This document shows positions 1 to 64,000 of a stretch of 64,000 bases of DNA, in pieces. Below the pieces are notes generated by a model. That model made no database searches. It was given only the letters and a program-made list of their open reading frames with translations, and was not told the origin of the DNA. Positions within the stretch are counted from its first letter, which is position 1; each line of letters starts with the position of its first letter. The translations under genes were made by a program, and so were the position numbers. The DNA comes from Planctomycetota bacterium (GTDB taxonomy: Bacteria; Planctomycetota; UBA1135; GCA-002686595), in the NCBI GenBank assembly GCA_026692665.1, contig JAPLOF010000054.1, positions 106,735 to 170,734 of the forward strand, in the 5' to 3' direction.

Positions 1-221
1 CCCGTCCCCACCACGTGGACGTGGTGGTCGACGGCCGGATCCGCGCGGAAGTCGGACAGGGCCGACTCGACCAGCGTCCGTGCTCCCGGCGAAAGCGGCG
101 CGAGATCCTCGGGCGTGTCCGACGGACTCCCGACCGCCACCCGGAACGCCAGGACCGCGGCGGATCCGAGGAGGAGCAGGGTCCCGATCAGGGCCAGGGA
201 CCAGCGAAAACGGCGGCTCAT
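1..221 (-). CDS. Exported or membrane-anchored amidohydrolase-like protein, N-terminal fragment
   Basis: Only the first 73 codons are in the window; the gene runs off the left edge. The ATG at 219-221 opens a peptide with two arginines and then a hydrophobic stretch (SLALIGTLLLLGSAAVLAF), which looks like a signal peptide or signal anchor. Near the edge the peptide reads VDHHVHVVG. The H-x-H-x-x-G pattern is typical of the first metal-binding strand of TIM-barrel amidohydrolases, so an exported metal-dependent hydrolase is plausible. The gene is divergent from the DUF1579 lipoprotein, with a shared 179-base intergenic region. The family call rests on one short motif. The fragment was too short for the ORF track. 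Confidence 0.5.
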   Translation of the reverse strand, partial: MSRRFRWSLALIGTLLLLGSAAVLAFRVAVGSPSDTPEDLAPLSPGARTLVESALSDFRADPAVDHHVHVVGT

Positions 222-400
222 GGGACGGGAGTCTAGGCTGCCTGCCCGTGCCGCCCGCGCACCGCTCGAGCCCTTGGGTTCCGGGTCCGGGCGCGTCTTG
301 CACCGGCGGGCCGGCCACCCGATCCTGACCGCTGGGTCGAGAGATCCTCGGACGCCGTCGGCGCCGCGCGCTCGCACCCCCCCTCATCCCGGAGACCCCC

Positions 401-991
401 ATGAAGACTCTGATCCTGGCCGCACTCGCGGCCGCCCCCCTGTTCGCCAGCTGCTCCTCGACGAAGAACAGCGCACCCGCCATGACGCCCGAGCAGCAGC
501 AGGCCGCCTGGACGGCCTACATGACGCCCGGCGCGAACCACAAGCTGCTCGAGCCGATGGTCGGCGTCTTCCACACCGTCGTGAAGAGCCGCATATCGGC
601 CGACGCGCCCTGGACCGAGAGCACGGGCACCTGCGAGAACCGCTGGATCCTCGACGGCCGGTTCCTGGAGACGAAGTTCCACGGGAACATGATGGGCCAG
701 CCCTTCGAGGGTCGCGGCCTGACCGGCTACGACAACTCGTCGCAGGATTTCGTCGGCTCCTGGACCGACAACATGAGCACGGGCCTCGCTCCGATCAGCC
801 ACGGGAAGGCGGACGCGACCGGCAAGGTGCTCACCCTCCTGCGCGAGATGAAGGACCCGATCACCGGCCAGTGGACGAAGATGCGCGACGTGACCAGGAT
901 CCAGGGCCCGAACGCGCACCAGATGGAGAGCTACTGTCAGCAGGGCGAGGCGCCCGAGTTCCTGATGATGACCCTCCAGTTCAGCCGCTGA
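401..991 (+). CDS. DUF1579 family lipoprotein
   Basis: The 196-residue protein begins MKTLILAALAAAPLFASC, a type II signal peptide with a lipobox-like FASC, so the mature protein should be lipid-anchored. The rest matches the DUF1579 pattern as I remember it: a short helix (TPEQQQAAWTAYMTPG), then a beta-rich barrel with ENRWILDGRFLETKF, GYDNSSQDFVGSWTDNMSTG and a C-terminal strand. The biochemical role of DUF1579 is unknown; the fold resembles small ligand-binding beta barrels. The next gene starts about 150 bases downstream on the same strand without overlap. Confidence 0.75.
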   Translation: MKTLILAALAAAPLFASCSSTKNSAPAMTPEQQQAAWTAYMTPGANHKLLEPMVGVFHTVVKSRISADAPWTESTGTCENRWILDGRFLETKFHGNMMGQPFEGRGLTGYDNSSQDFVGSWTDNMSTGLAPISHGKADATGKVLTLLREMKDPITGQWTKMRDVTRIQGPNAHQMESYCQQGEAPEFLMMTLQFSR

Positions 992-1138
992 TCGAGAGCG
1001 CCGCGCGGAATCACGCGCGGCGCCGGAAGGTCGAGGGGGTCGCACTCGCGGTCTGGATTGCCCCGGATTTCGCCGGGCATCCGGACCCGGTCGCCCCCCA
1101 GTCCATTCGCCTCGCCGCCGCCCCACCCACACGACGAC

Positions 1139-2461
1139 TTGGAACCGCAGAAACTCTCGAGCCTCGACGCGACGCTCCTCGTCGTCGGCGGCATCGTCGG
1201 TGTCGGGATCTTCTACAACCCCTCGCGGATCGCGGCCGCGGTGCCGGATCCGGGGTGGTACCTCGCGCTGTGGGTCTTCGGCGCGATCGTCGCGGTGCAC
1301 GCGGCGCTCGTCTTCGCCGAGCTCGGCGCGGCGTTCCCGAAGGCCGGCGGCTGGTACGTCTTCCTGCGCGAGGCGTTCGGCCCCTTCCCGGCCTTCCTGT
1401 TCGCCTTCGTCGTGCTGGGCGTCGTCGCCACGGGCGCCAGCGCCGTCATGATGCAGATCTGCGTCCAGAACCTCGCCGGGCTCGTGCCGGGGGTCGGCCC
1501 GCCGGACACCGTCTCCGGCCGTGTCGCGGGCGCCGGGATCCTCGTCGCCGTGACGGCGCTCGCCCTGCTCGGCGTGAAGGCCGGCGCCCTCCTCCAGAAT
1601 GCCTGCACGCTGGTGAAGCTCGCCGCGATCGCGGCACTCGCCGCCGGCGCCTGGCTCGTGTTCCGCCCGGGGGAGGTCGTCCTGGCCCCTCCGCCGCCGA
1701 TCCCGGAGGGCGGGCTCGCGGCCGGCGCGATTCGGGCGCTGCTGCCCATCTTCTTCGCGTACGGGGGCTGGCAGATGGTGTGCTATGTCGCGCCGCAGGT
1801 GCGAGACCCCGCCCGCACCCTGCCGCGTGCCATCCTGATCGGCGTCGCGATCGTCACGGCCGCCTACCTGGCGATCAACGTGGGCTACCTGCGCGTCGTC
1901 GGACTCGGCGGCCTGGCCGCCGACCCGTCGTTCGCCGGCGAGGTGGCGCGCCGGACGCTCGGGTCCACGGGCGGCGAGATCCTGCGCGCCGCCATGGGCA
2001 TTTCGGCTCTCGGCGTGTGCGTGGTCACGATCCTGACGAGCCCCTGGCTCTTCGTCGCGATGGCGAAGGAAGGCCTCTTCTTCGAGCGTTTCGGGCGTCT
2101 GCACCCCCGGACCGGCGCGCCCGTGGCGGCGCTCGTCGTCCAACTCGTCCTCGCGCTCGCCTACTGGATCTGGGGCGGCGCGGAGCTCCTGGTCGACTCG
2201 GTCGTGTTCGTCGAGTGGATCTTCCACGGGCTCGTCGCCGTCGCGCTGCTGCGGCTCCGCGCGCGCCCCGGCATCCTCTGGCCCTTCCGCTCGCGATTCG
2301 GTGCCTGGGCGGCCTGCGTCTACCTCGCGACGGCGTTCGCGGTCGTGGCGGGCAATCTGGCCCAGGCCAACCTGCGCGCCGTGGCGATCGGCGGATCGGT
2401 CCTGGCTCTGGGGGCACTCGCCTACCGTCCCTGGCGGGCACTGGTCGCGGCGGACCGCTGA
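1139..2461 (+). CDS. APC-superfamily amino acid permease
   Basis: This is a polytopic inner-membrane transporter with about 12 hydrophobic segments. The first segment carries GGIVGVGIF, the glycine-rich unwound-helix signature of the amino acid/polyamine/organocation family that binds the substrate backbone. The ORF track starts at 1058 (a TTG), but the first 27 codons there give a proline- and serine-rich peptide unlike any permease. An in-frame TTG at 1139 gives LEPQKLSSLDATLLVVGG, a normal family N-terminus, giving 440 residues. Neither start has a convincing Shine-Dalgarno sequence. Substrate cannot be read from sequence; a proton- or sodium-coupled amino acid importer or exchanger is likely. 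Confidence 0.8.
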   Translation: MEPQKLSSLDATLLVVGGIVGVGIFYNPSRIAAAVPDPGWYLALWVFGAIVAVHAALVFAELGAAFPKAGGWYVFLREAFGPFPAFLFAFVVLGVVATGASAVMMQICVQNLAGLVPGVGPPDTVSGRVAGAGILVAVTALALLGVKAGALLQNACTLVKLAAIAALAAGAWLVFRPGEVVLAPPPPIPEGGLAAGAIRALLPIFFAYGGWQMVCYVAPQVRDPARTLPRAILIGVAIVTAAYLAINVGYLRVVGLGGLAADPSFAGEVARRTLGSTGGEILRAAMGISALGVCVVTILTSPWLFVAMAKEGLFFERFGRLHPRTGAPVAALVVQLVLALAYWIWGGAELLVDSVVFVEWIFHGLVAVALLRLRARPGILWPFRSRFGAWAACVYLATAFAVVAGNLAQANLRAVAIGGSVLALGALAYRPWRALVAADR

Positions 2462-3389
2462 GTCGATCTCCTCACGCCCCCCTTCCGTCGGCCTCTCCGA
2501 AGTGCGTTCGCGGTCGTCGCCGAGCCCGGGGACCCCATCCCGTTCGGCGAACGCGAGCACCTCGAAGTCTCCGCCGGCGGCCGTGGACGAGGAAGGACTC
2601 CGTGGTCCGAGGATCTCGAAGGAGCGGGCCGCGGGTGTCGCGGCGGCCGAGGGAAGTGGGCAGGTCCTCCCCGCGGACTCGGCCCTCACGGTTCCGCCAG
2701 CGTCACGCGGCGGGTTCACATCGCCCGGGCCCCGACCCGAGGTGCGGAAGAACCGCGGGCCGCGCGCTCCCCCGCGGCGGGAGGGCGCTCCGTGTGGAGA
2801 CCTCGTGGAAAGATCGAAAACCCCGGGGATTGTGAGGCATCGGAGCGGTCACCGGGAGATGGAGTGGACGAACCGAGCGCCACGGATGGAAACGCCGGAG
2901 GGTCTGGAGGGAACCCGACGGCCCGCCACGCCGACACGCGACGGTTCGGGCCCGCCGGACCGCGCGAACTCCCCCGGCGTCGGTCGAGCGCGGACGTTCT
3001 CCGTCGCGCAACTCTTGAAGGAGATGGAAAGAATCCTCGAAGTCCTCCTTCAATCGATCGCTCGACCTCGGTAGAAGGACCTACGTACTCATGGCCATCC
3101 GCCCGGCCTCCCCCCTCTGCTCGATCGATCACGGCTCGGCCGTGCTCGCGGGCCCGGGCGTCGAAGACCCGTTCCCAGTTCGCTGCATGCCGCGTGCAGG
3201 CAGCGAATGGGTGCGCACGGTGCTGACTCAAGCTCGCAACGCACTGGCTCTGCCGATGCGTGACGAACCTGAGTCGGTGCCGCCAAGTCCGCACGCGAGC
3301 CGCGCGCTCGCGTCTGGTCGCCGTTCGTATCTCCCCCAACTCGGCGCGCGTCCGGCAGACGGACGACGCGGCCTGAGGAAGTTTTTCTG
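2462..3389 (+). other. Long intergenic/leader region upstream of kamA
   Basis: These 928 bases have no convincing gene. Several ORFs cross the region on both strands (for example 2703-3053 minus, 2792-3226 plus, 3091-3390 plus), but their translations are arginine-, proline- and serine-rich with no domain or membrane logic. The stretch around 2810-2850 and 3010-3060 is locally less GC-rich than the genes. It contains one good inverted repeat at 3015-3053. The ORF 3091-3390 ends in a TGATG overlap with the kamA start, so a translated leader is possible but unproven. The length suggests a promoter and a long 5' leader for the kamA operon. Confidence 0.45.
3015..3053 (+). promoter_or_regulatory. 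Inverted repeat in the kamA leader
   Basis: TTGAAGGAG at 3015-3023 and CTCCTTCAA at 3045-3053 are perfect 9-base complements around a 21-base loop. No U-run follows, so it is not a standard intrinsic terminator. The left arm contains AAGGAG, a Shine-Dalgarno-like sequence that pairing would hide. A role in control of the downstream operon is speculation. Confidence 0.3.
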
Positions 3390-4988
3390 ATGCAACCTAC
3401 CGCTCCCGCGGCCGCCCCCTCGGCCGTCGAGTCGCAGCGTTCCTCTTCCCTCCCCCCGGTCGGCCAGCTCGATGCTGGCAGGCCTCTCTCCGGACGCGAA
3501 CGGTTCTTCCCGGAAGCGACCGATGCCCAGTGGAACGACTGGCGTTGGCAGTTCCGGAACCGCGTCACGACCGTGGACGAACTCGTGAAGCTCGTGCCGA
3601 AGCTCGCGCCCCAGGCCGAGATGCAGCGCGAGATCCTGCGCGACTTCCGGATGGGGATCCCGCCCTACTACATGGCGCTGATCGATCCCGACGACCTCGA
3701 GGATCCGATCCTGAAGCACGCGGCGCCGCTGCACGGCGAGTACGCGTTCCGCGACGTCGGCGAGGAGGACCCGCTCGGCGAGGAGCAGTACTCGCCGGTC
3801 CCGGGCATCACGCACCGCTACCCGGATCGCGTGCTGATGGTGATCAGCAACTCCTGCGCGATCTACTGCCGCTACTGCACGCGCAAGCGGATCATGTACG
3901 AGGACGCCGTCCCCGACGTCGAGATCGACCGCATGGTCGACTACATCGCGCGGACGCCGGCCGTCCGCGACGTGATCGTGTCGGGCGGCGACCCGCTCAC
4001 GTACGGGACGAAGAAGCTCGAGAGCATCCTGGCCAAGCTGCGCGCGGTGCCGCACCTCGAGATCATCCGGATCGGCACCCGGGTGCCGGTTTCGCTGCCC
4101 CAGCGCGTCGACGACGAGCTCGTCGAGATGCTCCAGAAGTACCACCCGCTCTGGATCAACGTGCACTTCAACCACCCGCGCGAGCTGACGCCGGAGGCCG
4201 CGGCGGCCTGCGACAAGCTGTCGCGCGCCGGGATCCCGCTGAACAACCAGTCGGTGCTCTTGAAGGGCATCAACGACGACGTCGGGATCATGCGCCAGCT
4301 CGTGACGGGCCTCATGAAGATCCGCGTGCGCCCCTACTACCTGTACCAGTGCGACCCCGTGCGCGGCGCGGAGCACTTCCGCACCCCGATCTCGAAGGGC
4401 ATCGAGATCATCGAGGGCCTGCGCGGCCACGTTTCCGGCCTCGCGATCCCGACGTACGTCATCGACGGTCCGGGCGGTGGCGGCAAGATCCCGGTGCAGC
4501 CGCAGTACCTGCTGAACTACGACCCGCTGCGCAAGAAGGCGCTCCTGCGCAACTTCCAGAACCGCGTGTTCGAGTACAGCGAGCCGGACGCCGCGCAAGC
4601 GCATTCGGGCGAGCTGCGCCCGATGCGCCCGTCGCAGGCGGTCCCGAACGCGAACGGCGCGGGGCACACCGACGGCAAGAAGACCTCGAACGGCAGCGCG
4701 CCCGCGAACGGCAACGGGAACGGCAACGGGAACGGTCACGCGACCCCGAACGGCAACGGCACGGCCAAGAAGACGCGCGTCCGCGCCGACGGGCAACCGG
4801 TCGTCGGGAAGAGCGGCTGGGTCCACCGTGGGCACTCGCGCGAGGAGCGCCTGCAGAACGCAGCCGGCGACGGGACGCGCAACGCGGCCGAGAAGCGCTC
4901 GACGGCGACTCCGCCGCCGGCGCTCGACGGGGCGCCGGCGACGGCTCGTCCGGCCGCGCCGCGCACCCGCAACGCTCCCGGTACGTGA
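3390..4988 (+). CDS. kamA: L-lysine 2,3-aminomutase (radical SAM/PLP enzyme) with a low-complexity C-terminal tail
   Basis: The enzyme converts L-alpha-lysine to L-beta-lysine using S-adenosylmethionine, a 4Fe-4S cluster and PLP. The cluster motif CAIYCRYC gives C156, C160 and C163. The PLP lysine lies in PGGGGK (K366). The two aspartates that bind the lysine epsilon-amino group in the clostridial enzyme (D293 and D330, PLP lysine K337) correspond to D322 and D359 here, with spacing to each other and to the PLP lysine matching exactly, which supports true lysine specificity. The catalytic core ends near residue 400, about the usual length of the enzyme. A further ~130 residues are Asn/Gly-rich and then basic and Pro/Ala-rich, probably disordered. 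GAGGAA eight bases before the ATG is a good ribosome binding site. It is the first gene of a five-gene operon. Confidence 0.93.
   Translation: MQPTAPAAAPSAVESQRSSSLPPVGQLDAGRPLSGRERFFPEATDAQWNDWRWQFRNRVTTVDELVKLVPKLAPQAEMQREILRDFRMGIPPYYMALIDPDDLEDPILKHAAPLHGEYAFRDVGEEDPLGEEQYSPVPGITHRYPDRVLMVISNSCAIYCRYCTRKRIMYEDAVPDVEIDRMVDYIARTPAVRDVIVSGGDPLTYGTKKLESILAKLRAVPHLEIIRIGTRVPVSLPQRVDDELVEMLQKYHPLWINVHFNHPRELTPEAAAACDKLSRAGIPLNNQSVLLKGINDDVGIMRQLVTGLMKIRVRPYYLYQCDPVRGAEHFRTPISKGIEIIEGLRGHVSGLAIPTYVIDGPGGGGKIPVQPQYLLNYDPLRKKALLRNFQNRVFEYSEPDAAQAHSGELRPMRPSQAVPNANGAGHTDGKKTSNGSAPANGNGNGNGNGHATPNGNGTAKKTRVRADGQPVVGKSGWVHRGHSREERLQNAAGDGTRNAAEKRSTATPPPALDGAPATARPAAPRTRNAPGT
4706..4735 (+). repeat. 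Hexanucleotide tandem repeat encoding an Asn-Gly tract
   Basis: Five consecutive hexamers alternate GAACGG and CAACGG and encode NGNGNG-type sequence in the kamA tail; similar units recur at 4748-4759. The tract could vary in length by slippage without shifting the frame. Confidence 0.8.
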
Positions 4989-4998
4989 CGGTCCGCCC

Positions 4999-5994
4999 GT
5001 GCGCATCGGCATCGCGTTCGACCTGAAGTCGGACCAGACGGCACGCGCGGGCGGCCCCGACGACCTGCTCGAGGAGTACGACTCCGAGGAGACGGTCGAG
5101 GCGCTGGCCGCCGCGCTGCGTGAGCGCGGCCACGCGCCCCTGCTCCTCGGCGGAGGCCGGGGCTTCGTGGAGCGCGTCCTCGCGAACCCGCCCGATCTCG
5201 TCTTCACCATCGCGGAAGGCTCCGGGAGCCGCTCGCGGGAAGCGCACGTGCCGGCCGTGTGCGAGATGCTCCGCATCCCGTGCACGCACTCCGATCCGCT
5301 CACCCTGGCGGTGACGCTGGACAAGGCGGCCGCGAAGAAGCTCGTGGCGGCCGACGGCGTCGCGACGCCGCGCTTCACGGTGGTCGAGGACGAGGATTCC
5401 GCCGCGCGGCTCGAATTCGAGCTGCCCGCGATCGTGAAGCCGAACCAGGAAGGTTCGAGCATGGGCGTGCGCCTGACGTCCCGCGTCCGGACGCTCGAGG
5501 AGCTGCGCCGCGAAACCCTGCGCGTCGTGCGCGACTACGGCGAGCCCGCGCTCGTCGAGGAGTACGTCTCGGGGACCGAGATGACGATCGGGATCCTGGG
5601 CACCGGGAAGGACGCGCGGGTGATCGGCGCGATGGAGATCGCGCCGCGGATCGCCAAACCCGAGGAGTTCGTCTACTCGCTCGAGGTCAAGCGCGACTGG
5701 GAGCGCCAGGTCGAGTACCACGTGCCGCCGCGCGTGCCGCCCGCGACGCTGCGTGCCGCGGAACACTGCGCCCTCGCGGCCTACCGCGCGCTCGGTTGTC
5801 GCGACATCGCGCGCGTGGACGTGCGCCTCGATGCACGAGGGACGCCCAAGTTCCTCGAGGCAAACCCCCTGCCGGGCATGAACCCGCGCACGGGCGACCT
5901 GTGCATCCTGAGCACCCGCAGCGGTCTCGGCTACGTCGATCTCGTGGACCGCATCGTCGTGAGCGCGCTCTCGCGGCAAGCGCGCCGCACATGA
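4999..5994 (+). CDS. ATP-grasp ligase, D-Ala-D-Ala ligase family (first of a tandem pair)
   Basis: The predicted 331-residue protein is an ATP-grasp carboxylate-amine ligase. The GTG at 4999, ten bases after the kamA stop, gives MRIGIAFDLKSD, the normal start of the family; the ORF track extends upstream through kamA only because no stop intervenes. Recognisable parts are REAHVPAVCEMLRIPCTHSD (N-terminal domain), AIVKPNQEGSSMGV (ATP-binding loop), ALVEEYVSGTEMTIGILG, and the metal/ligand loop FLEANPLPGMNPRTG. The position between a beta-lysine-forming enzyme and a second ligase argues against ordinary cell-wall Ddl and for ligation of beta-lysine or another amino acid. The exact substrates are unknown. 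Confidence 0.8.
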   Translation: MRIGIAFDLKSDQTARAGGPDDLLEEYDSEETVEALAAALRERGHAPLLLGGGRGFVERVLANPPDLVFTIAEGSGSRSREAHVPAVCEMLRIPCTHSDPLTLAVTLDKAAAKKLVAADGVATPRFTVVEDEDSAARLEFELPAIVKPNQEGSSMGVRLTSRVRTLEELRRETLRVVRDYGEPALVEEYVSGTEMTIGILGTGKDARVIGAMEIAPRIAKPEEFVYSLEVKRDWERQVEYHVPPRVPPATLRAAEHCALAAYRALGCRDIARVDVRLDARGTPKFLEANPLPGMNPRTGDLCILSTRSGLGYVDLVDRIVVSALSRQARRT

Positions 5995-7016
5995 GCCTGC
6001 GGATCGCGCTGCTCGAAACCCGCGACGAAGGTCTCGCGGGAGGTGACGATCGCGACGCCATCGCCGTGCGCGCGGCGGAAGGAGCGGCCCTCGCGCTCGA
6101 GCGCGCCTGCCGCGCCAACGGCTGGAGCACCGTGCGCGTCGAGGCGCGCGCGGACGCCCCCGACGCCACGCTCGCCGAACTCGCGCGCGCGGAGGTCGAC
6201 GTCGTCTTCCAGCTCGTCGAGTCGCTGCGCGGCGAAGCGCGTTTCGAGGCGGCGGCCGCCTGGCTGCTCGAGTGGGCGCGCATCCCCTACACCGGCTCGG
6301 GACCGGTCGCGATCACGCTGGCGCTCGAGAAGCCGATTGCGCGGGCAGTCCTCCAGTCCCGTGGCGTCCCCATCCCGGAGGGCTTCGTGCTGGAGCACGC
6401 CGAGGCCGCGATCCCGATCTCGCTCGCAGGACGACGCTGGATCGTGAAGCCCGCGCGCGAGGACGCGAGCCACGGCATCGACGCCGGGAGCGTCGTCGAC
6501 GACGAATCGAGCCTGCGCGCGCGCGCCCAACACGTCCTCCGGACCTTCCGGCAACCCGCTCTCGTCGAGGAGTACGTGGACGGCCGCGAGTTCAACGTGG
6601 CCCTGCTCGGCTCCGGTCCGACGGCCGAGGTCCTGCCGTTGGGCGAGATCGACTACTCGCGCCTCGACCCGTCGCACCCGGCTGTCCTGACCTACGCCGC
6701 GAAGTGGGACGAGGCCTCCGTCGAGTACCATGCGACCCCGTCGATCGGCGCTCGCCCGATGGCGCGTGAGCTCGAGGAACGCATCCGCGCGACTGCACGT
6801 GCGGCGTATGCGGCGCTCGGCCTCGCGGGCTACGGTCGGGTGGACCTGCGCGTCTCCGCGCGCGGGGAGCCGTTCGTCATCGACGTGAACCCGAACCCCG
6901 ACCTCTCGCCCGACGCCGGCTTCCAGAAAGCGGCGGCGCGCGCCGGTCTCGACCATGCCCACACCGTCCGAAGGATCGTCGACGACGCGCTCAGGCGCGC
7001 AGGCGCGCTCGCGTGA
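5991..7016 (+). CDS. ATP-grasp ligase, D-Ala-D-Ala ligase-like (second of a tandem pair)
   Basis: The start ATG at 5991 overlaps the previous stop (ATGA), so the two ligases are translationally coupled. The 341-residue product has the same architecture as its neighbour but is clearly divergent: DVVFQLVESLRGEARFEAA replaces the usual glycine-rich N-terminal motif. It retains WIVKPAREDASHGID, ALVEEYVDGREFNVALLG and FVIDVNPNPDLSPDAGF, the last carrying the acidic and Asn residues that hold magnesium-ATP. This looks like an old tandem duplication in which each copy took a different acceptor. Together the two could build a short peptide or pseudo-peptide. The ORF track start at 5259 is inside the previous gene and is not used. 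Confidence 0.78.
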   Translation: MSLRIALLETRDEGLAGGDDRDAIAVRAAEGAALALERACRANGWSTVRVEARADAPDATLAELARAEVDVVFQLVESLRGEARFEAAAAWLLEWARIPYTGSGPVAITLALEKPIARAVLQSRGVPIPEGFVLEHAEAAIPISLAGRRWIVKPAREDASHGIDAGSVVDDESSLRARAQHVLRTFRQPALVEEYVDGREFNVALLGSGPTAEVLPLGEIDYSRLDPSHPAVLTYAAKWDEASVEYHATPSIGARPMARELEERIRATARAAYAALGLAGYGRVDLRVSARGEPFVIDVNPNPDLSPDAGFQKAAARAGLDHAHTVRRIVDDALRRAGALA

Positions 7017-7029
7017 GCCGCGCGCGGGC

Positions 7030-7494
7030 GTGCGCCTGCGCGATCTCGCCAGCGCCGACCGCGCGCCGATCGAGGCGCTGCTGCGCGCGACGAACGCGTT
7101 CACGGACGCCGAGGTGCTCGTCGCGCTCGAGCTCGTCGACGAGCCGCGCGAGAGCGGCTACCGATTCGTCGTCGCCGAAGTCGATGGACAGGTCGCCGGC
7201 TACGCCTGCTTCGGCGCGACGCCCTGCACGGTCGGCACCTACGACCTCTACTGGATCGCGGTCGATCCGGCGCGGCAGAACCTCGGCCTCGGCCGCGCGC
7301 TGCTCGACGCCGTCGAGAGCGCCGTGCGCGCCGAAGGCGGCCGCCTGCTCGTGATCGAGACCGCCTCGAAGCCCGAATACGCCGCGACGCGCGCCTTCTA
7401 CGAGCGCTGCGGTCTCGAACTGGCTGCGCGCATCGCGGACTTCTACGCGCGCGGCGACGACAAGCTCGTCTACTGCCGGAGATACGCCACGTGA
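7030..7494 (+). CDS. GNAT-family N-acetyltransferase
   Basis: This is a small acetyl-CoA-dependent N-acyltransferase. Visible GNAT features are the N-terminal strand VRLRDLASADRAPIEALL, the central YDLYWIAVDPARQNLGLGRALL (strand 4 and the acetyl-CoA pyrophosphate loop R-x-x-G-x-G) and the late YAATRAFYERCGLEL. I chose GTG 7030 (154 residues), 13 bases after the previous stop; ATG 6955 would give 179 residues with a poor, Ser/Arg-rich extension overlapping the ligase by 62 bases. In the known N-epsilon-acetyl-beta-lysine osmolyte pathway an acetyltransferase (AblB) follows the aminomutase (AblA), so beta-lysine or a beta-lysine peptide is a plausible substrate. This protein is much shorter than AblB. 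Confidence 0.8.
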   Translation: MRLRDLASADRAPIEALLRATNAFTDAEVLVALELVDEPRESGYRFVVAEVDGQVAGYACFGATPCTVGTYDLYWIAVDPARQNLGLGRALLDAVESAVRAEGGRLLVIETASKPEYAATRAFYERCGLELAARIADFYARGDDKLVYCRRYAT

Positions 7495-8048
7495 CGCCCC
7501 CCGAGACGACCGACAAGAAGTCCGCCGTGCACGTCGAGAACCTCGAGACCGCTCGGTTCGAGTGCGTGTTCCCGACCTGCGGCGGCGTGTGCTGCGCGAA
7601 CGGCCGGCCGCCGGTCGAGGAGGCGGAGTACGCGCGCATCCAGGAGAACCTCCCGAAGTTCCTGCCTCACCTCCGCCCGGAAGCGCGCGCGAAGATCGAG
7701 AAGGACGGCTTCGTGACGAAGCGCAAGAAGGAGGGCCTGAACGCGCTCGCCGTGTCGAAGGGCTGGTGCGTGTTCGCCAACGAGGGCTGCGTGCTGCACA
7801 AGGTCGGCGCGACCGAGGGCGACCGCTGGAAGTACAAGCCCTGGCGCTGCATCGCGTTCCCGCTCGAGCGCTCGAAGACCGGCAAGTGGCACGTACGCCA
7901 GTGGAAGCTGAAGGGCGAGGCCTGGGATCTCTTCTGCCTGAACCCGGAGGAGTCGCCCAAGAAGCCGACCGACTCGATCGCGGGCGAGATCGACTTCGTG
8001 AAGGAGCTCGAGGGCGGCCGCGAGAGCTGGCGGAAGCCCCGGGCCTGA
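7491..8048 (+). CDS. Cysteine-rich DUF3109/YkgJ-like metal-binding protein
   Basis: A GTG start overlaps the acetyltransferase stop (GTGA), giving 185 residues. The N-terminus has ECVFPTCGGVCCANGRPPV, with four cysteines in a C-x4-C-x3-CC pattern, and further cysteines follow in GWCVFANEGCVLH, WRCIAF and FCLNP. This resembles the YkgJ/DUF3109 families, annotated as putative zinc- or iron-chelating proteins. Its reaction is unknown. As the last coupled gene of the kamA operon it may hold a metal centre for a tailoring step, or help maintain an iron-sulfur cluster. Confidence 0.7.
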   Translation: MTPPETTDKKSAVHVENLETARFECVFPTCGGVCCANGRPPVEEAEYARIQENLPKFLPHLRPEARAKIEKDGFVTKRKKEGLNALAVSKGWCVFANEGCVLHKVGATEGDRWKYKPWRCIAFPLERSKTGKWHVRQWKLKGEAWDLFCLNPEESPKKPTDSIAGEIDFVKELEGGRESWRKPRA

Positions 8049-8134
8049 GAGACATTCGACGCCCTCCGGATCTGCGCGGGGCCGCCGACCCAGATTCCCT
8101 ACCGCGCTCCAAGCGCGCGACCGGCCCCCCATCC

Positions 8135-8695
8135 ATGAAACGCATCCTCGTCACCACCGCGCTCGTCGTCGCCCTCGCCGCCATGGCCTTCACGTTCCAC
8201 GGCTGCGCCAGCACCGTGAAGAACGTCGATCCCACGGGCAAGTCGTTCCCGACCACCCAGGGCAAGGCGCTCGACGGGAAGGAACACGCGCTCCCCGCCG
8301 ACTTCGCCGGTTCCCCAATCGTCTTCCTCGTGGGCTACGTCCAGGACGCTCAGTTCGATCTGGATCGCTGGATCCTCGGCCTCCTGCAGGCCAAGACGCC
8401 GGTCCGAATCGCGGAGCTGCCGACGATCGACAGCCTGATCGCGACCGCGTTCTCCAGCCAGATCGACCAGGGCATGCAGAGCGGGATTCCGAGCGAGGAT
8501 TGGGCCAGTGTCATCACCGTGTACGGCGGCGAGGGCTCGAAGATCGTCGCGTTCACCGGCAACGAGAAGCCACGCAACGCGCGCGTGCTCCTGCTCGATG
8601 CAGGGGGGAAGGTCGTCTGGTTCCACGACCGCGGCTATTCCGGCGGCAAGGTGCTCGAACTCGATGCGCGCGTGCGCGAGCTCTCCGCTCGCTGA
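8135..8695 (+). CDS. Lipoprotein, thioredoxin-fold-like (ATP10/YtfJ type)
   Basis: The ATG at 8135 gives MKRILVTTALVVALAAMAF followed by HGC, a lipoprotein signal peptide. The 186-residue product has PIVFLVGYVQDAQFDLDRWI, a long helix, and the late RVLLLDAGGKVVWFHDRGYSGG. This strand-helix-strand order with VVWFHDRG resembles thioredoxin-like proteins of the ATP10/YtfJ kind that lack the CXXC motif, and no CXXC is visible here. The fold assignment is by eye and tentative. It follows the kamA operon by 86 bases and may be transcribed with it. Confidence 0.5.
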   Translation: MKRILVTTALVVALAAMAFTFHGCASTVKNVDPTGKSFPTTQGKALDGKEHALPADFAGSPIVFLVGYVQDAQFDLDRWILGLLQAKTPVRIAELPTIDSLIATAFSSQIDQGMQSGIPSEDWASVITVYGGEGSKIVAFTGNEKPRNARVLLLDAGGKVVWFHDRGYSGGKVLELDARVRELSAR

Positions 8696-9055
8696 GGCCT
8701 CTACGCTCCGACGCGAGCACGACGAAGACGGCTCGACATCACGGCCCCCGGCGCGCGGATTCGACTGCTCTGACTCTCGTTCCGAGACTCCGGGTTTCGA
8801 AACCGAGATCGTCCGCGCCCTTCGCCAAGCGCCCGGCAAGAACGTCCTCGATGAAGCGAGCCGTGCCCTGCGCGTCATGAATCCCGGCGGAACGTCGCCC
8901 CGCTCTGGCCGGAGAGATGGCGGGCCGAGAACTGGGCAGTTCGTCGTCGTCGAGGATCCGGTCGGCGCGCAGAGCCCGTGCGGACGTGGCTCGCGGCCCG
9001 AGCCGCGGGTGCGGTGGCGTTCGGAACGCGGCAGCGGTCCACTGCGCCCGAGGCC
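8696..9055. other. Intergenic region between convergent genes, with a palindrome
   Basis: I see no coding potential in this 360-base region between a plus-strand lipoprotein and a minus-strand exported protein. It holds a perfect 12-base palindrome, GGTTTCGAAACC, at 8793-8804. A transcription end point is expected here, but no clean terminator is visible. Confidence 0.4.
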
Positions 9056-10258
9056 CTACTTGCCGGCGCGCTTCTCGTCGATGCCCTCGCGCAGTTCCCC
9101 GCGCTCAATGGCATCGCGCGCCGCGTCGACGGCCCGAGCCCAACGGCGCTCGGCGTCGTCGAATTGGCCCAGTTCCCAGGCGCGGTTGCCGGACTCGTAC
9201 CAGAGGTAGGGGTCGGACGGATGCAGCCTGCTGGCCGCATCCAGCCAGACCAGCGCGTGCCCCGGCCGGCCATCGACGACCAGCTTGCTCTGGCACACGA
9301 GGAAGTCGAAGGCGCGCGTCTTGCGCGCCTCGTGCTCCTGCACGATCTCGCCCAGCCGGGCGCGCATCTCCTCGGCCGTCACGGCACCCCACTGCCTCGA
9401 GACCTCGGCGGGGTCGAGGCCTTCGATCAGGGAGTCGTGCAGCATCTGCAGCGTGCACACGTCTTCGAACCCGAGCTCCGAGGTGGTGTTGGTCGGAACC
9501 AGCGTGCCGGCGCTGACACCCTTCTCCGAGATGAAGCGCGACAGGGCCCTCTTGCGTCCGCTGATGACCTCGTGAGTCTCCTTCGGCTTGTTGTACAGGC
9601 AGCCGGACACCAGCAAGTCCCGCTCTGGCACCTCGAAGACCATGTACTCCGGCGTCGGCACGTCCCAGCCGTCGGGCGCGGGTCCGCGCCTGAGCACGTG
9701 CACGATCAGGCGGTTCGTCCTGTCGCCGATCTCGAAGCGGTCCTTCACGACGATGGCGCGCCGCCTCAATGTGCCTTCGTCGGCCGTCAGCTTGACGAGC
9801 TCTTCGAGGTTCCATGGCGAGGTGACGATGGTCGCGCCGGCCGCCAGAAGCGGGTCGACGGCTTGGATCGAGTGGTCGTGGTGGTGCGAATGCAGTGCGA
9901 AGCGCACGGGCTTGCCGGGGATGCGCAGCTCGATCGTGCGCAGGATCTGGCGCACACTGCGGTCGTCCCACGGAGCCTCGATCAACGCCGTGAAGGTGTC
10001 GAACTCGGCCACGACGACCTTGGCCTTGCGTCGTTCGAAGCCTGGGATCGGCGGCGTCCAGATCAGGTGCACGCCCGGCGCGATGGTCTCGAAGCGGAGG
10101 CCCTCCTCCGCCGGCTGAGGAACTGCGGCGACGCCCGCCGGCGGAAGAGCAGCTGCTGGGCCAACGCCCGCTTGCGGCGGCAGGACTGCGAGCGCCGGCT
10201 CGCCGATGCACGACAGGGAAACGGCGAGCCAAAGGCGCGCGCAGAGCAGGTTCTTCAT
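9056..10258 (-). CDS. Exported metallo-beta-lactamase-fold protein with a TPR-like C-terminus
   Basis: The internal ATG at 10258 gives MKNLLCARLWLAVSLSCIGE with a signal peptide, better than the track start five codons upstream. The protein shows the fold of a metallo-beta-lactamase hydrolase: an early strand (GVHLIWTPPIPGFE), VVVAEFDTFTALIEAP, and the histidine/aspartate cluster LHSHHHDHSIQAVD where the H-x-H-x-D-H metal motif normally sits. The cluster has one residue more than the canonical spacing. The last ~70 residues (WLDAASRLHPSDPYLWYESG and after) look like one or two TPR helix pairs. Substrate is unknown. It lies downstream of the OPT transporter on the same strand with a 171-base gap. 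Confidence 0.6.
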   Translation of the reverse strand: MKNLLCARLWLAVSLSCIGEPALAVLPPQAGVGPAAALPPAGVAAVPQPAEEGLRFETIAPGVHLIWTPPIPGFERRKAKVVVAEFDTFTALIEAPWDDRSVRQILRTIELRIPGKPVRFALHSHHHDHSIQAVDPLLAAGATIVTSPWNLEELVKLTADEGTLRRRAIVVKDRFEIGDRTNRLIVHVLRRGPAPDGWDVPTPEYMVFEVPERDLLVSGCLYNKPKETHEVISGRKRALSRFISEKGVSAGTLVPTNTTSELGFEDVCTLQMLHDSLIEGLDPAEVSRQWGAVTAEEMRARLGEIVQEHEARKTRAFDFLVCQSKLVVDGRPGHALVWLDAASRLHPSDPYLWYESGNRAWELGQFDDAERRWARAVDAARDAIERGELREGIDEKRAGK

Positions 10259-10429
10259 GGGCCGGGATCGCAATGGGGTGCGCGAAAGCCGCCACTACGG
10301 CGCGTGCGCCCCCGCTGTTGGAATTCCAGGGCCATCAACGGTCGCCCCGACGGGGGATCGTCGCGCATGTTGGATGCCCCCCCGCCAGAGGGTCGTGCAC
10401 CTGGACTTCCTTCCCCCTCTCCCCCGATC

Positions 10430-12304
10430 TCAGATGTTCCCCGTCGCCTTCAACAGGGCGACCGCGACGCCCATCAGGCTCTCGCCGGCGATGAATCCCG
10501 AAGCCACCGGCGTCACGAAGGCGTCCGCCAGCTTCCGCCAGTTGCGGCGCACGATCTCCGCAATCGCGCCGCCCAGGAACATCGCGATCCCGTTGCTGCC
10601 CGGCACGACCATCGCGATGCCTAGCCCTGAGGGCGAGGGCACGAACGGCTTCGCGCGCTTCGGCGCGAACTTCTCCAGCAGCGCCAGCGCGATGCCGAGC
10701 GCGGCCCCGATCGCGATGAACTGCCGCGCCAGCGGATCGAGCGCGCCGACGCCGTTCGCGAAGGCCTTCGACACGCCGGCCCACACGAGGCACGACGGCG
10801 CGGGCCAGTCCGCTCCGCCCAGCACGGTGACGTCGGGGATCAGCAGGTTGAACGCCGGCACGATCAGCGCCGCGCCGACCACGACGCCGAAGAGCTGCGC
10901 GAAGAACTGCGCGCGCGGGTTCGCGCCCAGGAGCCAGCCGGTCTTCAGCGTGGTGAGCAGATCCGCCGCGTGCAGGCCGATCCCGCCGGTCACGTTCGCG
11001 CTCATGATGTTGCCCGAGAGGTTCCCGGGCGTGATCACGCCGTAGACGAGCTGCGTGACGGGCCCCAGCGCTTTCGTCGGCGTGACGTCCGTGTCCCCCG
11101 TGACGCGCGCGGCGACGAAGCCCATCACGATCGCGAGCGGCACGGCGATGCAGCCGGCCCACACCGGGATCTGGAACATCACGGCCATCAGCGCGACGAC
11201 CACGGGGCCGAGCACGATGAACCCGGCCGGGAACCACCAGCCCGGGCACTCGATCGCGTCCATCGGATCCTCGACCGTCTTCTTCCGGCCGAAGAGGCCG
11301 GCGAGGCCGGAGAACGAGCGCGCCACGCTGCGCCAGTCGAGCGCGAACGACGTGAGCCCCGACGCGACGAGCAGTGCCGCGCCCGGCCACACCGTCCACT
11401 GCACGATGGCCTTGTAGCTGATCTCCGCGATGCGGCCGTCCGCGTGGAGTTGCGGCGCGAGCACGCCGTACGTCAGGAGGCTTCCGAGCAGGAGCGACCA
11501 GGCCGTGCGGAAGCTCATCAAGGCGCCCGCGCCGACGAGCACGACCTCGGTCTTGATCGCCAGCGTCCACTTCGCCGCCGTCTCGCCCGCGATCGTGATC
11601 GGCACCGGGATCGTGCCGGGCACGTTGAACGGCATCCAGGCGACCTTGGCCTCGCGGAACCAGGTGAGGAGGGCTGCGAATCCGGCCGCGATGCCGAGCG
11701 CCTTGGCCTGGCTCGACCCGCTCGGGGCTGTCGAGTCCGCGATCGTTCGCCCCGCCGACTGCTGGTTCTCCGGCGGCGGCGTCGCATGGATGACGCGCAA
11801 CGTCTCCGCCGTCGCCGTGCCCGTCGGGAACACGAGCCCCTCGCGGTTGATCAGCTGTCGCTTGATCGGGATGGCGCAGAACACGCCCAGCGCCGCGATC
11901 GCCGCGAACCAGGCGATCATGTGCAGCGTCGGCGGCGCGACGAACGGGATCATGAGCAATGCGCCGAACGCGGCCATGTTCCCGCCGCCCGTCATGTAGC
12001 CCGCGCCCGAGCTCACGGTGATCAGCGCGTTGTTCTCGAGCAGGCCCAGCGGACGCTTCGCGAGCCCGATCGCAGACAGCCCGCGGAAGAGCGCGTAGGC
12101 CAGGATCGCCGCCGTGATCGTCACGCCCATCGACCAGCCCGTCTTGAAGAAGACGTACAGGTTCGAGATGCACATGACGCCGCCGAGCAGCATCCCGACG
12201 ATCACGGCCCGCACCGTGAGTTGCGTCGCACCGGGGCGGTACGTCTCGGCGAGCCAGAGGGCCTCGGGGTCGTCGGATCGCACGCTCTTCTGTTGGTCGG
12301 GCAT
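10430..12304 (-). CDS. OPT-family oligopeptide transporter
   Basis: The 624-residue inner-membrane protein has many long hydrophobic segments and the N-terminal signature of the OPT family: RPGATQLTVRAVIVGMLLGG and SNLYVFFKTGWSMGVTI. Other recognisable stretches are AGYMTGGGNMAAFG and GLVFPTGTATAETLR. Such proteins import small peptides or metal chelates, probably with protons. No neighbouring peptidase or metallophore gene points to a substrate. It lies 73 bases downstream of rodA on the same strand but is functionally unrelated to that operon. Confidence 0.88.
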   Translation of the reverse strand: MPDQQKSVRSDDPEALWLAETYRPGATQLTVRAVIVGMLLGGVMCISNLYVFFKTGWSMGVTITAAILAYALFRGLSAIGLAKRPLGLLENNALITVSSGAGYMTGGGNMAAFGALLMIPFVAPPTLHMIAWFAAIAALGVFCAIPIKRQLINREGLVFPTGTATAETLRVIHATPPPENQQSAGRTIADSTAPSGSSQAKALGIAAGFAALLTWFREAKVAWMPFNVPGTIPVPITIAGETAAKWTLAIKTEVVLVGAGALMSFRTAWSLLLGSLLTYGVLAPQLHADGRIAEISYKAIVQWTVWPGAALLVASGLTSFALDWRSVARSFSGLAGLFGRKKTVEDPMDAIECPGWWFPAGFIVLGPVVVALMAVMFQIPVWAGCIAVPLAIVMGFVAARVTGDTDVTPTKALGPVTQLVYGVITPGNLSGNIMSANVTGGIGLHAADLLTTLKTGWLLGANPRAQFFAQLFGVVVGAALIVPAFNLLIPDVTVLGGADWPAPSCLVWAGVSKAFANGVGALDPLARQFIAIGAALGIALALLEKFAPKRAKPFVPSPSGLGIAMVVPGSNGIAMFLGGAIAEIVRRNWRKLADAFVTPVASGFIAGESLMGVAVALLKATGNI

Positions 12305-12377
12305 GGTCGGTCGCCTCCATTCCGGCGAGGCGCCGATGGTAGGTCGGCGCGCTCGCCCGGCTACGGCCTTTCCGGCA

Positions 12378-13583
12378 TCAAGTCCGCCGGAACGTCTCCG
12401 CGTCCAACGAGGGCTCGCGGTGCGAAGCGAGGCCCAGCGCGAGGCCCAGCGCGAGGAACGTGGCCAGCAGCGACGACCCGCCCGTCGAGAAGAGCGGCAG
12501 CGTCAGGCCCGTCAGCGGGATGAGCCCCAGGTTCACGCCGCAGTGGATGAACAAGTGGGACGCGAACAGGATCCCGACGCCCGAGACCACGAGCCGCGAG
12601 AACCGGTCGCGCAGTCCCGACGCGCTGCCGAACAGCGACAGGACGAGCAGTCCGTACAAGGCCAGGATCACGCACGTGCCGATCCAGCCCGCCTCCTCGG
12701 CCACGACGGCGAAGATCGAGTCGCAATCCCGTTCGGGGAGCCAGGCGACCTCGTTCGCGACGCCGGATCCGAGCCCCTCGCCGCCGATGCCGCCGTTCCC
12801 GATCGCGACGCGCGCGTGGTAGGTGTGGAAGGCCGAGCTGTTGCGCTCGGCGATCAACTCGGGCGCGCTCCAACCGCGCGTCCACGTGTCGATGCGCTGC
12901 AGCTGGTAGTCACGGATACCGATCTCGAAGTGCCACATGCACGTGCCGAGCAGCAGCGCGCCCAGCAGGAACCCGAGGATCAGGCGACCGCTCGCGCCCG
13001 CGACGTAGAGCATGCCCAGCGTGATCGGCACGATCGTGAGCGAGGTGCCCAGGTCGGGCTGCAGCATCACGAGCCCCATCGGCAGGAGCGCCATCGCGAT
13101 CGGCATCCCCCACTCGCGCAGGCTCTTCAAGCGCAGGTGATCGAGCGCCGCGGCGAGGCCGAGGATCACGCCGACCTTCGCCAGCTCGGACGGCTGCAGG
13201 TCGAAGGGGCCCAGGTCGATCCAGCGGCGGGAACCGTTGCGCGTGTCACCGACGACGAACACGAGCACGAGGAGGGCGATCGTGATGCCCCAGGCCGCGA
13301 GGGCATTGCGCCGCAGCCACCGCGGGCGCGCCGCGAGCCCGAGGAAGAACGCCGGCGCGGCCACGAGCAACTTCTGGACGTGATCGACGAACCGGACGTC
13401 GGCCCGGCCGTAGGTCTCGTCCGCCGTGCTCATGGCCGAGACGAAAGCGAGTCCGATGGACAGGAGCAGGGCGGCGAGCAGGACGACGTGCCAGTCGAGA
13501 TTCGCCCAGCGCACTCCGCGCAGCGAAACGACGCGGTCGAGCCACGGCTTGCGCTCGCCCTGTCGGACCGAGTTGTCGCTCAC
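12378..13583 (-). CDS. rodA: Rod-shape peptidoglycan glycosyltransferase RodA (SEDS family)
   Basis: RodA polymerises lipid II glycan strands during cell elongation, together with PBP2. The 401-residue protein has about ten membrane segments and SEDS features such as DLQPSELAKVGVILGLAAAL and the C-terminal HLFIHCGVNLGLIPLTGLTLP, then STGGSSLLATFLALG. I chose GTG 13583 because GGAGG lies 7 bases upstream and the start falls 60 bases after the mrdA stop; the track start at 13685 would overlap mrdA. It is the last gene of the mreB-mreC-mreD-mrdA-rodA cluster. Confidence 0.93.
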   Translation of the reverse strand: MSDNSVRQGERKPWLDRVVSLRGVRWANLDWHVVLLAALLLSIGLAFVSAMSTADETYGRADVRFVDHVQKLLVAAPAFFLGLAARPRWLRRNALAAWGITIALLVLVFVVGDTRNGSRRWIDLGPFDLQPSELAKVGVILGLAAALDHLRLKSLREWGMPIAMALLPMGLVMLQPDLGTSLTIVPITLGMLYVAGASGRLILGFLLGALLLGTCMWHFEIGIRDYQLQRIDTWTRGWSAPELIAERNSSAFHTYHARVAIGNGGIGGEGLGSGVANEVAWLPERDCDSIFAVVAEEAGWIGTCVILALYGLLVLSLFGSASGLRDRFSRLVVSGVGILFASHLFIHCGVNLGLIPLTGLTLPLFSTGGSSLLATFLALGLALGLASHREPSLDAETFRRT

Positions 13584-13644
13584 GTCGCGTCCTCCGCGCG
13601 GCGGTTCGTCGCGCTGCACGCCAGGAGATCGCGGTCCTGCTGTT

Positions 13645-16600
13645 TCACTGTGCACCTTTCCGCGCGACGAATTCGCGCACGGCATCCGTCTGGAGCAACT
13701 GCGCCGCGACGTGCACGGCCGTGCGGCTCGCCGTCTCGGTCAGGTTGTGCAGGTAGACGACGACGACGGCGACCGGCTTCTCGGCCGGGAACCAGCCCGC
13801 CACCCAGGTGTGCTTGCGGGACTTGCCGGCCGCGCCGGCGGCGCGATCTTCGTCGGGCATGCCTGGGACCTCGTGGATCTTGCCGATGTCCGCGCTGCCC
13901 GTCTTGCACGCGAACGTGAAGCCCAGCGTGCCGGCGTCCAGGCCCTTGCCGTGGCCTGAACCGCCCGGCTCCTCGACGACGGCGCGCATCGCGGCTCGCA
14001 CGAACTCGAGGCTCTGGTTCGAGATCCCGAGAGGCCTCGACGCGCCCGCTACGGGGACTCCGCCGATCGCGCGCACGACCCGCACCTCGGGCAGCACGCC
14101 GGTCGCGAGACCGGCCGTCGCTCGCGCGACCTGGAGCGGGCTCGCCCACAGGAGGCCCAGCCCGTTCGGGAAACGCAACAAGTCGAAGCGCGATTGGAGG
14201 CGCTTCAGCATCCCCGCCTCGTCGATGTCCGGCGACGCTTTCCAGTCCTCGCGCAATCCACGCCGGCCCTCGCGCGGATCGAAGCGCAGGCCGGTCGGCT
14301 CGCCAAAACCGAACGTGTGGGCGGCCTCCAGCAACTCGCGCGGTTGGAAGCGCAATCCGAGCTGCGCGAAGTATGCGTTGCACGAGACGGCCAGCGCGTG
14401 ATGGAGATCGGATTCGATGTGATGCGAGTTGCAGCGCAGCGTCTCGAACGCGGGTTGATTGCTGGCGTTCAGGCTGCACTCGAAGCGCGTCGCCGGATCG
14501 AAACCAAGGCGATCCAGGGCATAGGCCGCGACGAACGGCTTGAACACCGAGCCGGGCGGATTGAACGTCGGGGTCTGGGCGGTGCGCTCGCGCGGGTGCG
14601 AGCGCTCGTAGCCGCGGCCCGGGACGTTCGCGGCGCCAGGAAGGGTCGGCACCGACGCCGCCGCGAGGATCTCGCCCTCGGGCGTGAGCAGCACGATCGC
14701 GCCCACCGGATTCTCGAACCACGTACGGTCGGTATCGCCCGTGGCGGGCAGGCGCGGATGCGCCAGGACGTCCTGCGCCGCCACCTGGAGGCGTGCGTCG
14801 AGCGTGAGCGCGACATCCTGCCCGTCGATCGCGGGCACGAGCCGCGTGCCCTCGCCGCGCTCCTCGGCGTCGAGGCCCTCGGTCTCGTACATCCCGAACC
14901 GGCCGCGCAACTCGGTGTCGAACCACGATTCGAGCCCGTTGTCGCCGGTCCACTCGTCGGCCCGCGCGAGCCGCGTCGAGAGCTCGCGCAGCTCGCGATC
15001 CTCCTCCTCGCTGCGCAGGAGCCGGTACTGGAGGCTCGCGAGACGACGTTCGTCCTCGGACTGCGCCAGGAGTTCGCGCAGGAGCGGCCGCCGCGTGCCG
15101 CCGATGAGGAGGCCCGCCGCGACGGCTCCGTCCGCGTCGCGCACGCGGGCCACGCGCCGCGTGGTCTCGCGCACGGCGAAACCCGTGTAGCGCTCCGGAT
15201 CGCGCGCGACGAGTTGGACGAGCGCGTAGCCGGGATCGGCCGCGAGACGCGTCGCGCGACTCTGCGCGTCGACGAGGACGAATCGTTCGCGTTGCGCCGC
15301 CCGATCCAGGCGTTCCTCGGCGAGTTGCAGGGGCGGCGGAGGCGCGCCGTCCGAGGGCGCGGCGCCGCGCAGGGCCGAGAGCGTGCGCAGGACGGAGCCG
15401 CTGAAATCGGCTTCGAACGAACGTGCCGCTCGGCGCAGCTCGTCGAGTGCCTCGTCTCCGTCCAGGCCCTTGCGCGAGGCCGAGAGCCGCGTCCAGCGGG
15501 CCGCGATCTCGTCCGCGGTCGGGGATGCGAGCCCGGCGCGCAGTGCCGCCGCCTCGAAGAGCAGTCCGACCGTGCGCCACGGGTCCGGCTCGACCGCCGC
15601 GAGCGCGCGGTAGTCCTCGTCCTGGAAGGGCAGGACGGGGGCGTCGGCCGGCGTCCCTGGCGCGCCACGTGCCGAGCGAAACAAGGAACGCGACTCGTGC
15701 AGGACGGCCAGCGATTCGAGGTCCGTCCACGCGCGGTCGTCCGCGGCGCGAGCGTCGCCCGCGCGCCACAGGCTCGCGAGTCCGTCGAGCAGTCGCTGGG
15801 CTCGCGCGCCCTCGGACTCCCCGAGGTCGGCGCGCGCCAGGAGTCGCGGCAGGAGGAACTCGTCGAGTTCGCGCTCGAAGTCCCCGCGCCGCGTCGCGAT
15901 CCACGACTCCAGGCGTGCCGCATCCCAGCGCAGCGCCCGCGCGATCCAGGCCAGGTCGAACGTGTCGCGCAACGCCTCGGTCGGTACGCGCCCCGGACCG
16001 AAGCCGGTTGCCGTGCGGAACAGATCGTCGGCGGCCTCGTCCTCTTGATCCGCGCGGCGCTGGTCGAACAGCGCGAGGAGCCCGGTCAGCGGGTCCGTCA
16101 CCGCAGTGGATCCTGTGCCCAGGATCTTCTGTTCGTCGAGCATCCCAGCCAGGACGCGCAGGTCGCCGCGGGACTCCTCCGCGCGCCGCGTCAGCGTCGC
16201 GATCACGCTCTCCTGGTTCGTCCCGCGCACGGCGGCGGCAATCGCGCTCCACGGCCGATCGGCTTCGCCGGCCTCGATGCGGCGGCGGGCCGGCCCCGAT
16301 TCGCGGCGCGTGAGCGCGAGGATCTGCGCGACGTAGAAACGCAGATCCGCCGCGCGCCCCGCGCGCGCCGTCGGCTCCGGATCGGCGACCTCGGGGGCCA
16401 GCTCGAGACCGTCCGCGTCGCGCAACGCGTGCCCGAGCGCGAAGGCCTCGATCGAGGCCGGCGAGAGCGACGCGATGCGGCGGCACCACTCCTCCAGCCG
16501 CGGCTCCGTCTCGGCCAGGCCGACCGGCCGCGCCTCGATCGCGGTGCGCGCGTGCGCGGCGAGTCCCAAAGGATGGCCGCGGCGGAAGTCGCGGTAGACG

Positions 16601-16827
16601 AACTCGAGGCTCGCCGCGTCCTCGTCGGCGACCAGCACGCGACCTTCGCGGTCGAGGAAACGGCCGCGGTGGTAGGGCACGACGCGCGAGCTCGTGCGGA
16701 AGCTCGCGGCCTGCGCGGCCCAGACGTCGTGCTCGAGGACCTGGACCTGGAAGAGCCGCGCGGCCAGGACGCCGAGCCCCAGGATCACCACGATGCCGAG
16801 CGGCTGGAGCCGTCGCTGCGCTACCAC
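13645..16827 (-). CDS. mrdA: Penicillin-binding protein 2, elongasome transpeptidase, with a large N-terminal insertion
   Basis: This transpeptidase crosslinks peptidoglycan in the elongasome. GTG 16827 overlaps the mreD stop and gives 1060 residues. A single membrane anchor (residues ~10-27) is followed by the usual SSRVVPYHRGRFLDREGRVL. The three catalytic motifs are intact: S-x-x-K in PPGSVFKPF (S760), S-x-N in VSCNAYF (S815) and K-T-G in FACKTGSADIG (K975). The catalytic serine lies at 330 in E. coli PBP2, so about 430 extra residues sit between anchor and transpeptidase. They are Ala/Arg/Glu-rich and mostly helical in appearance, with no domain I recognise. The ORF track continues to 18219 only through lack of stops. 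Confidence 0.9.
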   Translation of the reverse strand: MVAQRRLQPLGIVVILGLGVLAARLFQVQVLEHDVWAAQAASFRTSSRVVPYHRGRFLDREGRVLVADEDAASLEFVYRDFRRGHPLGLAAHARTAIEARPVGLAETEPRLEEWCRRIASLSPASIEAFALGHALRDADGLELAPEVADPEPTARAGRAADLRFYVAQILALTRRESGPARRRIEAGEADRPWSAIAAAVRGTNQESVIATLTRRAEESRGDLRVLAGMLDEQKILGTGSTAVTDPLTGLLALFDQRRADQEDEAADDLFRTATGFGPGRVPTEALRDTFDLAWIARALRWDAARLESWIATRRGDFERELDEFLLPRLLARADLGESEGARAQRLLDGLASLWRAGDARAADDRAWTDLESLAVLHESRSLFRSARGAPGTPADAPVLPFQDEDYRALAAVEPDPWRTVGLLFEAAALRAGLASPTADEIAARWTRLSASRKGLDGDEALDELRRAARSFEADFSGSVLRTLSALRGAAPSDGAPPPPLQLAEERLDRAAQRERFVLVDAQSRATRLAADPGYALVQLVARDPERYTGFAVRETTRRVARVRDADGAVAAGLLIGGTRRPLLRELLAQSEDERRLASLQYRLLRSEEEDRELRELSTRLARADEWTGDNGLESWFDTELRGRFGMYETEGLDAEERGEGTRLVPAIDGQDVALTLDARLQVAAQDVLAHPRLPATGDTDRTWFENPVGAIVLLTPEGEILAAASVPTLPGAANVPGRGYERSHPRERTAQTPTFNPPGSVFKPFVAAYALDRLGFDPATRFECSLNASNQPAFETLRCNSHHIESDLHHALAVSCNAYFAQLGLRFQPRELLEAAHTFGFGEPTGLRFDPREGRRGLREDWKASPDIDEAGMLKRLQSRFDLLRFPNGLGLLWASPLQVARATAGLATGVLPEVRVVRAIGGVPVAGASRPLGISNQSLEFVRAAMRAVVEEPGGSGHGKGLDAGTLGFTFACKTGSADIGKIHEVPGMPDEDRAAGAAGKSRKHTWVAGWFPAEKPVAVVVVYLHNLTETASRTAVHVAAQLLQTDAVREFVARKGAQ

Positions 16828-17354
16828 GAGCGGCTCCAGAGCGGGGTGAGCCCGGGCAATCGCGCGAGGAGCGGACCCAGCGCGAACGCCAGGAGTGCGC
16901 TGGCGAGAGCGACGGGCAGTGCCGTCCCGGCCGCCGCGGCGAAGTCGATGGAGTGGTTCACCTCGCGCGCGTCGCGCGCGATGGAGATCCAGGCCTGGAA
17001 CATCCCCGCGGCGATGGCGGTCGCGAGCGTGCGCCCGAGGGGACCGGAGAGCTCGAACGCGCCGCGCACGGCGAGCGCCGCGAGCAGGGCGCCCAGGATG
17101 CCCGTGAAGAGGACGAGCGGAGGCTCTCCGCTCGTCGCCGCGCGCGCGAACGCCGTCAGCAGCGCGAGCAGGGCCAGATCGCCGACCTCGCAACGCGCGA
17201 GCACGACGACGGAGAGCACCAAGGCCGCGTCGGGGACCCACGATCCGGCCGCGTGGCGCGCGAGGATCCCTTGCAGCCCCGCGAGCGACACCGCCCACAC
17301 GAGGAACAGCGTCCAGCCGAGGACGCGCTGGCCCGGGCGGCGTCCGGACTTCAC
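16821..17354 (-). CDS. mreD: Rod shape-determining membrane protein MreD
   Basis: This 177-residue polytopic membrane protein is identified mainly by position between mreC and the PBP2 gene and by topology: about five hydrophobic segments, including VLGWTLFLVWAVSLAGLQGI and ALVLSVVVLARCEVGDLALL. GTG 17354 has GGAGG 7 bases upstream and overlaps the mreC stop (GTGA). Its own TAG overlaps the mrdA GTG. The 655-residue track ORF to 18788 is a run-through reading across mreC. MreD helps anchor MreB, MreC, PBP2 and RodA in the elongasome. Sequence conservation in this family is low, so the call leans on context. Confidence 0.85.
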   Translation of the reverse strand: MKSGRRPGQRVLGWTLFLVWAVSLAGLQGILARHAAGSWVPDAALVLSVVVLARCEVGDLALLALLTAFARAATSGEPPLVLFTGILGALLAALAVRGAFELSGPLGRTLATAIAAGMFQAWISIARDAREVNHSIDFAAAAGTALPVALASALLAFALGPLLARLPGLTPLWSRSW

Positions 17355-18730
17355 GGCAGTTCCTCCACGACGGGCGACGTCGCGAGGCGAACGCGCAGGC
17401 GCAGAAGGTCCGCGGGATCCTGCGCGGGCAGGAGACGCAGCACGTGGATTCCCGTTCCCGCGGGAACCGTGCACGTGCCGACCCACAGCCCGGCCGGGAC
17501 GCCGCGGTCGCCGGAGGACGTCGCGATCCGGGCCGGCCCGTGCGCCCGCTCCGGAGAACCCGCCGTAGCGACGCCCGCATCCCAAACGAGGAGCACCGCG
17601 TCTCCGTCGAGCCCGATCGATCGCAGACGACCCAGGTGAAGGGGCGCGGCCGCGCCCTCGATCGCGGCGACTCCCGAGAACGACAGCGCGGGGTCTCCGA
17701 GGAGAGCCCCGATCGCGCGGGAACCGTCGACCCGCACGACGCGGCCGAGGAAACGGGCGCCGACGCCCAGCGCTCCCCCGACTTCGACGCGCGCCTCGCG
17801 CGGCAGCACGAGGTGGCGCGTTCGCCGGCGCGGAGTGGAATCGCCCGCCAGCCCCACGCGCGCCGTCGTCCAGCCCGCGTCGTCGTAGGCGTCGTCGGCG
17901 TACAGCGGGCCCGCGGTCGCGAGCTCGGGTCCGCCCACGATCGCCACGGCGGAGAGCCCGTGCGCGTAGTCGAACGCGGTCTCGACCGCGAGGACCGCGC
18001 GACCGCGATCGGAGAGGACGCGCAGCTCCCCGAGCCGGAATCCATCGGCCCGCGCGCGGCGCTCGGCGCGCGGGCCCGTGCCCGCCTCGCGCACGACCAC
18101 GGAACCCGACTGCACCGGCCGGCTCTCGTGGCGCGCGCCGAGCTGCAGGAATCCGGCGCGGCGTGCGCGCGCTTCGACCAGGCCTCCCACGACGAGGCCC
18201 GCGGGCTCGGCCGAGCCATCGACGACGACCGCGCCCACGCGCAAGCTCTCGTCCGTCACGAGCTGGACCACGCCCTCGCCGGCACGCAGCGGGTCGACGT
18301 CGCGCACGCGCCCCACGTAGGTGTTCCCGCACACGACGGGCATGTCCGGCACGACGCCCGCCGCGGGCGGGAACCGCACACGCAGGATGTCCGTGTCGTT
18401 CGGATCGCGCTCGAGCACCTCGGCCACGAGGTAGGCCCGACCGTCGCGCAGCGCCGGATCCTTGGGCAGAGCGGCTTCGATCTGCGCCGAGAGCAGCGCG
18501 CGCGCGGCCTCGCGCTCGGCGGGCAGGGCCTCGTCGGCGTGCGTCAACGCGGCGCGCACCTCGCCGACTCCGAGCCAGCCGAGAGGACGCAGGACCTCGC
18601 GCGCCCAATGCGACGGCGTGAAGACGAAGTCGACCGCACGCTCGACCGGTGGAAACGGACGGAGCGCCAGCGCCGCGAGGACGAACACGCAGGCGAGGAC
18701 GAGAGTCCTCGATCGCAACCACGACAACAC
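17351..18730 (-). CDS. mreC: Rod shape-determining protein MreC
   Basis: This 459-residue bitopic protein has an N-terminal membrane anchor (MLSWLRSRTLVLACVFVLAA) followed by an extracytoplasmic region. The MreC signature region is visible as VAEVLERDPNDTDILRVRFP, then GNTYVGRVRDVDPLRAGEGVVQLVTDES. E. coli MreC is about 367 residues, so this one carries extra sequence in the C-terminal beta-rich half. It organises PBP2 and RodA in the periplasm. It lies 94 bases downstream of mreB and is coupled to mreD by a 4-base overlap. Confidence 0.87.
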   Translation of the reverse strand: MLSWLRSRTLVLACVFVLAALALRPFPPVERAVDFVFTPSHWAREVLRPLGWLGVGEVRAALTHADEALPAEREAARALLSAQIEAALPKDPALRDGRAYLVAEVLERDPNDTDILRVRFPPAAGVVPDMPVVCGNTYVGRVRDVDPLRAGEGVVQLVTDESLRVGAVVVDGSAEPAGLVVGGLVEARARRAGFLQLGARHESRPVQSGSVVVREAGTGPRAERRARADGFRLGELRVLSDRGRAVLAVETAFDYAHGLSAVAIVGGPELATAGPLYADDAYDDAGWTTARVGLAGDSTPRRRTRHLVLPREARVEVGGALGVGARFLGRVVRVDGSRAIGALLGDPALSFSGVAAIEGAAAPLHLGRLRSIGLDGDAVLLVWDAGVATAGSPERAHGPARIATSSGDRGVPAGLWVGTCTVPAGTGIHVLRLLPAQDPADLLRLRVRLATSPVVEELP

Positions 18731-18824
18731 GCAAAGCCCCCCACCGAGCCGGACAGGAGCGCCCGGCGACCCGGGTCCTGTCTACCATGCGCGCGGTCCG
18801 GATTCCCGGGCGGGAATCGGACGG

Positions 18825-19889
18825 CTAGTCGTCGTCGTCGGACGACAGGACCGGCGCGAAGACCTCGAGGTTCTCGAGGAAGATGCCCGTGCCGCGCGCG
18901 ACCGCCGTCAGGGGATCGTCGGCGACGCGCGCCGGGATCGAGAGCGTCTCGGAGATCGCGTCGGCGATGCCGTACAGGAGCGAGCCGCCGCCGCACAGGG
19001 TGATGCCCGAATCGACGAGGTCGGCCGAGAGTTCCGGCGGCGCCTCCTCCAGGACTCCGCGCACGGCCTCGCAGATGAGCCGGACGGGCGCGCTCAGCGC
19101 CTCGCGGATCTCGATCGAGGTGACCGTGGTCTTGCGCGGCAGGCCGCTGACGCTGTCGCGGCCCTTCACCTCCATCGAGAGCTCCTGCTTCATCGGCCAG
19201 GCCGAGCCGATGGTGAGCTTGATGCGCTCGGCGGTCTGCTCGCCGATCAGGAGGCTGTGCTGGCGCCGCAGGTGCGCCGTGATCGCCTCGTCCATCTCGT
19301 CGCCGGCGATGCGCAGGGACGTCGCGACGACCATCTCGGCCAGGGCGAGGACCGCGATGTCCGTCGTGCCGCCGCCGATGTCGACGATCAGGGAACCGTA
19401 GGCCTCGCGCACGGGCAGCTCGATGCCGAGACCGGCGGCCATGGGCTCGTCGATCAGGTACACGCGGCGCGCGCCGGCGCGTTCGGCGGAGTTGATCACG
19501 GCGCGGCGCTCGACGGCAGTGATCCCGACGGGCACCGCGATCACGATGCGCGGCTTCACCCAGGCGCGACCGCCGTGCACCTTCGTGATGAAGTAGCGCA
19601 ACATCTTCTCGGTCACGTCGAAGTCGGCGATGACGCCGTTGCGCAGCGGGCGGATCGCGGCGATGTTGCCCGGCGTCTTGCCGAGCATGGCCTTGGCCTC
19701 GTTGCCGACGGCCATGCCGTTGTTCATGACCTCGCCCGTCGCCTTGTCGACCGCGACGACGCTGGGTTCGTTGAGCACGATCCCGCGGCCGCGCACGCTC
19801 ACGAGCGTGTTGGCCGTGCCGAGGTCGATGCCCATGTCGACCGAGAATCGACCGAGCGCCCATTGAACGGGCCGGAGGTAGCTCTTCAT
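18825..19889 (-). CDS. mreB: Rod shape-determining actin homologue MreB
   Basis: MreB forms cytoplasmic ATP-dependent filaments that direct the elongasome. The 354-residue sequence carries the actin-fold motifs: phosphate-1 MGIDLGTANTLVSVRGRGIV, phosphate-2 LIVDIGGGTTDIAVLAL and the adenosine region GITLCGGGSLLYGI. The family block NEPSVVAVDKATGEV is also clear. The N-terminus has a short MKSYLRPVQWALGRFS extension before the conserved core, which may act as a membrane-binding helix. The C-terminus ends in an acidic SSDDDD tail. It is first of the five-gene rod-shape cluster, preceded by a 432-base intergenic region that should hold the promoter. Confidence 0.96.
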   Translation of the reverse strand: MKSYLRPVQWALGRFSVDMGIDLGTANTLVSVRGRGIVLNEPSVVAVDKATGEVMNNGMAVGNEAKAMLGKTPGNIAAIRPLRNGVIADFDVTEKMLRYFITKVHGGRAWVKPRIVIAVPVGITAVERRAVINSAERAGARRVYLIDEPMAAGLGIELPVREAYGSLIVDIGGGTTDIAVLALAEMVVATSLRIAGDEMDEAITAHLRRQHSLLIGEQTAERIKLTIGSAWPMKQELSMEVKGRDSVSGLPRKTTVTSIEIREALSAPVRLICEAVRGVLEEAPPELSADLVDSGITLCGGGSLLYGIADAISETLSIPARVADDPLTAVARGTGIFLENLEVFAPVLSSDDDD

Positions 19890-20321
19890 CGCGAGGGGGC
19901 GGATCGCCGGCGGAGCGGACGGTCCGAAGTGCGCGCGGCGGGCGCCGCGGCGACGGTCCGGAGTCTAGCGGTGGCGGGACCTCGATCAAGGCGACGCAAT
20001 CGCGCCGAGGGTCGAACGGCCGGGTCGGCCCAGGAAGTCGCTTTCTCTCCCAGGACGCTCGGGCGCGCCGGTCCGTCGGGATCCGAGACGGCTGGAAGCT
20101 CCGGCGGCCGAGCGGGAACCCCGCCGGACGCGACTTCGAAACCCAGCCCGAGGAGCGCGCGACCGACCCGCTGGACGCCCTCGGGGCGGGGCGGAATCCG
20201 GCCGCGATCCCAGACCGCGACACCGCGTGCACGGTCGAGCGCGGTGGGCGGAGCGGGCTCAGCCAGAAAACGACTCGAGCCGCGCGAGGCGGCTCGGGTC
20301 ACGGCAGCGCGCAGGCTGGCG
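19890..20321. other. Intergenic region upstream of mreB
   Basis: This 432-base region lies between a small membrane protein gene and mreB, both on the minus strand. A 138-codon minus-strand ORF (19886-20302) crosses it and overlaps the mreB start, but its product is Arg/Pro/Ala-rich with no recognisable feature, so I do not call it. The mreB promoter is expected here; no clear -35/-10 pair is visible. Confidence 0.4.
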
Positions 20322-20555
20322 TTACTTGAAGAACATGCCCCCGCCGTACTGCTTCCCGAGCATCGAGTCGGTCAGCACGATCGCGGCGATCAGGAGCAGG
20401 AACGTGACGATGCCCATGGCATCGCCCAGGCCCATCCCGGCCTTGGGGGCGGCGGCGGCGTCGTCGCCGCCCTCGGCCATGCGGGAGGTGGCGCGCGCTT
20501 CGCGGCCCTTTTGGGCGGCGGGCGCGGCGGCGCGTTCGGAGCGGCGTGCGGCCAT
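20322..20555 (-). CDS. Small single-pass membrane protein
   Basis: The 77-residue product has a basic, Ala-rich N-terminal half (MAARRSERAAAPAAQKGREA), a glycine/methionine-containing linker and one strong membrane helix (GIVTFLLLIAAIVLTDSMLG), and ends KQYGGGMFFK. No family is recognised. AAGGA upstream of the ATG is a reasonable ribosome binding site. It follows the coiled-coil gene by 19 bases, so the two are very probably co-transcribed and may act together at the inner membrane. Confidence 0.65.
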   Translation of the reverse strand: MAARRSERAAAPAAQKGREARATSRMAEGGDDAAAAPKAGMGLGDAMGIVTFLLLIAAIVLTDSMLGKQYGGGMFFK

Positions 20556-20574
20556 GGGGATTTGGTCCTTCTTC

Positions 20575-21432
20575 TCAGAGACGCGTGGTCGCGCCGTCGC
20601 CTTGGCGGATCGTCTGACCGGGCACCGTGCGCGTGATCAGGCCCGAGGCCATGTCGCCGTGCACGAACTCGATGCGGACCTGCCCCTTGTAGGTGCCACC
20701 GTCGAAGATCTCGAAGGTGAAGCCGCGCTTGACGCCCTGCACCGAGCCGGCGTTGATCGCGACGAGGCCCGGAGCGACCGACGTCTCGACGCCCAGGACG
20801 GCGCCGTCGATCTTCGGGACGTTGGCGAAGTCGATGACGTTGACGCCGGTGTTCGCCACCAGCGTGTCGAGCGAAGTCTGGAGCGACCCGGTCTCGTTGA
20901 TGAGCTTGGTCTTCTCCTTCTCGAGGCTGGCGACCTGGTTCTGGATGTCGCGCATCTGGCTCTCGGCGGCGGCCTTGGCCTCTTCCGCCTTCTGCTGGGC
21001 CAACTCGGCCGTGCGGCGCGCTTCGTCAGCCGACTTCTGCGCGGCGAGGGCCTTCTTCGTGTCGTCGAAAGCCTTGTCGCGCGAGGCGGTGATCTCGCCC
21101 AGCGTCGTCTCGATCTTCGTGACCGAAGCGTCGAGGTTGCTGTTGCGCGCGGACAGGTCCTTGTTCTCGGACGTCAGGCGCTCCTGGGCGCGCTTGGCCT
21201 CGTCGCGCGCCGCGACCGCGTTCTGGAGGTCCGTCTTGGACAGGCCCAGGTCGGCGCGGACCTTCTTGAGCTCGTCCTCGAGGGCCAGCTTGTCCTTGCC
21301 GGCGAGCGCGACGGCGTCCTCGTACTTCTTCTTCCAGTCGCCGCTGGTCGAAACCGCGTTCGCGGCCCAGCCGACGAAGGCTGCGGCCAGGACGAGGTTC
21401 AGCACGACAAAGATCTTTCCGATGGAGCTCAT
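20575..21432 (-). CDS. Membrane-anchored coiled-coil protein with a beta-rich C-terminal domain
   Basis: The internal ATG at 21432 gives MSSIGKIFVVLNLVLAAAFVGWAAN, a membrane anchor, followed by about 160 residues of heptad-rich coiled coil (KKYEDAVALAGKDKLALEDE through IQNQVASLEKEKTKLINETG). The final ~90 residues are beta-rich: APGLVAINAGSVQGVKRGFT, then FEIFDGGTYKGQVRIEFV. The track start at 21612 adds an unlikely Arg/Pro-rich leader. The layout (anchor, coiled coil, small beta domain) resembles MreC-like or membrane-fusion scaffolds, but I recognise no family. Proximity to mreB suggests, without proof, a cell-envelope role. Confidence 0.7.
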   Translation of the reverse strand: MSSIGKIFVVLNLVLAAAFVGWAANAVSTSGDWKKKYEDAVALAGKDKLALEDELKKVRADLGLSKTDLQNAVAARDEAKRAQERLTSENKDLSARNSNLDASVTKIETTLGEITASRDKAFDDTKKALAAQKSADEARRTAELAQQKAEEAKAAAESQMRDIQNQVASLEKEKTKLINETGSLQTSLDTLVANTGVNVIDFANVPKIDGAVLGVETSVAPGLVAINAGSVQGVKRGFTFEIFDGGTYKGQVRIEFVHGDMASGLITRTVPGQTIRQGDGATTRL

Positions 21433-21741
21433 GCTTCGACGCCGTTTTCGGGGATGCCGTTTGGGGGGGATGCGGGGGGAGCCAGCGCGGAGAGCGAGAT
21501 CGCTTCGCGCACACTCTCGAACGGTGGATGCGGCCGGGACAGCAAGTGGGTCCGGCCTGGGAGCGATCCGCGCGCGGACCGTGCCGAAGTGACCCAACTC
21601 GTTGTGGCACAAGGACCTAGAGCAGTCCTTTGCCGTGGCTAGACAGAGCGAGGAGGCGGAGTCTAGCGGCGCTCCCCCAGAGGGTCAAGCGACGCGGCGC
21701 GGTTCGGATCCGATCCTCCCCACCACCTCCCGAGCCGTCCC
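21433..21741. other. Intergenic region between lnt and the coiled-coil gene
   Basis: No gene is visible in these 309 bases. The region holds the hairpin at 21606-21634 and, nearer the coiled-coil gene, G-rich runs. It probably contains the 3' end of lnt transcription and the promoter of the coiled-coil/small membrane protein pair. Confidence 0.4.
21606..21634 (-). terminator. Hairpin downstream of lnt
   Basis: On the plus strand, GGCA-(C)-AAGGAC pairs with GTCCTT-TGCC around the loop CTAGAGCA: a 10-pair stem with one bulged base, about 110 bases past the lnt stop. No T-run follows, so termination is likely but not certain. Confidence 0.45.
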
Positions 21742-23385
21742 CTACCGAGCCGCGGGGCCCGGGTAACCGCTCCCCGCGGGCCCCAGCGGGGTGCGCCGGC
21801 GCGCCAGGAGCAGGAGCGCGGCGGGCAGGAGGACCCACAGCCCGCGCAGGAACGGCTCGATCCGCGCGTAGACGGTCGGTTCGCCCGCGCCGACGGGGAC
21901 CGGCACCTCCGCCAGGAGGAATCCGGGAACGTTCCGGTCCTTCCCGCCCGGTCCGACGAGGCGCGCGACATCCCGGCCGTCGGGGCCGATCACCATCGAG
22001 ATCCCCGAGTTCGTCGCGCGCACCATGGACCGCCCGGTCGCGGCGGCGATGCAACGCGAGAACGCGACCATCTGGTCGAACTCCCACGATTCGACGTACC
22101 AGGCCTCGTTGCTGGTGATCAGGTGGAAGTCCAGGTGGCCGCGCCGCACGGGCTCCGTGTACGGCCCGTCGTAGGTGTTGTCGAAGCACACGGTGAGCCC
22201 GACGTGCACCTTGCGGCCGTCGCGCAACGGCAGCTCGACGACGCTCGCGCGCTCGTCGGCCACGAGGTCGGGCACGTAGCCGGCGAGCTCGAAAGCCGTG
22301 TCGCGCACCCAGTCGATGCGCTCGAGTCCGGCCAGCGACTCGCCGCCGGGGACGAGGTGGATCTTGCCGCCACGCCCGATGCGCGCGCCGCCCTCGCCGA
22401 AGATCACGATCGCGTTCGCGCGGCGCAGCTGGCCGTCGCGCTCGACGTACTCCTCGACGCCGGTGAGGAACAGCGTGCCGGCCGGGATCTCGCGCCCGTC
22501 GCGCCCGACTCCGAACAGCCGGCGGCCCACCTGCTCGTGCTCGATCCGGTGCAGCGCGTCGATGTCCTCGCGCGCGAGCTGCCACTGCCCAAAGGACGCC
22601 GCGCGGACGCCGCGGTCGTACGCTGCTCCGAGCGTCGGCTCGGCCATCGCCCAGGGGAACACGGTCTCGCCCCAGGCGACGAGATCGACCGGCTTCCCGG
22701 CCTTTTCGGCCTCCGCCAGGCCGCGCCGCGTCAGTTGGACGGTTTCCTCGTAGAGCTCGCGCGCGGAGGGCGGGCGCTGTTTGCGCTTGGCCTCGAACGC
22801 CGGCTGCACGAGCAGGATGCGCGGTCCGGCCGTGGTCGGGGGCGGCGCGGTCGCGAGGCTCGCGATCACGCAGACCGCGGCCAGCGTCGCCGTGAAACCG
22901 ACGGAGAACGCGGTCACGCGCTGCTTCACGGCGCGCGCGCGCAGGAGGTCCGCCGCGAGCCCCGCGACCGAAGCCAGGGCGAACCCGACGCCCCCCACGC
23001 CGACGACGCGCATCGCACCCAGGAGGAGGTCGTGATCGTGCGCGTGGTGCCCGAAGCGCATCCATCCGAACCCGAAGGGCGGCTCGACGATGCCGTTCAG
23101 GGTCTCCAGGCCGATCCAGGCGACCGGCGCCGCGACGGAGAGCGGAAAGCGCGACGCGAGGCGTCTCAGGACGATGCCGGCGCAGGCCATGTAGGCCCCG
23201 GGCACGATCGCGACGGCGAGGAGCGTCAGCCACAGGACGTTCACGTTCCAGAAGACTTGCGCCGAGAGCCCGACGGCAGCGGCGAGCCACTCGATCCAGA
23301 AGGCGTGCTTTCCGGGGCGCGAGCAGAAGAGCGCCCACGGCACGAGCGCCAGGAGCGCCAGCGAGAGGAATCCGTCCGGGTGCAC
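21742..23385 (-). CDS. lnt: Apolipoprotein N-acyltransferase
   Basis: Lnt adds the third acyl chain to lipoproteins in the inner membrane. The 547-residue sequence has N-terminal membrane segments, the PVAWIGLETLNGIVEPPFGF region, and a nitrilase-type domain with the catalytic Glu in VAWGETVFPW, Lys in GGKIHLVPGGE and Cys in LTVCFDNTY. A last membrane helix is at the C-terminus (GLWVLLPAALLLLA). The track GTG at 23385 is the first standard start, but the same frame is open further upstream and encodes another hydrophobic helix (LLAASATWLLLLLATPG) with no ATG, GTG or TTG. The true N-terminus may therefore use a rare start codon. The many lipoproteins in this window are its likely substrates. 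Confidence 0.9.
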   Translation of the reverse strand: MHPDGFLSLALLALVPWALFCSRPGKHAFWIEWLAAAVGLSAQVFWNVNVLWLTLLAVAIVPGAYMACAGIVLRRLASRFPLSVAAPVAWIGLETLNGIVEPPFGFGWMRFGHHAHDHDLLLGAMRVVGVGGVGFALASVAGLAADLLRARAVKQRVTAFSVGFTATLAAVCVIASLATAPPPTTAGPRILLVQPAFEAKRKQRPPSARELYEETVQLTRRGLAEAEKAGKPVDLVAWGETVFPWAMAEPTLGAAYDRGVRAASFGQWQLAREDIDALHRIEHEQVGRRLFGVGRDGREIPAGTLFLTGVEEYVERDGQLRRANAIVIFGEGGARIGRGGKIHLVPGGESLAGLERIDWVRDTAFELAGYVPDLVADERASVVELPLRDGRKVHVGLTVCFDNTYDGPYTEPVRRGHLDFHLITSNEAWYVESWEFDQMVAFSRCIAAATGRSMVRATNSGISMVIGPDGRDVARLVGPGGKDRNVPGFLLAEVPVPVGAGEPTVYARIEPFLRGLWVLLPAALLLLARRRTPLGPAGSGYPGPAAR

Positions 23386-23762
23386 GAAACCGGGCGTGGC
23401 CAGGAGCAGCAGGAGCCACGTCGCACTGGCGGCCAGGAGCCGCGCCCGCGGGGTCAGGGGTCGCGCGACGTCGACGTCGGGCCCGGATGTGAGCGCGGAG
23501 TGGATCGGCGGTTCCTCGGGGCGCGGAGAAGACTGGATCGGGGCGTTCGGGTCAATCTCGCCGCCGGGGACGGAGGACGCGGCCGAGGGGTCCGCGCGGG
23601 CTCCAGCTCACGGATCCCGCGAACCGATACCTCGCGCGCCCCGCCGCGCGGCACTTCGCCCCGAGGGCCCGGATCGGCGTCCAGGGACTCGGCGTGGCCA
23701 GCCCCCCTTGCGAGCGCAGCAGCCAGCGGTCATCGTCCACGATTCGGTCCGAAGCCCCGCAC
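23386..23762. other. Divergent region between lnt and cysD
   Basis: This region of about 377 bases separates lnt from the oppositely oriented cysD. Its lnt-proximal part is probably the real lnt N-terminus (see lnt). The rest has no convincing gene. The ORF-track start of cysD at 23694 adds a Ser/Arg-rich leader that I do not accept. Confidence 0.4.
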
Positions 23763-24671
23763 ATGCCCCAGTACCAACTCGACCACCTGACCGCGCTCGA
23801 GCACGAGGCGATCCACATCCTGCGCGAGATGGCGGCGGAGCGCGAACGGCCCTGCCTCCTCTTCTCGGGCGGCAAGGACTCCATCGTGCTCCTGCGCCTC
23901 GCCGAAAAGGCCTTCCGCCCGGCGCGGTTCCCCTTCCCGATCATGCACGTCGACACGGGGCACAACTTCCCCGAGGTCATCGAGTACCGCGACCGGCGCG
24001 TGAAGGAGCTGGGCGAGAGGCTCGTCGTCGCGAGCGTCGAGGAGTCGATCCGCCGCGGCCGCGTCGTCGATCCCAAGGGGCCGCGCGCGTCGCGCAACCG
24101 CCTGCAGACGACGGCACTGCTCGACGCGATCGAGGAGCAGCGTTTCGACGCCTGCATCGGCGGCGCTCGACGCGACGAGGAGCGCGCGCGCGCCAAGGAG
24201 CGCATCTTCAGCCACCGCGACGAGTTCGGGCAGTGGGACCCGAAGAACCAGCGGCCCGAGTTGTGGAGCCTCTACAACACGCGTCTCCGCCAAGGGGAGC
24301 ACTTCCGCGTGTTCCCGATCTCGAACTGGACCGAGCTCGACGTGTGGCAGTACGTGAAGCGCGAGAAGCTGGAACTGCCCTCGATCTACTACAGCCACGA
24401 GCGTTCGGTGTTCGCGCGCGACGGGATGCTCTACGCCGCCGTCGAGCAGGTGGAGCGCTATCCGAGCGAGGTGCCGTTCCGCGAGGTCGTCCGCTTCCGC
24501 ACGGTCGGCGACATGAGCTGCACCGGCGCCGTGCGCTCGACGGCCTCGACGATCGACGACGTGATCGCCGAGGTCGCCGCTTCGCGCATGACCGAGCGCG
24601 GCGCGACGCGCGCCGACGATCGCCAGACCGAAGCGGCCATGGAAGACCGCAAGAAGGAAGGCTACTTCTGA
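23763..24671 (+). CDS. cysD: Sulfate adenylyltransferase subunit 2
   Basis: CysD catalyses adenylation of sulfate to APS, with GTP hydrolysis by CysN driving the reaction. ATG 23763 gives MPQYQLDHLTALEHEAIHIL and 302 residues, the same length as E. coli CysD. The PP-loop motif LLFSGGKDSIVLLRLAEKAF is intact, followed by MHVDTGHNFPEVIEYRD and the conserved GGARRDEERARAKERIFS. The C-terminal SCTGAVRSTASTIDDVIAEV and KKEGYF are typical of the family. The stop overlaps the cysN start (TGATG), so the two subunits are translationally coupled. Confidence 0.96.
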   Translation: MPQYQLDHLTALEHEAIHILREMAAERERPCLLFSGGKDSIVLLRLAEKAFRPARFPFPIMHVDTGHNFPEVIEYRDRRVKELGERLVVASVEESIRRGRVVDPKGPRASRNRLQTTALLDAIEEQRFDACIGGARRDEERARAKERIFSHRDEFGQWDPKNQRPELWSLYNTRLRQGEHFRVFPISNWTELDVWQYVKREKLELPSIYYSHERSVFARDGMLYAAVEQVERYPSEVPFREVVRFRTVGDMSCTGAVRSTASTIDDVIAEVAASRMTERGATRADDRQTEAAMEDRKKEGYF

Positions 24672-25966
24672 TGGCACCCGTGGATCCGGGCTTCACGGCG
24701 ATGGAATCGGGCGCGGAGCTCCTGCGCTTCTCGACCTGCGGCAGCGTCGACGACGGCAAGAGCACGCTCATCGGACGCCTGCTCTACGACACGAAGTCGA
24801 TCTTCGAGGACCAGCTGGCGCACGTCGAGGACGTGTCGCGCCGCCGCGGCGACGAGTACACGAACCTCGCTCTCCTGACCGACGGCTTGCGCGCCGAGCG
24901 CGAGCAGGGCATCACGATCGACGTGGCCTACCGCTACTTCGCCACGCCGCGCCGCAAGTTCATCATCGCGGACACGCCGGGGCACATCCAGTACACGCGC
25001 AACATGGTGACGGGCGCCTCGACGGCGAACCTCGCCATCGTGCTGGTCGACGCGCGCCAGGGCGTGGTCGAGCAGACGCGCCGCCACGCGCTGATCACGT
25101 CGCTGCTGCGCATCCCCCACATCATCTTCGCGATCAACAAGATGGACCTCGTGGGCTGGGACGAGGGCGTCTTCCGGCGCATCGAGACCGAGCTGCGCGG
25201 TTTCGCCGCGCGCATGGACGTGGCCGACGTGACGTTCATCCCGATGAGCGCGCTGCACGGCGACAACGTCGTCGACAGGAGCGACAAGGCGCCCTGGTAC
25301 AAGGGCCCGCCGCTGCTCCACCAACTGGAGAACGTGCACATCGCGTCGGACCGGAACCTGATCGACGTGCGCTTCCCCGTGCAGTGGGTCGTGCGACCGC
25401 AGAGTCAGGACCACCACGACTACCGCGGCTATGCGGGGGCGATGGCCGGCGGAGTCCTGAAGACCGGCGACGAGGTCGTCGTCCTGCCCAGCGGCTTCAC
25501 CTCGCGCATCGCGCGCATCGAGACCTTCGACGGCCCGCTGGACGAGGCTTTCGCGCCCATGTCGGTGACCGTCCACCTCGCCGACGACGTGGACGTGTCG
25601 CGCGGCGACATGCTGTGCCGCCCGGCGAACCGCCCGGTTTCGGGCCAGGACCTCGAGGCCATGGTGTGCTGGATGGGCGACGCGCCCCTCATGGCGAAGA
25701 ACCGCTACGCGCTGAAGCACACGACACGGAACGTGCGCGCGCTGGTGGGCGAGATCGACTACCGGCTCGACGTGAACACGGGCCACCGCGTGCAGGGCGT
25801 GGAGAAGCTCGAGCGCAACGACCTGGGCCGCATCAAGCTGCGCACGACGGCGCCGATCTTCTACGACGAGTACCGGCGCAATCGCACGACCGGCTCGTTC
25901 CTCCTGATCGACGAGACGACGAACAGCACGGTCGGCGCGGGAATGCTCCTGAGCGAGCCGCGCTGA
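24671..25966 (+). CDS. cysN: Sulfate adenylyltransferase subunit 1 (GTPase)
   Basis: CysN is an EF-Tu-like GTPase that drives APS synthesis by CysD. ATG 24671 overlaps the cysD stop. GTPase motifs are clear: GSVDDGKSTLIGRLLYD (G1), DTPGHIQYTRNM (G3) and INKMDLVGW (G4), followed by two beta-barrel domains and a C-terminal RTTGSFLLIDETTNSTVGAG. At 431 residues it is a little shorter than E. coli CysN and has no fused APS kinase (CysC). No cysC, cysH or cysI gene lies in this window, so the rest of sulfate assimilation or sulfation must be encoded elsewhere. Confidence 0.95.
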   Translation: MAPVDPGFTAMESGAELLRFSTCGSVDDGKSTLIGRLLYDTKSIFEDQLAHVEDVSRRRGDEYTNLALLTDGLRAEREQGITIDVAYRYFATPRRKFIIADTPGHIQYTRNMVTGASTANLAIVLVDARQGVVEQTRRHALITSLLRIPHIIFAINKMDLVGWDEGVFRRIETELRGFAARMDVADVTFIPMSALHGDNVVDRSDKAPWYKGPPLLHQLENVHIASDRNLIDVRFPVQWVVRPQSQDHHDYRGYAGAMAGGVLKTGDEVVVLPSGFTSRIARIETFDGPLDEAFAPMSVTVHLADDVDVSRGDMLCRPANRPVSGQDLEAMVCWMGDAPLMAKNRYALKHTTRNVRALVGEIDYRLDVNTGHRVQGVEKLERNDLGRIKLRTTAPIFYDEYRRNRTTGSFLLIDETTNSTVGAGMLLSEPR

Positions 25967-26138
25967 GCCCGGGTGATTCACGAGGTCAGCCGCCAGCGGG
26001 GCCCAGGCCGTGCCGTTCCCGCTGGCCAGGCCGTCGATCGACCGGTGCAAGGCACCGTCCGATGGCCTCTCGTTCGCTCGGATGAGTTCGCTCCGATCGG
26101 CGATCGAGACGAGCGCGGGATCGCCAGGTTCACGAACG

Positions 26139-26825
26139 CTACGGACACACAGGATCCCACTCGGCTCCGCCACACGGCGATTCGCGGGTCGAAATGAGGC
26201 CGCCCTTCGTCCACCCGAGAGAGAGCAACCAGGAGTTCGGGCGCGGCAGCGGTCGATCCGCGCGTGGCGCGCGATCGGCCCAGCCCTCGAACCACGGACC
26301 GGACGAGTACGCGTCGATCCCGAGGATCCGCGCCCCGTGCTTGCGCGCGTTCTGCAGGGCGTAGACCAGAACCTGGCGCACCTCGCGCGGCGTCTTCAGT
26401 ACGCGAGAGTGGTAGCGGTCGTGAATCACGCGGCCGCGGCGTTCCCAAGCCCGGTTGAGGGCCTTCGCAAGTCGCACGAGCAGCCCTTTCATGCCGCGGC
26501 CGAGCGCGCATTCATCCTCGGCCTCGACGACGAAGTGCAGATGCGTCGATTGGATGGAGTACTCGACGACCCGAAACCCGAACCGGTCCGCGCCGGCGGC
26601 GAGCGTGTCGCGGAGCAGCGTGAGCGTGCGGTCGCGGCGGAGGTTCGGCAGCCCTTCGACGAGCCTCGTCGTCACGAAGACGGGCGTGTGACGCGTCACG
26701 CGGGCACGCGCCGAGTGCGCGACGAGCGCGCGCTGGCCAGCGGGCTTTCGTCCGGCTCCATCCCGCTGGCCTCCCCGCCGGAAGAGCGCGAGTTGTTCCA
26801 CCCTGTCCCTTTGACTGCGACGCAT
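26139..26825 (-). CDS. Y1/HUH transposase, REP-associated (RAYT) type
   Basis: The 228-residue protein belongs to the single-tyrosine HUH transposase superfamily (IS200/TnpA_REP). Visible signatures are VFVTTRLVEGLPNLRR (first strand), the paired histidines of the metal site in QSTHLHFVVEAED, the helix LLVRLAKALNRAWERRGRVI, and the catalytic tyrosine region RQVLVYALQNARKHG. Such enzymes nick and rejoin single-stranded DNA at hairpins; domesticated RAYTs act on REP palindromes. No accessory TnpB gene is nearby. The ribosome binding site is unusually strong (next entry), and an imperfect palindrome lies 48 bases upstream of the start. Confidence 0.88.
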   Translation of the reverse strand: MRRSQRDRVEQLALFRRGGQRDGAGRKPAGQRALVAHSARARVTRHTPVFVTTRLVEGLPNLRRDRTLTLLRDTLAAGADRFGFRVVEYSIQSTHLHFVVEAEDECALGRGMKGLLVRLAKALNRAWERRGRVIHDRYHSRVLKTPREVRQVLVYALQNARKHGARILGIDAYSSGPWFEGWADRAPRADRPLPRPNSWLLSLGWTKGGLISTRESPCGGAEWDPVCP

Positions 26826-26826
26826 T

Positions 26827-26836
26827 GATCACCTCC
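26827..26836 (-). promoter_or_regulatory. Extended Shine-Dalgarno sequence of the Y1 transposase
   Basis: The minus strand reads GGAGGTGATC directly before AATG, a ten-base match to the complement of the standard 16S rRNA 3' end. GGAGG lies six bases before the ATG and decides the start at 26825. Most other genes here have weak or partial sites. Confidence 0.85.
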
Positions 26837-26872
26837 ATTCCATGGACGAACGGCGCGCGCCGAAGTCGTCGC

Positions 26873-26905
26873 GAATCTCGAAGAAACGCACGTTTCCTCG
26901 CATTC
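26873..26905. repeat. Imperfect palindrome upstream of the Y1 transposase (REP-like candidate)
   Basis: GAAACG and CGTTTC form a perfect core around CA, with flanking complementary pieces (CGA/TCG and GAAT/ATTC) separated by small mismatches. RAYT transposases are known to act on short extragenic palindromes near their own gene. No second copy was found by eye in this window, so the link is inference. Confidence 0.35.
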
Positions 26906-27300
26906 TGGCCGGGCTTCGGACTTTGATTCGGCGCACATCGAACCCGGCCTCGGAGCGCTGCCCCTGAACGTCGCCACGCACGGCCGCGTCCGTCACGCGG
27001 ACGGTACGAGGGATGTCACTTGGGGCATGGTGCGCGGGAGAGGCTCGCGCAGACGCGGTCTCCGACTCGAGCGCATGGCGGGCGAGCGCGTCTCGTCGCT
27101 CACGCCGTGAAGGTCGCCCAGACCGGGATCATGATCGATCGCGCGAGCGCTACCGTCTGCGCGACCCGGCCAAGAGATGCCGACGTCGGTCGCGGTGACG
27201 GCTCACCCCACGCGCTGTCCCGGGGCACGCACCGACGGCGACCGTGTGGAGCACAGCGCCTCCTGGCACCACGTCATCCGCGCTCATGAATCATCCGGGC

Positions 27301-28998
27301 TCAGGGCGACCAAGGTGCCTCGAGGCCGTTCGTGAGGTTGAACGCCGCCGGCGTGCAGAACGCCGCGGGATTCCGGTACCAGACCTGGTAGGTCCGCGTG
27401 ACGCCCGCGCTCGCCGGCACCTGGCCCTGGATCGAGATCGGGACTCCACCGGCGCCCGGGTACAGGGACGTTCCACCCGACGCCGCGCGGATCCCGAGCC
27501 GCACGATCGTCCCGTCGAGACAGGCCAATCCGTCGCCGAAGGCCGCGCCCAGCCCGCCGTTCCTGCGACCCGTGCCCTGCGCGTAGAGGCAGGTCGTATC
27601 CGGCATCGCGAGCGCCCTCAGACGGAACGAGTCGGCGGCGACGCTCGCGACTCCCTCGCTCTCGAGCCGCGCGCCGCCCGGCTGCGCCGAGTTCGGGCAC
27701 CCGTTCCCGGGGAAACCCGCGTTGCACGGGCATGCGCTCGCGCTGCCGTCACCGGCGCAGTAGACCTGCGTCGGCGTACGCGGCACCCGGTAGGCGACGA
27801 TGCCCGATCCGCGCGCCACGAGCAGCGTCCCGTCCTGCGCCAGGATGGGCCCCCCGTAGGCGACGTCGCTCACCACGGTCGACCACAGCGTGGCGAGCTC
27901 GCGGTCGAACGCGAAGAGCCGCCCGAAGGATGCGAACCCGCCGTTCGACACGTACACGCGACCGAGCGCGTCGACGGTCAGTCGGAAATCCCCGTACGAA
28001 CCCTGCACCGGGATCGGCGCGCTCTGCGCCAGGACCGCGCCCGACTGCGCGTCGAGACGCCGCACCACGAATCCCGCGGCCACGTGGTAGACGCTGCCGT
28101 CGGGCCCGACCGCGTAGCGCAGGTTCACGGAACCCGCTGCGGCCGTAGGCGTCGTCCAGCGCGTCGAGAACCCCGCACCTTCGTCGCGCAGGGCGACGAT
28201 CGATCCCGGCTGCGCCGACGTGTAGGCGGCGTACACCATGCCGCCCGGTCCGAGGAAGGGCGCGCTCCTCGTGAAGGCGCCCCCGAGCGGACCGCTCGAC
28301 GCGACGATCGCGCCCGTCGCGACATCGAGTTCCAGGATCTCGGCGCCCGCGCCGGAGGACTGGTGCGCGTAAATCGAGTTCCCGCGGAGCGCCACGCCCT
28401 GACCGCCGACTCCCGAGCCGGGCCGGACCGTGGTCCACGCCGTGGTGCCGTCGCTGGCGCGCACGCGATGGATCGAGCTCTCGGTATCGACGATCAGGTC
28501 GCCCTCGGGCGTGAAGACCGCGTCCTCCCAGTAGTCGATCGCGAAGGAGTCGGCGGAGATCCAAGTCTCGACGCCGGTCGCGATGTCGAAGCCGCGGATC
28601 CTGGCCCCGCGCGAGGCGTAGAGCCGGCCGTGGTCGGCACCCAGGCAACGGCCGGCGCCCTGCGACGTGCCATCGAAGGGGAGCGCAACGGACCAGTTGA
28701 GCGCGCCGGTGCCGAGGTCGTGGCACTCGATGACGACGTGCGAGAAGCTGGTCGTCTGCACGAGGCCCACGCGCAACACGCGCGACCCCACGGCGAGCAA
28801 CGCATTCCCGGGCATCCCGAAGCTCGGCACGTCCCACAGCACGGTCGCGGTCGCGGGTCCGACCTCGGTCGACAGGCCGCTGTGGCCGTTGTCGCCACCG
28901 CCCGTGACCCAGTCGCCGGCGGTCGGAGCAGCCGCCCGCACGCCCTGGACGAGGATGAGGGCCTGGACGGAGAGGAGGAGCAGGAACCGGAGCTTCAT
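27301..28998 (-). CDS. Secreted PQQ-type beta-propeller protein with a C-terminal cysteine-rich module
   Basis: ATG 28998 gives a signal peptide (MKLRFLLLLSVQALILVQG...RAAAP) and 565 residues. The body consists of repeated propeller blades with motifs such as CHDLGTGALNWSV, GFDIATGVETW, RASDGTTAWTT and FAFDRELATLWST, which match PQQ/quinoprotein-like repeats. The last ~140 residues begin YCAGDGSASACPCNAGFPGN and GCPNS, then a beta-rich domain ending PAAFNLTNGLEAPWSP. I recall this C-terminal module on many secreted proteins of some deep-branching planctomycetes. It may mediate surface attachment or sorting; no catalytic residues for a dehydrogenase are evident. The track ORF to 30168 is a run-through. 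Confidence 0.75.
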   Translation of the reverse strand: MKLRFLLLLSVQALILVQGVRAAAPTAGDWVTGGGDNGHSGLSTEVGPATATVLWDVPSFGMPGNALLAVGSRVLRVGLVQTTSFSHVVIECHDLGTGALNWSVALPFDGTSQGAGRCLGADHGRLYASRGARIRGFDIATGVETWISADSFAIDYWEDAVFTPEGDLIVDTESSIHRVRASDGTTAWTTVRPGSGVGGQGVALRGNSIYAHQSSGAGAEILELDVATGAIVASSGPLGGAFTRSAPFLGPGGMVYAAYTSAQPGSIVALRDEGAGFSTRWTTPTAAAGSVNLRYAVGPDGSVYHVAAGFVVRRLDAQSGAVLAQSAPIPVQGSYGDFRLTVDALGRVYVSNGGFASFGRLFAFDRELATLWSTVVSDVAYGGPILAQDGTLLVARGSGIVAYRVPRTPTQVYCAGDGSASACPCNAGFPGNGCPNSAQPGGARLESEGVASVAADSFRLRALAMPDTTCLYAQGTGRRNGGLGAAFGDGLACLDGTIVRLGIRAASGGTSLYPGAGGVPISIQGQVPASAGVTRTYQVWYRNPAAFCTPAAFNLTNGLEAPWSP

Positions 28999-29139
28999 GG
29001 GTGGACCCGCCTGGGAACCGTGGAACGGACACGGACGGTAGTTGCGCGCGGCGCACAGGTCACTCCGGGCGCGCCCGCGATCGGCGATCGCGCGCACCGG
29101 AGCGGGCCCGCGCCGCGCCCCCGGATCGAGCTCCCCGTT

Positions 29140-30150
29140 ATGCTCCGCAGCGTGCTCGTTCCCGTGGATCCCGAACGCCCAGACCAGCGGGCAATCGAGC
29201 GTGCGGCGAGCGTGCTGCGCGCGGGCGGCCTCGTCGCGTTCCCCACCGAGACGGTCTACGGCCTGGGCGCGAACGCGCTGGATCCAGCGGCGATCGCGCG
29301 CATCTACGCCGCCAAGGGTCGTCCGACGACGAATCCGCTCATCGTCCACGTGGCGGACGCCACGGCCGCGCGCGAGCTCGTGGCCACGTGGCCCGCCGCG
29401 GCCGAGTCGCTGGCCCGCGCGTTCTGGCCCGGGCCGCTGACGCTCGTGCTGCCGAAGCGCGCTCTGGTCCCCGACGCCGCGACCGCGGGACTCCCGGCCG
29501 TCGGAGTGCGCGTTCCGGCGCACGCGGTCGCGCTGGCCCTGATCCGCGCCGCCGGCGTGCCGATCGCCGCGCCGAGCGCGAACCGCTCGACGGACCTCTC
29601 GCCGGTCAGCGCCGCGCACGTCGAACGATCCCTGGGCGACCGCGTCGACGTGATCCTCGACGGCGGACCGGCGCGCGTCGGCATCGAATCGACCGTCGTC
29701 GACCTGACGGGACCGCGTCCGCGCATCCTGCGTCCGGGCCTGGTGAGCGCGACGCGGATCGCCGCGATCGTGGGACCGCTCGCGGAGCCGCCGCGCGAGC
29801 TCGCGACGGACGCTCCGCGCCTCGCGCCGGGCCACATGGAGCGCCACTACGCGCCGCGCGCGCGGCTCGTCCTTGCGAACGCGGACGACGCCAGCGTGGT
29901 CGCGCTCGTCCGCGCGGCCCGTGCGCGCGGCGAGATCGTGGGCCTCGTCTCGCTCGGCGATCTCGAGCTGCCCGCCGACGTCGCCGCGCGCCTGCCGTGC
30001 GATCCGGCGCGGTGCGCGGCCGGGCTCTACGCGACGCTCCACGCATTCGACGACGAGGGCTGCGCGCTCGTCGTCTTCGAAGCGCCCCCGCTCGATCCCG
30101 CCTGGGACGCCGTGCGCGATCGGCTGACGCGCGCGTCGACTCCGCCCTGA
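29140..30150 (+). CDS. tsaC: L-threonylcarbamoyladenylate synthase, Sua5 type
   Basis: The enzyme makes threonylcarbamoyl-AMP from threonine, bicarbonate and ATP, the first step of t6A37 tRNA modification. ATG 29140 gives 336 residues. The YrdC domain shows GGLVAFPTETVYGLGANALD, IYAAKGRPTTNPLIVHV, FWPGPLTLVLPK and GVPIAAPSANRS. It continues with IESTVVDL and RPGLV and then a C-terminal Sua5 domain after MERHYAPRARL, so it is the long Sua5 form rather than the short YrdC/TsaC form. It stands alone between two minus-strand secreted-protein genes. Confidence 0.94.
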   Translation: MLRSVLVPVDPERPDQRAIERAASVLRAGGLVAFPTETVYGLGANALDPAAIARIYAAKGRPTTNPLIVHVADATAARELVATWPAAAESLARAFWPGPLTLVLPKRALVPDAATAGLPAVGVRVPAHAVALALIRAAGVPIAAPSANRSTDLSPVSAAHVERSLGDRVDVILDGGPARVGIESTVVDLTGPRPRILRPGLVSATRIAAIVGPLAEPPRELATDAPRLAPGHMERHYAPRARLVLANADDASVVALVRAARARGEIVGLVSLGDLELPADVAARLPCDPARCAAGLYATLHAFDDEGCALVVFEAPPLDPAWDAVRDRLTRASTPP

Positions 30151-30203
30151 GATCAACGGACCCTGCAATCAGCGGAGCCCGCGACAGGCAGACCCGGAAA
30201 CAG

Positions 30204-30232
30204 GCGGACCCGCCCTCCCGAGGCGGGTCCGC
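30204..30232. terminator. Bidirectional hairpin between convergent genes
   Basis: GCGGACCCGCC pairs perfectly with GGCGGGTCCGC (11 pairs) around CTCCCGA, placed between the sua5 stop (30150) and the end of the four-repeat protein gene (30257). The position between convergent genes fits a shared transcription terminator; there is no T-run. Confidence 0.75.
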
Positions 30233-30256
30233 ACACCGATCCAGACCCGCGAGCGA

Positions 30257-32593
30257 CTACGGGCAGCCGCTGGACAGGTCGACGTTCGCGTCACCACCGA
30301 TGTAGGCCGGCAGGTTCAGGCCATTCGTCGGTTGAGCCAGGCGGTCGAGGTTCAGCCAGCCGGACGCGCCGTAGTTCAGGTTCTTGCCGCTGGCGCCCAG
30401 GCCGACCTGGAACGCCGGTCCCTTCCTCGTCACCTGGTACAGGGCTCCCGCGAGGACGCCCTCGCCGACGAGGAAACCATCCGTCGCCTGGTAGTAGTGC
30501 CACGTCTGCGGGTCGATCGGCCCGCCGTTCGCGGCGTACTGCGACGGATAGAGCTCGAGATGCGGGCTGCCGCTCGGCGCGAAGCCCGTCTCGCCCAGGT
30601 CGAGGCGCGCCGTGAACACGAGGTCCACCGCGAAGCGCGCCATCGGCCGGCGCGGCGGGAACGCCGTGCCCACGAGACGCGCGTGACCGTCGTCGAACTC
30701 CTGGAAGCTGGCGCCGGGCGCGAGCTGGAAGTTCGGCCAGATGCCCGGCAGGTACAGCGCGTGACCGCCCGGCGTGTAGGTCGCCGACGTGTCGACACCG
30801 GCGCGCGTCGCGCAGTTCGAGCATTCGTCATTGAAGTCCAGGTTGAAGTCGCCGTGGAACGTGGCCGGGAAGGGCGCGCTGTTCTGCGGCTGCGACTGCG
30901 TCGTCAGCGACAGCCAGCCCGAGCCGCCGTAGTTCAGGTTCTTGCCGCTCGCGCCCAGGCCGACCTGGAACGCGGCCATGAAGCCGACGTACTGGACGTT
31001 CGCGCCCAGGAAGGCGCCCTGACCGATCAGCGTGCCGTTCGTCTGCGTGTAGTAGTGCCACGTGTTCGTGTCGACGGGACCGCCGCCGTTCTGCACGTAG
31101 GCGCTCGCGACGAGCTCCGTCTTCGGGCTCATCGGCGGCGGGTAGCCGAAGTCGGCCGGGTCGAGGCGGCCGGTGAACGTCGCCGAGACGAGGAAGCGCT
31201 GCGAGGCGTCGCTCGTGCGAGCCACGAGACCCGTCAGCACCGCGGTGCCGTTCGCCAGCTCCGTGAACTGGCCGCCCGGCTGGAACACGAAGTCCGTGCC
31301 GATCGCGGGCAGGTGCAGCGCGTGCCCGCCGTTCGAGCCGATCCCGCTCTGCGCGTCGGCTTTCGAGGCGCACAGGCTCTCGTCCCCGCCGAGGTCCAGG
31401 TTCACGTCCCCCACGAGCGCTTGCGGGTAGTTCGTGTTGGCCGGCGCCGCGAGGAGGGCCAGGTTCAGCCAGCCCGATCCGCCCCACGCCAGGTTCTTGC
31501 CATTCGCGCCGACGCCGACCTGCAGGGCCGGGCCCATGCGGGAGACCGAGTAGCGCACGCCCGTCAGGCCGCGCAGACCCGTGAGCGTCCCGCCGAACGT
31601 CTCGTAGTAGTACCAGTGATTCGGATCGACCGGCCCGCCGTTCGCGGCGTACACGGCGTCCTTGAGCTCGAGTTTCGGGCTGCCGGCCGGCGCGTAGCCG
31701 ACCTCGCCCGGGTTCGTGCGCGTGGACAGGTCGAGATCCACGAAGAACTGCTCGTTCGGCGTGCCCTGGCGCGCGATGACGCCGGTCAAGCGCGCGGAGC
31801 CGTCGGCCGTCTCCTCGAACTCGCCGCCCGCGACGAAGCGCCAGTCGGCACCGAGCGTGTCGAGGTAGAAGGCGTGGCCCGACAGGTGATCGGTGACCGC
31901 CGCGTCGGAGACCGCGTTCTCCGCGTGCGCGACGGACTTGCGCGCCAGGTCGAGGTTCGCGGTGGCGTCGATCGTCGCGGGGAGGGCCGGACCCAGCGTG
32001 GGCTGCGCGACCGTGGTGGCGCGCACGAGCCCCGTCACCCCCATCGCGGCGTTGCGCCCGTTCGCGCCGTCGCCGCATTGCGCGGGCCCGCGCTCGGCGA
32101 TCGAGAGCTTCGCACCGCGGTAGTCCCCGAGCCCGGTGAACGAGCCTTCGACGCGCGTCCAGTAGTGCCACTGGCTCGGATTCACGACGCCGCCGTTCGG
32201 CGTGTAGGCCTGCGGGCGCAGCTCGAGCAGCGGCGCACCCACGGGCGGGAAGTTCGGGCTCAGAGGTCCGACGAAGTCCTTCAACGCGAGGTTCGCGAGG
32301 AAGCGCTTCCTCGGATCGCTCATGCGCTCCAGTACTCCGATGAGACGCGCTTCGCCGCTCGGGAGCTCGACGAACTGGCCGCCGGTCGCGAAGACGAAGT
32401 CGTCTCCCAGACCGGGGAGCTCGAAGGCTCGGCCGCCCGGGAGGGTGGCGAGCACGGGGTCCGCGACCGGAGCCACGCCGACCGTGTGGTCGACCTGAGC
32501 GTTGGCGGAGGCGGCGAGGAAGACGAGGGCTGCGAACCCGCCCTGGAGCGGGAATCGCGCGGCCCGACGGGACGCGGTGCGGTGAAAGGACAT
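30257..32593 (-). CDS. Secreted protein of four tandem ~186-residue repeats
   Basis: The 778-residue protein has a signal peptide (through LAASANAQ) and then four repeats starting near residues 53, 239, 423 and 610. Each repeat runs from a GGHALYLPGI-type strand and a GGQFTELANGTAVLTG-type strand, through an F-x-x-R-L-D-P or equivalent segment and a PVDPNHWYYY-type motif. Repeats 2 to 4 close with GLGASGKNLNYGGSGWL or a close variant. Repeat 1 is the most divergent (GDGANGRNAAMGVTGLV). Repeats 3 and 4 are preceded by a cysteine. The composition (Gly, aromatic, beta-prone) suggests a beta-sandwich adhesin or surface-layer-like protein. I recognise no named family and no catalytic site. Confidence 0.8.
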   Translation of the reverse strand: MSFHRTASRRAARFPLQGGFAALVFLAASANAQVDHTVGVAPVADPVLATLPGGRAFELPGLGDDFVFATGGQFVELPSGEARLIGVLERMSDPRKRFLANLALKDFVGPLSPNFPPVGAPLLELRPQAYTPNGGVVNPSQWHYWTRVEGSFTGLGDYRGAKLSIAERGPAQCGDGANGRNAAMGVTGLVRATTVAQPTLGPALPATIDATANLDLARKSVAHAENAVSDAAVTDHLSGHAFYLDTLGADWRFVAGGEFEETADGSARLTGVIARQGTPNEQFFVDLDLSTRTNPGEVGYAPAGSPKLELKDAVYAANGGPVDPNHWYYYETFGGTLTGLRGLTGVRYSVSRMGPALQVGVGANGKNLAWGGSGWLNLALLAAPANTNYPQALVGDVNLDLGGDESLCASKADAQSGIGSNGGHALHLPAIGTDFVFQPGGQFTELANGTAVLTGLVARTSDASQRFLVSATFTGRLDPADFGYPPPMSPKTELVASAYVQNGGGPVDTNTWHYYTQTNGTLIGQGAFLGANVQYVGFMAAFQVGLGASGKNLNYGGSGWLSLTTQSQPQNSAPFPATFHGDFNLDFNDECSNCATRAGVDTSATYTPGGHALYLPGIWPNFQLAPGASFQEFDDGHARLVGTAFPPRRPMARFAVDLVFTARLDLGETGFAPSGSPHLELYPSQYAANGGPIDPQTWHYYQATDGFLVGEGVLAGALYQVTRKGPAFQVGLGASGKNLNYGASGWLNLDRLAQPTNGLNLPAYIGGDANVDLSSGCP

Positions 32594-32813
32594 GGCGGAC
32601 GATCCGGGAGTGAGAGAGGGCGGAACGCTGGGGCGTCCGTGCCGGCGGCCGGCACGCGACTCTTCTCCGGACGGGTCGATGGCGAGAACGGACGTCGAGC
32701 GGAATGCGTGCCGCTACGACTCGGACATCGAAACCTATCCCCGGTTCGGCGAGCGGGCGGGCGTGCTCGCCGAGCGCAGTCCGGATCGAGGTCGCCGGCG
32801 GCACGTTTTTCCG

Positions 32814-34688
32814 ATGGCCGCGTGCGCGACTCCGAAAACCGTTCCGTACGCTGCTCGCGAAGTGACGAGCGCGAGTCCCCCGCCGCCGACCCGAGGCCCC
32901 GTCCGCAGCGTTCGTCGCAGGGTGGCGCTCGCGCTCGCTCTCCTGACTTGCGCCGCGCTGGCTCTGCGCCTGACCGGCCTCTCCTTCTCGCTGCCGCACA
33001 GCTGGGAGCCGGACGGCCTGGTGTTCGTGCGCCAGGTCGAGCACCTCGAGCGCGCGACTCCCGATCCCGAGCGCGACCCGTTCTACGGCTACTACCCGCA
33101 CCTGATCTCGCGCCTCGTGACGTTGACGCCGCAACCGGCGGCCGCGCAAGCGGAGACCCTCGACGACCACCTGCGCGCCGCGTCGAGCGACCGGCTGCGC
33201 ATCCGGCGCGTGATCGCCGTGCTCTCGGCCCTGATCGTCCCCGGCACGTGGATCCTGGCGCGGATGTTCCTCCCCCGGGGGCCGGCGCTCTTCGCGGCGG
33301 CGCTGGCGGCGTTCAGCATGCTGCAGATCTGGTTCGCGCAGCAATCGAGACCGCACGCGGCGTCCGCCGTTTTCGCGTTGTTCGCGGTCGTCGGGGCGGT
33401 CTGGCTACGGCGCCGCGCGACCTTCGATACGTACGTGGTGGCGTTCCTGCTGGCGATCCTCGCCACGTGCTCCCTGCAGAGCGGGTTCGCGGTGCTGATC
33501 CCGCTGTGCGCCGCCCATGTCCTGCGCGAACGGGGTGGCACGCGACACGCGCACCTCTTCTTCGTCCTCGGACTCGCGGCGCTGGCCGTGTGCGTGTGGA
33601 TCTACTACCCGTTCCTGTTCGCCACCTCGCAGGGCCGCGACGCGGCAGCCCTCGACATCCAGGGCGAGAACATGAACCTCTCGGGGCACAAGGTCGTCCT
33701 CTCGGCGTTCAACGGCGGCGGCTTCCCGATCGTGCTGGGAGCGCTGTGGAACTACGAGCCGATCCTGACCCTCCTGTTGGGAGCCGCGGCGATCGCGCTC
33801 GCGATGCGACTGCGCGAGCGGCGCCAAGGGGGCACGCGAGTCCTCCCGCACCCGCCGGCGGGGTGGCGCGAACGCGTCGCCGGACAGGCGGACCTGCTCG
33901 TCGTGCTGTCGTACGTGGTGCCCTACACCCTCGTCATCGGGATGTACGAGCACACGTACCAGCGCTTCGTGATCCCCCTCCTGCCTTTCGCGGCGACCTT
34001 CGCCGCGTACGGGCTCTTCGCCCTGGGTGAGCGTCTCGGAGGGAATCGCGAACGTCTCACGAGCCTGCGGAGCGCCGCGGGACTGCTGGCCGTCGCGCTG
34101 GCCGGAGCCCAGGCCTTCGCGGCCGTCCGTCTGGTGACGATCCGTTGCGCGGAAGACACGTCGCAGCGCGCCGCGCGCTGGATCGAGGCTCATCTCGATC
34201 CGCGGCGCGATCGGCTCGTCCACAGCGCGAGCATCGACCTGCCGCTGTGCCGGACGCGCGCGGCACTCCTCGACGCGCCGCAGACGTTCGAGTCCCTGTT
34301 CCCGTGGGTCCTCTACCAGCGCCAGATCGCCGCGGACCGGCTGCCCGAGCCGACCTGGGACCTCCGCCCGCTCCGGATGAGCACGCCCGAGGCCCGCGAG
34401 CGCATCGTGCGCGACCCCCTGGACTACCTGCGCTCGACCGGGGCGCAGTACGCGGTGATCGAGGTCTTCGACGACGCCGTGCGGCAGTTCGCGGCGCCGA
34501 TCCACCTCGCGCTCGTGCAAGGGGCCCAGCGCGTCGCGCGCTTCTCGCCCATGGCGGTCGAGCCCGGCGACGACCGGCCCATGGCCTACCAGGACGATTA
34601 CTTCGACACGCGTGCCGTGTGGTGGTGGCGCGCGATCACGGGGCGTTCCATGGGCCCCGTCATCGAGATCTACCGGCTCGGACCCTGA
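32814..34688 (+). CDS. Polytopic glycosyltransferase-like membrane protein (GT39/ArnT type)
   Basis: I chose ATG 32814 (624 residues), because the track start at 32592 adds a 74-codon Arg-rich leader overlapping the start of the divergent gene. After a short cytoplasmic tail comes a membrane helix, then an extracytoplasmic loop with SFSLPHSWEPDGLVFVRQVE, where acidic residues sit as in lipid-phosphate sugar transferases. About ten more hydrophobic segments follow, then a C-terminal periplasmic domain (SIDLPLCRTRAALLDAPQTF and beyond). It probably transfers a sugar from a polyprenyl-phosphate donor to an envelope acceptor. Donor and acceptor are unknown. Confidence 0.7.
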   Translation: MAACATPKTVPYAAREVTSASPPPPTRGPVRSVRRRVALALALLTCAALALRLTGLSFSLPHSWEPDGLVFVRQVEHLERATPDPERDPFYGYYPHLISRLVTLTPQPAAAQAETLDDHLRAASSDRLRIRRVIAVLSALIVPGTWILARMFLPRGPALFAAALAAFSMLQIWFAQQSRPHAASAVFALFAVVGAVWLRRRATFDTYVVAFLLAILATCSLQSGFAVLIPLCAAHVLRERGGTRHAHLFFVLGLAALAVCVWIYYPFLFATSQGRDAAALDIQGENMNLSGHKVVLSAFNGGGFPIVLGALWNYEPILTLLLGAAAIALAMRLRERRQGGTRVLPHPPAGWRERVAGQADLLVVLSYVVPYTLVIGMYEHTYQRFVIPLLPFAATFAAYGLFALGERLGGNRERLTSLRSAAGLLAVALAGAQAFAAVRLVTIRCAEDTSQRAARWIEAHLDPRRDRLVHSASIDLPLCRTRAALLDAPQTFESLFPWVLYQRQIAADRLPEPTWDLRPLRMSTPEARERIVRDPLDYLRSTGAQYAVIEVFDDAVRQFAAPIHLALVQGAQRVARFSPMAVEPGDDRPMAYQDDYFDTRAVWWWRAITGRSMGPVIEIYRLGP

Positions 34689-34714
34689 ACCGGCCGTCCG
34701 TCGGCCCGAATCGG

Positions 34715-36181
34715 TCAGTTTCCGCGGCGCTTCCAGTAGACGAGCGGATACGTGCCCGGCACCTCGATCACGGCCTGCTCGTACTCGGCCGCGAAGCGCG
34801 GATGGGACGCGAGATCGCGCTGGGAGACGAAGACGGGCACCCGGCCATCCGCGTCCAAGAGGCCGTTCCCGAGCAGGATCAGGCCGGGTTCGCGCGCGAG
34901 GACGTGGTCCGCGTCGTACTTCGTGTGTCCCTTCATCTCCGCTTCGAGGTGCGGCGCGCCGTGGGCGATCACGGGCTCCACGAGGCCCAGCATGTCGAGG
35001 AGCGGCAGCCGCGATTCGTAGCCCACGAACCCGATCGCCTCGGTGGCGACCAGCGTCCCCGGCGGGACCCGCTCGCGCAGGACAGCCCCGACCGCCTGCC
35101 AGCGCCGCTCGAGCTGGTCGAAGCTCGCCGCGCGTTCCGCGCGCTCGCCCTGCCCGAACTGGACGAGGCCGATCGCCAGGACGGCGATCCCGGAACTCGC
35201 CGCGACGAGACCGCCCGTGCTGCGGAGCACGTGGAGGAACAGCGCGAACGCGAACACCGGCAGGCCCGGCACGAGGAGTCGCGAGAACGGCATGTGGTCG
35301 CCACCCACGAAGACTGCGCCCGCGGAGGCCACGATCGCGGCGCCGGACAGCCAGCGCGCGAGCGGCGGCGGATTGCGAGTCAGCCAGGCGACGCCGGCGA
35401 TCACGAGCACGAGCGGCAACAGCAGGTCTTGTGCGGAGTGCAGGAAGTAGGCACTGCCGCGGGCGAGGTCCTCGAGCAACGGCAGCTTCTTCGCGTGGTA
35501 CGTGTTCGGCAGCCATTCGCCGAACCAGGCGAGCCGGAACGCGAGCCAGACCCCCGGCGCCGCGAGCGTGGTGGCCGCGCGTCGCCCCTCCCGGCGCAAC
35601 ACGAGACGCGCCGCGGCGACGACCGCGAGGAGCTGCAGCTCGGGCCGCAGGAGGCCGGCGAATCCGAGCGCGAAGTCGCTGAACCTCGGGGCGCGCTCCT
35701 CGCACGCGCGGCGCACCTCGCCGAGGAGCCACGCGGCGACGAGCGCCATGGCGAGCGTCGTTCCGAGCCCCGCGATCGCGTGGACAGCGACCGCCGGCGC
35801 CGCGGCGACGAACAGGGCCGGCCAGGGCACGATCGACCGGGGCAGGACCGTGCGCCAGGCCGCCGAGAGGAGGAGGACCGCCGCGACGACGGACCCGATG
35901 CCGAGCACGCGGCTCGCCGCGACATGGTCGAGGCCGAGACCCTCCACGCCGGCATGGAAGAAGACGAGCGGCGGCGCGGTGAAGCCCTCGACGCGCTCGC
36001 CCGGGTTGAAGACGAGCCCCAGGCCGTGAGCCAGGTTCGCGCCGTAACGGTAGAGGATCGCGTCGTCGTCCAGCGGTCCGCAGGCGCGCCAGGTCCAGGC
36101 GTGCGCGACGGCGAGGACGCACACGCCGATCGTCGCGAGGAGCGACAGCCGTCGGTTCCGGGTGTCGGCTGCGCTCGCCAC
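34715..36181 (-). CDS. Polytopic membrane glycosyltransferase-like protein
   Basis: GTG 36181 overlaps the moeA stop by one base and gives 488 residues. The N-terminal loop reads RACGPLDDDAILYRYGANLA, then GLGLVFNPGERVEGFTAPP, the pattern of arabinofuranosyltransferase-like/GT-C proteins in which the aspartates are catalytic. About nine membrane helices follow, then a soluble C-terminal domain (VATEAIGFVGYESRLPLLDM and YPLVYWKRRGN). Its 3' end is 26 bases from the convergent GT39-like gene, so two glycosyltransferases meet tail to tail. It is translationally coupled to moeA, although no functional link is obvious. Confidence 0.7.
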   Translation of the reverse strand: MASAADTRNRRLSLLATIGVCVLAVAHAWTWRACGPLDDDAILYRYGANLAHGLGLVFNPGERVEGFTAPPLVFFHAGVEGLGLDHVAASRVLGIGSVVAAVLLLSAAWRTVLPRSIVPWPALFVAAAPAVAVHAIAGLGTTLAMALVAAWLLGEVRRACEERAPRFSDFALGFAGLLRPELQLLAVVAAARLVLRREGRRAATTLAAPGVWLAFRLAWFGEWLPNTYHAKKLPLLEDLARGSAYFLHSAQDLLLPLVLVIAGVAWLTRNPPPLARWLSGAAIVASAGAVFVGGDHMPFSRLLVPGLPVFAFALFLHVLRSTGGLVAASSGIAVLAIGLVQFGQGERAERAASFDQLERRWQAVGAVLRERVPPGTLVATEAIGFVGYESRLPLLDMLGLVEPVIAHGAPHLEAEMKGHTKYDADHVLAREPGLILLGNGLLDADGRVPVFVSQRDLASHPRFAAEYEQAVIEVPGTYPLVYWKRRGN

Positions 36182-37401
36182 TAGCCGAGCGGCCGGAACC
36201 GGACGATCTGGGCCGGCGCGAGCACGCTGCCCGCCTCCGCCACCGCGAGGCCCTGGGCACGCGTCAGCTCCACGATGTCGGCCGAGCTCGTCCACGCGAG
36301 CGGCCACAACTCGTCGACGCCGTCGGCGCCCGGCTCCACCCGCACGGGCAGGTTCTGCTGACGCGGGTTCTCCTTCGTCGCCCGCCCCACCCAACGTCCG
36401 AGACGCAGGCGCTCGCGCCATTCGGCCGGATCCGCGCCCTCGAGCTTCGCCAGCGCCGGCCGCACGAAGACCTCGAAACCGACGAGGCACGAGACGGGAT
36501 TGCCCGGCAGGCCGAACACGGGGATCCGGCCGCGCATCCCGAACCACAGGGGCTTCCCGGGCTTGATCGCGATCTTGTGCAGGATCGGCGTGACGCCGCA
36601 GCGCTCGAACGCCGCGCCGACGAGGTCGTAGCGGCCCATGCTCACGCCGCCGGTCGTCATGACCGCGTCGCAGGTGGCGAAGAGCTCCTCGAAGCGCGCC
36701 ACCAGGAGCTCCGGGTCGTCCGGCACGATGCCCAGGTTCACCACCTCGGCACCGGCTTGCTCCGCGCGTGCGGCGAGGTAGAGCGTGTTGCCCTCGCGGA
36801 TCTGTCCGCGCCCAGGCTTCTGCGAAGCCGGCACGAGCTCGTCCCCGGTCGTGACGAGCCCGAGCCGCACCCGGGGACGAACGGGGACCGGGTCGACCCC
36901 CACGGCCGCGAGCACGGAGAGGTCGATCGGCGTCAGGCGCCGACCGGCCTGCAGCGCGACCTGGCCGACGGCCAGGTCCTCGGCCCGGTGGCAGACGTGC
37001 TGCCCGGGCGTCGGCGCGTCGTCGAGCTCGACGGAGTCTCCCGAGCGCCGGCTCTTCTCGACCATGACGACGGCGTCGCAGTCGCGCGGGAGCTCCGCGC
37101 CCGTGTAGATCTCGACGCATTCGCCCGGGGCGACCGGGCCGGCCCAGCCCTCGCCGGCCTTGGACTCACCGACCACGCGCAGGGTCCGGGGGCCGGAACC
37201 GGGGGCGAAATCGGCGGCCCGAACCGCGAATCCGTCCATCGCGGTCTTCTCGAAGGGCGGCAGGTCGACGTCCGAAATCGCGTCCCGGGCGAGGACGCGG
37301 CCACGGGCTTGCGCGAGCATTACGCGCTGCTCCGACGCACCGGTCGGGACTGCCCCTAGAATGTCGGCAATAGCTTGAGTGGGCGTGCGCAACCGGCGCA
37401 C
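36181..37401 (-). CDS. moeA: Molybdopterin molybdenumtransferase MoeA
   Basis: MoeA inserts molybdate into adenylylated molybdopterin to complete the molybdenum cofactor. GTG 37401 gives VRRLRTPTQAIADILGAV and 406 residues, close to the family's ~411; the track start adds an unlikely Arg/Gly-rich leader. Diagnostic motifs are LPPFEKTAMDGFAVRAADF, EIYTGAELPRDCDAVVMVEK, LVTTGDELV, and MTTGGVSMGRYDLV. The C-terminal KPGKPLWFG and VFGLPGNPVSCLV blocks are also present. No other moa/mob genes lie in the window. It is divergent from the RND membrane fusion gene, with only 83 bases between. Confidence 0.95.
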   Translation of the reverse strand: MRRLRTPTQAIADILGAVPTGASEQRVMLAQARGRVLARDAISDVDLPPFEKTAMDGFAVRAADFAPGSGPRTLRVVGESKAGEGWAGPVAPGECVEIYTGAELPRDCDAVVMVEKSRRSGDSVELDDAPTPGQHVCHRAEDLAVGQVALQAGRRLTPIDLSVLAAVGVDPVPVRPRVRLGLVTTGDELVPASQKPGRGQIREGNTLYLAARAEQAGAEVVNLGIVPDDPELLVARFEELFATCDAVMTTGGVSMGRYDLVGAAFERCGVTPILHKIAIKPGKPLWFGMRGRIPVFGLPGNPVSCLVGFEVFVRPALAKLEGADPAEWRERLRLGRWVGRATKENPRQQNLPVRVEPGADGVDELWPLAWTSSADIVELTRAQGLAVAEAGSVLAPAQIVRFRPLG

Positions 37402-37484
37402 TGTAGCCGTCGAACCCCTCCCGAGACGATCCCACCGCCTCGATCGACGCATCCGACAGCCGCCGAGCCCCAGCCCTCCCACCG

Positions 37485-38870
37485 ATGCCCCGAGTCCACA
37501 GCGCGGTCCTGGCCGCCTTCCTGTCCGTGCCGTGCCTCGTCGCGGCCTGTTCCGGGGGGTCCTCGGGATCGGACGCCGCGGCCCCGGCCGTGAAGCAACG
37601 GGAGGCGGTGCGCGTGCGCACGGCCCTCGTCGAGCGGCGCGAGATGGTGCGCACGATCTCGACGACCACGACCGTCGTGTCGGAGCGCGAGATCGAGATC
37701 ATGCCGCGCGCGAGCGAGGTCGTGACGCGAGTCCTCGTCGAGGAGGGCGACTGGGTCGAGGCTGGCGCCGTGCTCGCCGAGCTCGACCGGCGCGCGTCCC
37801 AGTCGGCGATCGATTCTGCGCGCATCTCCCTGCGCGATGCGGACGACGCGGCCAAGAAGGCGCAGTTCGCGTTGCTCGACGCGCAGAACCGCGTCGCCAC
37901 CACGAAGCTCCGCTGGGAGCAGGCGACCCGCGAGCACGAGCGCAACGAGAAGGCCGGGATGATCTCGGCGCAGGCCCTCGACAACCTGCGGACCGCGCGG
38001 GACACGGCCCAGTCGGAGCACGAGGGCGCCCTGCTCGCCGTGGAACGCGCGCAAAGCGACATCCAGGCGGTCGGGACGCAGAAGGCCAAGGCCGAGGTGG
38101 CGCTCGAGCGAGCCCAACTCGAGGACAGCTACATGGTCCTGTCGGCCCCGTTCCAGGGCACGATCGCGCAGCGCAATCTCAGGGTCGGGGACTCGGCCGG
38201 GAGGATCCGGAACGCGGCCGGCCAGATCGCGTCGGCCTTCGTCCTCACGGACTCGCGCGCTCTGCGCGCCACCGTGAACCGCCCGCAGCGCGAGCTGCCG
38301 ATGTTCCTCGCGGCGCAGAAGGCGGCCCGACAGGCCGCGCTGCACCAGGGGGACGGGGCCGCCCTCGAGATCCGCGCGATGGCCGAGGCCCTCCCCGGGC
38401 GCACCTTCGCGGGCGAGATCCTCCTCGTGAGCCCTTCCATCGATCCAGCCTCCGGATCGTTCCGAGTCACCGTGGGGCTGCCCCCGACCGAGCCCGGCGC
38501 CGCCGGCCTGCTGCCGGGAATGCTGGTGCGCCTCGAGATCGTGACGGAGCGCCACCCCGACGCCCTGGTCGTGCCGAAGCGCGCCCTGCGACGCGAAGGG
38601 GGAACGGACTTCGTGTTCGCCGTCGAGGAGAACCGCGCCCGTCGCATCGAGGTCCGGGAGGGTCTCTCCGACGACGAGTCCACCGAGGTGCTGCCCGTCG
38701 AGGGCGCGCGCCTGGCCGCCGGCGCGCGCGTGATCGTCGTGGGCAACCGCGAGATCGAGGACAAGGCCGAGGTCCTGGAAGAGAGCGTGAACTCCGCACC
38801 GGCCCGGCCGGCCGACGAAGCCGCGACGAAGCCCGCCGCCCCGGCGACCACCGGGACCTCGAAGGGCTGA
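37485..38870 (+). CDS. RND efflux membrane fusion lipoprotein
   Basis: This is a periplasmic adaptor linking an RND permease to an outer-membrane channel. The signal peptide ends in CLVAAC, so the protein is lipid-anchored. Its 461 residues show the first half of the lipoyl domain (IEIMPRASEVVTRVLVEEGD, then WVEAGAVLAELD), a long alpha-helical hairpin, the second lipoyl half (LSAPFQGTIAQRNLRVGDSA), a beta barrel (IEPASG-type PSIDPASGSFRVTV) and a C-terminal Ala/Pro/Thr-rich tail. It is followed after four bases by two RND permeases, which presumably both use it. No outer-membrane factor gene is present here. Confidence 0.9.
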   Translation: MPRVHSAVLAAFLSVPCLVAACSGGSSGSDAAAPAVKQREAVRVRTALVERREMVRTISTTTTVVSEREIEIMPRASEVVTRVLVEEGDWVEAGAVLAELDRRASQSAIDSARISLRDADDAAKKAQFALLDAQNRVATTKLRWEQATREHERNEKAGMISAQALDNLRTARDTAQSEHEGALLAVERAQSDIQAVGTQKAKAEVALERAQLEDSYMVLSAPFQGTIAQRNLRVGDSAGRIRNAAGQIASAFVLTDSRALRATVNRPQRELPMFLAAQKAARQAALHQGDGAALEIRAMAEALPGRTFAGEILLVSPSIDPASGSFRVTVGLPPTEPGAAGLLPGMLVRLEIVTERHPDALVVPKRALRREGGTDFVFAVEENRARRIEVREGLSDDESTEVLPVEGARLAAGARVIVVGNREIEDKAEVLEESVNSAPARPADEAATKPAAPATTGTSKG

Positions 38871-38874
38871 CCGG

Positions 38875-41800
38875 ATGACACGCCGCGGAGGTCTCCACTC
38901 CGTCCTCGCGCTCGTCACCGCGAGGCCGGTCGCCGTGACGATGATCGTCGTCGCGGCGGCGGTCTTCGGCTGGGTTTCGTTCTCGAAGTTGCGCGTCGAT
39001 CTCCTGCCCGAGATCGGCTACCCGACGCTCACCGTCCGAACGACGTGGGCCGGCGCGGCTCCGGAGGACGTCGAGGACCGCATCTCGGAGCGCGTTCAGG
39101 AGTCGTTGTCGACGCTGCCGCGCCTCGTCCGCGCGAGCTCCGTCTCCCGCGCCGAGACGAGCGACGTGAACCTCGAGTTCGAGTGGGGCACGCCGATGAC
39201 CTTCGCGGTCCAGGACGTGCGCGACCGGCTCGACACGGTGTTCCTGCCCGCGGGCTCCGAGAAGCCGCTGATCCTGCGCTACGACCCGAACCTCGATCCG
39301 GTCCTGCGCATCGCGGTTTCGCTGCCCGACGCGGCGCGCGCGCGGGTCGCGGGGGGCGAGACCGATCCGGCGAAGCAGCGCGAGCGCGAGCTCGTCCAAC
39401 TGCGCTGGCTGGCGGAGAACCGCATCCAGCGCGAGCTCGAGACGATCCCGGGCGTCGCGGCCGTGCAGGTGCGCGGCGGCCTCGTCGAGGAGATCCGCGT
39501 GCGCGTCGATCCGTTCCGGATGGCGGCGCAGGGGCTCGATCCGAAGCTCCTCGCCACGCGCCTCGCGCAAGAGAACCTGAACGCGTCGGGCGGGATGATC
39601 CGCGAGGGTTCGACCGAGTACCTCGTCCGCACGCTGAACGAGTTCACGAACGTCGAGCAGATCGCGGACCTCGCGATCGTGCGCCGGAATGGCGCCGCGA
39701 TCCGCGTCCGCGACGTGGCCATCGTCGAGCGCACGCACGCCGAACGCGAGGTCGTCACGCGCGTCGACGGACGCGAGGCGGTCGAGCTGGCGATCTACCG
39801 CGAGGCCGGCGCCAACATCGTCGCGGTCGCGGACTCCGTCCTGGAGCGCGTGTACGGGACGCCCGCGGAGCAGGAACGGGCGCGCAGCAGCGTCGAGGGC
39901 GGAGGAAAGGGCTCGGGGGCGAACTCGAGCACGAGCGGCTCCGCCGGCTTCGGCGACGGGGCGACCGCGACCTTTCTCGCCCACGTGCTGCGCAAGGACG
40001 CGCACTTCGAGACGCTGTCCGACCAGTCGACCTTCATCCGCGACTCGATCGAGGACGTGAAGAGCTCGGCCTGGCTGGGCGTGCTGTTGACGGTGCTCGT
40101 GATCCGGCTGTCGCTGCGCGCGTTCGTGCCGACCCTGATCATCAGCGTCTCCATCCCGATCTCGGTCATCGTCACGTTCGTGCCGATGTACCTGTCGGGC
40201 GTCTCGCTCAACATCATGTCGCTGGGCGGCCTGGCCCTGGGCATCGGGATGGTCGTCGACGCGTCGATCGTGGTCCTGGAGGCGGTCCAGCGACGGCGCG
40301 ACGCCGGGGAGGCGCCCCTCCAGGCGGCCGTGAACGGCGCGCACGAGGTCGCGGGCGCGATCGCGGGCTCGACGCTCACGAGCGTCGCCGTCTTCGCGCC
40401 GATCGTGTTCGTGCACGGCGTGGCGGGCCGGATCTTCGGCGACCAGGCCCTGACGGTCGTTTCTTCGCTGTCGGTGTCGCTGCTCGTCGCGAGCTTCTTC
40501 ATCCCGGTGCTGGCCTCGCGCTCGATGGACTGGGTCGCCAGCGCCGGTCCACGCGGCGACCTGCGCGCTGCGGTTTCCGGGCTGCGCCCCTCGGTCGCCG
40601 GAGCCCTGGCCGTGGCCGGACGATTCGCGGCCTGGGTCCTCGGATCGCTCGCCTGGCTCCTCACCAGGCTCGGCGGACTCCTCCTGAAACTCGTCGACCT
40701 GGCGCTGAAGCCCCTGCAGATCGTCCACGACCTGGGCTGGAGCCGCGTCGAACGCGCCTATCCGCGCCTCCTCGGAGGAGCCCTGCATCGTCCCTGGCTC
40801 GTGATCGTCGTGGCGGGCGTGCTGCTCGCCTTCGCGGTGCAGCGCGCGCGCAGCCTGGGCTTCGACCTCCTGCCCGAAGTCCACCAGGGCGAGTTCACGT
40901 TCCTGGTCGGCCTGCCGGTCGGGTCGCGCCTCGAAGCGACCGACGAGGCGCTGCAAGAGATCGAGGGCGACGTCCGGAAGATCCCCGGGGTGGCGCACAC
41001 GGCGCTGGTCGTGGGGGTCGAGAAGGACTCGTTGACGCGCGAAATCGAGGGCAAGCACACCGCTCGGCTGACCGTGAAGCTCGACCGCGGCCTGGCCAAC
41101 GAGCGCGACGAGAATCGCCTCGTCGAGGCCGTGCGCGAGCGGATCGAGCGCCATCCCGCGATCCGCTCGGTGTCGCCCCCGTCGCGCCCGACCCCCTTCG
41201 CGATCGATGCACCGGTGCAGATCGAGGTGCTCGGATACGACCTGGACGCCATGCGCGCGGTCGCCGAGGACGTCGCCGCGCGGATGACGGGCGTCGAAGG
41301 CCTGGAGGACGTGCGCACGAGCATCCGACCCGGGCACCCGGAGGCACGGCTCTCGTTCGACCGCGACTCGATGCTCGAGTACGGGCTCGACCTGGCCGCG
41401 GTCTCGCAGCTCGTGCGCGACCAGGTCCTGGGCGACGTCAGCACGCGCTTCCGCGAGGGCGAGGAGCGCATCGACGTGCGCGTCCTGGGCGACGAGTTCG
41501 TCCGGCGCGACCTCGATCGCGTCATGGAGCTCGTCGTCAATCCGACCGCCGCGACACCGGTGCGCCTCTCGGACGTGGCGGTCGTGCGGAACGTGCAGGG
41601 TCCGGCCGAGATCCGTCGCATCGGGAACACGCGCGCGATCCTCGTGACCGCCGCGACCGCGGGGCTCGACCTGGGCGGCGTCAGTGCGAACATCGACCGC
41701 GCGCTGGCCGGCCTGCGCACGCCGGACGACGTCGTCGTGCAGATGGGCGGGCGCAAGCGCGAGATGGACGAAGCCCGCACCAGCCTGGTGTTCGCCCTGC

Positions 41801-42321
41801 TCCTGGCCCTGTTCCTCGTCTACGCGGTCATGGCGGCGCAGTTCGAGTCGCTCGTGCAGCCGCTCATCGTGCTCCTCACCGTGCCCCTGGCCGCGATCGG
41901 CGTGATCTTCGCCCTGAGCTGGCTCGCGATGCCGGTCTCGGTCGTCGTCTTCATCGGCCTGATCCTCCTGGCCGGAATCGTCGTCAACAACGCGATCGTG
42001 CTCCTGGAGCGCGTGAACCAGACGCGCGCCGAGGGCCTGGGCGTGCGCGAGTCGCTCATGGAAGCCTGTGCCACGCGGCTGCGCCCGATCTACATGACGA
42101 CGAACACGACCCTGCTCGGGATGCTGCCCTTGACGGGCTGGCTCGCGGCCATTCCCGGGCTGTCGGCGCTCTCGGGCGGGGCGGGCGCCGAACTGCGCGC
42201 ACCCCTCGCGGTGACCGTCATCGCGGGCCTCCTCCTGTCGACCCTCCTGACGCTGCTCGTGATCCCGTGCGCGTACCACATCGTCTACGGACGCAGCCGC
42301 AGCGAGGAGGCGCGCCCGTGA
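38875..42321 (+). CDS. RND-family efflux permease (HAE/AcrB type), first of two
   Basis: The 1148-residue inner-membrane pump has two homologous halves. N-terminal signatures are RPVAVTMIVVAAAVFGWVSF and VDLLPEIGYPTLTVRTTWAG. TM4 carries GLALGIGMVVDASIVVLEA, with one aspartate of the proton relay. The second half has QIEVLGYDLDAMRAVAEDVA and ends after TYPE RLRPIYMTTNTTLLGML. A Gly/Ser-rich insertion (EGGGKGSGANSSTSGSAGFG) interrupts the first periplasmic segment, and a long hydrophobic linker joins the halves. It is about 100 residues longer than AcrB. It is coupled to the next permease by a 4-base overlap. Confidence 0.92.
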   Translation: MTRRGGLHSVLALVTARPVAVTMIVVAAAVFGWVSFSKLRVDLLPEIGYPTLTVRTTWAGAAPEDVEDRISERVQESLSTLPRLVRASSVSRAETSDVNLEFEWGTPMTFAVQDVRDRLDTVFLPAGSEKPLILRYDPNLDPVLRIAVSLPDAARARVAGGETDPAKQRERELVQLRWLAENRIQRELETIPGVAAVQVRGGLVEEIRVRVDPFRMAAQGLDPKLLATRLAQENLNASGGMIREGSTEYLVRTLNEFTNVEQIADLAIVRRNGAAIRVRDVAIVERTHAEREVVTRVDGREAVELAIYREAGANIVAVADSVLERVYGTPAEQERARSSVEGGGKGSGANSSTSGSAGFGDGATATFLAHVLRKDAHFETLSDQSTFIRDSIEDVKSSAWLGVLLTVLVIRLSLRAFVPTLIISVSIPISVIVTFVPMYLSGVSLNIMSLGGLALGIGMVVDASIVVLEAVQRRRDAGEAPLQAAVNGAHEVAGAIAGSTLTSVAVFAPIVFVHGVAGRIFGDQALTVVSSLSVSLLVASFFIPVLASRSMDWVASAGPRGDLRAAVSGLRPSVAGALAVAGRFAAWVLGSLAWLLTRLGGLLLKLVDLALKPLQIVHDLGWSRVERAYPRLLGGALHRPWLVIVVAGVLLAFAVQRARSLGFDLLPEVHQGEFTFLVGLPVGSRLEATDEALQEIEGDVRKIPGVAHTALVVGVEKDSLTREIEGKHTARLTVKLDRGLANERDENRLVEAVRERIERHPAIRSVSPPSRPTPFAIDAPVQIEVLGYDLDAMRAVAEDVAARMTGVEGLEDVRTSIRPGHPEARLSFDRDSMLEYGLDLAAVSQLVRDQVLGDVSTRFREGEERIDVRVLGDEFVRRDLDRVMELVVNPTAATPVRLSDVAVVRNVQGPAEIRRIGNTRAILVTAATAGLDLGGVSANIDRALAGLRTPDDVVVQMGGRKREMDEARTSLVFALLLALFLVYAVMAAQFESLVQPLIVLLTVPLAAIGVIFALSWLAMPVSVVVFIGLILLAGIVVNNAIVLLERVNQTRAEGLGVRESLMEACATRLRPIYMTTNTTLLGMLPLTGWLAAIPGLSALSGGAGAELRAPLAVTVIAGLLLSTLLTLLVIPCAYHIVYGRSRSEEARP

Positions 42322-45300
42322 GCGATCCCCGGATCGATCGCGACGGGCCGGAGTCGGCCGGACACGACCGCGGCGGCGTGCACCGCATCCTGCTGGGAAG
42401 GCCCGTACTCCTGCTCGTGCTCTTCGCCTGCGTCTTCGTGATCGGCGGCATCGCGATCCGCGAGATCCCGCTGCAGATGATGCCCGACGGTTTCAGCCGG
42501 CCGGGCTTGCAGATCTTCGTGTCCAACGCCGGCGCGGGCGCGGCGGAGAACGAGGAGCAGGTCACCCAGCCGATCGAGGAGGAGCTGCGCACGCTGTCCG
42601 GCATCGAGAGCATCCAGAGCTCGACCCGTCAGGACTCCGTGTTCGTGTGGCTCGGATTCCGCGGCGACGTCGACATGGACCTGGCCAAGGCCGAGGTGCG
42701 CGACCGGATCGAGCGCGCGCGCCCGAAGCTCCCCAGCACCGTCGACGAGGTCGGGATCTGGTCCTGGAGCCAGGGCAGCATGCCCATCGCGTTCGTCGCG
42801 ATCCTCCACGACGGCGACTCCCCGCGTAACGACTTCCTGCTGGAGGAGGTCATCCAGCGCCGGATCGAAGGCGTCGACGGTGTCGGCAAGGTCGAGGTCT
42901 GGGGCACGCTGGCGGATTCGTTGCGCATCCTCCTCGACGAGGATCGCGTGATCGCGGCGGGCCTCGACCTGGGCGCGCTCATCCGCCGCCTCTCCACGGA
43001 CAATTTCGCGCAGCCGCTGGGCGAGCTCGAGGACGGCGGCCGGCGCATCCTGCTGCGGTCGGACATGCGCTTCACGAGCATCGCCGAGGTCGAGGACTAC
43101 CCCATCGGCGGCGGCCTGCGCGTCCGCGACGTCGGCCGCGTCGAGATGGTGAAGTCGGTGCGCCAGCAGCTCTCGCGCATCGACGGCCGCTACTCGTACT
43201 TCGCGCAGGTCGAAAAGGACAGTCGCTCGAATGCCGTCGACACGAGCCGCCGCCTGCGCGAGATGCTGAAGCAGCTCGAGAAGGCCCCCGAGCTCGAGGG
43301 ACACTTCCAGTTCGTGACCGTGTTCGACCAGGGCGAGTTCATCGAGAACTCGCTCTCCGCCCTGACCAGCACGGCGGTCGAGGGCGGGTTGCTCGCCGTC
43401 GGCATCCTGTTCCTGTTCCTGTGGCGGATCCGCCTGACGCTCCTGGTGGCGCTGTCGATCCCCTTCTCGACGCTGGTCGCGCTGGCCTACGGCTACTTCA
43501 GCGGCGGCTCGTTCAACGTGCTCACGATGATGGGCATCACCCTGGCCATGGGGATGCTGGTCGACAACTCGATCGTGGTCATCGAGAACATCACGCGCAA
43601 GAAGGCCCTCGGTCTGAGCGCCGGCGCGGCCTGCTCCGAGGGGGCCGGCGAAGTCGGCCTCGCCGTGCTGCTCTCGACCCTGACCACCGTCGTCGTGTTC
43701 GCGCCGCTGATCTTCCTGGGCGAGAACCCCCAGTTCCGGCTGATCTTCGGCGAGATCGGGAAACCACTGTGCGTCTCGCTCCTGGCGAGCCTCCTGGCCG
43801 CGCTGGTCTTCCTGCCGGTGCAGGCGCGACTCGCGCTCGGGCCCCGACCGCCGTGGCTCGAGGCCCTGGCGACGCGGCTCGCCCCGGTCGGCGCCGTGCC
43901 GGCGCGCGGAGTCGCGTGGGTGTACGGCGGCCTGCGTGCCGCCGCGCACGCCGGCCTGGCGGTGTTGTCGCGAGTGCTGTCCATGGTTCTGGCGCTCGCG
44001 ACCCCGCTGCGGTGGGTGCTCGCCGTGGGCCTCGTCGCGCTCGGCGCATGGCGCACCTGGACGGCTCTGCCGGCCTTCGCGACCGCGCTGGCGAGCCAAC
44101 CGTACGACCTCGCGCCGCGCGGGCTCCTCTTGCCCGGCGCGACCGTGTTCCTGCCGGCCGCGGCCGCGCTGCTCGGCGCGGCGCTGTGCATCTTCGGGTT
44201 GCCGCGCTGGAAGGCGCGGGTCGCGCCCTGGCGCAGCACGACGAAGGCCACGATCCCCGCGGGCAACTCGATCGTCGACTTCGTCGTGGGCGCGAATCAC
44301 GCGCTCGTCGAATGGAGCCTGCGCCGGCGCCTGGCCGCGACGGGCATCGCCACCGTCGTGCTCCTCTCGATCGCGATTCCGGCGACGAACATGAAGGTGG
44401 CCTCGTTCGGCCAGGACCAGGACTCGTCGCGCATCAACTTCTGGGTCGAGCTCGAGGAGAACTTCACGCTCGCCGACGCCGAGAGCGAGATGGGCCACTA
44501 CGAGGACGCCGTCAACGCGTTGCGTCCCTCGTGGGGCTTCTCGCGCGTGCTCACACGCTTCAACAACCAGGGCGGCCGCGTCAGCATCTTCTGGGACGCC
44601 GCCCCCTCGCAGTCCGAGATGGAGGGCTACCGGCGGTCGCTGCGCGACGCGCTGCCGCGGATCGCGGGCCACAAGCTGCAGTTCACCGACGGCGACGGAC
44701 CCGGCTCCGGCGACAAGACCGTCGTCACCTTCCGCCTCGTGGGTCCGGACTCCGAGGCTCTCGAGGAGATCGGCGCGCGCGCGGTGGCCCTGCTCGAGGA
44801 CGTCCCGGGACTGTCCGACCTGCGATCGCCACTCTCCGCGGCGCCGCCGCAGGTCCGTCTGAACTTCGACACCGACGTGGCGCAGCAGCTCGGCTTGACG
44901 GCGCAGGACGCGCTGCAGAACGTGTCCTGGGCGCTGCGCGGCATGCAGCTGCCGCGCTACCAGGAACCCGGCCGCGAGGTGCCGTTCCTGATCGAGTACG
45001 ACGAGGCCGAGACGGCCGGTCTGGGCACGCTGCGCGACCTGAACGTCTACACGAAGGACTCCGCCATCCCGCTCTCGAGCTTCGCCGATCTCGAGTTCGG
45101 TCGAGGTCAGCGCACGATCGAGCGCACGGACGGCCAAGCGAGCTTCACGATCCAGGCCAAGGTGGACTCGCCCGCGCGTCAGACGGAACTCTCGCAGGCC
45201 GGGCGGCGTGCGTTGGGCGCACTCGACCTGCCGCGCGGCTACGAGATCGCGGACGAGAGCCTGGCCAACGTCCAGGTGGAGGAGGAGATGCGCGACATCT

Positions 45301-45863
45301 GGGGCGCCCTGGCGCTTTCGGTGGTCCTCGTGTTCCTGCTCATGGGCATCCTGTTCGAGTCGTTCGTGCTGCCCGTGTCGGTCCTGTTCACGATCCCCTT
45401 CGCCGTCGTGGGCTCGTATTGGACGCTGTGGCTCACCGGGACCGCGATGGACTCCGTGGGCTGGATCGGGATCATCGTCCTGGTCGGCGTCGTCGTGAAC
45501 AACGGGATCGTGCTCGTGGACCGCATCACGCAGCTGCGCGCCGAGGGATTCGAGCGCGGCCGCGCCGTCGTCGACGCCTGCGCCCAGCGCGTGCGACCCA
45601 TCCTCATGACGGCGCTCACCTCCGTCATCGGCCTGATCCCGATGGCGATGTCGGAGCCGCACGGCGAGGGCATCGACTATCGCGCGCTGGCGACCTGCGT
45701 CGCGGGCGGATTGTCGGCCAGCACCCTCTTCACCTTGTGGGTCGTGCCGCTCGCCTACACGGTCATCGACGACCTGTCCGTGGCCCTGAGGACGCAGCTC
45801 GCCTGGGCCGCACGCCGAGGCGGGCGGACGGGTGAGGCGACACCAGAGTCCGCGTCGAACTGA
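42318..45863 (+). CDS. RND-family efflux permease, second of two, with an extra membrane linker
   Basis: GTG 42318 overlaps the previous stop (GTGA) and gives 1181 residues. The family motifs are intact: GIAIREIPLQMMPDGFSRPG near the N-terminus, GMLVDNSIVVIENI in TM4, and VGVVVNNGIVLVDRITQLRA in the second half. Between the halves lie about 150 residues with two or three additional hydrophobic segments (LRWVLAVGLVALGAWRTWTA and GATVFLPAAAALLGAALCIF) not usual in AcrB. With the first permease and the single adaptor it may form a hetero-oligomeric RND pump of the MdtBC kind. Substrate is unknown. Confidence 0.9.
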   Translation: MSDPRIDRDGPESAGHDRGGVHRILLGRPVLLLVLFACVFVIGGIAIREIPLQMMPDGFSRPGLQIFVSNAGAGAAENEEQVTQPIEEELRTLSGIESIQSSTRQDSVFVWLGFRGDVDMDLAKAEVRDRIERARPKLPSTVDEVGIWSWSQGSMPIAFVAILHDGDSPRNDFLLEEVIQRRIEGVDGVGKVEVWGTLADSLRILLDEDRVIAAGLDLGALIRRLSTDNFAQPLGELEDGGRRILLRSDMRFTSIAEVEDYPIGGGLRVRDVGRVEMVKSVRQQLSRIDGRYSYFAQVEKDSRSNAVDTSRRLREMLKQLEKAPELEGHFQFVTVFDQGEFIENSLSALTSTAVEGGLLAVGILFLFLWRIRLTLLVALSIPFSTLVALAYGYFSGGSFNVLTMMGITLAMGMLVDNSIVVIENITRKKALGLSAGAACSEGAGEVGLAVLLSTLTTVVVFAPLIFLGENPQFRLIFGEIGKPLCVSLLASLLAALVFLPVQARLALGPRPPWLEALATRLAPVGAVPARGVAWVYGGLRAAAHAGLAVLSRVLSMVLALATPLRWVLAVGLVALGAWRTWTALPAFATALASQPYDLAPRGLLLPGATVFLPAAAALLGAALCIFGLPRWKARVAPWRSTTKATIPAGNSIVDFVVGANHALVEWSLRRRLAATGIATVVLLSIAIPATNMKVASFGQDQDSSRINFWVELEENFTLADAESEMGHYEDAVNALRPSWGFSRVLTRFNNQGGRVSIFWDAAPSQSEMEGYRRSLRDALPRIAGHKLQFTDGDGPGSGDKTVVTFRLVGPDSEALEEIGARAVALLEDVPGLSDLRSPLSAAPPQVRLNFDTDVAQQLGLTAQDALQNVSWALRGMQLPRYQEPGREVPFLIEYDEAETAGLGTLRDLNVYTKDSAIPLSSFADLEFGRGQRTIERTDGQASFTIQAKVDSPARQTELSQAGRRALGALDLPRGYEIADESLANVQVEEEMRDIWGALALSVVLVFLLMGILFESFVLPVSVLFTIPFAVVGSYWTLWLTGTAMDSVGWIGIIVLVGVVVNNGIVLVDRITQLRAEGFERGRAVVDACAQRVRPILMTALTSVIGLIPMAMSEPHGEGIDYRALATCVAGGLSASTLFTLWVVPLAYTVIDDLSVALRTQLAWAARRGGRTGEATPESASN

Positions 45864-45933
45864 CGGGATCGCACGGGGCCGGAAGTCGCGTCCCCCGAAA
45901 TCGCGATCGGGCGTATCTTGAGGCTCCCCCCCC

Positions 45934-47262
45934 ATGGACCGCTCGCCCGAGCTCGCGCCCCTCCGTGTCGATCCCGTTCCGGGAGCGGTGCTGGTCGACT
46001 TCGAGAACCTCGTCTACGGGCTCGCCCACCACCACGGCGCCGAACAGCTCGTCGAGGCCGCCTGCCTGCCGACCCTGTGCGCCTTGCTGCGCGAGCTCGC
46101 GCACCCGGGCGTGCGGCGCGCGTACGGCGATTGGCGCGTTCGCGACCTGAACCAGTTCCAGGTCGAGCTCTACCGGAACGGGTTCGAGATCGTGCAGGTG
46201 CTCGGCCGGCTCGCCCAGGGCGCGCGCAAGAACGCGAGCGACATCCGCCTCGCGGTGGACGCCGTCGAGCTCGCGCTGCGCGAACCGCACCTGCGGCGAT
46301 TCGTGATCGTCTCCGGCGATCGCGACATGATCGAGGTCGTCCGTTGCCTGCAGAAGCACGGCCGCGAGGTGTTCGTGATCGCGGCCGACTGGAGCGCCAG
46401 CGCGGACCTCTCCGACGTGTGCGACCGTTTCCTGCCCTACTCGGAGGTCCAGCGCCGCGCCGGGCTCGTGCTGAACGCGCGTCCCACGGTGGCGGATCGG
46501 GCCTTCGGGGAGCTGCGCGCCGTGCTGCGCGATCTGTTGGCGACGGAACGCGACGCACCCTGGTGCGGCACGGAGCTGAAACGGGAACTCCTCGCCCGGC
46601 ATGGAGAGCGATTCGCCGAGGAGGACTACGGCGCGCCGAGCTTCCAGAGGCTCCTCGAGAAGATGCCCGACATCGCGCGCATCGAGCCGCGGCTCGCGGG
46701 CGACATCCTGGTCCACCCCGTCGCTCCGGTGGGCGCCGAGGAAGTGTCCCTATCCGCGCGGGGCACGGGGATCCGTGCCGTGCTGCCCGGGCAGAGCCAG
46801 CTCGTCGCGCGCGCGCGGCTCGCGAACTACCGCTACGAGGGCGACCCGGAGCGCCGACGCCGGATCCTGCGCGCGATCCACGACGCGGCGCGGGCCCGGC
46901 CGGACTTCAGCCTCGCGGAGGTGCGCACGGCGATGTCAGCGCCCGACTCCGGCGTGGGCATGCGCCCCGGGGACGTGAACAAGTGCTGGACCGTCCTCTA
47001 CCAGGGCCGGGCGTTCCGCCAGACGACCCACGACGCGATCACGCCGATGCAGTTCCGGCGGCACGCGCTCGCTCCCGAGGTCACCGACGCGGAGCAGGTC
47101 GTGCGCATCTACGAGCGCTGCATCGTCTACAAGCTGCTCGAGAACTCGCGCGGCGAGCCGACGGCCCAGGAGGTGCGCGTCCTCCTGGGGCTGCAGGAGG
47201 AGGACCTGGGCTGGTGCGCGGGCCTCCTGGATGAGGCTCGGCGCCTGTTGCTCGCCACGTAG
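45934..47262 (+). CDS. NYN (LabA-like) nuclease-domain protein with an OST-HTH/LOTUS domain
   Basis: The 442-residue protein begins with a PIN-like NYN domain: GAVLVDFENLVYGLAHHHGA, then KNASDIRLAVDAVELALREP and FVIVSGDRDMIEVVRCLQKH. These supply the acidic residues expected to bind metal at an RNase-type active site. A second domain at about residues 188-245 (RAVLRDLLATERDAPWCGTE to FQRLLEKMPDIARIE) looks like an OST-HTH/LOTUS winged helix, known to bind RNA or G-quadruplexes. A C-terminal helical region of about 150 residues is unassigned. RNA binding and cleavage is the likely role, with targets unknown. It precedes ribH by 37 bases. Confidence 0.85.
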   Translation: MDRSPELAPLRVDPVPGAVLVDFENLVYGLAHHHGAEQLVEAACLPTLCALLRELAHPGVRRAYGDWRVRDLNQFQVELYRNGFEIVQVLGRLAQGARKNASDIRLAVDAVELALREPHLRRFVIVSGDRDMIEVVRCLQKHGREVFVIAADWSASADLSDVCDRFLPYSEVQRRAGLVLNARPTVADRAFGELRAVLRDLLATERDAPWCGTELKRELLARHGERFAEEDYGAPSFQRLLEKMPDIARIEPRLAGDILVHPVAPVGAEEVSLSARGTGIRAVLPGQSQLVARARLANYRYEGDPERRRRILRAIHDAARARPDFSLAEVRTAMSAPDSGVGMRPGDVNKCWTVLYQGRAFRQTTHDAITPMQFRRHALAPEVTDAEQVVRIYERCIVYKLLENSRGEPTAQEVRVLLGLQEEDLGWCAGLLDEARRLLLAT

Positions 47263-47299
47263 CGCGGACGCCTCGCTTTCGCGTACAGTCCCGCGTTCC

Positions 47300-47797
47300 A
47301 TGGCAGTGGATACGAACGCGGCGGAGCGCCCCCGACCGACACGACCCGGTACGGTCGTGGGCATCGTGGTGGCGAGCTTCCACGAGGAGCTCACGGGGGC
47401 CATGGCCGATTCGGCCGAGAGCGAGCTCCTCGCGTGCGGCCTCGACGGGGACGACGTGATCGTCGTGCGCGTGCCGGGGTCCTTCGAGCTGCCGATCGTC
47501 GCGCGCCGGCTGGCGGCCTCGGGCGAGGTCGATGCGGTGCTGTGCTTCGGGCTCGTGCTGCGTGGCGAGACGGAGCACGACCGCTGGGTCGCCGAGGGCT
47601 GCGTGCACGGCCTGATGCAGGCGAGCCTCGAGACGGACGTGCCGATCCACCTCGGGGTCCTCACCTGTGCGACGATGGAACAGGCGCGCGCGCGCGCCCT
47701 GCCGCTCGAACTGGGCGGTCGCGAGGACAAGGGGCGCGAGGTCGCGCGCGCCGCGATCGAGACGTTGCTGGCGTTGGACGAGATCGAGGAACTCTGA
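47300..47797 (+). CDS. ribH: 6,7-dimethyl-8-ribityllumazine synthase
   Basis: RibH condenses the dihydroxybutanone phosphate and ribitylaminouracil intermediates to form lumazine, the penultimate step of riboflavin synthesis. ATG 47300 gives 165 residues, a normal length. Family motifs are IVVASFHEELTGAMADSAES, VPGSFELPIVARRLAASGEV, the phosphate/ribityl loop LCFGLVLRGETEHDRWVAEG and GVLTCATMEQARAR. The adjacent nusB is a common bacterial partner. Other rib genes are not in this window. The track start at 47231 overlaps the previous gene and is not used. Confidence 0.93.
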   Translation: MAVDTNAAERPRPTRPGTVVGIVVASFHEELTGAMADSAESELLACGLDGDDVIVVRVPGSFELPIVARRLAASGEVDAVLCFGLVLRGETEHDRWVAEGCVHGLMQASLETDVPIHLGVLTCATMEQARARALPLELGGREDKGREVARAAIETLLALDEIEEL

Positions 47798-47799
47798 GC

Positions 47800-48303
47800 G
47801 TGAAGAAGCGGACGCGTGCGCGCGAATTGGCGCTCCAATTCCTGTACCAGCTCGACCTGCGCGGCGAGTCCATGTACGCCGAGGCGCGCGAGTTCGTCGC
47901 GGCCGAGGAACGCGACGCCGAGACGACGCGCTTCGCGCTGCGCCTCGTGCAGGGCACGCACGAGAACCGGACCGAGATCGACCAGATGATCCAGTCCGTC
48001 GCGCAGAACTGGAACATCTCGCGCATGGCGGTCGTGGACCGCAACGTGCTGCGCCTCGCTACGTACGAGCTCGTGCACTGCCCCGACGTCCCGCCCAAGG
48101 TCGCGATCAACGAGGCGATCGAGCTGGGCAAGCGGTACTCGACCCAGAACTCGGGCGCGTTCATCAACGGCATCCTGGACAAGATCATGAATCGCCAGCC
48201 GCCGCTCGCGGCGGCGGCCACCGGTGACGCCACCGCGATCCCGACTCCGTCGGTGCTCGACGACGAACTCCCCGGGAGCGCGCCGTCCACCGAGATCGAC
48301 TGA
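47800..48303 (+). CDS. nusB: Transcription antitermination factor NusB
   Basis: NusB, with NusE (ribosomal protein S10), binds boxA RNA in rRNA antitermination. GTG 47800, two bases after the ribH stop, gives VKKRTRARELALQFLYQLDL and 167 residues. The compact helical fold is recognisable from the core QNWNISRMAVVDRNVLRLATYEL and PKVAINEAIELGKRYSTQNS through FINGILDKI. The ~30 residues beyond KIMNRQ are Ala/Pro/Thr-rich and probably disordered. ribH, nusB and ftsY form a closely spaced set with gaps of 2 and 5 bases. Confidence 0.95.
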   Translation: MKKRTRARELALQFLYQLDLRGESMYAEAREFVAAEERDAETTRFALRLVQGTHENRTEIDQMIQSVAQNWNISRMAVVDRNVLRLATYELVHCPDVPPKVAINEAIELGKRYSTQNSGAFINGILDKIMNRQPPLAAAATGDATAIPTPSVLDDELPGSAPSTEID

Positions 48304-48308
48304 CCCCC

Positions 48309-49232
48309 ATGGGCCTCTTCGACCGCCTGAAGGAACGCCTCGTCAAGACGCGCACCGCGCTGTCGGACGGGATCACGGGCCTCTTCCGCGGCGGTCGCCC
48401 GATCGACCAGGCCCTGCTCGATCAGCTCGAGGAGCTGCTCTACACCGCCGACCTGGGCCCCGTCGCGGCGGAGGTCACCACGGAACTCGCCCGGCTCCAC
48501 AAGCGCGGCGAGGTCAAGGGCGAGGACGACGTGCGCGACGCCCTGCGCCGGATCCTGCTCGAAAAGGTCCGCCAGGAAGACGCCGAGATCCAGTTCGTAC
48601 AGAAGCCCACGGTGATCCTCGTGGTGTGCGTGAACGGCTCCGGGAAGACGACTTCGATCGCGAAGCTGGCGCACAGGTTCCAGAACCAGGGCCGGAAGGT
48701 CCTCCTGGGCGCCGGCGACACGTTCCGCGCGGCGGCCTCGGACCAGCTCGACATCTGGGCGCAGCGCAACGGCTGCGAGATCGTGAAGCAGAAGCCCGGC
48801 GCCGACCCCGCGGCCGTGGCCTACGACGCCGTGGACGCCGGGATCGCGCGCGGCGCCGACGTGGTCATCGTCGACACGGCCGGCCGGCTGCACACGCAGT
48901 CGAACCTGATGGCCGAGCTCGACAAGATGCGGCGCGTGATCGAGCGACGACTCCCGGGCGCGCCGCACGAGACGTGGCTCGTGCTCGACGGCACGAACGG
49001 CCAGAACGCGATCCAGCAGGCGAAGCTCTTCACGCAGAGCGTCGCGGTGACCGGCCTGATCGTCGCGAAGCTCGACGGCACGGCGCGCGGCGGGGCGGTG
49101 TTCGCGATCAAGAGCGCCCTGGGCCTTCCGGTGCGCTACATCGGCACGGGCGAGCAGCTCGAGTTGCTCGAGCCCTTCGACCCCGAGGCCTTCGTCGACG
49201 CGATCGTCGGCACGGTGGCGGGCGCTCGGTGA
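48309..49232 (+). CDS. ftsY: Signal recognition particle receptor FtsY
   Basis: FtsY is the GTPase that docks SRP-bound ribosomes at the inner membrane. The 307-residue protein starts MGLFDRLKERLVKTRTALSD (N domain), without the long acidic A domain of E. coli, and has the GTPase motifs VNGSGKTTSIAKLAHRF (G1), GDTFRAAASDQLDIWAQRNG, DTAGRLHTQSNLMAELDK (G3) and KLDGTARGGAVFAI. It ends with VRYIGTGEQLELLEPFDPE. The first motif reads VNGSGKTT, within family variation. The next gene starts inside its stop codon (GTGA). Confidence 0.96.
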   Translation: MGLFDRLKERLVKTRTALSDGITGLFRGGRPIDQALLDQLEELLYTADLGPVAAEVTTELARLHKRGEVKGEDDVRDALRRILLEKVRQEDAEIQFVQKPTVILVVCVNGSGKTTSIAKLAHRFQNQGRKVLLGAGDTFRAAASDQLDIWAQRNGCEIVKQKPGADPAAVAYDAVDAGIARGADVVIVDTAGRLHTQSNLMAELDKMRRVIERRLPGAPHETWLVLDGTNGQNAIQQAKLFTQSVAVTGLIVAKLDGTARGGAVFAIKSALGLPVRYIGTGEQLELLEPFDPEAFVDAIVGTVAGAR

Positions 49233-51412
49233 CCCGCGACGGCGACGCTCGGGACACGCGGACGAGCGCGGCCGACGTCGCGCAGGGACTGCTCGCGCTC
49301 CTGCCCGCCCTGGTGCTGGCGTGGCCGTCGGGCGGCCCAGTCGAGCACGATTTCGCGCCGCGTTCGACCGGTTTCGGGCTCGCGGCGCTGCTCGCGCTGC
49401 CGGGCATCGCGCTGTTCCTCGTGCGCCGCGCCGCGCCGACTGTGCGCGGATCGTGGCTGCTGCTCGCGCCGGTGCTCGCGACCGCGGCGTGGCTCGCCTT
49501 CGGAGATCCGGTCGATCCGTTCGAGGCGACGCGCGCGACCGTGGGCTGGGCGCTCGTCCTCGCCACCCTGCTCCTCGGCGCCGCCTCGGATCCCGCGACG
49601 CTGGCGCGGGGCGCCGCCTTCGTCGGGCTGCTCGCGGCATTCTCCGGCTACGCTGCGCCGCACGCCGGCGCCCTGGGGAACTCCGGCGCGACTTCCGAAG
49701 CCGCCACGCTCGGCGCGGCCGCGGGCGCCCTGCTGGTCCTCCGCGACCGCGGCGCCTGGCGCGTGCTCGGCGCGGCGGCGTTCGCGGCGTTCGTGGTGCA
49801 TGCGGCACGCGCCCCCGTGCTCGCCGGCGGCGTCGCGCTCGCCGTGGCGCTCGTCTTCACGGCGCTGGCCCGGCTCGGCCGGCAGCGTGTCGCGGCTTCG
49901 GTGCTGGCGGCCGCGGCGACGCTCGCGGTGCTGGTGCCCTTCGTGTCGCAAGGCGCATCCGCGGACCGCGAGCCCGGGAGGACGGACGCGCGCGAGACGT
50001 CGGCCGTCGACACGTCCCCCGCCAGCGGCGTCGGAGTCCGCGCCGCGATCCTCGCGAGCAGCGCGCGCATGCTCGCAGCGCATCCGCTCGCGGGTGTCGG
50101 CCCGGGCCAGTTCCCGGCCGAATTCCCCCCCTACCGCGATGCGCGCGAGATCGAGGCGAGCTCGCACGGCCGACTGCAGGCCGCCGAGACCGAGGTCGAG
50201 CACGCGCACGACGACTGGATCCAGCCGGCGCTCGAGCTGGGGCTGGTCGCGGGCCTCTTGTGGGTCGCCTTCCTGGCCACGATCGCCTGGGGCGCGTGGC
50301 GCGCGCTGCGCTCGGACGACGCGCACCGTGCCGCGCTCGGGGCGGGACTCCTCGCGCTCCTCGTGCACGCGCTGGCGCGCGCCCCGATCAGCTCGAACGC
50401 GGCTTCGGCGACACTTTGCGCGGCGGCCGCGGGCGCTCTGCTCGTGAGGCGGGACGCGGGTTCGCCGGCGTTCGCGCGCCGATTCGTCGCGATCGCGTCC
50501 GTCCTGTGGATCGTGCTCCTCGCGCCGCGGGCCTGGTCGCTGGTTCGGCACGGGTTCGCGCTGCATCCGCTGGCCGACGAGCGCGTGGACGACCCCGAGC
50601 GCCGCGAGCGCGCGATCCGCAAGGCCGCGGATTGCGCGCCCGATTCCGTGCTGGTCCGCTCGCTCGAGGCACGCCTCGCCGAGGCGCATGGCGAACCGCC
50701 CGGACAGATCGCGGCGCGCTGGGAGAGCGTGCTCGCGCTGCGTCCGCACCGAGTCGAGGCGCTCGTGCAGTTCGCGACAGCCAGCGCGCGCTCGGGCGAT
50801 CTCGCCGGCGCGCGCGCGGCCCTGCGCGACGCGCTCGAGCTCGACCCGGGCAACCCGCCCGCGCTCCAGAACCTGGCGACGATCGAATGCCAGGCGGGCG
50901 AGCTCGCGGAAGGCCTCGCCCACCTCGATCGGATCCCCGCGGCCCGCGCCCCCGACGCGGAGTGGTTGCAGGGCCTCGCAGCGCGGCTCGCGCTGCGCGG
51001 ACTCGACGTCGAGAGCGCGGCCCTCACGGCACGCGGCGATCCCACGCGGACCGGGCTCACGCCGGAAGAGCGCTACGCGCGGGCACGCGAGCTGCGCGCT
51101 GCCGGTCGGGACGAGCTCGCCGACGGATGGGAGGCACGCGCGCACCGCGCGTGGGCCGACCAGCACGCGGCCGCGGCCCGCTGGAACGAAGCGGTGCGCA
51201 GCCTGCGTCAGGACCTGCGCCTGTGCCTGGAGCGTCCCGGCACGGACCCCGTGCGCGTCCGGCTCGCGTTGGCCGCCGCGCTGCACGCGGCCGGACGGAC
51301 CGAGGAGGCTCGCCAGCAGCTCGCTTCGAGCCCGTCGTCCCCCACGGCGCGCGACCGCTCGTCCCTGCCGGCCTGGACGCGCGAGCCCCTGGCCGCCCTG
51401 GACCGCCCCTGA
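49229..51412 (+). CDS. O-antigen ligase/polymerase-like membrane protein with a C-terminal TPR region
   Basis: GTG 49229 overlaps the ftsY stop and gives 727 residues. The first ~400 residues contain about ten membrane helices and the Wzy_C/WaaL-type periplasmic loop with AAHPLAGVGPGQFPAEFPPY and VEHAHDDWIQPALELGLVAG, whose Arg/His residues are typical of O-antigen ligases. The last ~280 residues are soluble TPR-like repeats (HRVEALVQFATASARSGDLA, LDPGNPPALQNLATIECQAG). Such ligase-TPR fusions are common in bacteria with unusual envelopes. Likely role: polymerising or ligating envelope polysaccharide. It may work with the two glycosyltransferase-like proteins 13 kb away. Confidence 0.75.
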   Translation: MTRDGDARDTRTSAADVAQGLLALLPALVLAWPSGGPVEHDFAPRSTGFGLAALLALPGIALFLVRRAAPTVRGSWLLLAPVLATAAWLAFGDPVDPFEATRATVGWALVLATLLLGAASDPATLARGAAFVGLLAAFSGYAAPHAGALGNSGATSEAATLGAAAGALLVLRDRGAWRVLGAAAFAAFVVHAARAPVLAGGVALAVALVFTALARLGRQRVAASVLAAAATLAVLVPFVSQGASADREPGRTDARETSAVDTSPASGVGVRAAILASSARMLAAHPLAGVGPGQFPAEFPPYRDAREIEASSHGRLQAAETEVEHAHDDWIQPALELGLVAGLLWVAFLATIAWGAWRALRSDDAHRAALGAGLLALLVHALARAPISSNAASATLCAAAAGALLVRRDAGSPAFARRFVAIASVLWIVLLAPRAWSLVRHGFALHPLADERVDDPERRERAIRKAADCAPDSVLVRSLEARLAEAHGEPPGQIAARWESVLALRPHRVEALVQFATASARSGDLAGARAALRDALELDPGNPPALQNLATIECQAGELAEGLAHLDRIPAARAPDAEWLQGLAARLALRGLDVESAALTARGDPTRTGLTPEERYARARELRAAGRDELADGWEARAHRAWADQHAAAARWNEAVRSLRQDLRLCLERPGTDPVRVRLALAAALHAAGRTEEARQQLASSPSSPTARDRSSLPAWTREPLAALDRP

Positions 51413-51452
51413 ACGTCGACGCCCGATCGCGAGCATCTGCTACCGTGTCCGC

Positions 51453-51857
51453 GTGACGCAGGACCAGGACCAGGTCGCGCGACGCACGAGCCAAATGCTC
51501 GGGGCCCACGTGCTGCTCGCCGCCGGCTGGATCGGCTGGCGGATCCTCGAAGGGACTCCCGCGTTCGCCTCGGCCTGGGGCGGGACGTTCGCGGCCTCCA
51601 TCCCGGGCCGGGCGCTGGCGCTCGTCACGCTGCTCGCGAGCGTCCTGGCCCTGTTCGTGGTCCTGGTGCAGAGCGCGCGGCTGTGGCGGGATCCGCGCGC
51701 GGCCGGCCTCTTCGTCGCCCTGATCGCCGCCGTCCCGGCGCGCGGCGGCGTCGACGTGCTCGACCTCGTCTACGTGGGCCTCGTCGCCCTGCTCGCGACG
51801 GCCTGGTTCGACGGCCGGTGGCGGCGCCAGCGGGCCGCCGCACGCCCCCGCGCCTGA
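51453..51857 (+). CDS. Small polytopic membrane protein, unknown function
   Basis: GTG 51453 starts a 134-residue protein with about four hydrophobic segments: MLGAHVLLAAGWIGWRI, ALALVTLLASVLALFVVLVQ, a shorter one and VLDLVYVGLVALLATAWF. The C-terminus is Arg-rich, so it is probably cytoplasmic. No family is recognised. It lies 40 bases after the ligase/TPR gene and 127 bases before the response regulator, so it could belong to either transcript. The track ORF from 50688 is a run-through reading of the previous gene. Confidence 0.6.
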   Translation: MTQDQDQVARRTSQMLGAHVLLAAGWIGWRILEGTPAFASAWGGTFAASIPGRALALVTLLASVLALFVVLVQSARLWRDPRAAGLFVALIAAVPARGGVDVLDLVYVGLVALLATAWFDGRWRRQRAAARPRA

Positions 51858-51984
51858 GCCGGGAGGGGGGCGACGCCTTTTTACCGGGCTCGGTCTTTCT
51901 CCCGGCGGCCGCCTTCCCGTATCTCTCGAAGGACAGGCGGAGGAGGACGTAGCGCCCGCTCGTCCCAATCCACCGGAGATCTCG

Positions 51985-52713
51985 ATGACCACTGCGCCCC
52001 AAAGTCCCGCCCGCCCCGCCTCCCAGGTCCACCGCGTGCTCGTCGTCGAGGACGAGGAGGCCCTCGCGCTGGGCATGCGCGATGCGCTCCAGCACGCCGG
52101 TTTCCAGGTCCAGGTCGTCCACGACGGCCCGACGGGCCTCGAGCGCATCCGTGCGGAGGAGCCCGACCTCGTCGTCCTGGACCTGATGCTGCCCGGGATG
52201 AGCGGCCTCGAGATCCTGGGCCAGCTGCGCAAGGAGCGCCGCCCGGTGCGCGTCGTGATCGTCACCGCGCTCGCCAGCGAGAACGACCTCCTCAAGGGGT
52301 TCGAGCTGGGCGCCGACGACTACGTCAAGAAGCCCTTCTCCCCGCGCGAGCTCGTCGCGCGCGTCGAGGCGCAGTTCCGCCGGCGCGAGATGGAGACGAC
52401 GCCGACGCCGCAGCTCGAGCTGCCGGGCGGCATCTCGGTCGACCTGCACCGGCTCGAGGTGCACCGCGACGGCCAGGTCTTGCAGCTCACGCCGCGCGAA
52501 GGCGACATCCTCGAGTACCTGATCCGGAACCGCCACCGCGTCGTGACGCGCGACGACCTGCTGCTCGACGTGTGGCACTACAAGAGCGCGAACGTCGAGA
52601 CGCGCACCGTCGACATCCACATCGTCGGCCTGCGCCGCAAGGTGGAGCCGAACCCGGCCGAGCCGACCCTCATCCAGACGGTGCGCGGGAAGGGCTACCG
52701 CTGGTACTCGTGA
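51985..52713 (+). CDS. OmpR/PhoB-family response regulator
   Basis: The 242-residue transcription factor has an N-terminal receiver domain: acidic VEDEE, phospho-acceptor D66 in VVLDLMLPGMSG, Thr in VIVTALAS and Lys116 in YVKKPFSPRE. The C-terminal winged-helix DNA-binding domain has LTPREGDILEYLIRNRHRVV, then DIHIVGLRRKVEPNP and TVRGKGYRWYS. Its cognate kinase follows after 99 bases. The regulon is unknown; the immediate neighbours are envelope genes. A 127-base upstream region could hold its promoter. Confidence 0.95.
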   Translation: MTTAPQSPARPASQVHRVLVVEDEEALALGMRDALQHAGFQVQVVHDGPTGLERIRAEEPDLVVLDLMLPGMSGLEILGQLRKERRPVRVVIVTALASENDLLKGFELGADDYVKKPFSPRELVARVEAQFRRREMETTPTPQLELPGGISVDLHRLEVHRDGQVLQLTPREGDILEYLIRNRHRVVTRDDLLLDVWHYKSANVETRTVDIHIVGLRRKVEPNPAEPTLIQTVRGKGYRWYS

Positions 52714-52812
52714 ACGGCACGCGCGCGTGCAGCGGAAGGGCGTGCGCCCGCGCGCTCCCGCCGCGAACCCGCGCGCGGGGGCTCGCCGTGACGCCGGCGG
52801 GATCGTGAGCTC

Positions 52813-54813
52813 ATGACCTCGGGACTCGACGCAGGCGGAGACGGGCAAGGCCCTCGGCGCCCGGGCGCCGAGGATCCGCCGAGCACGCCGCCGCGCGAAG
52901 CCCGGCCCGCCGCGCGACAGCCGCCGGGCGAAGCGACGGCGATCCTGACCCGCGCCGTCGCCGACCGGCTGCGGATGCGCCCGAACTTCCGGCCGCGCCA
53001 GGGCAGCCGCCGCGTCGCCCTGGCGTTGTACGTGCTGCTCCTCGTGCTGCCGACGGTCGTGCTCGGCGGACTCCTGTGGAACCAGCTCGATCGCGACCAC
53101 GAGGCCCTGCTCGCCTCGGTGCCGGGTGACGCGTCGCACGCCACGCGCCGCCTGCAGGAAGCGCTCGTGCAGCGCATCGAGGAAGTCGTCCGCCGCGAGG
53201 ACGAGCGCCCCTTCCTCGAGTTCCGGCCGGCCTACTTCCCGCCCGGCACGATCGGCGCGGAACTCGCCTTCGTGCCCTCGCCGCTGGCCGACGGGCCGAC
53301 GCCGTCGCCGATCCTGGCCTGGTTCTCGTACCGCGGCGAGGACGCTTCTCCGGACGAGCCCTTGCACCTGCTCCTCGGCTCGCGCGCGCGCGAGCCCGTG
53401 GCGCCGAAGCTCATCCAGGGCCTGCGCGCCGCGACCCTCGACCTGCGGAAGCAGATCGAGCAGGAGAACTTCATGTTCCGCATCCTGCGCGTCGGGGTGC
53501 CGCGCCAGGAGCACTACGCCGTCCCCGTCATCGCGATCAACCTGTCCGACGAGGACGACATCGACTGCCTGCGCGAGGAGCTGCCCGCGCTACGCGAGCT
53601 GCAGAACCAGTCGCAAGCGGTGACGATCTCGCCCTTCCGCCTGCGGTTCTGGCGCGAGAAGGACGACACGCCGCGCCTCGCGGCGACGCGCACGGTCTGG
53701 ATCCCGCCCGATCCCGAGCGCCGGGGGCTGCCTTCCTGCTTCGCGAACCTGGGTCGCGGCGTCGTCCTGCGCCAAGGGTTCTTCCTCGACACGGACTGGG
53801 CCTTTCGCGTCCTGCCGGCCTCGATCGCCGAGACGGTGCTGGGCTCGACGCAGCGCTTCATCCCCAGTGGAACGGGCCGACCGGAACGCGACTCGGACGT
53901 CTTCTCGATCCAGCCTCTCAAGGCGCTGGCCGTGGATGCGCCGCGCGAGGAGAGCGAGAACTTCGGCGTCATGCGCATCGCCGTCGACGTGCGGCACCTG
54001 GAGTCCGTGTTCCGCACGCAGACGATCCGGCTCCTGGGCGTCGGTGCGATGCTCGTCGTGTCCCTCGCCACCGGGCTCGTGCTCCTCTTGCGCAGCGTGA
54101 CCCGCGAGCTCGAATCCGCCCGCCGCACCGAGAACTTCGTGTCGGCCATCACGCACGAGCTGCGCACGCCCGTGGCGGCCATCAAGCTCTACGGCGAGAT
54201 GCTGGACGCGGGGTGGGTCGATTCCGACGAGCGGCGGCTGGAGTACTACCGCCGCATCGTGCGCGAGACTTCGCGCCTCGAGACCCTGGTCGAGCGCGTC
54301 CTCGAGAAGGGCCAGCTGACGCGTCACGAGGTCCGCCCCGAGCCCGGGGACCTGAACTCCGTGATCGAGGGGCTCGCGCCGTCCCTGCTCTCGCTGGCGC
54401 CCGAGGGCGTCGCCGACCTGCGCTTCGACCTCCAGGACGGCCTGCCCGAGGTCCTCCTGGTGCACGAAGGCGTGCGCTCGATCGTCACGAACCTCGTCGA
54501 GAACGCGCGCAAATACGCTCCGGTTGCCGCGGGCGGCGAGCCGATCCTCGTGCGCACCCGGCGCGACGGCGGCTCCATCCTGCTCGAGGTCCTGGACCGC
54601 GGACCGGGAATCCCGCCGGCGGAGCGCGGCCGGGTCTTCGAGGCCTTCTACCGCATGGGCGACGAGCGCACGCGCACGGCACGCGGAACGGGGCTCGGAC
54701 TGCACCTCGTCGCGCTGCACGTCGACGCGATGGGCGGCACCGTGGAGGTGCGCGGACGCCAGGGAGGCGGCACCGAGTTCCGCATCGCCCTGAAGCTCGC
54801 GCCCAACGGTTGA
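52813..54813 (+). CDS. Membrane sensor histidine kinase
   Basis: The 666-residue kinase has a Pro/Ala/Arg-rich cytoplasmic start of ~70 residues, TM1 (ALALYVLLLVLPTVVLGGLL), a large extracytoplasmic sensor of about 310 residues that I do not recognise, and TM2 (LLGVGAMLVVSLATGLVLLL). The catalytic part is complete: phospho-acceptor His448 in ITHELRTPVAAIKLYGEML, N box IVTNLVENARKYA, G1 LDRGPGIPP, F box FEAFYR and G2 GTGLGLHLVALHV. No HAMP domain is obvious. It forms a two-component system with the preceding regulator. A strong hairpin closes the transcript 100 bases downstream. Confidence 0.93.
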   Translation: MTSGLDAGGDGQGPRRPGAEDPPSTPPREARPAARQPPGEATAILTRAVADRLRMRPNFRPRQGSRRVALALYVLLLVLPTVVLGGLLWNQLDRDHEALLASVPGDASHATRRLQEALVQRIEEVVRREDERPFLEFRPAYFPPGTIGAELAFVPSPLADGPTPSPILAWFSYRGEDASPDEPLHLLLGSRAREPVAPKLIQGLRAATLDLRKQIEQENFMFRILRVGVPRQEHYAVPVIAINLSDEDDIDCLREELPALRELQNQSQAVTISPFRLRFWREKDDTPRLAATRTVWIPPDPERRGLPSCFANLGRGVVLRQGFFLDTDWAFRVLPASIAETVLGSTQRFIPSGTGRPERDSDVFSIQPLKALAVDAPREESENFGVMRIAVDVRHLESVFRTQTIRLLGVGAMLVVSLATGLVLLLRSVTRELESARRTENFVSAITHELRTPVAAIKLYGEMLDAGWVDSDERRLEYYRRIVRETSRLETLVERVLEKGQLTRHEVRPEPGDLNSVIEGLAPSLLSLAPEGVADLRFDLQDGLPEVLLVHEGVRSIVTNLVENARKYAPVAAGGEPILVRTRRDGGSILLEVLDRGPGIPPAERGRVFEAFYRMGDERTRTARGTGLGLHLVALHVDAMGGTVEVRGRQGGGTEFRIALKLAPNG

Positions 54814-54911
54814 GCCGGGCGGGCCGACGCTCGCGACCGGCCGACGTCCACGCGATCGCGGGCGGCACGAGCCTCGTGGCCCCTGGGCGCGATTGCTGCC
54901 CCGGAATGCGA

Positions 54912-54945
54912 ACCGAGGCACGACCCGCGGGGGGCGTGCCTCGGT
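54912..54945. terminator. Strong bidirectional hairpin between convergent genes
   Basis: ACCGAGGCACG pairs perfectly with CGTGCCTCGGT (11 pairs) around a 12-base loop, between the kinase gene (ends 54813) and the convergent foldase gene (ends 54983). There is no T-run; the position and perfection make termination likely. Confidence 0.78.
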
Positions 54946-54982
54946 GCACCCGGACAGGCGGTCCGAGCCGAGCCCTACTGCG

Positions 54983-56806
54983 TCAGGGCGTCTTCGGCTT
55001 CTCGCGCCAGGGCGCCATGTCGAGACCGAACTTCGACACCAGCGCGTCGCGCGAGAGGAGACCCGACTGCAGGAACGACGAGCGGTCCTGGTTGGCCATC
55101 TGCATCCCGAGCGTCTGCAGGTCCTTGGGCGTCATCTTCGAGACGTCCGGATCGCGGGCGCCGTCGACGCGCGACAGGAAGGCGCTGGTTCCGACGCGGT
55201 CCAGTTCGGCCTTCGGAACGCTCCCGATCTTGTTCGTGAACAGCGCCGAATTCTGTCGGAAGTAGACGGCCGCGGGCGCGTCGCCTTCGGGGGCGGGCGG
55301 CGTGTTGATTTCGGACCACTCGCGACGCTGCGCCGTGAAGCCCGCGTCGGCGACGGCCTTCAGGAAGGCGTCGCGGTCGACTTCGGGCTTGAAGGCCGGG
55401 GCGGTCGTGTCGTTCGGATCGGGGCGCGTGCCCAGGGCGTCGCGGATCTTCTCGAGCTTCTCGGTCGCGAGCGTCTTGGCGCGCTCGCGGGCCCAGCCCG
55501 CGAGCACCGCGTCGGCGACTTCGGAGTAGTCGGGGAGCTTCGGCGGCACGCGCGTCGAGACGCGGCCCATGACGAAGCCCTTCGTGTCCACGACGATCGA
55601 CGGGAAGAAGCCCGTCGTCTGGTCCGGGGTGAAGATGCGCTGGAGCGTGTACTGGCCGATCCACGGGACGGTCAGGGCGAGCCAGGCCTCCTGCGAGAGC
55701 GGGTCGATCTGGTTGCGGTACGTGAGTCCCAGTCCGGCGGCCTCCGCCGCGAAGTCGACCGTTTCGCCCTTGCCCGCCCGCTCGGCGAGGCTCTTCTGCC
55801 AGTCGAGCAGCGCGTTGTAGATGGGCGCCTGGCGCAGCGCCTGGTCCTTCACTTCCTCGAAGTCCTTGCGGAAGTCCTTGCCCGGCTCGGGCTTCTCGCG
55901 GCGGTAGAGCACGTAGCTGAACCCGGCGTGGAAGTCCTTCGCGAGCTGCTCGGCGTTCTCGTCCGCGGGGCGCGGGTACTTCGCGAGGAGCGGCGTGGCG
56001 TCGAACTCGCCCTCGAGCGAGAACGCCGCCAGCTCGGCCGAAGCCTGTTCCTTCGTGCGGTAGGCGTTCTTGTCGTTGTCCGGCAGGGCGTCGTACCAGG
56101 CACGCAGCCCGGCGGCGTCCGGCGCCAGCGTGCGCGCCTCCGTCTCCACGTTCGCGACCGGCAGGATCACGTAGTCGGCGGTGTACTCCTGGTGCTGCGC
56201 CTTCCAGCGCTTCTCGACAGCGTTCGGATCGGCGACCGCGACAGGCGCGGTGAGGAGCCCCTGGTAGCGCCGGTAGCGGATCATCCGACGCACGGATTCC
56301 TCGAACTCCTTCCCCGTCATCCCGTACATGCGCGGGTAGGCGAGGTACTGCTCCTTGCTCGGGAAGTTGTCCTGGACGAACTTCGCGACGTCCTTGTCCG
56401 TCGCCTGGATGCCGGCCTCGTCCGCGGCCGCCTCGAGCACGAGGAACGTGGCCACCTGCTCGTCCGTGACCTCGCGCTCGGCGACGCCCGGGAACACGAA
56501 CATCGAGATGGGCGCGAGCTTGCGCTTCTCCATCACGAACTCGGACTCCGACAGCTTGCGGGTCGAGCCGTTGGCGGACTTCCAACTGACGTAGGAACCG
56601 GCGCCCGAGCCGACCCCGAAGACGTTCAGCACCTGGTCGCTGACGCTGAAGGTCGTCAGCACCAGGATCACCAGCAGGAACGTCATGAGGAACCGACCGC
56701 GCTTCGTGCCGCGCGGCGCGGTGATCACGTCGTCCTGGTGCTCGGCTTGCGCCTTGGGATCGAGGTGCGTTTCGCCGGCGGGCTGTTTCTCGTCTGCGTT
56801 CGACAT
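54983..56806 (-). CDS. Membrane-anchored periplasmic foldase, PpiD/SurA-N-like
   Basis: ATG 56806 gives 607 residues, similar to PpiD (623). A cytoplasmic tail rich in charged and polar residues precedes one membrane helix (GRFLMTFLLVILVLTTFSVS). The periplasmic part begins with a SurA_N-like chaperone module: REVTDEQVATFLVLEAAADE, QATDKDVAKFVQDNFPSKEQ, then FEESVRRMIRYRRYQGLL. Later regions resemble degenerate parvulin-type segments, but I see no clear rotamase motif, so it may be a chaperone without isomerase activity. Likely job: helping exported proteins fold. It is a single gene with a 239-base gap to scpB. Confidence 0.75.
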   Translation of the reverse strand: MSNADEKQPAGETHLDPKAQAEHQDDVITAPRGTKRGRFLMTFLLVILVLTTFSVSDQVLNVFGVGSGAGSYVSWKSANGSTRKLSESEFVMEKRKLAPISMFVFPGVAEREVTDEQVATFLVLEAAADEAGIQATDKDVAKFVQDNFPSKEQYLAYPRMYGMTGKEFEESVRRMIRYRRYQGLLTAPVAVADPNAVEKRWKAQHQEYTADYVILPVANVETEARTLAPDAAGLRAWYDALPDNDKNAYRTKEQASAELAAFSLEGEFDATPLLAKYPRPADENAEQLAKDFHAGFSYVLYRREKPEPGKDFRKDFEEVKDQALRQAPIYNALLDWQKSLAERAGKGETVDFAAEAAGLGLTYRNQIDPLSQEAWLALTVPWIGQYTLQRIFTPDQTTGFFPSIVVDTKGFVMGRVSTRVPPKLPDYSEVADAVLAGWARERAKTLATEKLEKIRDALGTRPDPNDTTAPAFKPEVDRDAFLKAVADAGFTAQRREWSEINTPPAPEGDAPAAVYFRQNSALFTNKIGSVPKAELDRVGTSAFLSRVDGARDPDVSKMTPKDLQTLGMQMANQDRSSFLQSGLLSRDALVSKFGLDMAPWREKPKTP

Positions 56807-57045
56807 CGGATTCTCGGGTCTCGCGGAGGGCCGCGGGTTGGCACCGGCGGTTTCGAAGCGCGGCAGTGTAGGGGCATCGTTTCGGGCGGCGCAAGGCGCG
56901 GCGCGCCCAGAGATCCGGGCGAGACTCCCGGGGATCGACGCCAGACGTCTTCCCGCTGCCTGGGATCGACCGAAATGGGTCCGGAAGCGAGCCGATCCGC
57001 CGTGGGGAGTCCCCCCGGGTTCGGCCGACGGCCCGGACGCGCCGT

Positions 57046-57780
57046 TCAGTCCTTGGCCAACTCGCCGTCGCGCGGCAGGTCGGCGAGGCTTCCGAGACCG
57101 AAGCGGTCGAGGAAGTCCTTCGTCGTGCCGTACTGAAGCGGATGGCCCGGGTCGTCGGAACGCCCGGACACGCGCACGAGGCCGCGCTCGATCAGCGTGC
57201 GCAGGATCGGTCCGGCCTGCACGCCGCGGATGGCTTCGATCTCCGCCTTGCTCACCGGCTGGCGGTAGGCGACGACGGCCAGAGTCTCGAGCGCGGCGCC
57301 CGAAATGCGCTCCGATTTGCGCACTTTCGCCAGGCGTTGCACGATCTCGCCGACGTCGGGCGTCGTGAGGATCTGGTAGCCGCCGGCCAGAGTCCGCAGT
57401 TCGTAGGGCAAGCCGCTGTTCCCGAGCCGCTCGCGCAACGTGGCCAGCGCGGCGCGGATGCGCTCGAGTTGCGGTCCCTCGAGCAGCGCCTGCAGGCGGC
57501 GCTCGCTGATCGGTTCGGGCGAGGCGTACACGAGCGCAGCCACCGCGCTGGCGATCTCGACGTCCGTGAGGGCGTCCCCCGCGCCGACGCCGTCGCCGGC
57601 AACCTCCTCGGCGGGCGCCGCCACGGCGAGGGCCTCGCCCGCGGGCGCGAGTTCGGAGACGGCCTCCGCGCGCGGCTCGGACTCCTCCCGAGGGGCCGTC
57701 TCGGCCTCGAATCCGGCCTCGGACAAGGACCCCGTGGCTTCCATGGCGGAGGCCCCTTCCCCCTCGATCGGCTGCGTCAT
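57046..57780 (-). CDS. scpB: Segregation and condensation protein B
   Basis: ScpB is the winged-helix partner of ScpA in the SMC condensin complex. ATG 57780 gives 244 residues. An acidic, Ala/Glu-rich N-terminal extension of ~70 residues comes first, then the family core: ALVYASPEPISERRLQALLE, LPYELRTLAGGYQILTTPDV, RISGAALETLAVVAYRQPVS and RVSGRSDDPGHPLQYGTTKD. The core makes the call secure. scpA is not in the window, which is unusual since the two are often adjacent. It is divergent from the double-PAS gene, with about 120 bases between the start codons. Confidence 0.93.
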   Translation of the reverse strand: MTQPIEGEGASAMEATGSLSEAGFEAETAPREESEPRAEAVSELAPAGEALAVAAPAEEVAGDGVGAGDALTDVEIASAVAALVYASPEPISERRLQALLEGPQLERIRAALATLRERLGNSGLPYELRTLAGGYQILTTPDVGEIVQRLAKVRKSERISGAALETLAVVAYRQPVSKAEIEAIRGVQAGPILRTLIERGLVRVSGRSDDPGHPLQYGTTKDFLDRFGLGSLADLPRDGELAKD

Positions 57781-57902
57781 CGGGTCGAGCTTGCACCCCC
57801 GCGCTGGACCGGTCAATCCTGTTTCGGTCCCGGATTGGCGTGGCGCCCCTCCGCGTCGTATCCTTCAGAGGTCGGTCTCCCTCGGCAGGGGCGAGACCAC
57901 CC

Positions 57903-58949
57903 ATGCGCGACGATCGGCAGAGCGTGCGCGGCGGCCCGGCAGGGCGCTGGCGTGGCTGGGCGGCCATTGGCTTCCTCGCATTCGTCCTCCTCGGGGCGGC
58001 CTTCGCGGCCCGCAACGCGGAGATGGGCACCGCTGTCGCTCTGCTCACGGGGGCCGGGCTCCTGGCCCTGGGCTTCCTGGGGATGGCTGTCCTGGAGCCC
58101 CTGCAGCGCCGGGTCGACGAGGCGGTCGAGTCCGAGCAGGCGGCACGGGAGCGCGCGGAGAGCCTCCAGACCACCTGCGGCGAGGGCATCCTGGTTCTCG
58201 ACCAGCAGGGCGTGATCGTCGATTGGAACGCGGCCGCCGAGCGCATCTTCGGATACCCGGGGCACGAGGTCCTCGGGTCGAACGTGCAGATGGTCCTGGC
58301 CGAGCTCGAGATGCGCGACGCGTCGCCGGCCCTGGCGCGCGAGATGATCGGCCGACGGCGCGATGGCGTCGAGTCGCCGCTCGAGATCGAGCTCTCGGCG
58401 CGCACGACGGACGGCCTGCGTTTCCTCGTGGTGCGCGACTCCGGCCGCCTGCGCTCCGCGGAAGCCCTGGCCCGCGCCGCCGAGGACGAGCGCCGACGCG
58501 TGGCCGCGGCCGCTCTCGAAGCGATCCTCGTGTTCGACCGCGACGGACGCATCCAGGAGGCGAACCCGGCCGCGGAGCGCCTGATCGGCAAGCCCTGGTC
58601 CCAGCTCACCGGGCGCGACCTGGCCGACACGCTCCTCCACCGCGACCAGCGTCCGGCCTTCAAGCGCGACCTGCGCGAGGCCGTCGCGGGTCAGAACGAC
58701 CGCCTCAACGGCCGAGCCGACGTGATCGAGCTGTGGATCACCGGGCGCCCGGCGATCCGCGCCCACATCGCGTTCGCACGCGCCGGCGGACGCTTCTTCG
58801 CCTTCGTGCTGCCCGAGGGCCAGTTCGGCGCACACGACGCCCCGATCCCCTCGCGCAACGGAGCCGTGGACCTGCGGCCCGCGGACGACGTCGGCCCGTC
58901 CAAGGGGCTGAACCCGGACGGCGAGATGCACCTGAACCGCCCGCGCTGA
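57903..58949 (+). CDS. Membrane-anchored protein with two PAS domains and no output domain
   Basis: ATG 57903 gives 348 residues; the track start at 57840 adds an unneeded 21 codons. Two membrane helices (WAAIGFLAFVLLGAAFAARN and VALLTGAGLLALGFLGMAVL) are followed by a short coiled coil and two cytoplasmic PAS domains: CGEGILVLDQQGVIVDWNAA, then EAILVFDRDGRIQEANPAAE. Each shows the strand-turn-helix start (DWNAAAERIFGY, EANPAAERLIGK). No kinase, GGDEF or transcription domain follows. It could be a sensor that acts through a partner, or a decoy. Ligand unknown. Confidence 0.82.
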   Translation: MRDDRQSVRGGPAGRWRGWAAIGFLAFVLLGAAFAARNAEMGTAVALLTGAGLLALGFLGMAVLEPLQRRVDEAVESEQAARERAESLQTTCGEGILVLDQQGVIVDWNAAAERIFGYPGHEVLGSNVQMVLAELEMRDASPALAREMIGRRRDGVESPLEIELSARTTDGLRFLVVRDSGRLRSAEALARAAEDERRRVAAAALEAILVFDRDGRIQEANPAAERLIGKPWSQLTGRDLADTLLHRDQRPAFKRDLREAVAGQNDRLNGRADVIELWITGRPAIRAHIAFARAGGRFFAFVLPEGQFGAHDAPIPSRNGAVDLRPADDVGPSKGLNPDGEMHLNRPR

Positions 58950-58989
58950 GGGTGGCGTCGAACGGGACTCGGACGCGCGCACGCGCCGC

Positions 58990-59004
58990 GGAGGCCCCGC
59001 CTCC
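58990..59004. terminator. Short GC hairpin between convergent genes
   Basis: GGAGGC pairs with GCCTCC around a CCC loop, between the PAS gene (ends 58949) and the convergent parvulin gene (ends 59072). The stem is short and has no T-run, so it is a weak candidate. Confidence 0.35.
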
Positions 59005-59071
59005 CGATGCCCCCCTCCCCGCGAGAAGCTCGTGCGACGATCCACGCGGCTCCGCAGCCGGGGACCGGATT

Positions 59072-60166
59072 TCAGCGAGCCGTCTCGCCCGCGAGCTTGA
59101 GGAACGGCGCCAGGTCGATCGTGTAGCGCTCCCGCATCGCGCGGCGCCACTGCTCGAGTTCGAGCTGGTCCACGATCTGCTCGCCGATGCTGGCCTCGAC
59201 CGCGGGGCCGAGCTTGTCCCAGGCTCCTTCGAGGGGCGAGCCGCGCTTCTCCACGCGCACGAAGAGGAAGTCCCCGCCCTCGGCGATCGGGCCGCCGACC
59301 TTCCCGGGCTCCGTCGCGAACGCGATGCTCGCGATCGGCGTGTTGCCGCGCACGATCGGCGCGATGCGGCCGCCATCGGACGCGGACGCGTCCTTCGAGC
59401 GCTTCTTGGCGACCTCCTCGAACGCCGTGCCCGAGGCCAGATCGGCCTCGACGGCCTTCTTGTCCTCGTCCGTCCGCACGACGATCACGCGCAGGAACGC
59501 GTGGTCGTTCTGGAGCAACCACCCGCGCACGACCCGCTCGCCCAGCAACGATCGCAGCGCGTCGTCGCGCAACCGCTCGCGATAGCGCTTCGGATCCAGG
59601 CCGAGGTACTGGTCGACGTAGCGATCCAGCGTGACCTTCTCGAGGCTCTTGCGGCTCGATTGGATCTGCTTCTCGAGCGCGTCGATCCCCTTGTTGTAGG
59701 CCTTCTCGGCCAGCTCGGGATCGAGGCGGACGCCGAGCCGGGTGGCCTCGGCCACGACCAGACGGCCGACCACGAGGTTGTCGATCTGGTCGCGCGCCTC
59801 GGAGCGGCCGGCGTAGAGCCACTGCGCCATGAGCTCCGATGCGTAGATCGGCTTGCCGGCCACGGTGGCCACGACGAGGTCGTTCGAGGCTTGAGCCTGC
59901 GGTGCGGGCCCGGACTGGGGCTGGGCGGCGCCCGCGGTCGGCTCGCCGACGGCGACGGAGGGCGCCTTCGCGGGATCCGGTGCCGTCGTACTCGCGGCGG
60001 GAGCGGGCTCGACTGTCGCTCCCGGAGCCGCTCCCGAAGCCGCGGCCGGCGTCGCGCTCGCGGGCGGCGGCTCCCACACGGCGGGCTTCGTCGGCGGAGC
60101 GGGGTTGCGCGTCGCGCAGGCGGCGACGAGCAGGCACGGGAGCATCATGCGGACCTCGGTTCCCAT
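59072..60166 (-). CDS. Parvulin-type peptidyl-prolyl isomerase lipoprotein (SurA/PrsA-like)
   Basis: ATG 60166 gives MGTEVRMMLPCLLVAAC, a short lipoprotein signal with Cys at the lipobox; the later ATG at 60148 would lack a charged residue. After a Pro/Ala-rich linker of ~75 residues comes a SurA_N-like helical region (VVATVAGKPIYASELMAQWL, then RLVVAEATRLGVRLDPELAE). The rotamase domain follows: FLRVIVVRTDEDKKAVEADL, SGTAFEEVAKKRSKDASASD and GGRIAPIVRGNTPIASIAFA. This matches PPIC-type parvulins. The 364-residue protein should assist folding of exported proteins. It is the last gene of the pseudopilin operon, 13 bases after the preceding stop. Confidence 0.85.
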   Translation of the reverse strand: MGTEVRMMLPCLLVAACATRNPAPPTKPAVWEPPPASATPAAASGAAPGATVEPAPAASTTAPDPAKAPSVAVGEPTAGAAQPQSGPAPQAQASNDLVVATVAGKPIYASELMAQWLYAGRSEARDQIDNLVVGRLVVAEATRLGVRLDPELAEKAYNKGIDALEKQIQSSRKSLEKVTLDRYVDQYLGLDPKRYRERLRDDALRSLLGERVVRGWLLQNDHAFLRVIVVRTDEDKKAVEADLASGTAFEEVAKKRSKDASASDGGRIAPIVRGNTPIASIAFATEPGKVGGPIAEGGDFLFVRVEKRGSPLEGAWDKLGPAVEASIGEQIVDQLELEQWRRAMRERYTIDLAPFLKLAGETAR

Positions 60167-60179
60167 CAGCGGTTCGGCG

Positions 60180-61694
60180 TCAACGATACGAGATTCGACG
60201 CACGACTCCCAGACCGTGGCAGGTCGGGCATTCGATGACCTGCTCGTTGGACGCCTTGCCGATCTCCGACCGCGCCACGTTCGCGCCCGCGATCGAGAGC
60301 AGCCGGGTGCCGGTACCGCCGCACTCGCGGCAGGCACCGAACAGGGGTTTCGACATGACCTCGAAATCGCCGGAGTTCTCGGCGTAGTACGACAGGATCC
60401 AGCCCGCGCGGGCGACTCCGGGCAGTTCCTTCCAGGCGACCTCGCGCTCGTCCTTCTGGTCGGCGGACGACTTCGACTTGCGCGCCATCTCCTGGTTCTG
60501 GAGGAAGCGCTGGAGCTTCTTCTCGAGGTCGGCGCGTTCCTTGTCGGCGGCCGTGGCCGGCGGCTTGGCCTCTTCCTTCTGCTCGCCCTTGAGGGCCGCG
60601 TCCTTGCCGAGCAGCCACGTGCCGAGGCCGTAGGAGGACCGCTGCCAGCGTTCCTTCCGTCGGCCATTCCACAGTCGGCGGACGACGTCGTTGTTGGCGT
60701 CCTTCGTGATCGCCTGCGCCGCCTTGGTGACCGCGTCGAGCACGTCCTTCTGCATCTGCCCGTCGAGATAGGCGAGCGTGGCCTCGAACGATGGCTCGCT
60801 GGACTTGTTGCGGGCGATGTTGGCGGACTTCTGGAACCAGAGCTGCATCACGCGCTCGGCCAGGAAGCGCTCGCGTGCCTTGGTGGCGCGGTCCTTCTTC
60901 TTCTTGGCGTCGGGGATCAGCGGGCTGTCCGGGAACTTGGCCGCGAAGGCCTCGGCACGCGCCAGGGCCTCGTCGAACTTCTTGCGACCGACGAGGTCGT
61001 CGACGTCCGCCAGCCAGTCGATCTGGTCCTGGCGCGCGGCCTTCTCGGTCGCGCGCGCCAGGCCGGCCGCGACATCGTCCTTCTGGAACTTCGGGTCGAG
61101 CTCGGCGGTCTTCTTGTAGTGCTCGGCGGCGCGCGCGAAGTCGAGGATGCGCTCGCAGAACCGCGCCAGTTCGTAGTTCCCGGCCGCCGTCGTGAGGTCG
61201 GCCGTGGCCTGCTGCTGGGCATACAACTCGGAACGCGTCCAGACGTCGAGCGCGTTCACGCGCACCAGCGTCGGCGCGGCCGAAATGCGGTTCTTCGGCA
61301 CGGGGATCGTGCCGGTGTTCGTCTTCACGACGATCGAGTCGGGCGTGCGGTCGACGATGCGGCCGACGAGCTCCAGCCCGTCGGTCGTCACGATCCGCTC
61401 GGCCTCCACGAGGATCTCGTCGCCGGTGAGGTCGATGTAGCCGAAGCGCGTCTTCAGCTCGAGTTCCTCCTCCGGGTGCAGGAAGCTCCAGGCGAGGCGC
61501 GCGCGCCCGCCGGTGTCGAGCCGCACGAAGACGAGGCCCTCGGGGTCGTGCGCGGCGATCGCCCCCCACTGGAAGGTGCCGTCGCGGAGGCGCAGCATGC
61601 GCGTCTCGGCCGACACGTCCTGCGCCGAAGCGAGGCTCGCGAGGAAGACGCCGAGGGTCGCGGCGAGGATCAGGATCCAGATCGGTCGTTTCAT
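60180..61694 (-). CDS. Secreted helical-repeat protein ending in DnaJ-type zinc motifs
   Basis: ATG 61694 overlaps the upstream stop (ATGA) and gives 504 residues with a signal peptide (MKRPIWILILAATLGVFLAS...ASAQ). The N-terminal ~110 residues are beta-rich (LRDGTFQWGAIAAHDPEGLV, LDLTG-type DLTGDEILVEA), followed by helical TPR-like repeats (ARFCERILDFARAAEHYKKT) and a long charged helical region. The C-terminus has two CXXCXGXG zinc-finger motifs, CRECGGTGTR and CPTCHGLGVV, as in the DnaJ cysteine-rich domain, which has four such motifs. Finding them in an exported protein is unusual. Function unknown; the operon suggests a link to secretion or pilus-like assembly. Confidence 0.75.
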   Translation of the reverse strand: MKRPIWILILAATLGVFLASLASAQDVSAETRMLRLRDGTFQWGAIAAHDPEGLVFVRLDTGGRARLAWSFLHPEEELELKTRFGYIDLTGDEILVEAERIVTTDGLELVGRIVDRTPDSIVVKTNTGTIPVPKNRISAAPTLVRVNALDVWTRSELYAQQQATADLTTAAGNYELARFCERILDFARAAEHYKKTAELDPKFQKDDVAAGLARATEKAARQDQIDWLADVDDLVGRKKFDEALARAEAFAAKFPDSPLIPDAKKKKDRATKARERFLAERVMQLWFQKSANIARNKSSEPSFEATLAYLDGQMQKDVLDAVTKAAQAITKDANNDVVRRLWNGRRKERWQRSSYGLGTWLLGKDAALKGEQKEEAKPPATAADKERADLEKKLQRFLQNQEMARKSKSSADQKDEREVAWKELPGVARAGWILSYYAENSGDFEVMSKPLFGACRECGGTGTRLLSIAGANVARSEIGKASNEQVIECPTCHGLGVVRRISYR

Positions 61695-62194
61695 CGTGGT
61701 TTCGCTCCGGAGCCCGGCGGAGGGGCCGCCGGCTTCGTGGATGATTCGGTCCTCGAGGGACCTGGTGACGCGCGGTGCCGCAGGCGCTCGCCGAACTGCA
61801 GCTCGCGCTGGAGCAGCGTCGTGAAGCGCTTCTCGCGCTTCACGCCCTGCGAGCTCCAAGTCATGGCGATGTCCACCCGATACTCGAGCGGACGATCGGG
61901 GTTCGGTCGGCCCTTCGCGGAGTAGACGAGTCCCTCGGCGCCGGGCACGGCGCGGTCGACGATCTCGCGCGGTTCTCCGGCCTCGCCGGCGACGTCGGGG
62001 AAGAACGTCTCCTCGAGGTCGGCGATCGTCGCCTGAGCGGCCGAGGCTGCCGACGTGCGCAGCTGGGCCGTCCGCGAGAGCGCCGTCCCGTACGTGAGCA
62101 GCCCGAGGATCGTCGTCATCCCGAACAGGAGGATCGCCATGGCGACGAGCACCTCGAGGATCGTGAACCCGGACCGTGCGTGCGCGCGTTTCAC
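61691..62194 (-). CDS. Pseudopilin/prepilin-like protein (GspI/PilV type)
   Basis: The 167-residue protein starts MKRAHARSGFTILEVLVAMA, a prepilin leader with the G/F cleavage site and Glu5, followed by the hydrophobic assembly helix. The rest is a short, polar, beta-containing domain ending in a Pro/Ala-rich tail. The size and the position after a GspJ-like gene suggest the minor pseudopilin GspI or a type IV minor pilin. Both ends overlap neighbours by ATGA, so the operon is tightly coupled. The secretion or pilus core genes (ATPase, prepilin peptidase) are not in the window. Confidence 0.8.
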   Translation of the reverse strand: MKRAHARSGFTILEVLVAMAILLFGMTTILGLLTYGTALSRTAQLRTSAASAAQATIADLEETFFPDVAGEAGEPREIVDRAVPGAEGLVYSAKGRPNPDRPLEYRVDIAMTWSSQGVKREKRFTTLLQRELQFGERLRHRASPGPSRTESSTKPAAPPPGSGAKPR

Positions 62195-63321
62195 AGGTTC
62201 CAGTCCTCACGGTAGGTGGCGACCGGGACTTCGCGCACCAGGGAGAGTCCCCAGTGCACGAGCGCGCCCGGGGCGTGCGGCGCGGCGGAAGTGCCGCGCT
62301 GCGCGCGCTGCACGGCGACGCGTCCTCCGTCGATCGAGGTCACCCGGAACCACTCGGCATCGACGAGTACATGCGCGCCGGCCTCCGTCGGCAGACGACG
62401 TCCGTCGTCGACCAGGAGGACGTTCTCCTGGTTGTCGACAGCTTGCAGGATTCGTGTTCGCCGACTTCGATCCGCGGGGCGCTCGAACTCGAGCTCGATG
62501 CGCACGCGTCGCGGGAGCAGGGCCCGGCCCTTCGGCTTGGGTTGGCCCGGATGCGGCTCGTTCCAGGGATGCACCTCGCGCTCCGGACGGTTCAGCCCGT
62601 GCGCGTCCCACGATGTCGCCGCGCACTCCAGGCCCGAGCCGAGCTTCCAGCCGTCGTTCACGACCGCCGTCTGGCCCGCGCAGAGGATTCCGAGCCACAG
62701 CAGGCCGCCCGTGACCTCTTCCGTCGCGCCGGCCGGTGGACGATTGCTCGCACCGAAGAAGTCGCCGGCGAAGAACGACTTGGACGCGCTCTCGGTCGTC
62801 GGACGCTCGCCGCGGAAGATCACCCCCTCGCTGCGGGCATCGGGCTGCGTCAACGAGGCGGGCGCGACCATCCACACCACTTCGAGCAGCCCCGGGCTCG
62901 ATGGCGGGACGAGCACCGGCTCGCGCGCCGCGTCGGCCTTCTCGGCGCTGGCCTTGGCCTTGTCGACGGACTCCTCGTCGCGGACGGCGGCGCGCGCCAT
63001 CTCCGCGGCCGAAGCCTGGCGGACCAGTCGCAGCCGCGGCCACTTGGTCTCCAGGACGTTGTCGCCGTCCGTGTCGAACCGGACCCACTCGAGCACCACG
63101 TCGCCCTGGGACCCGGGTTCGAGACCGCGCAGATCGAGGGCCAGGCTCTCGAGCACGGTCGAGGCCTGCTCGAGGAGCGCGCGGCGCGTCTCGCCGCGGC
63201 GCCACACGGAGAGCGAACGATCGAAGAGCTGGAAGACCGCCAGCATCAGCAGTGCGAGGAGACCGATCGCGAGCACGAGCTCGACCAGCGTGAGGCCCCG
63301 ACGTCCGCGCGCGCCGCTCAT
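62191..63321 (-). CDS. Pseudopilin/prepilin-like protein (GspJ/PilW type)
   Basis: ATG 63321 gives MSGARGRRGLTLVELVLAIG: a prepilin peptidase site, Glu5 and assembly helix. At 376 residues it is longer than classical GspJ. Its C-terminal part contains a module (AHVLVDAEWFRVTSIDGGRV, then QRAQRGTSAAPHAPG) that resembles one in the gene immediately upstream. The track start at 63714 lies inside that gene and is not used. It likely sits at the tip of a type II secretion or pilus fibre. Confidence 0.82.
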   Translation of the reverse strand: MSGARGRRGLTLVELVLAIGLLALLMLAVFQLFDRSLSVWRRGETRRALLEQASTVLESLALDLRGLEPGSQGDVVLEWVRFDTDGDNVLETKWPRLRLVRQASAAEMARAAVRDEESVDKAKASAEKADAAREPVLVPPSSPGLLEVVWMVAPASLTQPDARSEGVIFRGERPTTESASKSFFAGDFFGASNRPPAGATEEVTGGLLWLGILCAGQTAVVNDGWKLGSGLECAATSWDAHGLNRPEREVHPWNEPHPGQPKPKGRALLPRRVRIELEFERPADRSRRTRILQAVDNQENVLLVDDGRRLPTEAGAHVLVDAEWFRVTSIDGGRVAVQRAQRGTSAAPHAPGALVHWGLSLVREVPVATYREDWNL

Positions 63322-64000
63322 CGTTCGACGCTCCGCAGGGTGACGTTGGGCGCCAGGTAGAACGTGCTGAACGTCGTGAGCCGCGGCGTCTGGCGCCAGC
63401 CGTGCGCCGTGCCCGATGTCGCGTCGAACGCGCCGGCCTGGTACTCGACGAAGACGCGCGCATCCAGGCGATCGGCCTGGCGGCCCACGGGGATGGCCTT
63501 GCCCTCGAGGTCGCCTTGCCACAGGAGCCGCAGTCGCGGATCCGTCTCGGGGTCGGCGTCCCACGGCGCCGCGGGATCGACGCGCAACAGCACACCGATC
63601 CGCGCCGAGTCCGTGTCCGTCTTCTTGAAGTAGATCGAGTTCCAGAACGCGGCGGGCTGATCCGCGCCGAAGCCGAAGTACGCGAGCTCCGGTGCGTCCG
63701 CGCGGCGCGCCCACAGATCCGGGTAGCGCACGGGGAACAGGATGACCGAATCGCCGGCCGCATGCGTGGCGGGCGTCGTGCCGAAGCGTCCGCGGAACAG
63801 GCCCTCTCCGCGGCCGTCCATCCTGGCTGGCGTGGTCGAAGCGCGCGGCATCTCGAGCGCCGAGCCGCGGATGCGCGTGTAGTGGACCAGCTCGTTGCCG
63901 ACCAGCACGAGCCCGGCCGGCGGGAACCCCTCGACACTGGCCACGGTCAGCGCCGAATCCCCGGCGCCCGCGCCCGCCGTGAGCACGGTCGCGACACGGT
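63318..64000 (-). CDS. Partial protein with an RGxxGTxxxxHxxG module, upstream in the pseudopilin operon
   Basis: The gene is open to the right edge of the window, so its N-terminus is missing; 227 codons are visible and the track's GTG at 63986 is not necessarily the start. Its stop overlaps the next start (ATGA). Recognisable is a beta-rich module with VLVGNELVHYTRIRG and GLFRGRFGTTPATHAAGDSV, followed by a domain ending TTFSTFYLAPNVTLRSVER. The same RG-x-x-GT-x4-H-x2-G pattern occurs in the next gene. Position suggests another pilin-like or tip component, perhaps with its prepilin leader outside the window. Confidence 0.6.
   Translation of the reverse strand, partial: RVATVLTAGAGAGDSALTVASVEGFPPAGLVLVGNELVHYTRIRGSALEMPRASTTPARMDGRGEGLFRGRFGTTPATHAAGDSVILFPVRYPDLWARRADAPELAYFGFGADQPAAFWNSIYFKKTDTDSARIGVLLRVDPAAPWDADPETDPRLRLLWQGDLEGKAIPVGRQADRLDARVFVEYQAGAFDATSGTAHGWRQTPRLTTFSTFYLAPNVTLRSVER

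Follow-up and report, generated by a model that had tools for sequence, protein, structure and literature searches.

An enlarged, predicted all-helical pedestal head in the elongasome PBP2 of a planctomycete family

The RodA–PBP2 pair, a central machine of wall synthesis and a drug target, is controlled through the PBP2 pedestal. Some PBP2s are unusually long, among them, within the PVC group, that of Chlamydia. In H. pylori PBP2, a hydrophobic zipper in the pedestal head takes in MreC after an anchor swings away (PMC5626683), and pedestal opening has been tied to RodA activation (PMC10257715). C. difficile PBP2 (7RCW/7RCY), a protein of 111 kDa, has a helical head insertion and a zinc site (PMC9334274). 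Its central helical cluster (residues 111–240) consists of five helices inserted between head helices 1 and 2. This cluster touches all three subregions, packs on the pedestal, the transpeptidase and the coiled-coil, and shifts upon ligand binding (PMC9334274). A zinc site is also described for A. baumannii PBP2, with D350, D365, H371 and C384 around S326 (PMC9974482). No description of long planctomycete PBP2s was found in our literature searches.

Here we analyze a 64,000-nucleotide stretch of planctomycete DNA (contig JAPLOF010000054.1, positions 106,735 to 170,734), referred to as the window. It carries a gene for a very large PBP2 (Table 1). This gene encodes a genuine elongasome class B PBP2, the partner of RodA, with transpeptidase chemistry that is predicted from its motifs to be intact. 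SxxK, SxN and KTG are all present inside the Pfam transpeptidase domain. The initial annotation of this DNA had read the three motifs as intact and placed the catalytic serine near residue 760, which is its exact position. After the N-terminal transmembrane (TM) helix comes a pedestal that carries the R1 and GxxGlE motifs, and Pfam PBP_dimer is matched only partly (20.8 bits versus a cut-off of 24.4). The operon order mreB-mreC-(mreD position)-pbp2-rodA is kept in relatives. Structure prediction of PBP2 alone, a check proposed with the initial annotation, gave an AF2 model with pLDDT 85.5 and pTM 0.80. Among solved structures, Foldseek ranks the H. pylori PBP2–MreC complex first for this whole-protein model (5lp5, E 2.6e-20). 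The best NCBIfam model for the protein is pbp2_mrdA (E 6e-60), with a score below the equivalog cut-off (203 versus 455 bits). That cut-off, reached by none of the class-sample genomes and by 24 of the 196 phylum-sample genomes, is an annotation threshold and not a biological feature; the assignment to PBP2/MrdA is based on the motifs, the fold and the operon. The genome also encodes an FtsI/FtsW pair, a further class B PBP with its SEDS protein, on another contig, adjoining murE, murF and mraY in a mur-type cluster. Since this separate pair exists in the same genome, the window PBP2 is assigned to elongation.

Table 1. Features of the PBP2 gene and its neighbors in window coordinates
Feature	Position	Strand	Basis or remark
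pbp2 (mrdA-like)	13645..16827	(-)	1060 aa; GTG start overlaps the preceding gene's stop
Single N-terminal TM helix, ~residues 8-30	16738..16806	(-)	Sequence; helix 3-42 in AF2 model
R1 motif RGRFLDREG, residues 54-62; pedestal begins here	16642..16668	(-)	Motif position
Insertion region given to structure prediction, residues 78-525	15253..16596	(-)	All-alpha in AF2
Module A, ~residues 78-290	15958..16596	(-)	Profile comparison; homologous to insertions of f5, f7, f8 group and f6
Module B, ~residues 291-505	15313..15957	(-)	Detected in the window's family only
Second pedestal motif region PGYALVQLVARDPERYTGFAVRETTRR, residues 532-560; canonical pedestal restarts	15148..15234	(-)	
Third pedestal motif GDNGLE, residues 628-633	14929..14946	(-)	Pfam PBP_dimer 607-649, below cut-off
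Transpeptidase domain, residues 709-1045	13693..14703	(-)	Pfam Transpeptidase E 1.6e-29
SxxK motif, S760-K763	14539..14550	(-)	GSVFK at 759; catalytic Ser = 760
Putative zinc site C784, C799, H803, C816	14380..14478	(-)	Invariant in 19/19 aligned family members
SxN motif, S815-C816-N817 (SCN)	14377..14385	(-)	
KTG motif, residues 975-977	13897..13905	(-)	
mreB, 354 aa	18825..19889	(-)	ORF named from sequence; conserved upstream of pbp2 in relatives
mreC, 459 aa, enlarged	17351..18730	(-)	Pfam MreC E 1.8e-7
Membrane protein in mreD position	16821..17399	(-)	Start uncertain
rodA (ORF as listed)	12378..13685	(-)	TIGR02210 E 2e-82, Pfam E 3e-80; true start probably downstream of 13685

The transpeptidase domain also carries a putative zinc-type site. 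C784 and C799 lie at +24 and +39 from the catalytic serine and are followed by H803 and by C816, the x of the SxN motif. The A. baumannii site has the same +24/+39 spacing, but Cys replaces both Asp in the window PBP2. The predicted ligands are Cys-Cys-His-Cys rather than Asp-Asp-His-Cys.

The length of the head was measured as the distance from R1 to the catalytic serine. This distance is 706 in the window PBP2 and 272 in a betaproteobacterial PBP2 from the same search, an excess of 434 residues that bears out the figure of ~430 given at the outset. Ordinary-size planctomycete PBP2s among those examined span 265–343, and the planctomycete survey as a whole forms a continuum from 265 to 769. 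The window's family falls at 667–769 (median 711; 59 ORFs, 46 distinct). The window PBP2 is matched in 35 of the 37 family genomes, nearly end to end in about 30 of them, which shows that the insertion is real and family-wide. A single family member has an in-frame stop, and the complete chromosomes of Pla163 (CP036290) and Pla86 (CP036296) carry the long PBP2. In plasmid records with PBP2 matches, the matches listed are confined to the C-terminal part, and no record reaches 80% query coverage. Against a congener, dN/dS is 0.32–0.40 for the insertion and 0.285 for the transpeptidase domain. The insertion is under purifying selection.

Conservation differs along the insertion. Across 19 family sequences, the insertions are 25–37% identical to the window's, and 17 positions from 78 to 309 do not vary, among them R79, R158, D161, W294, W301 and W309. 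Module B contains a conserved Trp/Arg motif, D291..W294..W301..R305..W309. Its outer part (334–520) has no invariant residue in the 19 sequences and the lowest conservation, with a majority-residue fraction of 0.34.

The insertion is flanked by the strand that follows R1 on one side and by the second pedestal motif on the other, which places it in the head subdomain. The initial annotation had set it where the pedestal contacts both MreC and RodA; slightly corrected, the head is the subdomain that meets MreC (PMC5626683). AF2 run on residues 78–525 alone returned a nearly all-helical model with mean pLDDT 87.4 and pTM 0.85, in keeping with the helical appearance noted earlier. The insertion had also been called unassigned, and it stayed so through three kinds of search. 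Pfam has no match for the window's insertion and gives scattered weak matches in single relatives only. The insertion profile matched no PDB chain other than designed proteins at chance level. Foldseek against the PDB found nothing at E ≤0.001; the best match (E 0.035, probability 0.13, TM 0.10) was treated as noise. An internal-repeat origin was rejected, as self profile comparison gave no second alignment above 0.1% probability. As modeled, the insertion is a conserved all-helical domain of ~430 residues whose shape has no match among PDB structures by Foldseek.

Comparison with other planctomycete PBP2s separates the insertion into two modules. Module A matches the insertions of order-mates with hhalign probabilities of 98.9% (family f5), 95.9% (f7), 94.6% (f8 group) and 92.5% (f6), against at most 1% in column-shuffled controls. 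These profiles held the insertion only; global runs with shared flanks were discarded as uninformative on the insertion itself. Module B was unmatched outside the window's family in the same profile comparison. A tree built from the transpeptidase core places the window's family (f1) as sister to f2 (support 100/96), whose R1-to-Ser distance is 456, and clusters the elongation PBP2s of the order (support 81/97). The order-mate PBP2s (f2, f4–f8) share the clade and, in the four tested cases, a homologous module A. They differ in having R1-to-Ser distances of mostly 420–558 and no detected module B.

Long heads also occur elsewhere in the tree. Families f16 (L131, L132; R1-to-Ser 621–624) and f28 (L148, L149; 575–578) have an enlarged head like the window's, but their insertions are unrelated to it in sequence (hhalign probability <1%) and their MreC is mostly of ordinary size. 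A single origin of all long planctomycete heads is supported neither by the profile comparison nor by the tree, on which an R1-to-Ser label of ≥500 needs at least six changes. Together, profile comparison and core tree suggest that growth was most likely stepwise in the window's lineage, with module A, shared across the order, coming before module B, which is confined to the family, and that it was repeated in other lineages. The suggestion of a lineage-specific elongasome domain therefore stands in part. Length, conservation, operon, structure prediction and tree support it, but it did not arise in one event, since module A is order-wide and only module B is specific to the family.

Other wall-synthesis genes were surveyed in the same genome and its relatives. 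FtsI (contig C48, L203:4826-7285, minus strand) is enlarged, with 819 aa and its catalytic serine at 474. Family FtsI is conserved end to end in many members, and FtsI-like frames of order-mates are mostly ~590–800 aa. No FtsZ was found in the window's genome, which is ~90% complete. Pfam MreD has no match to the mreD-position protein of the window or of eight relatives. Of 79 planctomycete genomes sampled, 33 do have a match to the same model, which contradicts a 2016 statement that MreD is absent from PVC proteomes (PMC5147048). RodZ-type HTH_25 was undetected in the window's genome; among the relatives searched, a minority showed it, and only at marginal scores. A 405 aa ORF located two genes downstream of rodA (9056-10273, minus strand) contains HSHHHDH and looks, by eye only, like a member of the metallo-beta-lactamase superfamily.

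What might such a head do? In the mechanism we propose, the pedestal head, ordinarily a small helical subdomain, would have been enlarged in two steps to an all-helical domain, an enlargement that we read from sequence comparison and prediction. On the periplasmic side of the elongasome, the enlarged head would serve as a platform, specific to the lineage, for docking and for conformational control. It would bind or position MreC, lineage-specific envelope partners, or both, and this binding or positioning would set the timing of RodA–PBP2 activity. Because the ordinary head receives MreC and RodA activation is tied to the opening of the pedestal, a docking and control role is the most likely one. 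We give about an even chance to the reading that the head is a lineage-specific helical docking or regulatory platform for the elongasome, with catalysis unchanged. Several observations weigh against it. MreC is enlarged in the window's family, as the initial annotation had noticed (open frames of 476–552 versus mostly ~240–350 across the phylum), but the size of MreC does not follow that of the PBP2 head. Across 30 families, mean head length and MreC frame length gave rho 0.25 and p 0.18, rough measures from open frames paired by hand. Simple co-growth of the two proteins is not significant at this level, and f16 and f28 combine long heads with ordinary-size MreC. The idea of an interaction domain tuned to the enlarged MreC thus found no support. 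The poor conservation of residues 334–520 is likewise weak for a single fixed binding surface.

The third observation against the platform is that the comparable C. difficile insertion packs on the enzyme itself (PMC9334274), and for this reason an intramolecular role is its close and main rival. The insertion could pack between pedestal and transpeptidase as a brace that stabilizes or allosterically couples both, with no recruitment of a partner. We consider this possible but rather unlikely. The position of the C. difficile cluster between head helices 1 and 2, its contacts with all subregions and its response to ligand (PMC9334274) are what a brace would look like, and C. difficile PBP2 is among the highest query TM-scores of the whole-model Foldseek matches (0.39–0.40). 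However, the superposition has an rmsd of ~17–22 A, the insertion profile matches no natural PDB chain in sequence, C. difficile PBP2 included, and no PBP occurs among the 50 insertion fold matches listed. The insertion is also predicted confidently alone, without the rest of the protein.

Alternatively, the bulky head could be a reach or spacing device that determines how high the transpeptidase stands, or how it is oriented, for an unusual envelope, with no specific partner. The enlargement of both FtsI and MreC would suggest joint growth of several periplasmic wall-synthesis proteins in this family. Yet the insertion sits within the head and not in the stem that links membrane and pedestal, and other planctomycete families pair a long PBP2 with an ordinary MreC, so we regard this explanation as improbable. 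We attach a similarly low probability to largely neutral growth, in which tolerated insertions lengthen the head loops and conservation is due solely to folding. The unrelated f16 and f28 expansions in the same region, the continuum of R1-to-Ser distances and an insertion dN/dS slightly above that of the core all fit this account, and it may be conceivable for the poorly conserved outer part (334–520). It accords poorly with the 17 invariant residues in insertions of such low identity, with a family length kept within narrow bounds and with a dN/dS well below 1. A frameshift, misassembly or gene fusion error, which the initial annotation had named as a possible refutation, is ruled out for practical purposes by dozens of independent assemblies, CP036290 and CP036296 among them, that agree in frame and length, by purifying selection and by the confident fold.

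Returning to the docking platform, a broader and more tentative reading can be built around it. The planctomycete PBP2 head may be a site of repeated domain acquisition, with at least three unrelated large, helical-looking insertions. The insertion of the window's family, without a solved counterpart, would then work as a fused elongasome subunit within a wider rebuilding of wall synthesis, of which the enlarged FtsI and MreC and the undetected FtsZ would be other signs. We think this somewhat less probable than not. A family-wide, large and apparently well-folded addition to the pedestal, in bacteria with an unusual envelope, allows control of the synthase by the head to be studied as a natural experiment. 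Should the domain bind a partner, this would bring to light a part of the elongasome that model organisms have not shown.

Set against described systems, the window enzyme has the transpeptidase and pedestal motifs, the TM helix and the mre/rodA operon in common with the elongasome PBP2/MrdA proteins of H. pylori (5LP5), E. coli and T. thermophilus (RodA–PBP2). The ~430 extra head residues are absent from those enzymes. C. difficile PBP2 resembles it as a very large elongasome class B PBP with a zinc-type site and, judging from sequence and model, a helical insertion in the same subdomain. The two insertions differ in size, ~130 residues in C. difficile versus ~430 here, and no similarity of sequence or fold between them was found by PDB profile search and Foldseek. 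The C. difficile coiled-coil, a stretch of ~110 residues that separates beta3 from beta4 in the transpeptidase, has no counterpart in the window PBP2, whose AF2 model leaves ~20 residues only between strands 973–983 and 1003–1013. The zinc ligands of C. difficile PBP2 are Asp-Asp-His-Cys, in contrast to the predicted Cys-Cys-His-Cys. The enzyme class is already known, and the structure of one large-head PBP2 has been solved. New here are the size of the domain, its apparently unmatched fold (PDB by Foldseek) and its apparently fixed presence in a planctomycete family, along with its most likely two-step origin and the unrelated insertions at the same region in other families.
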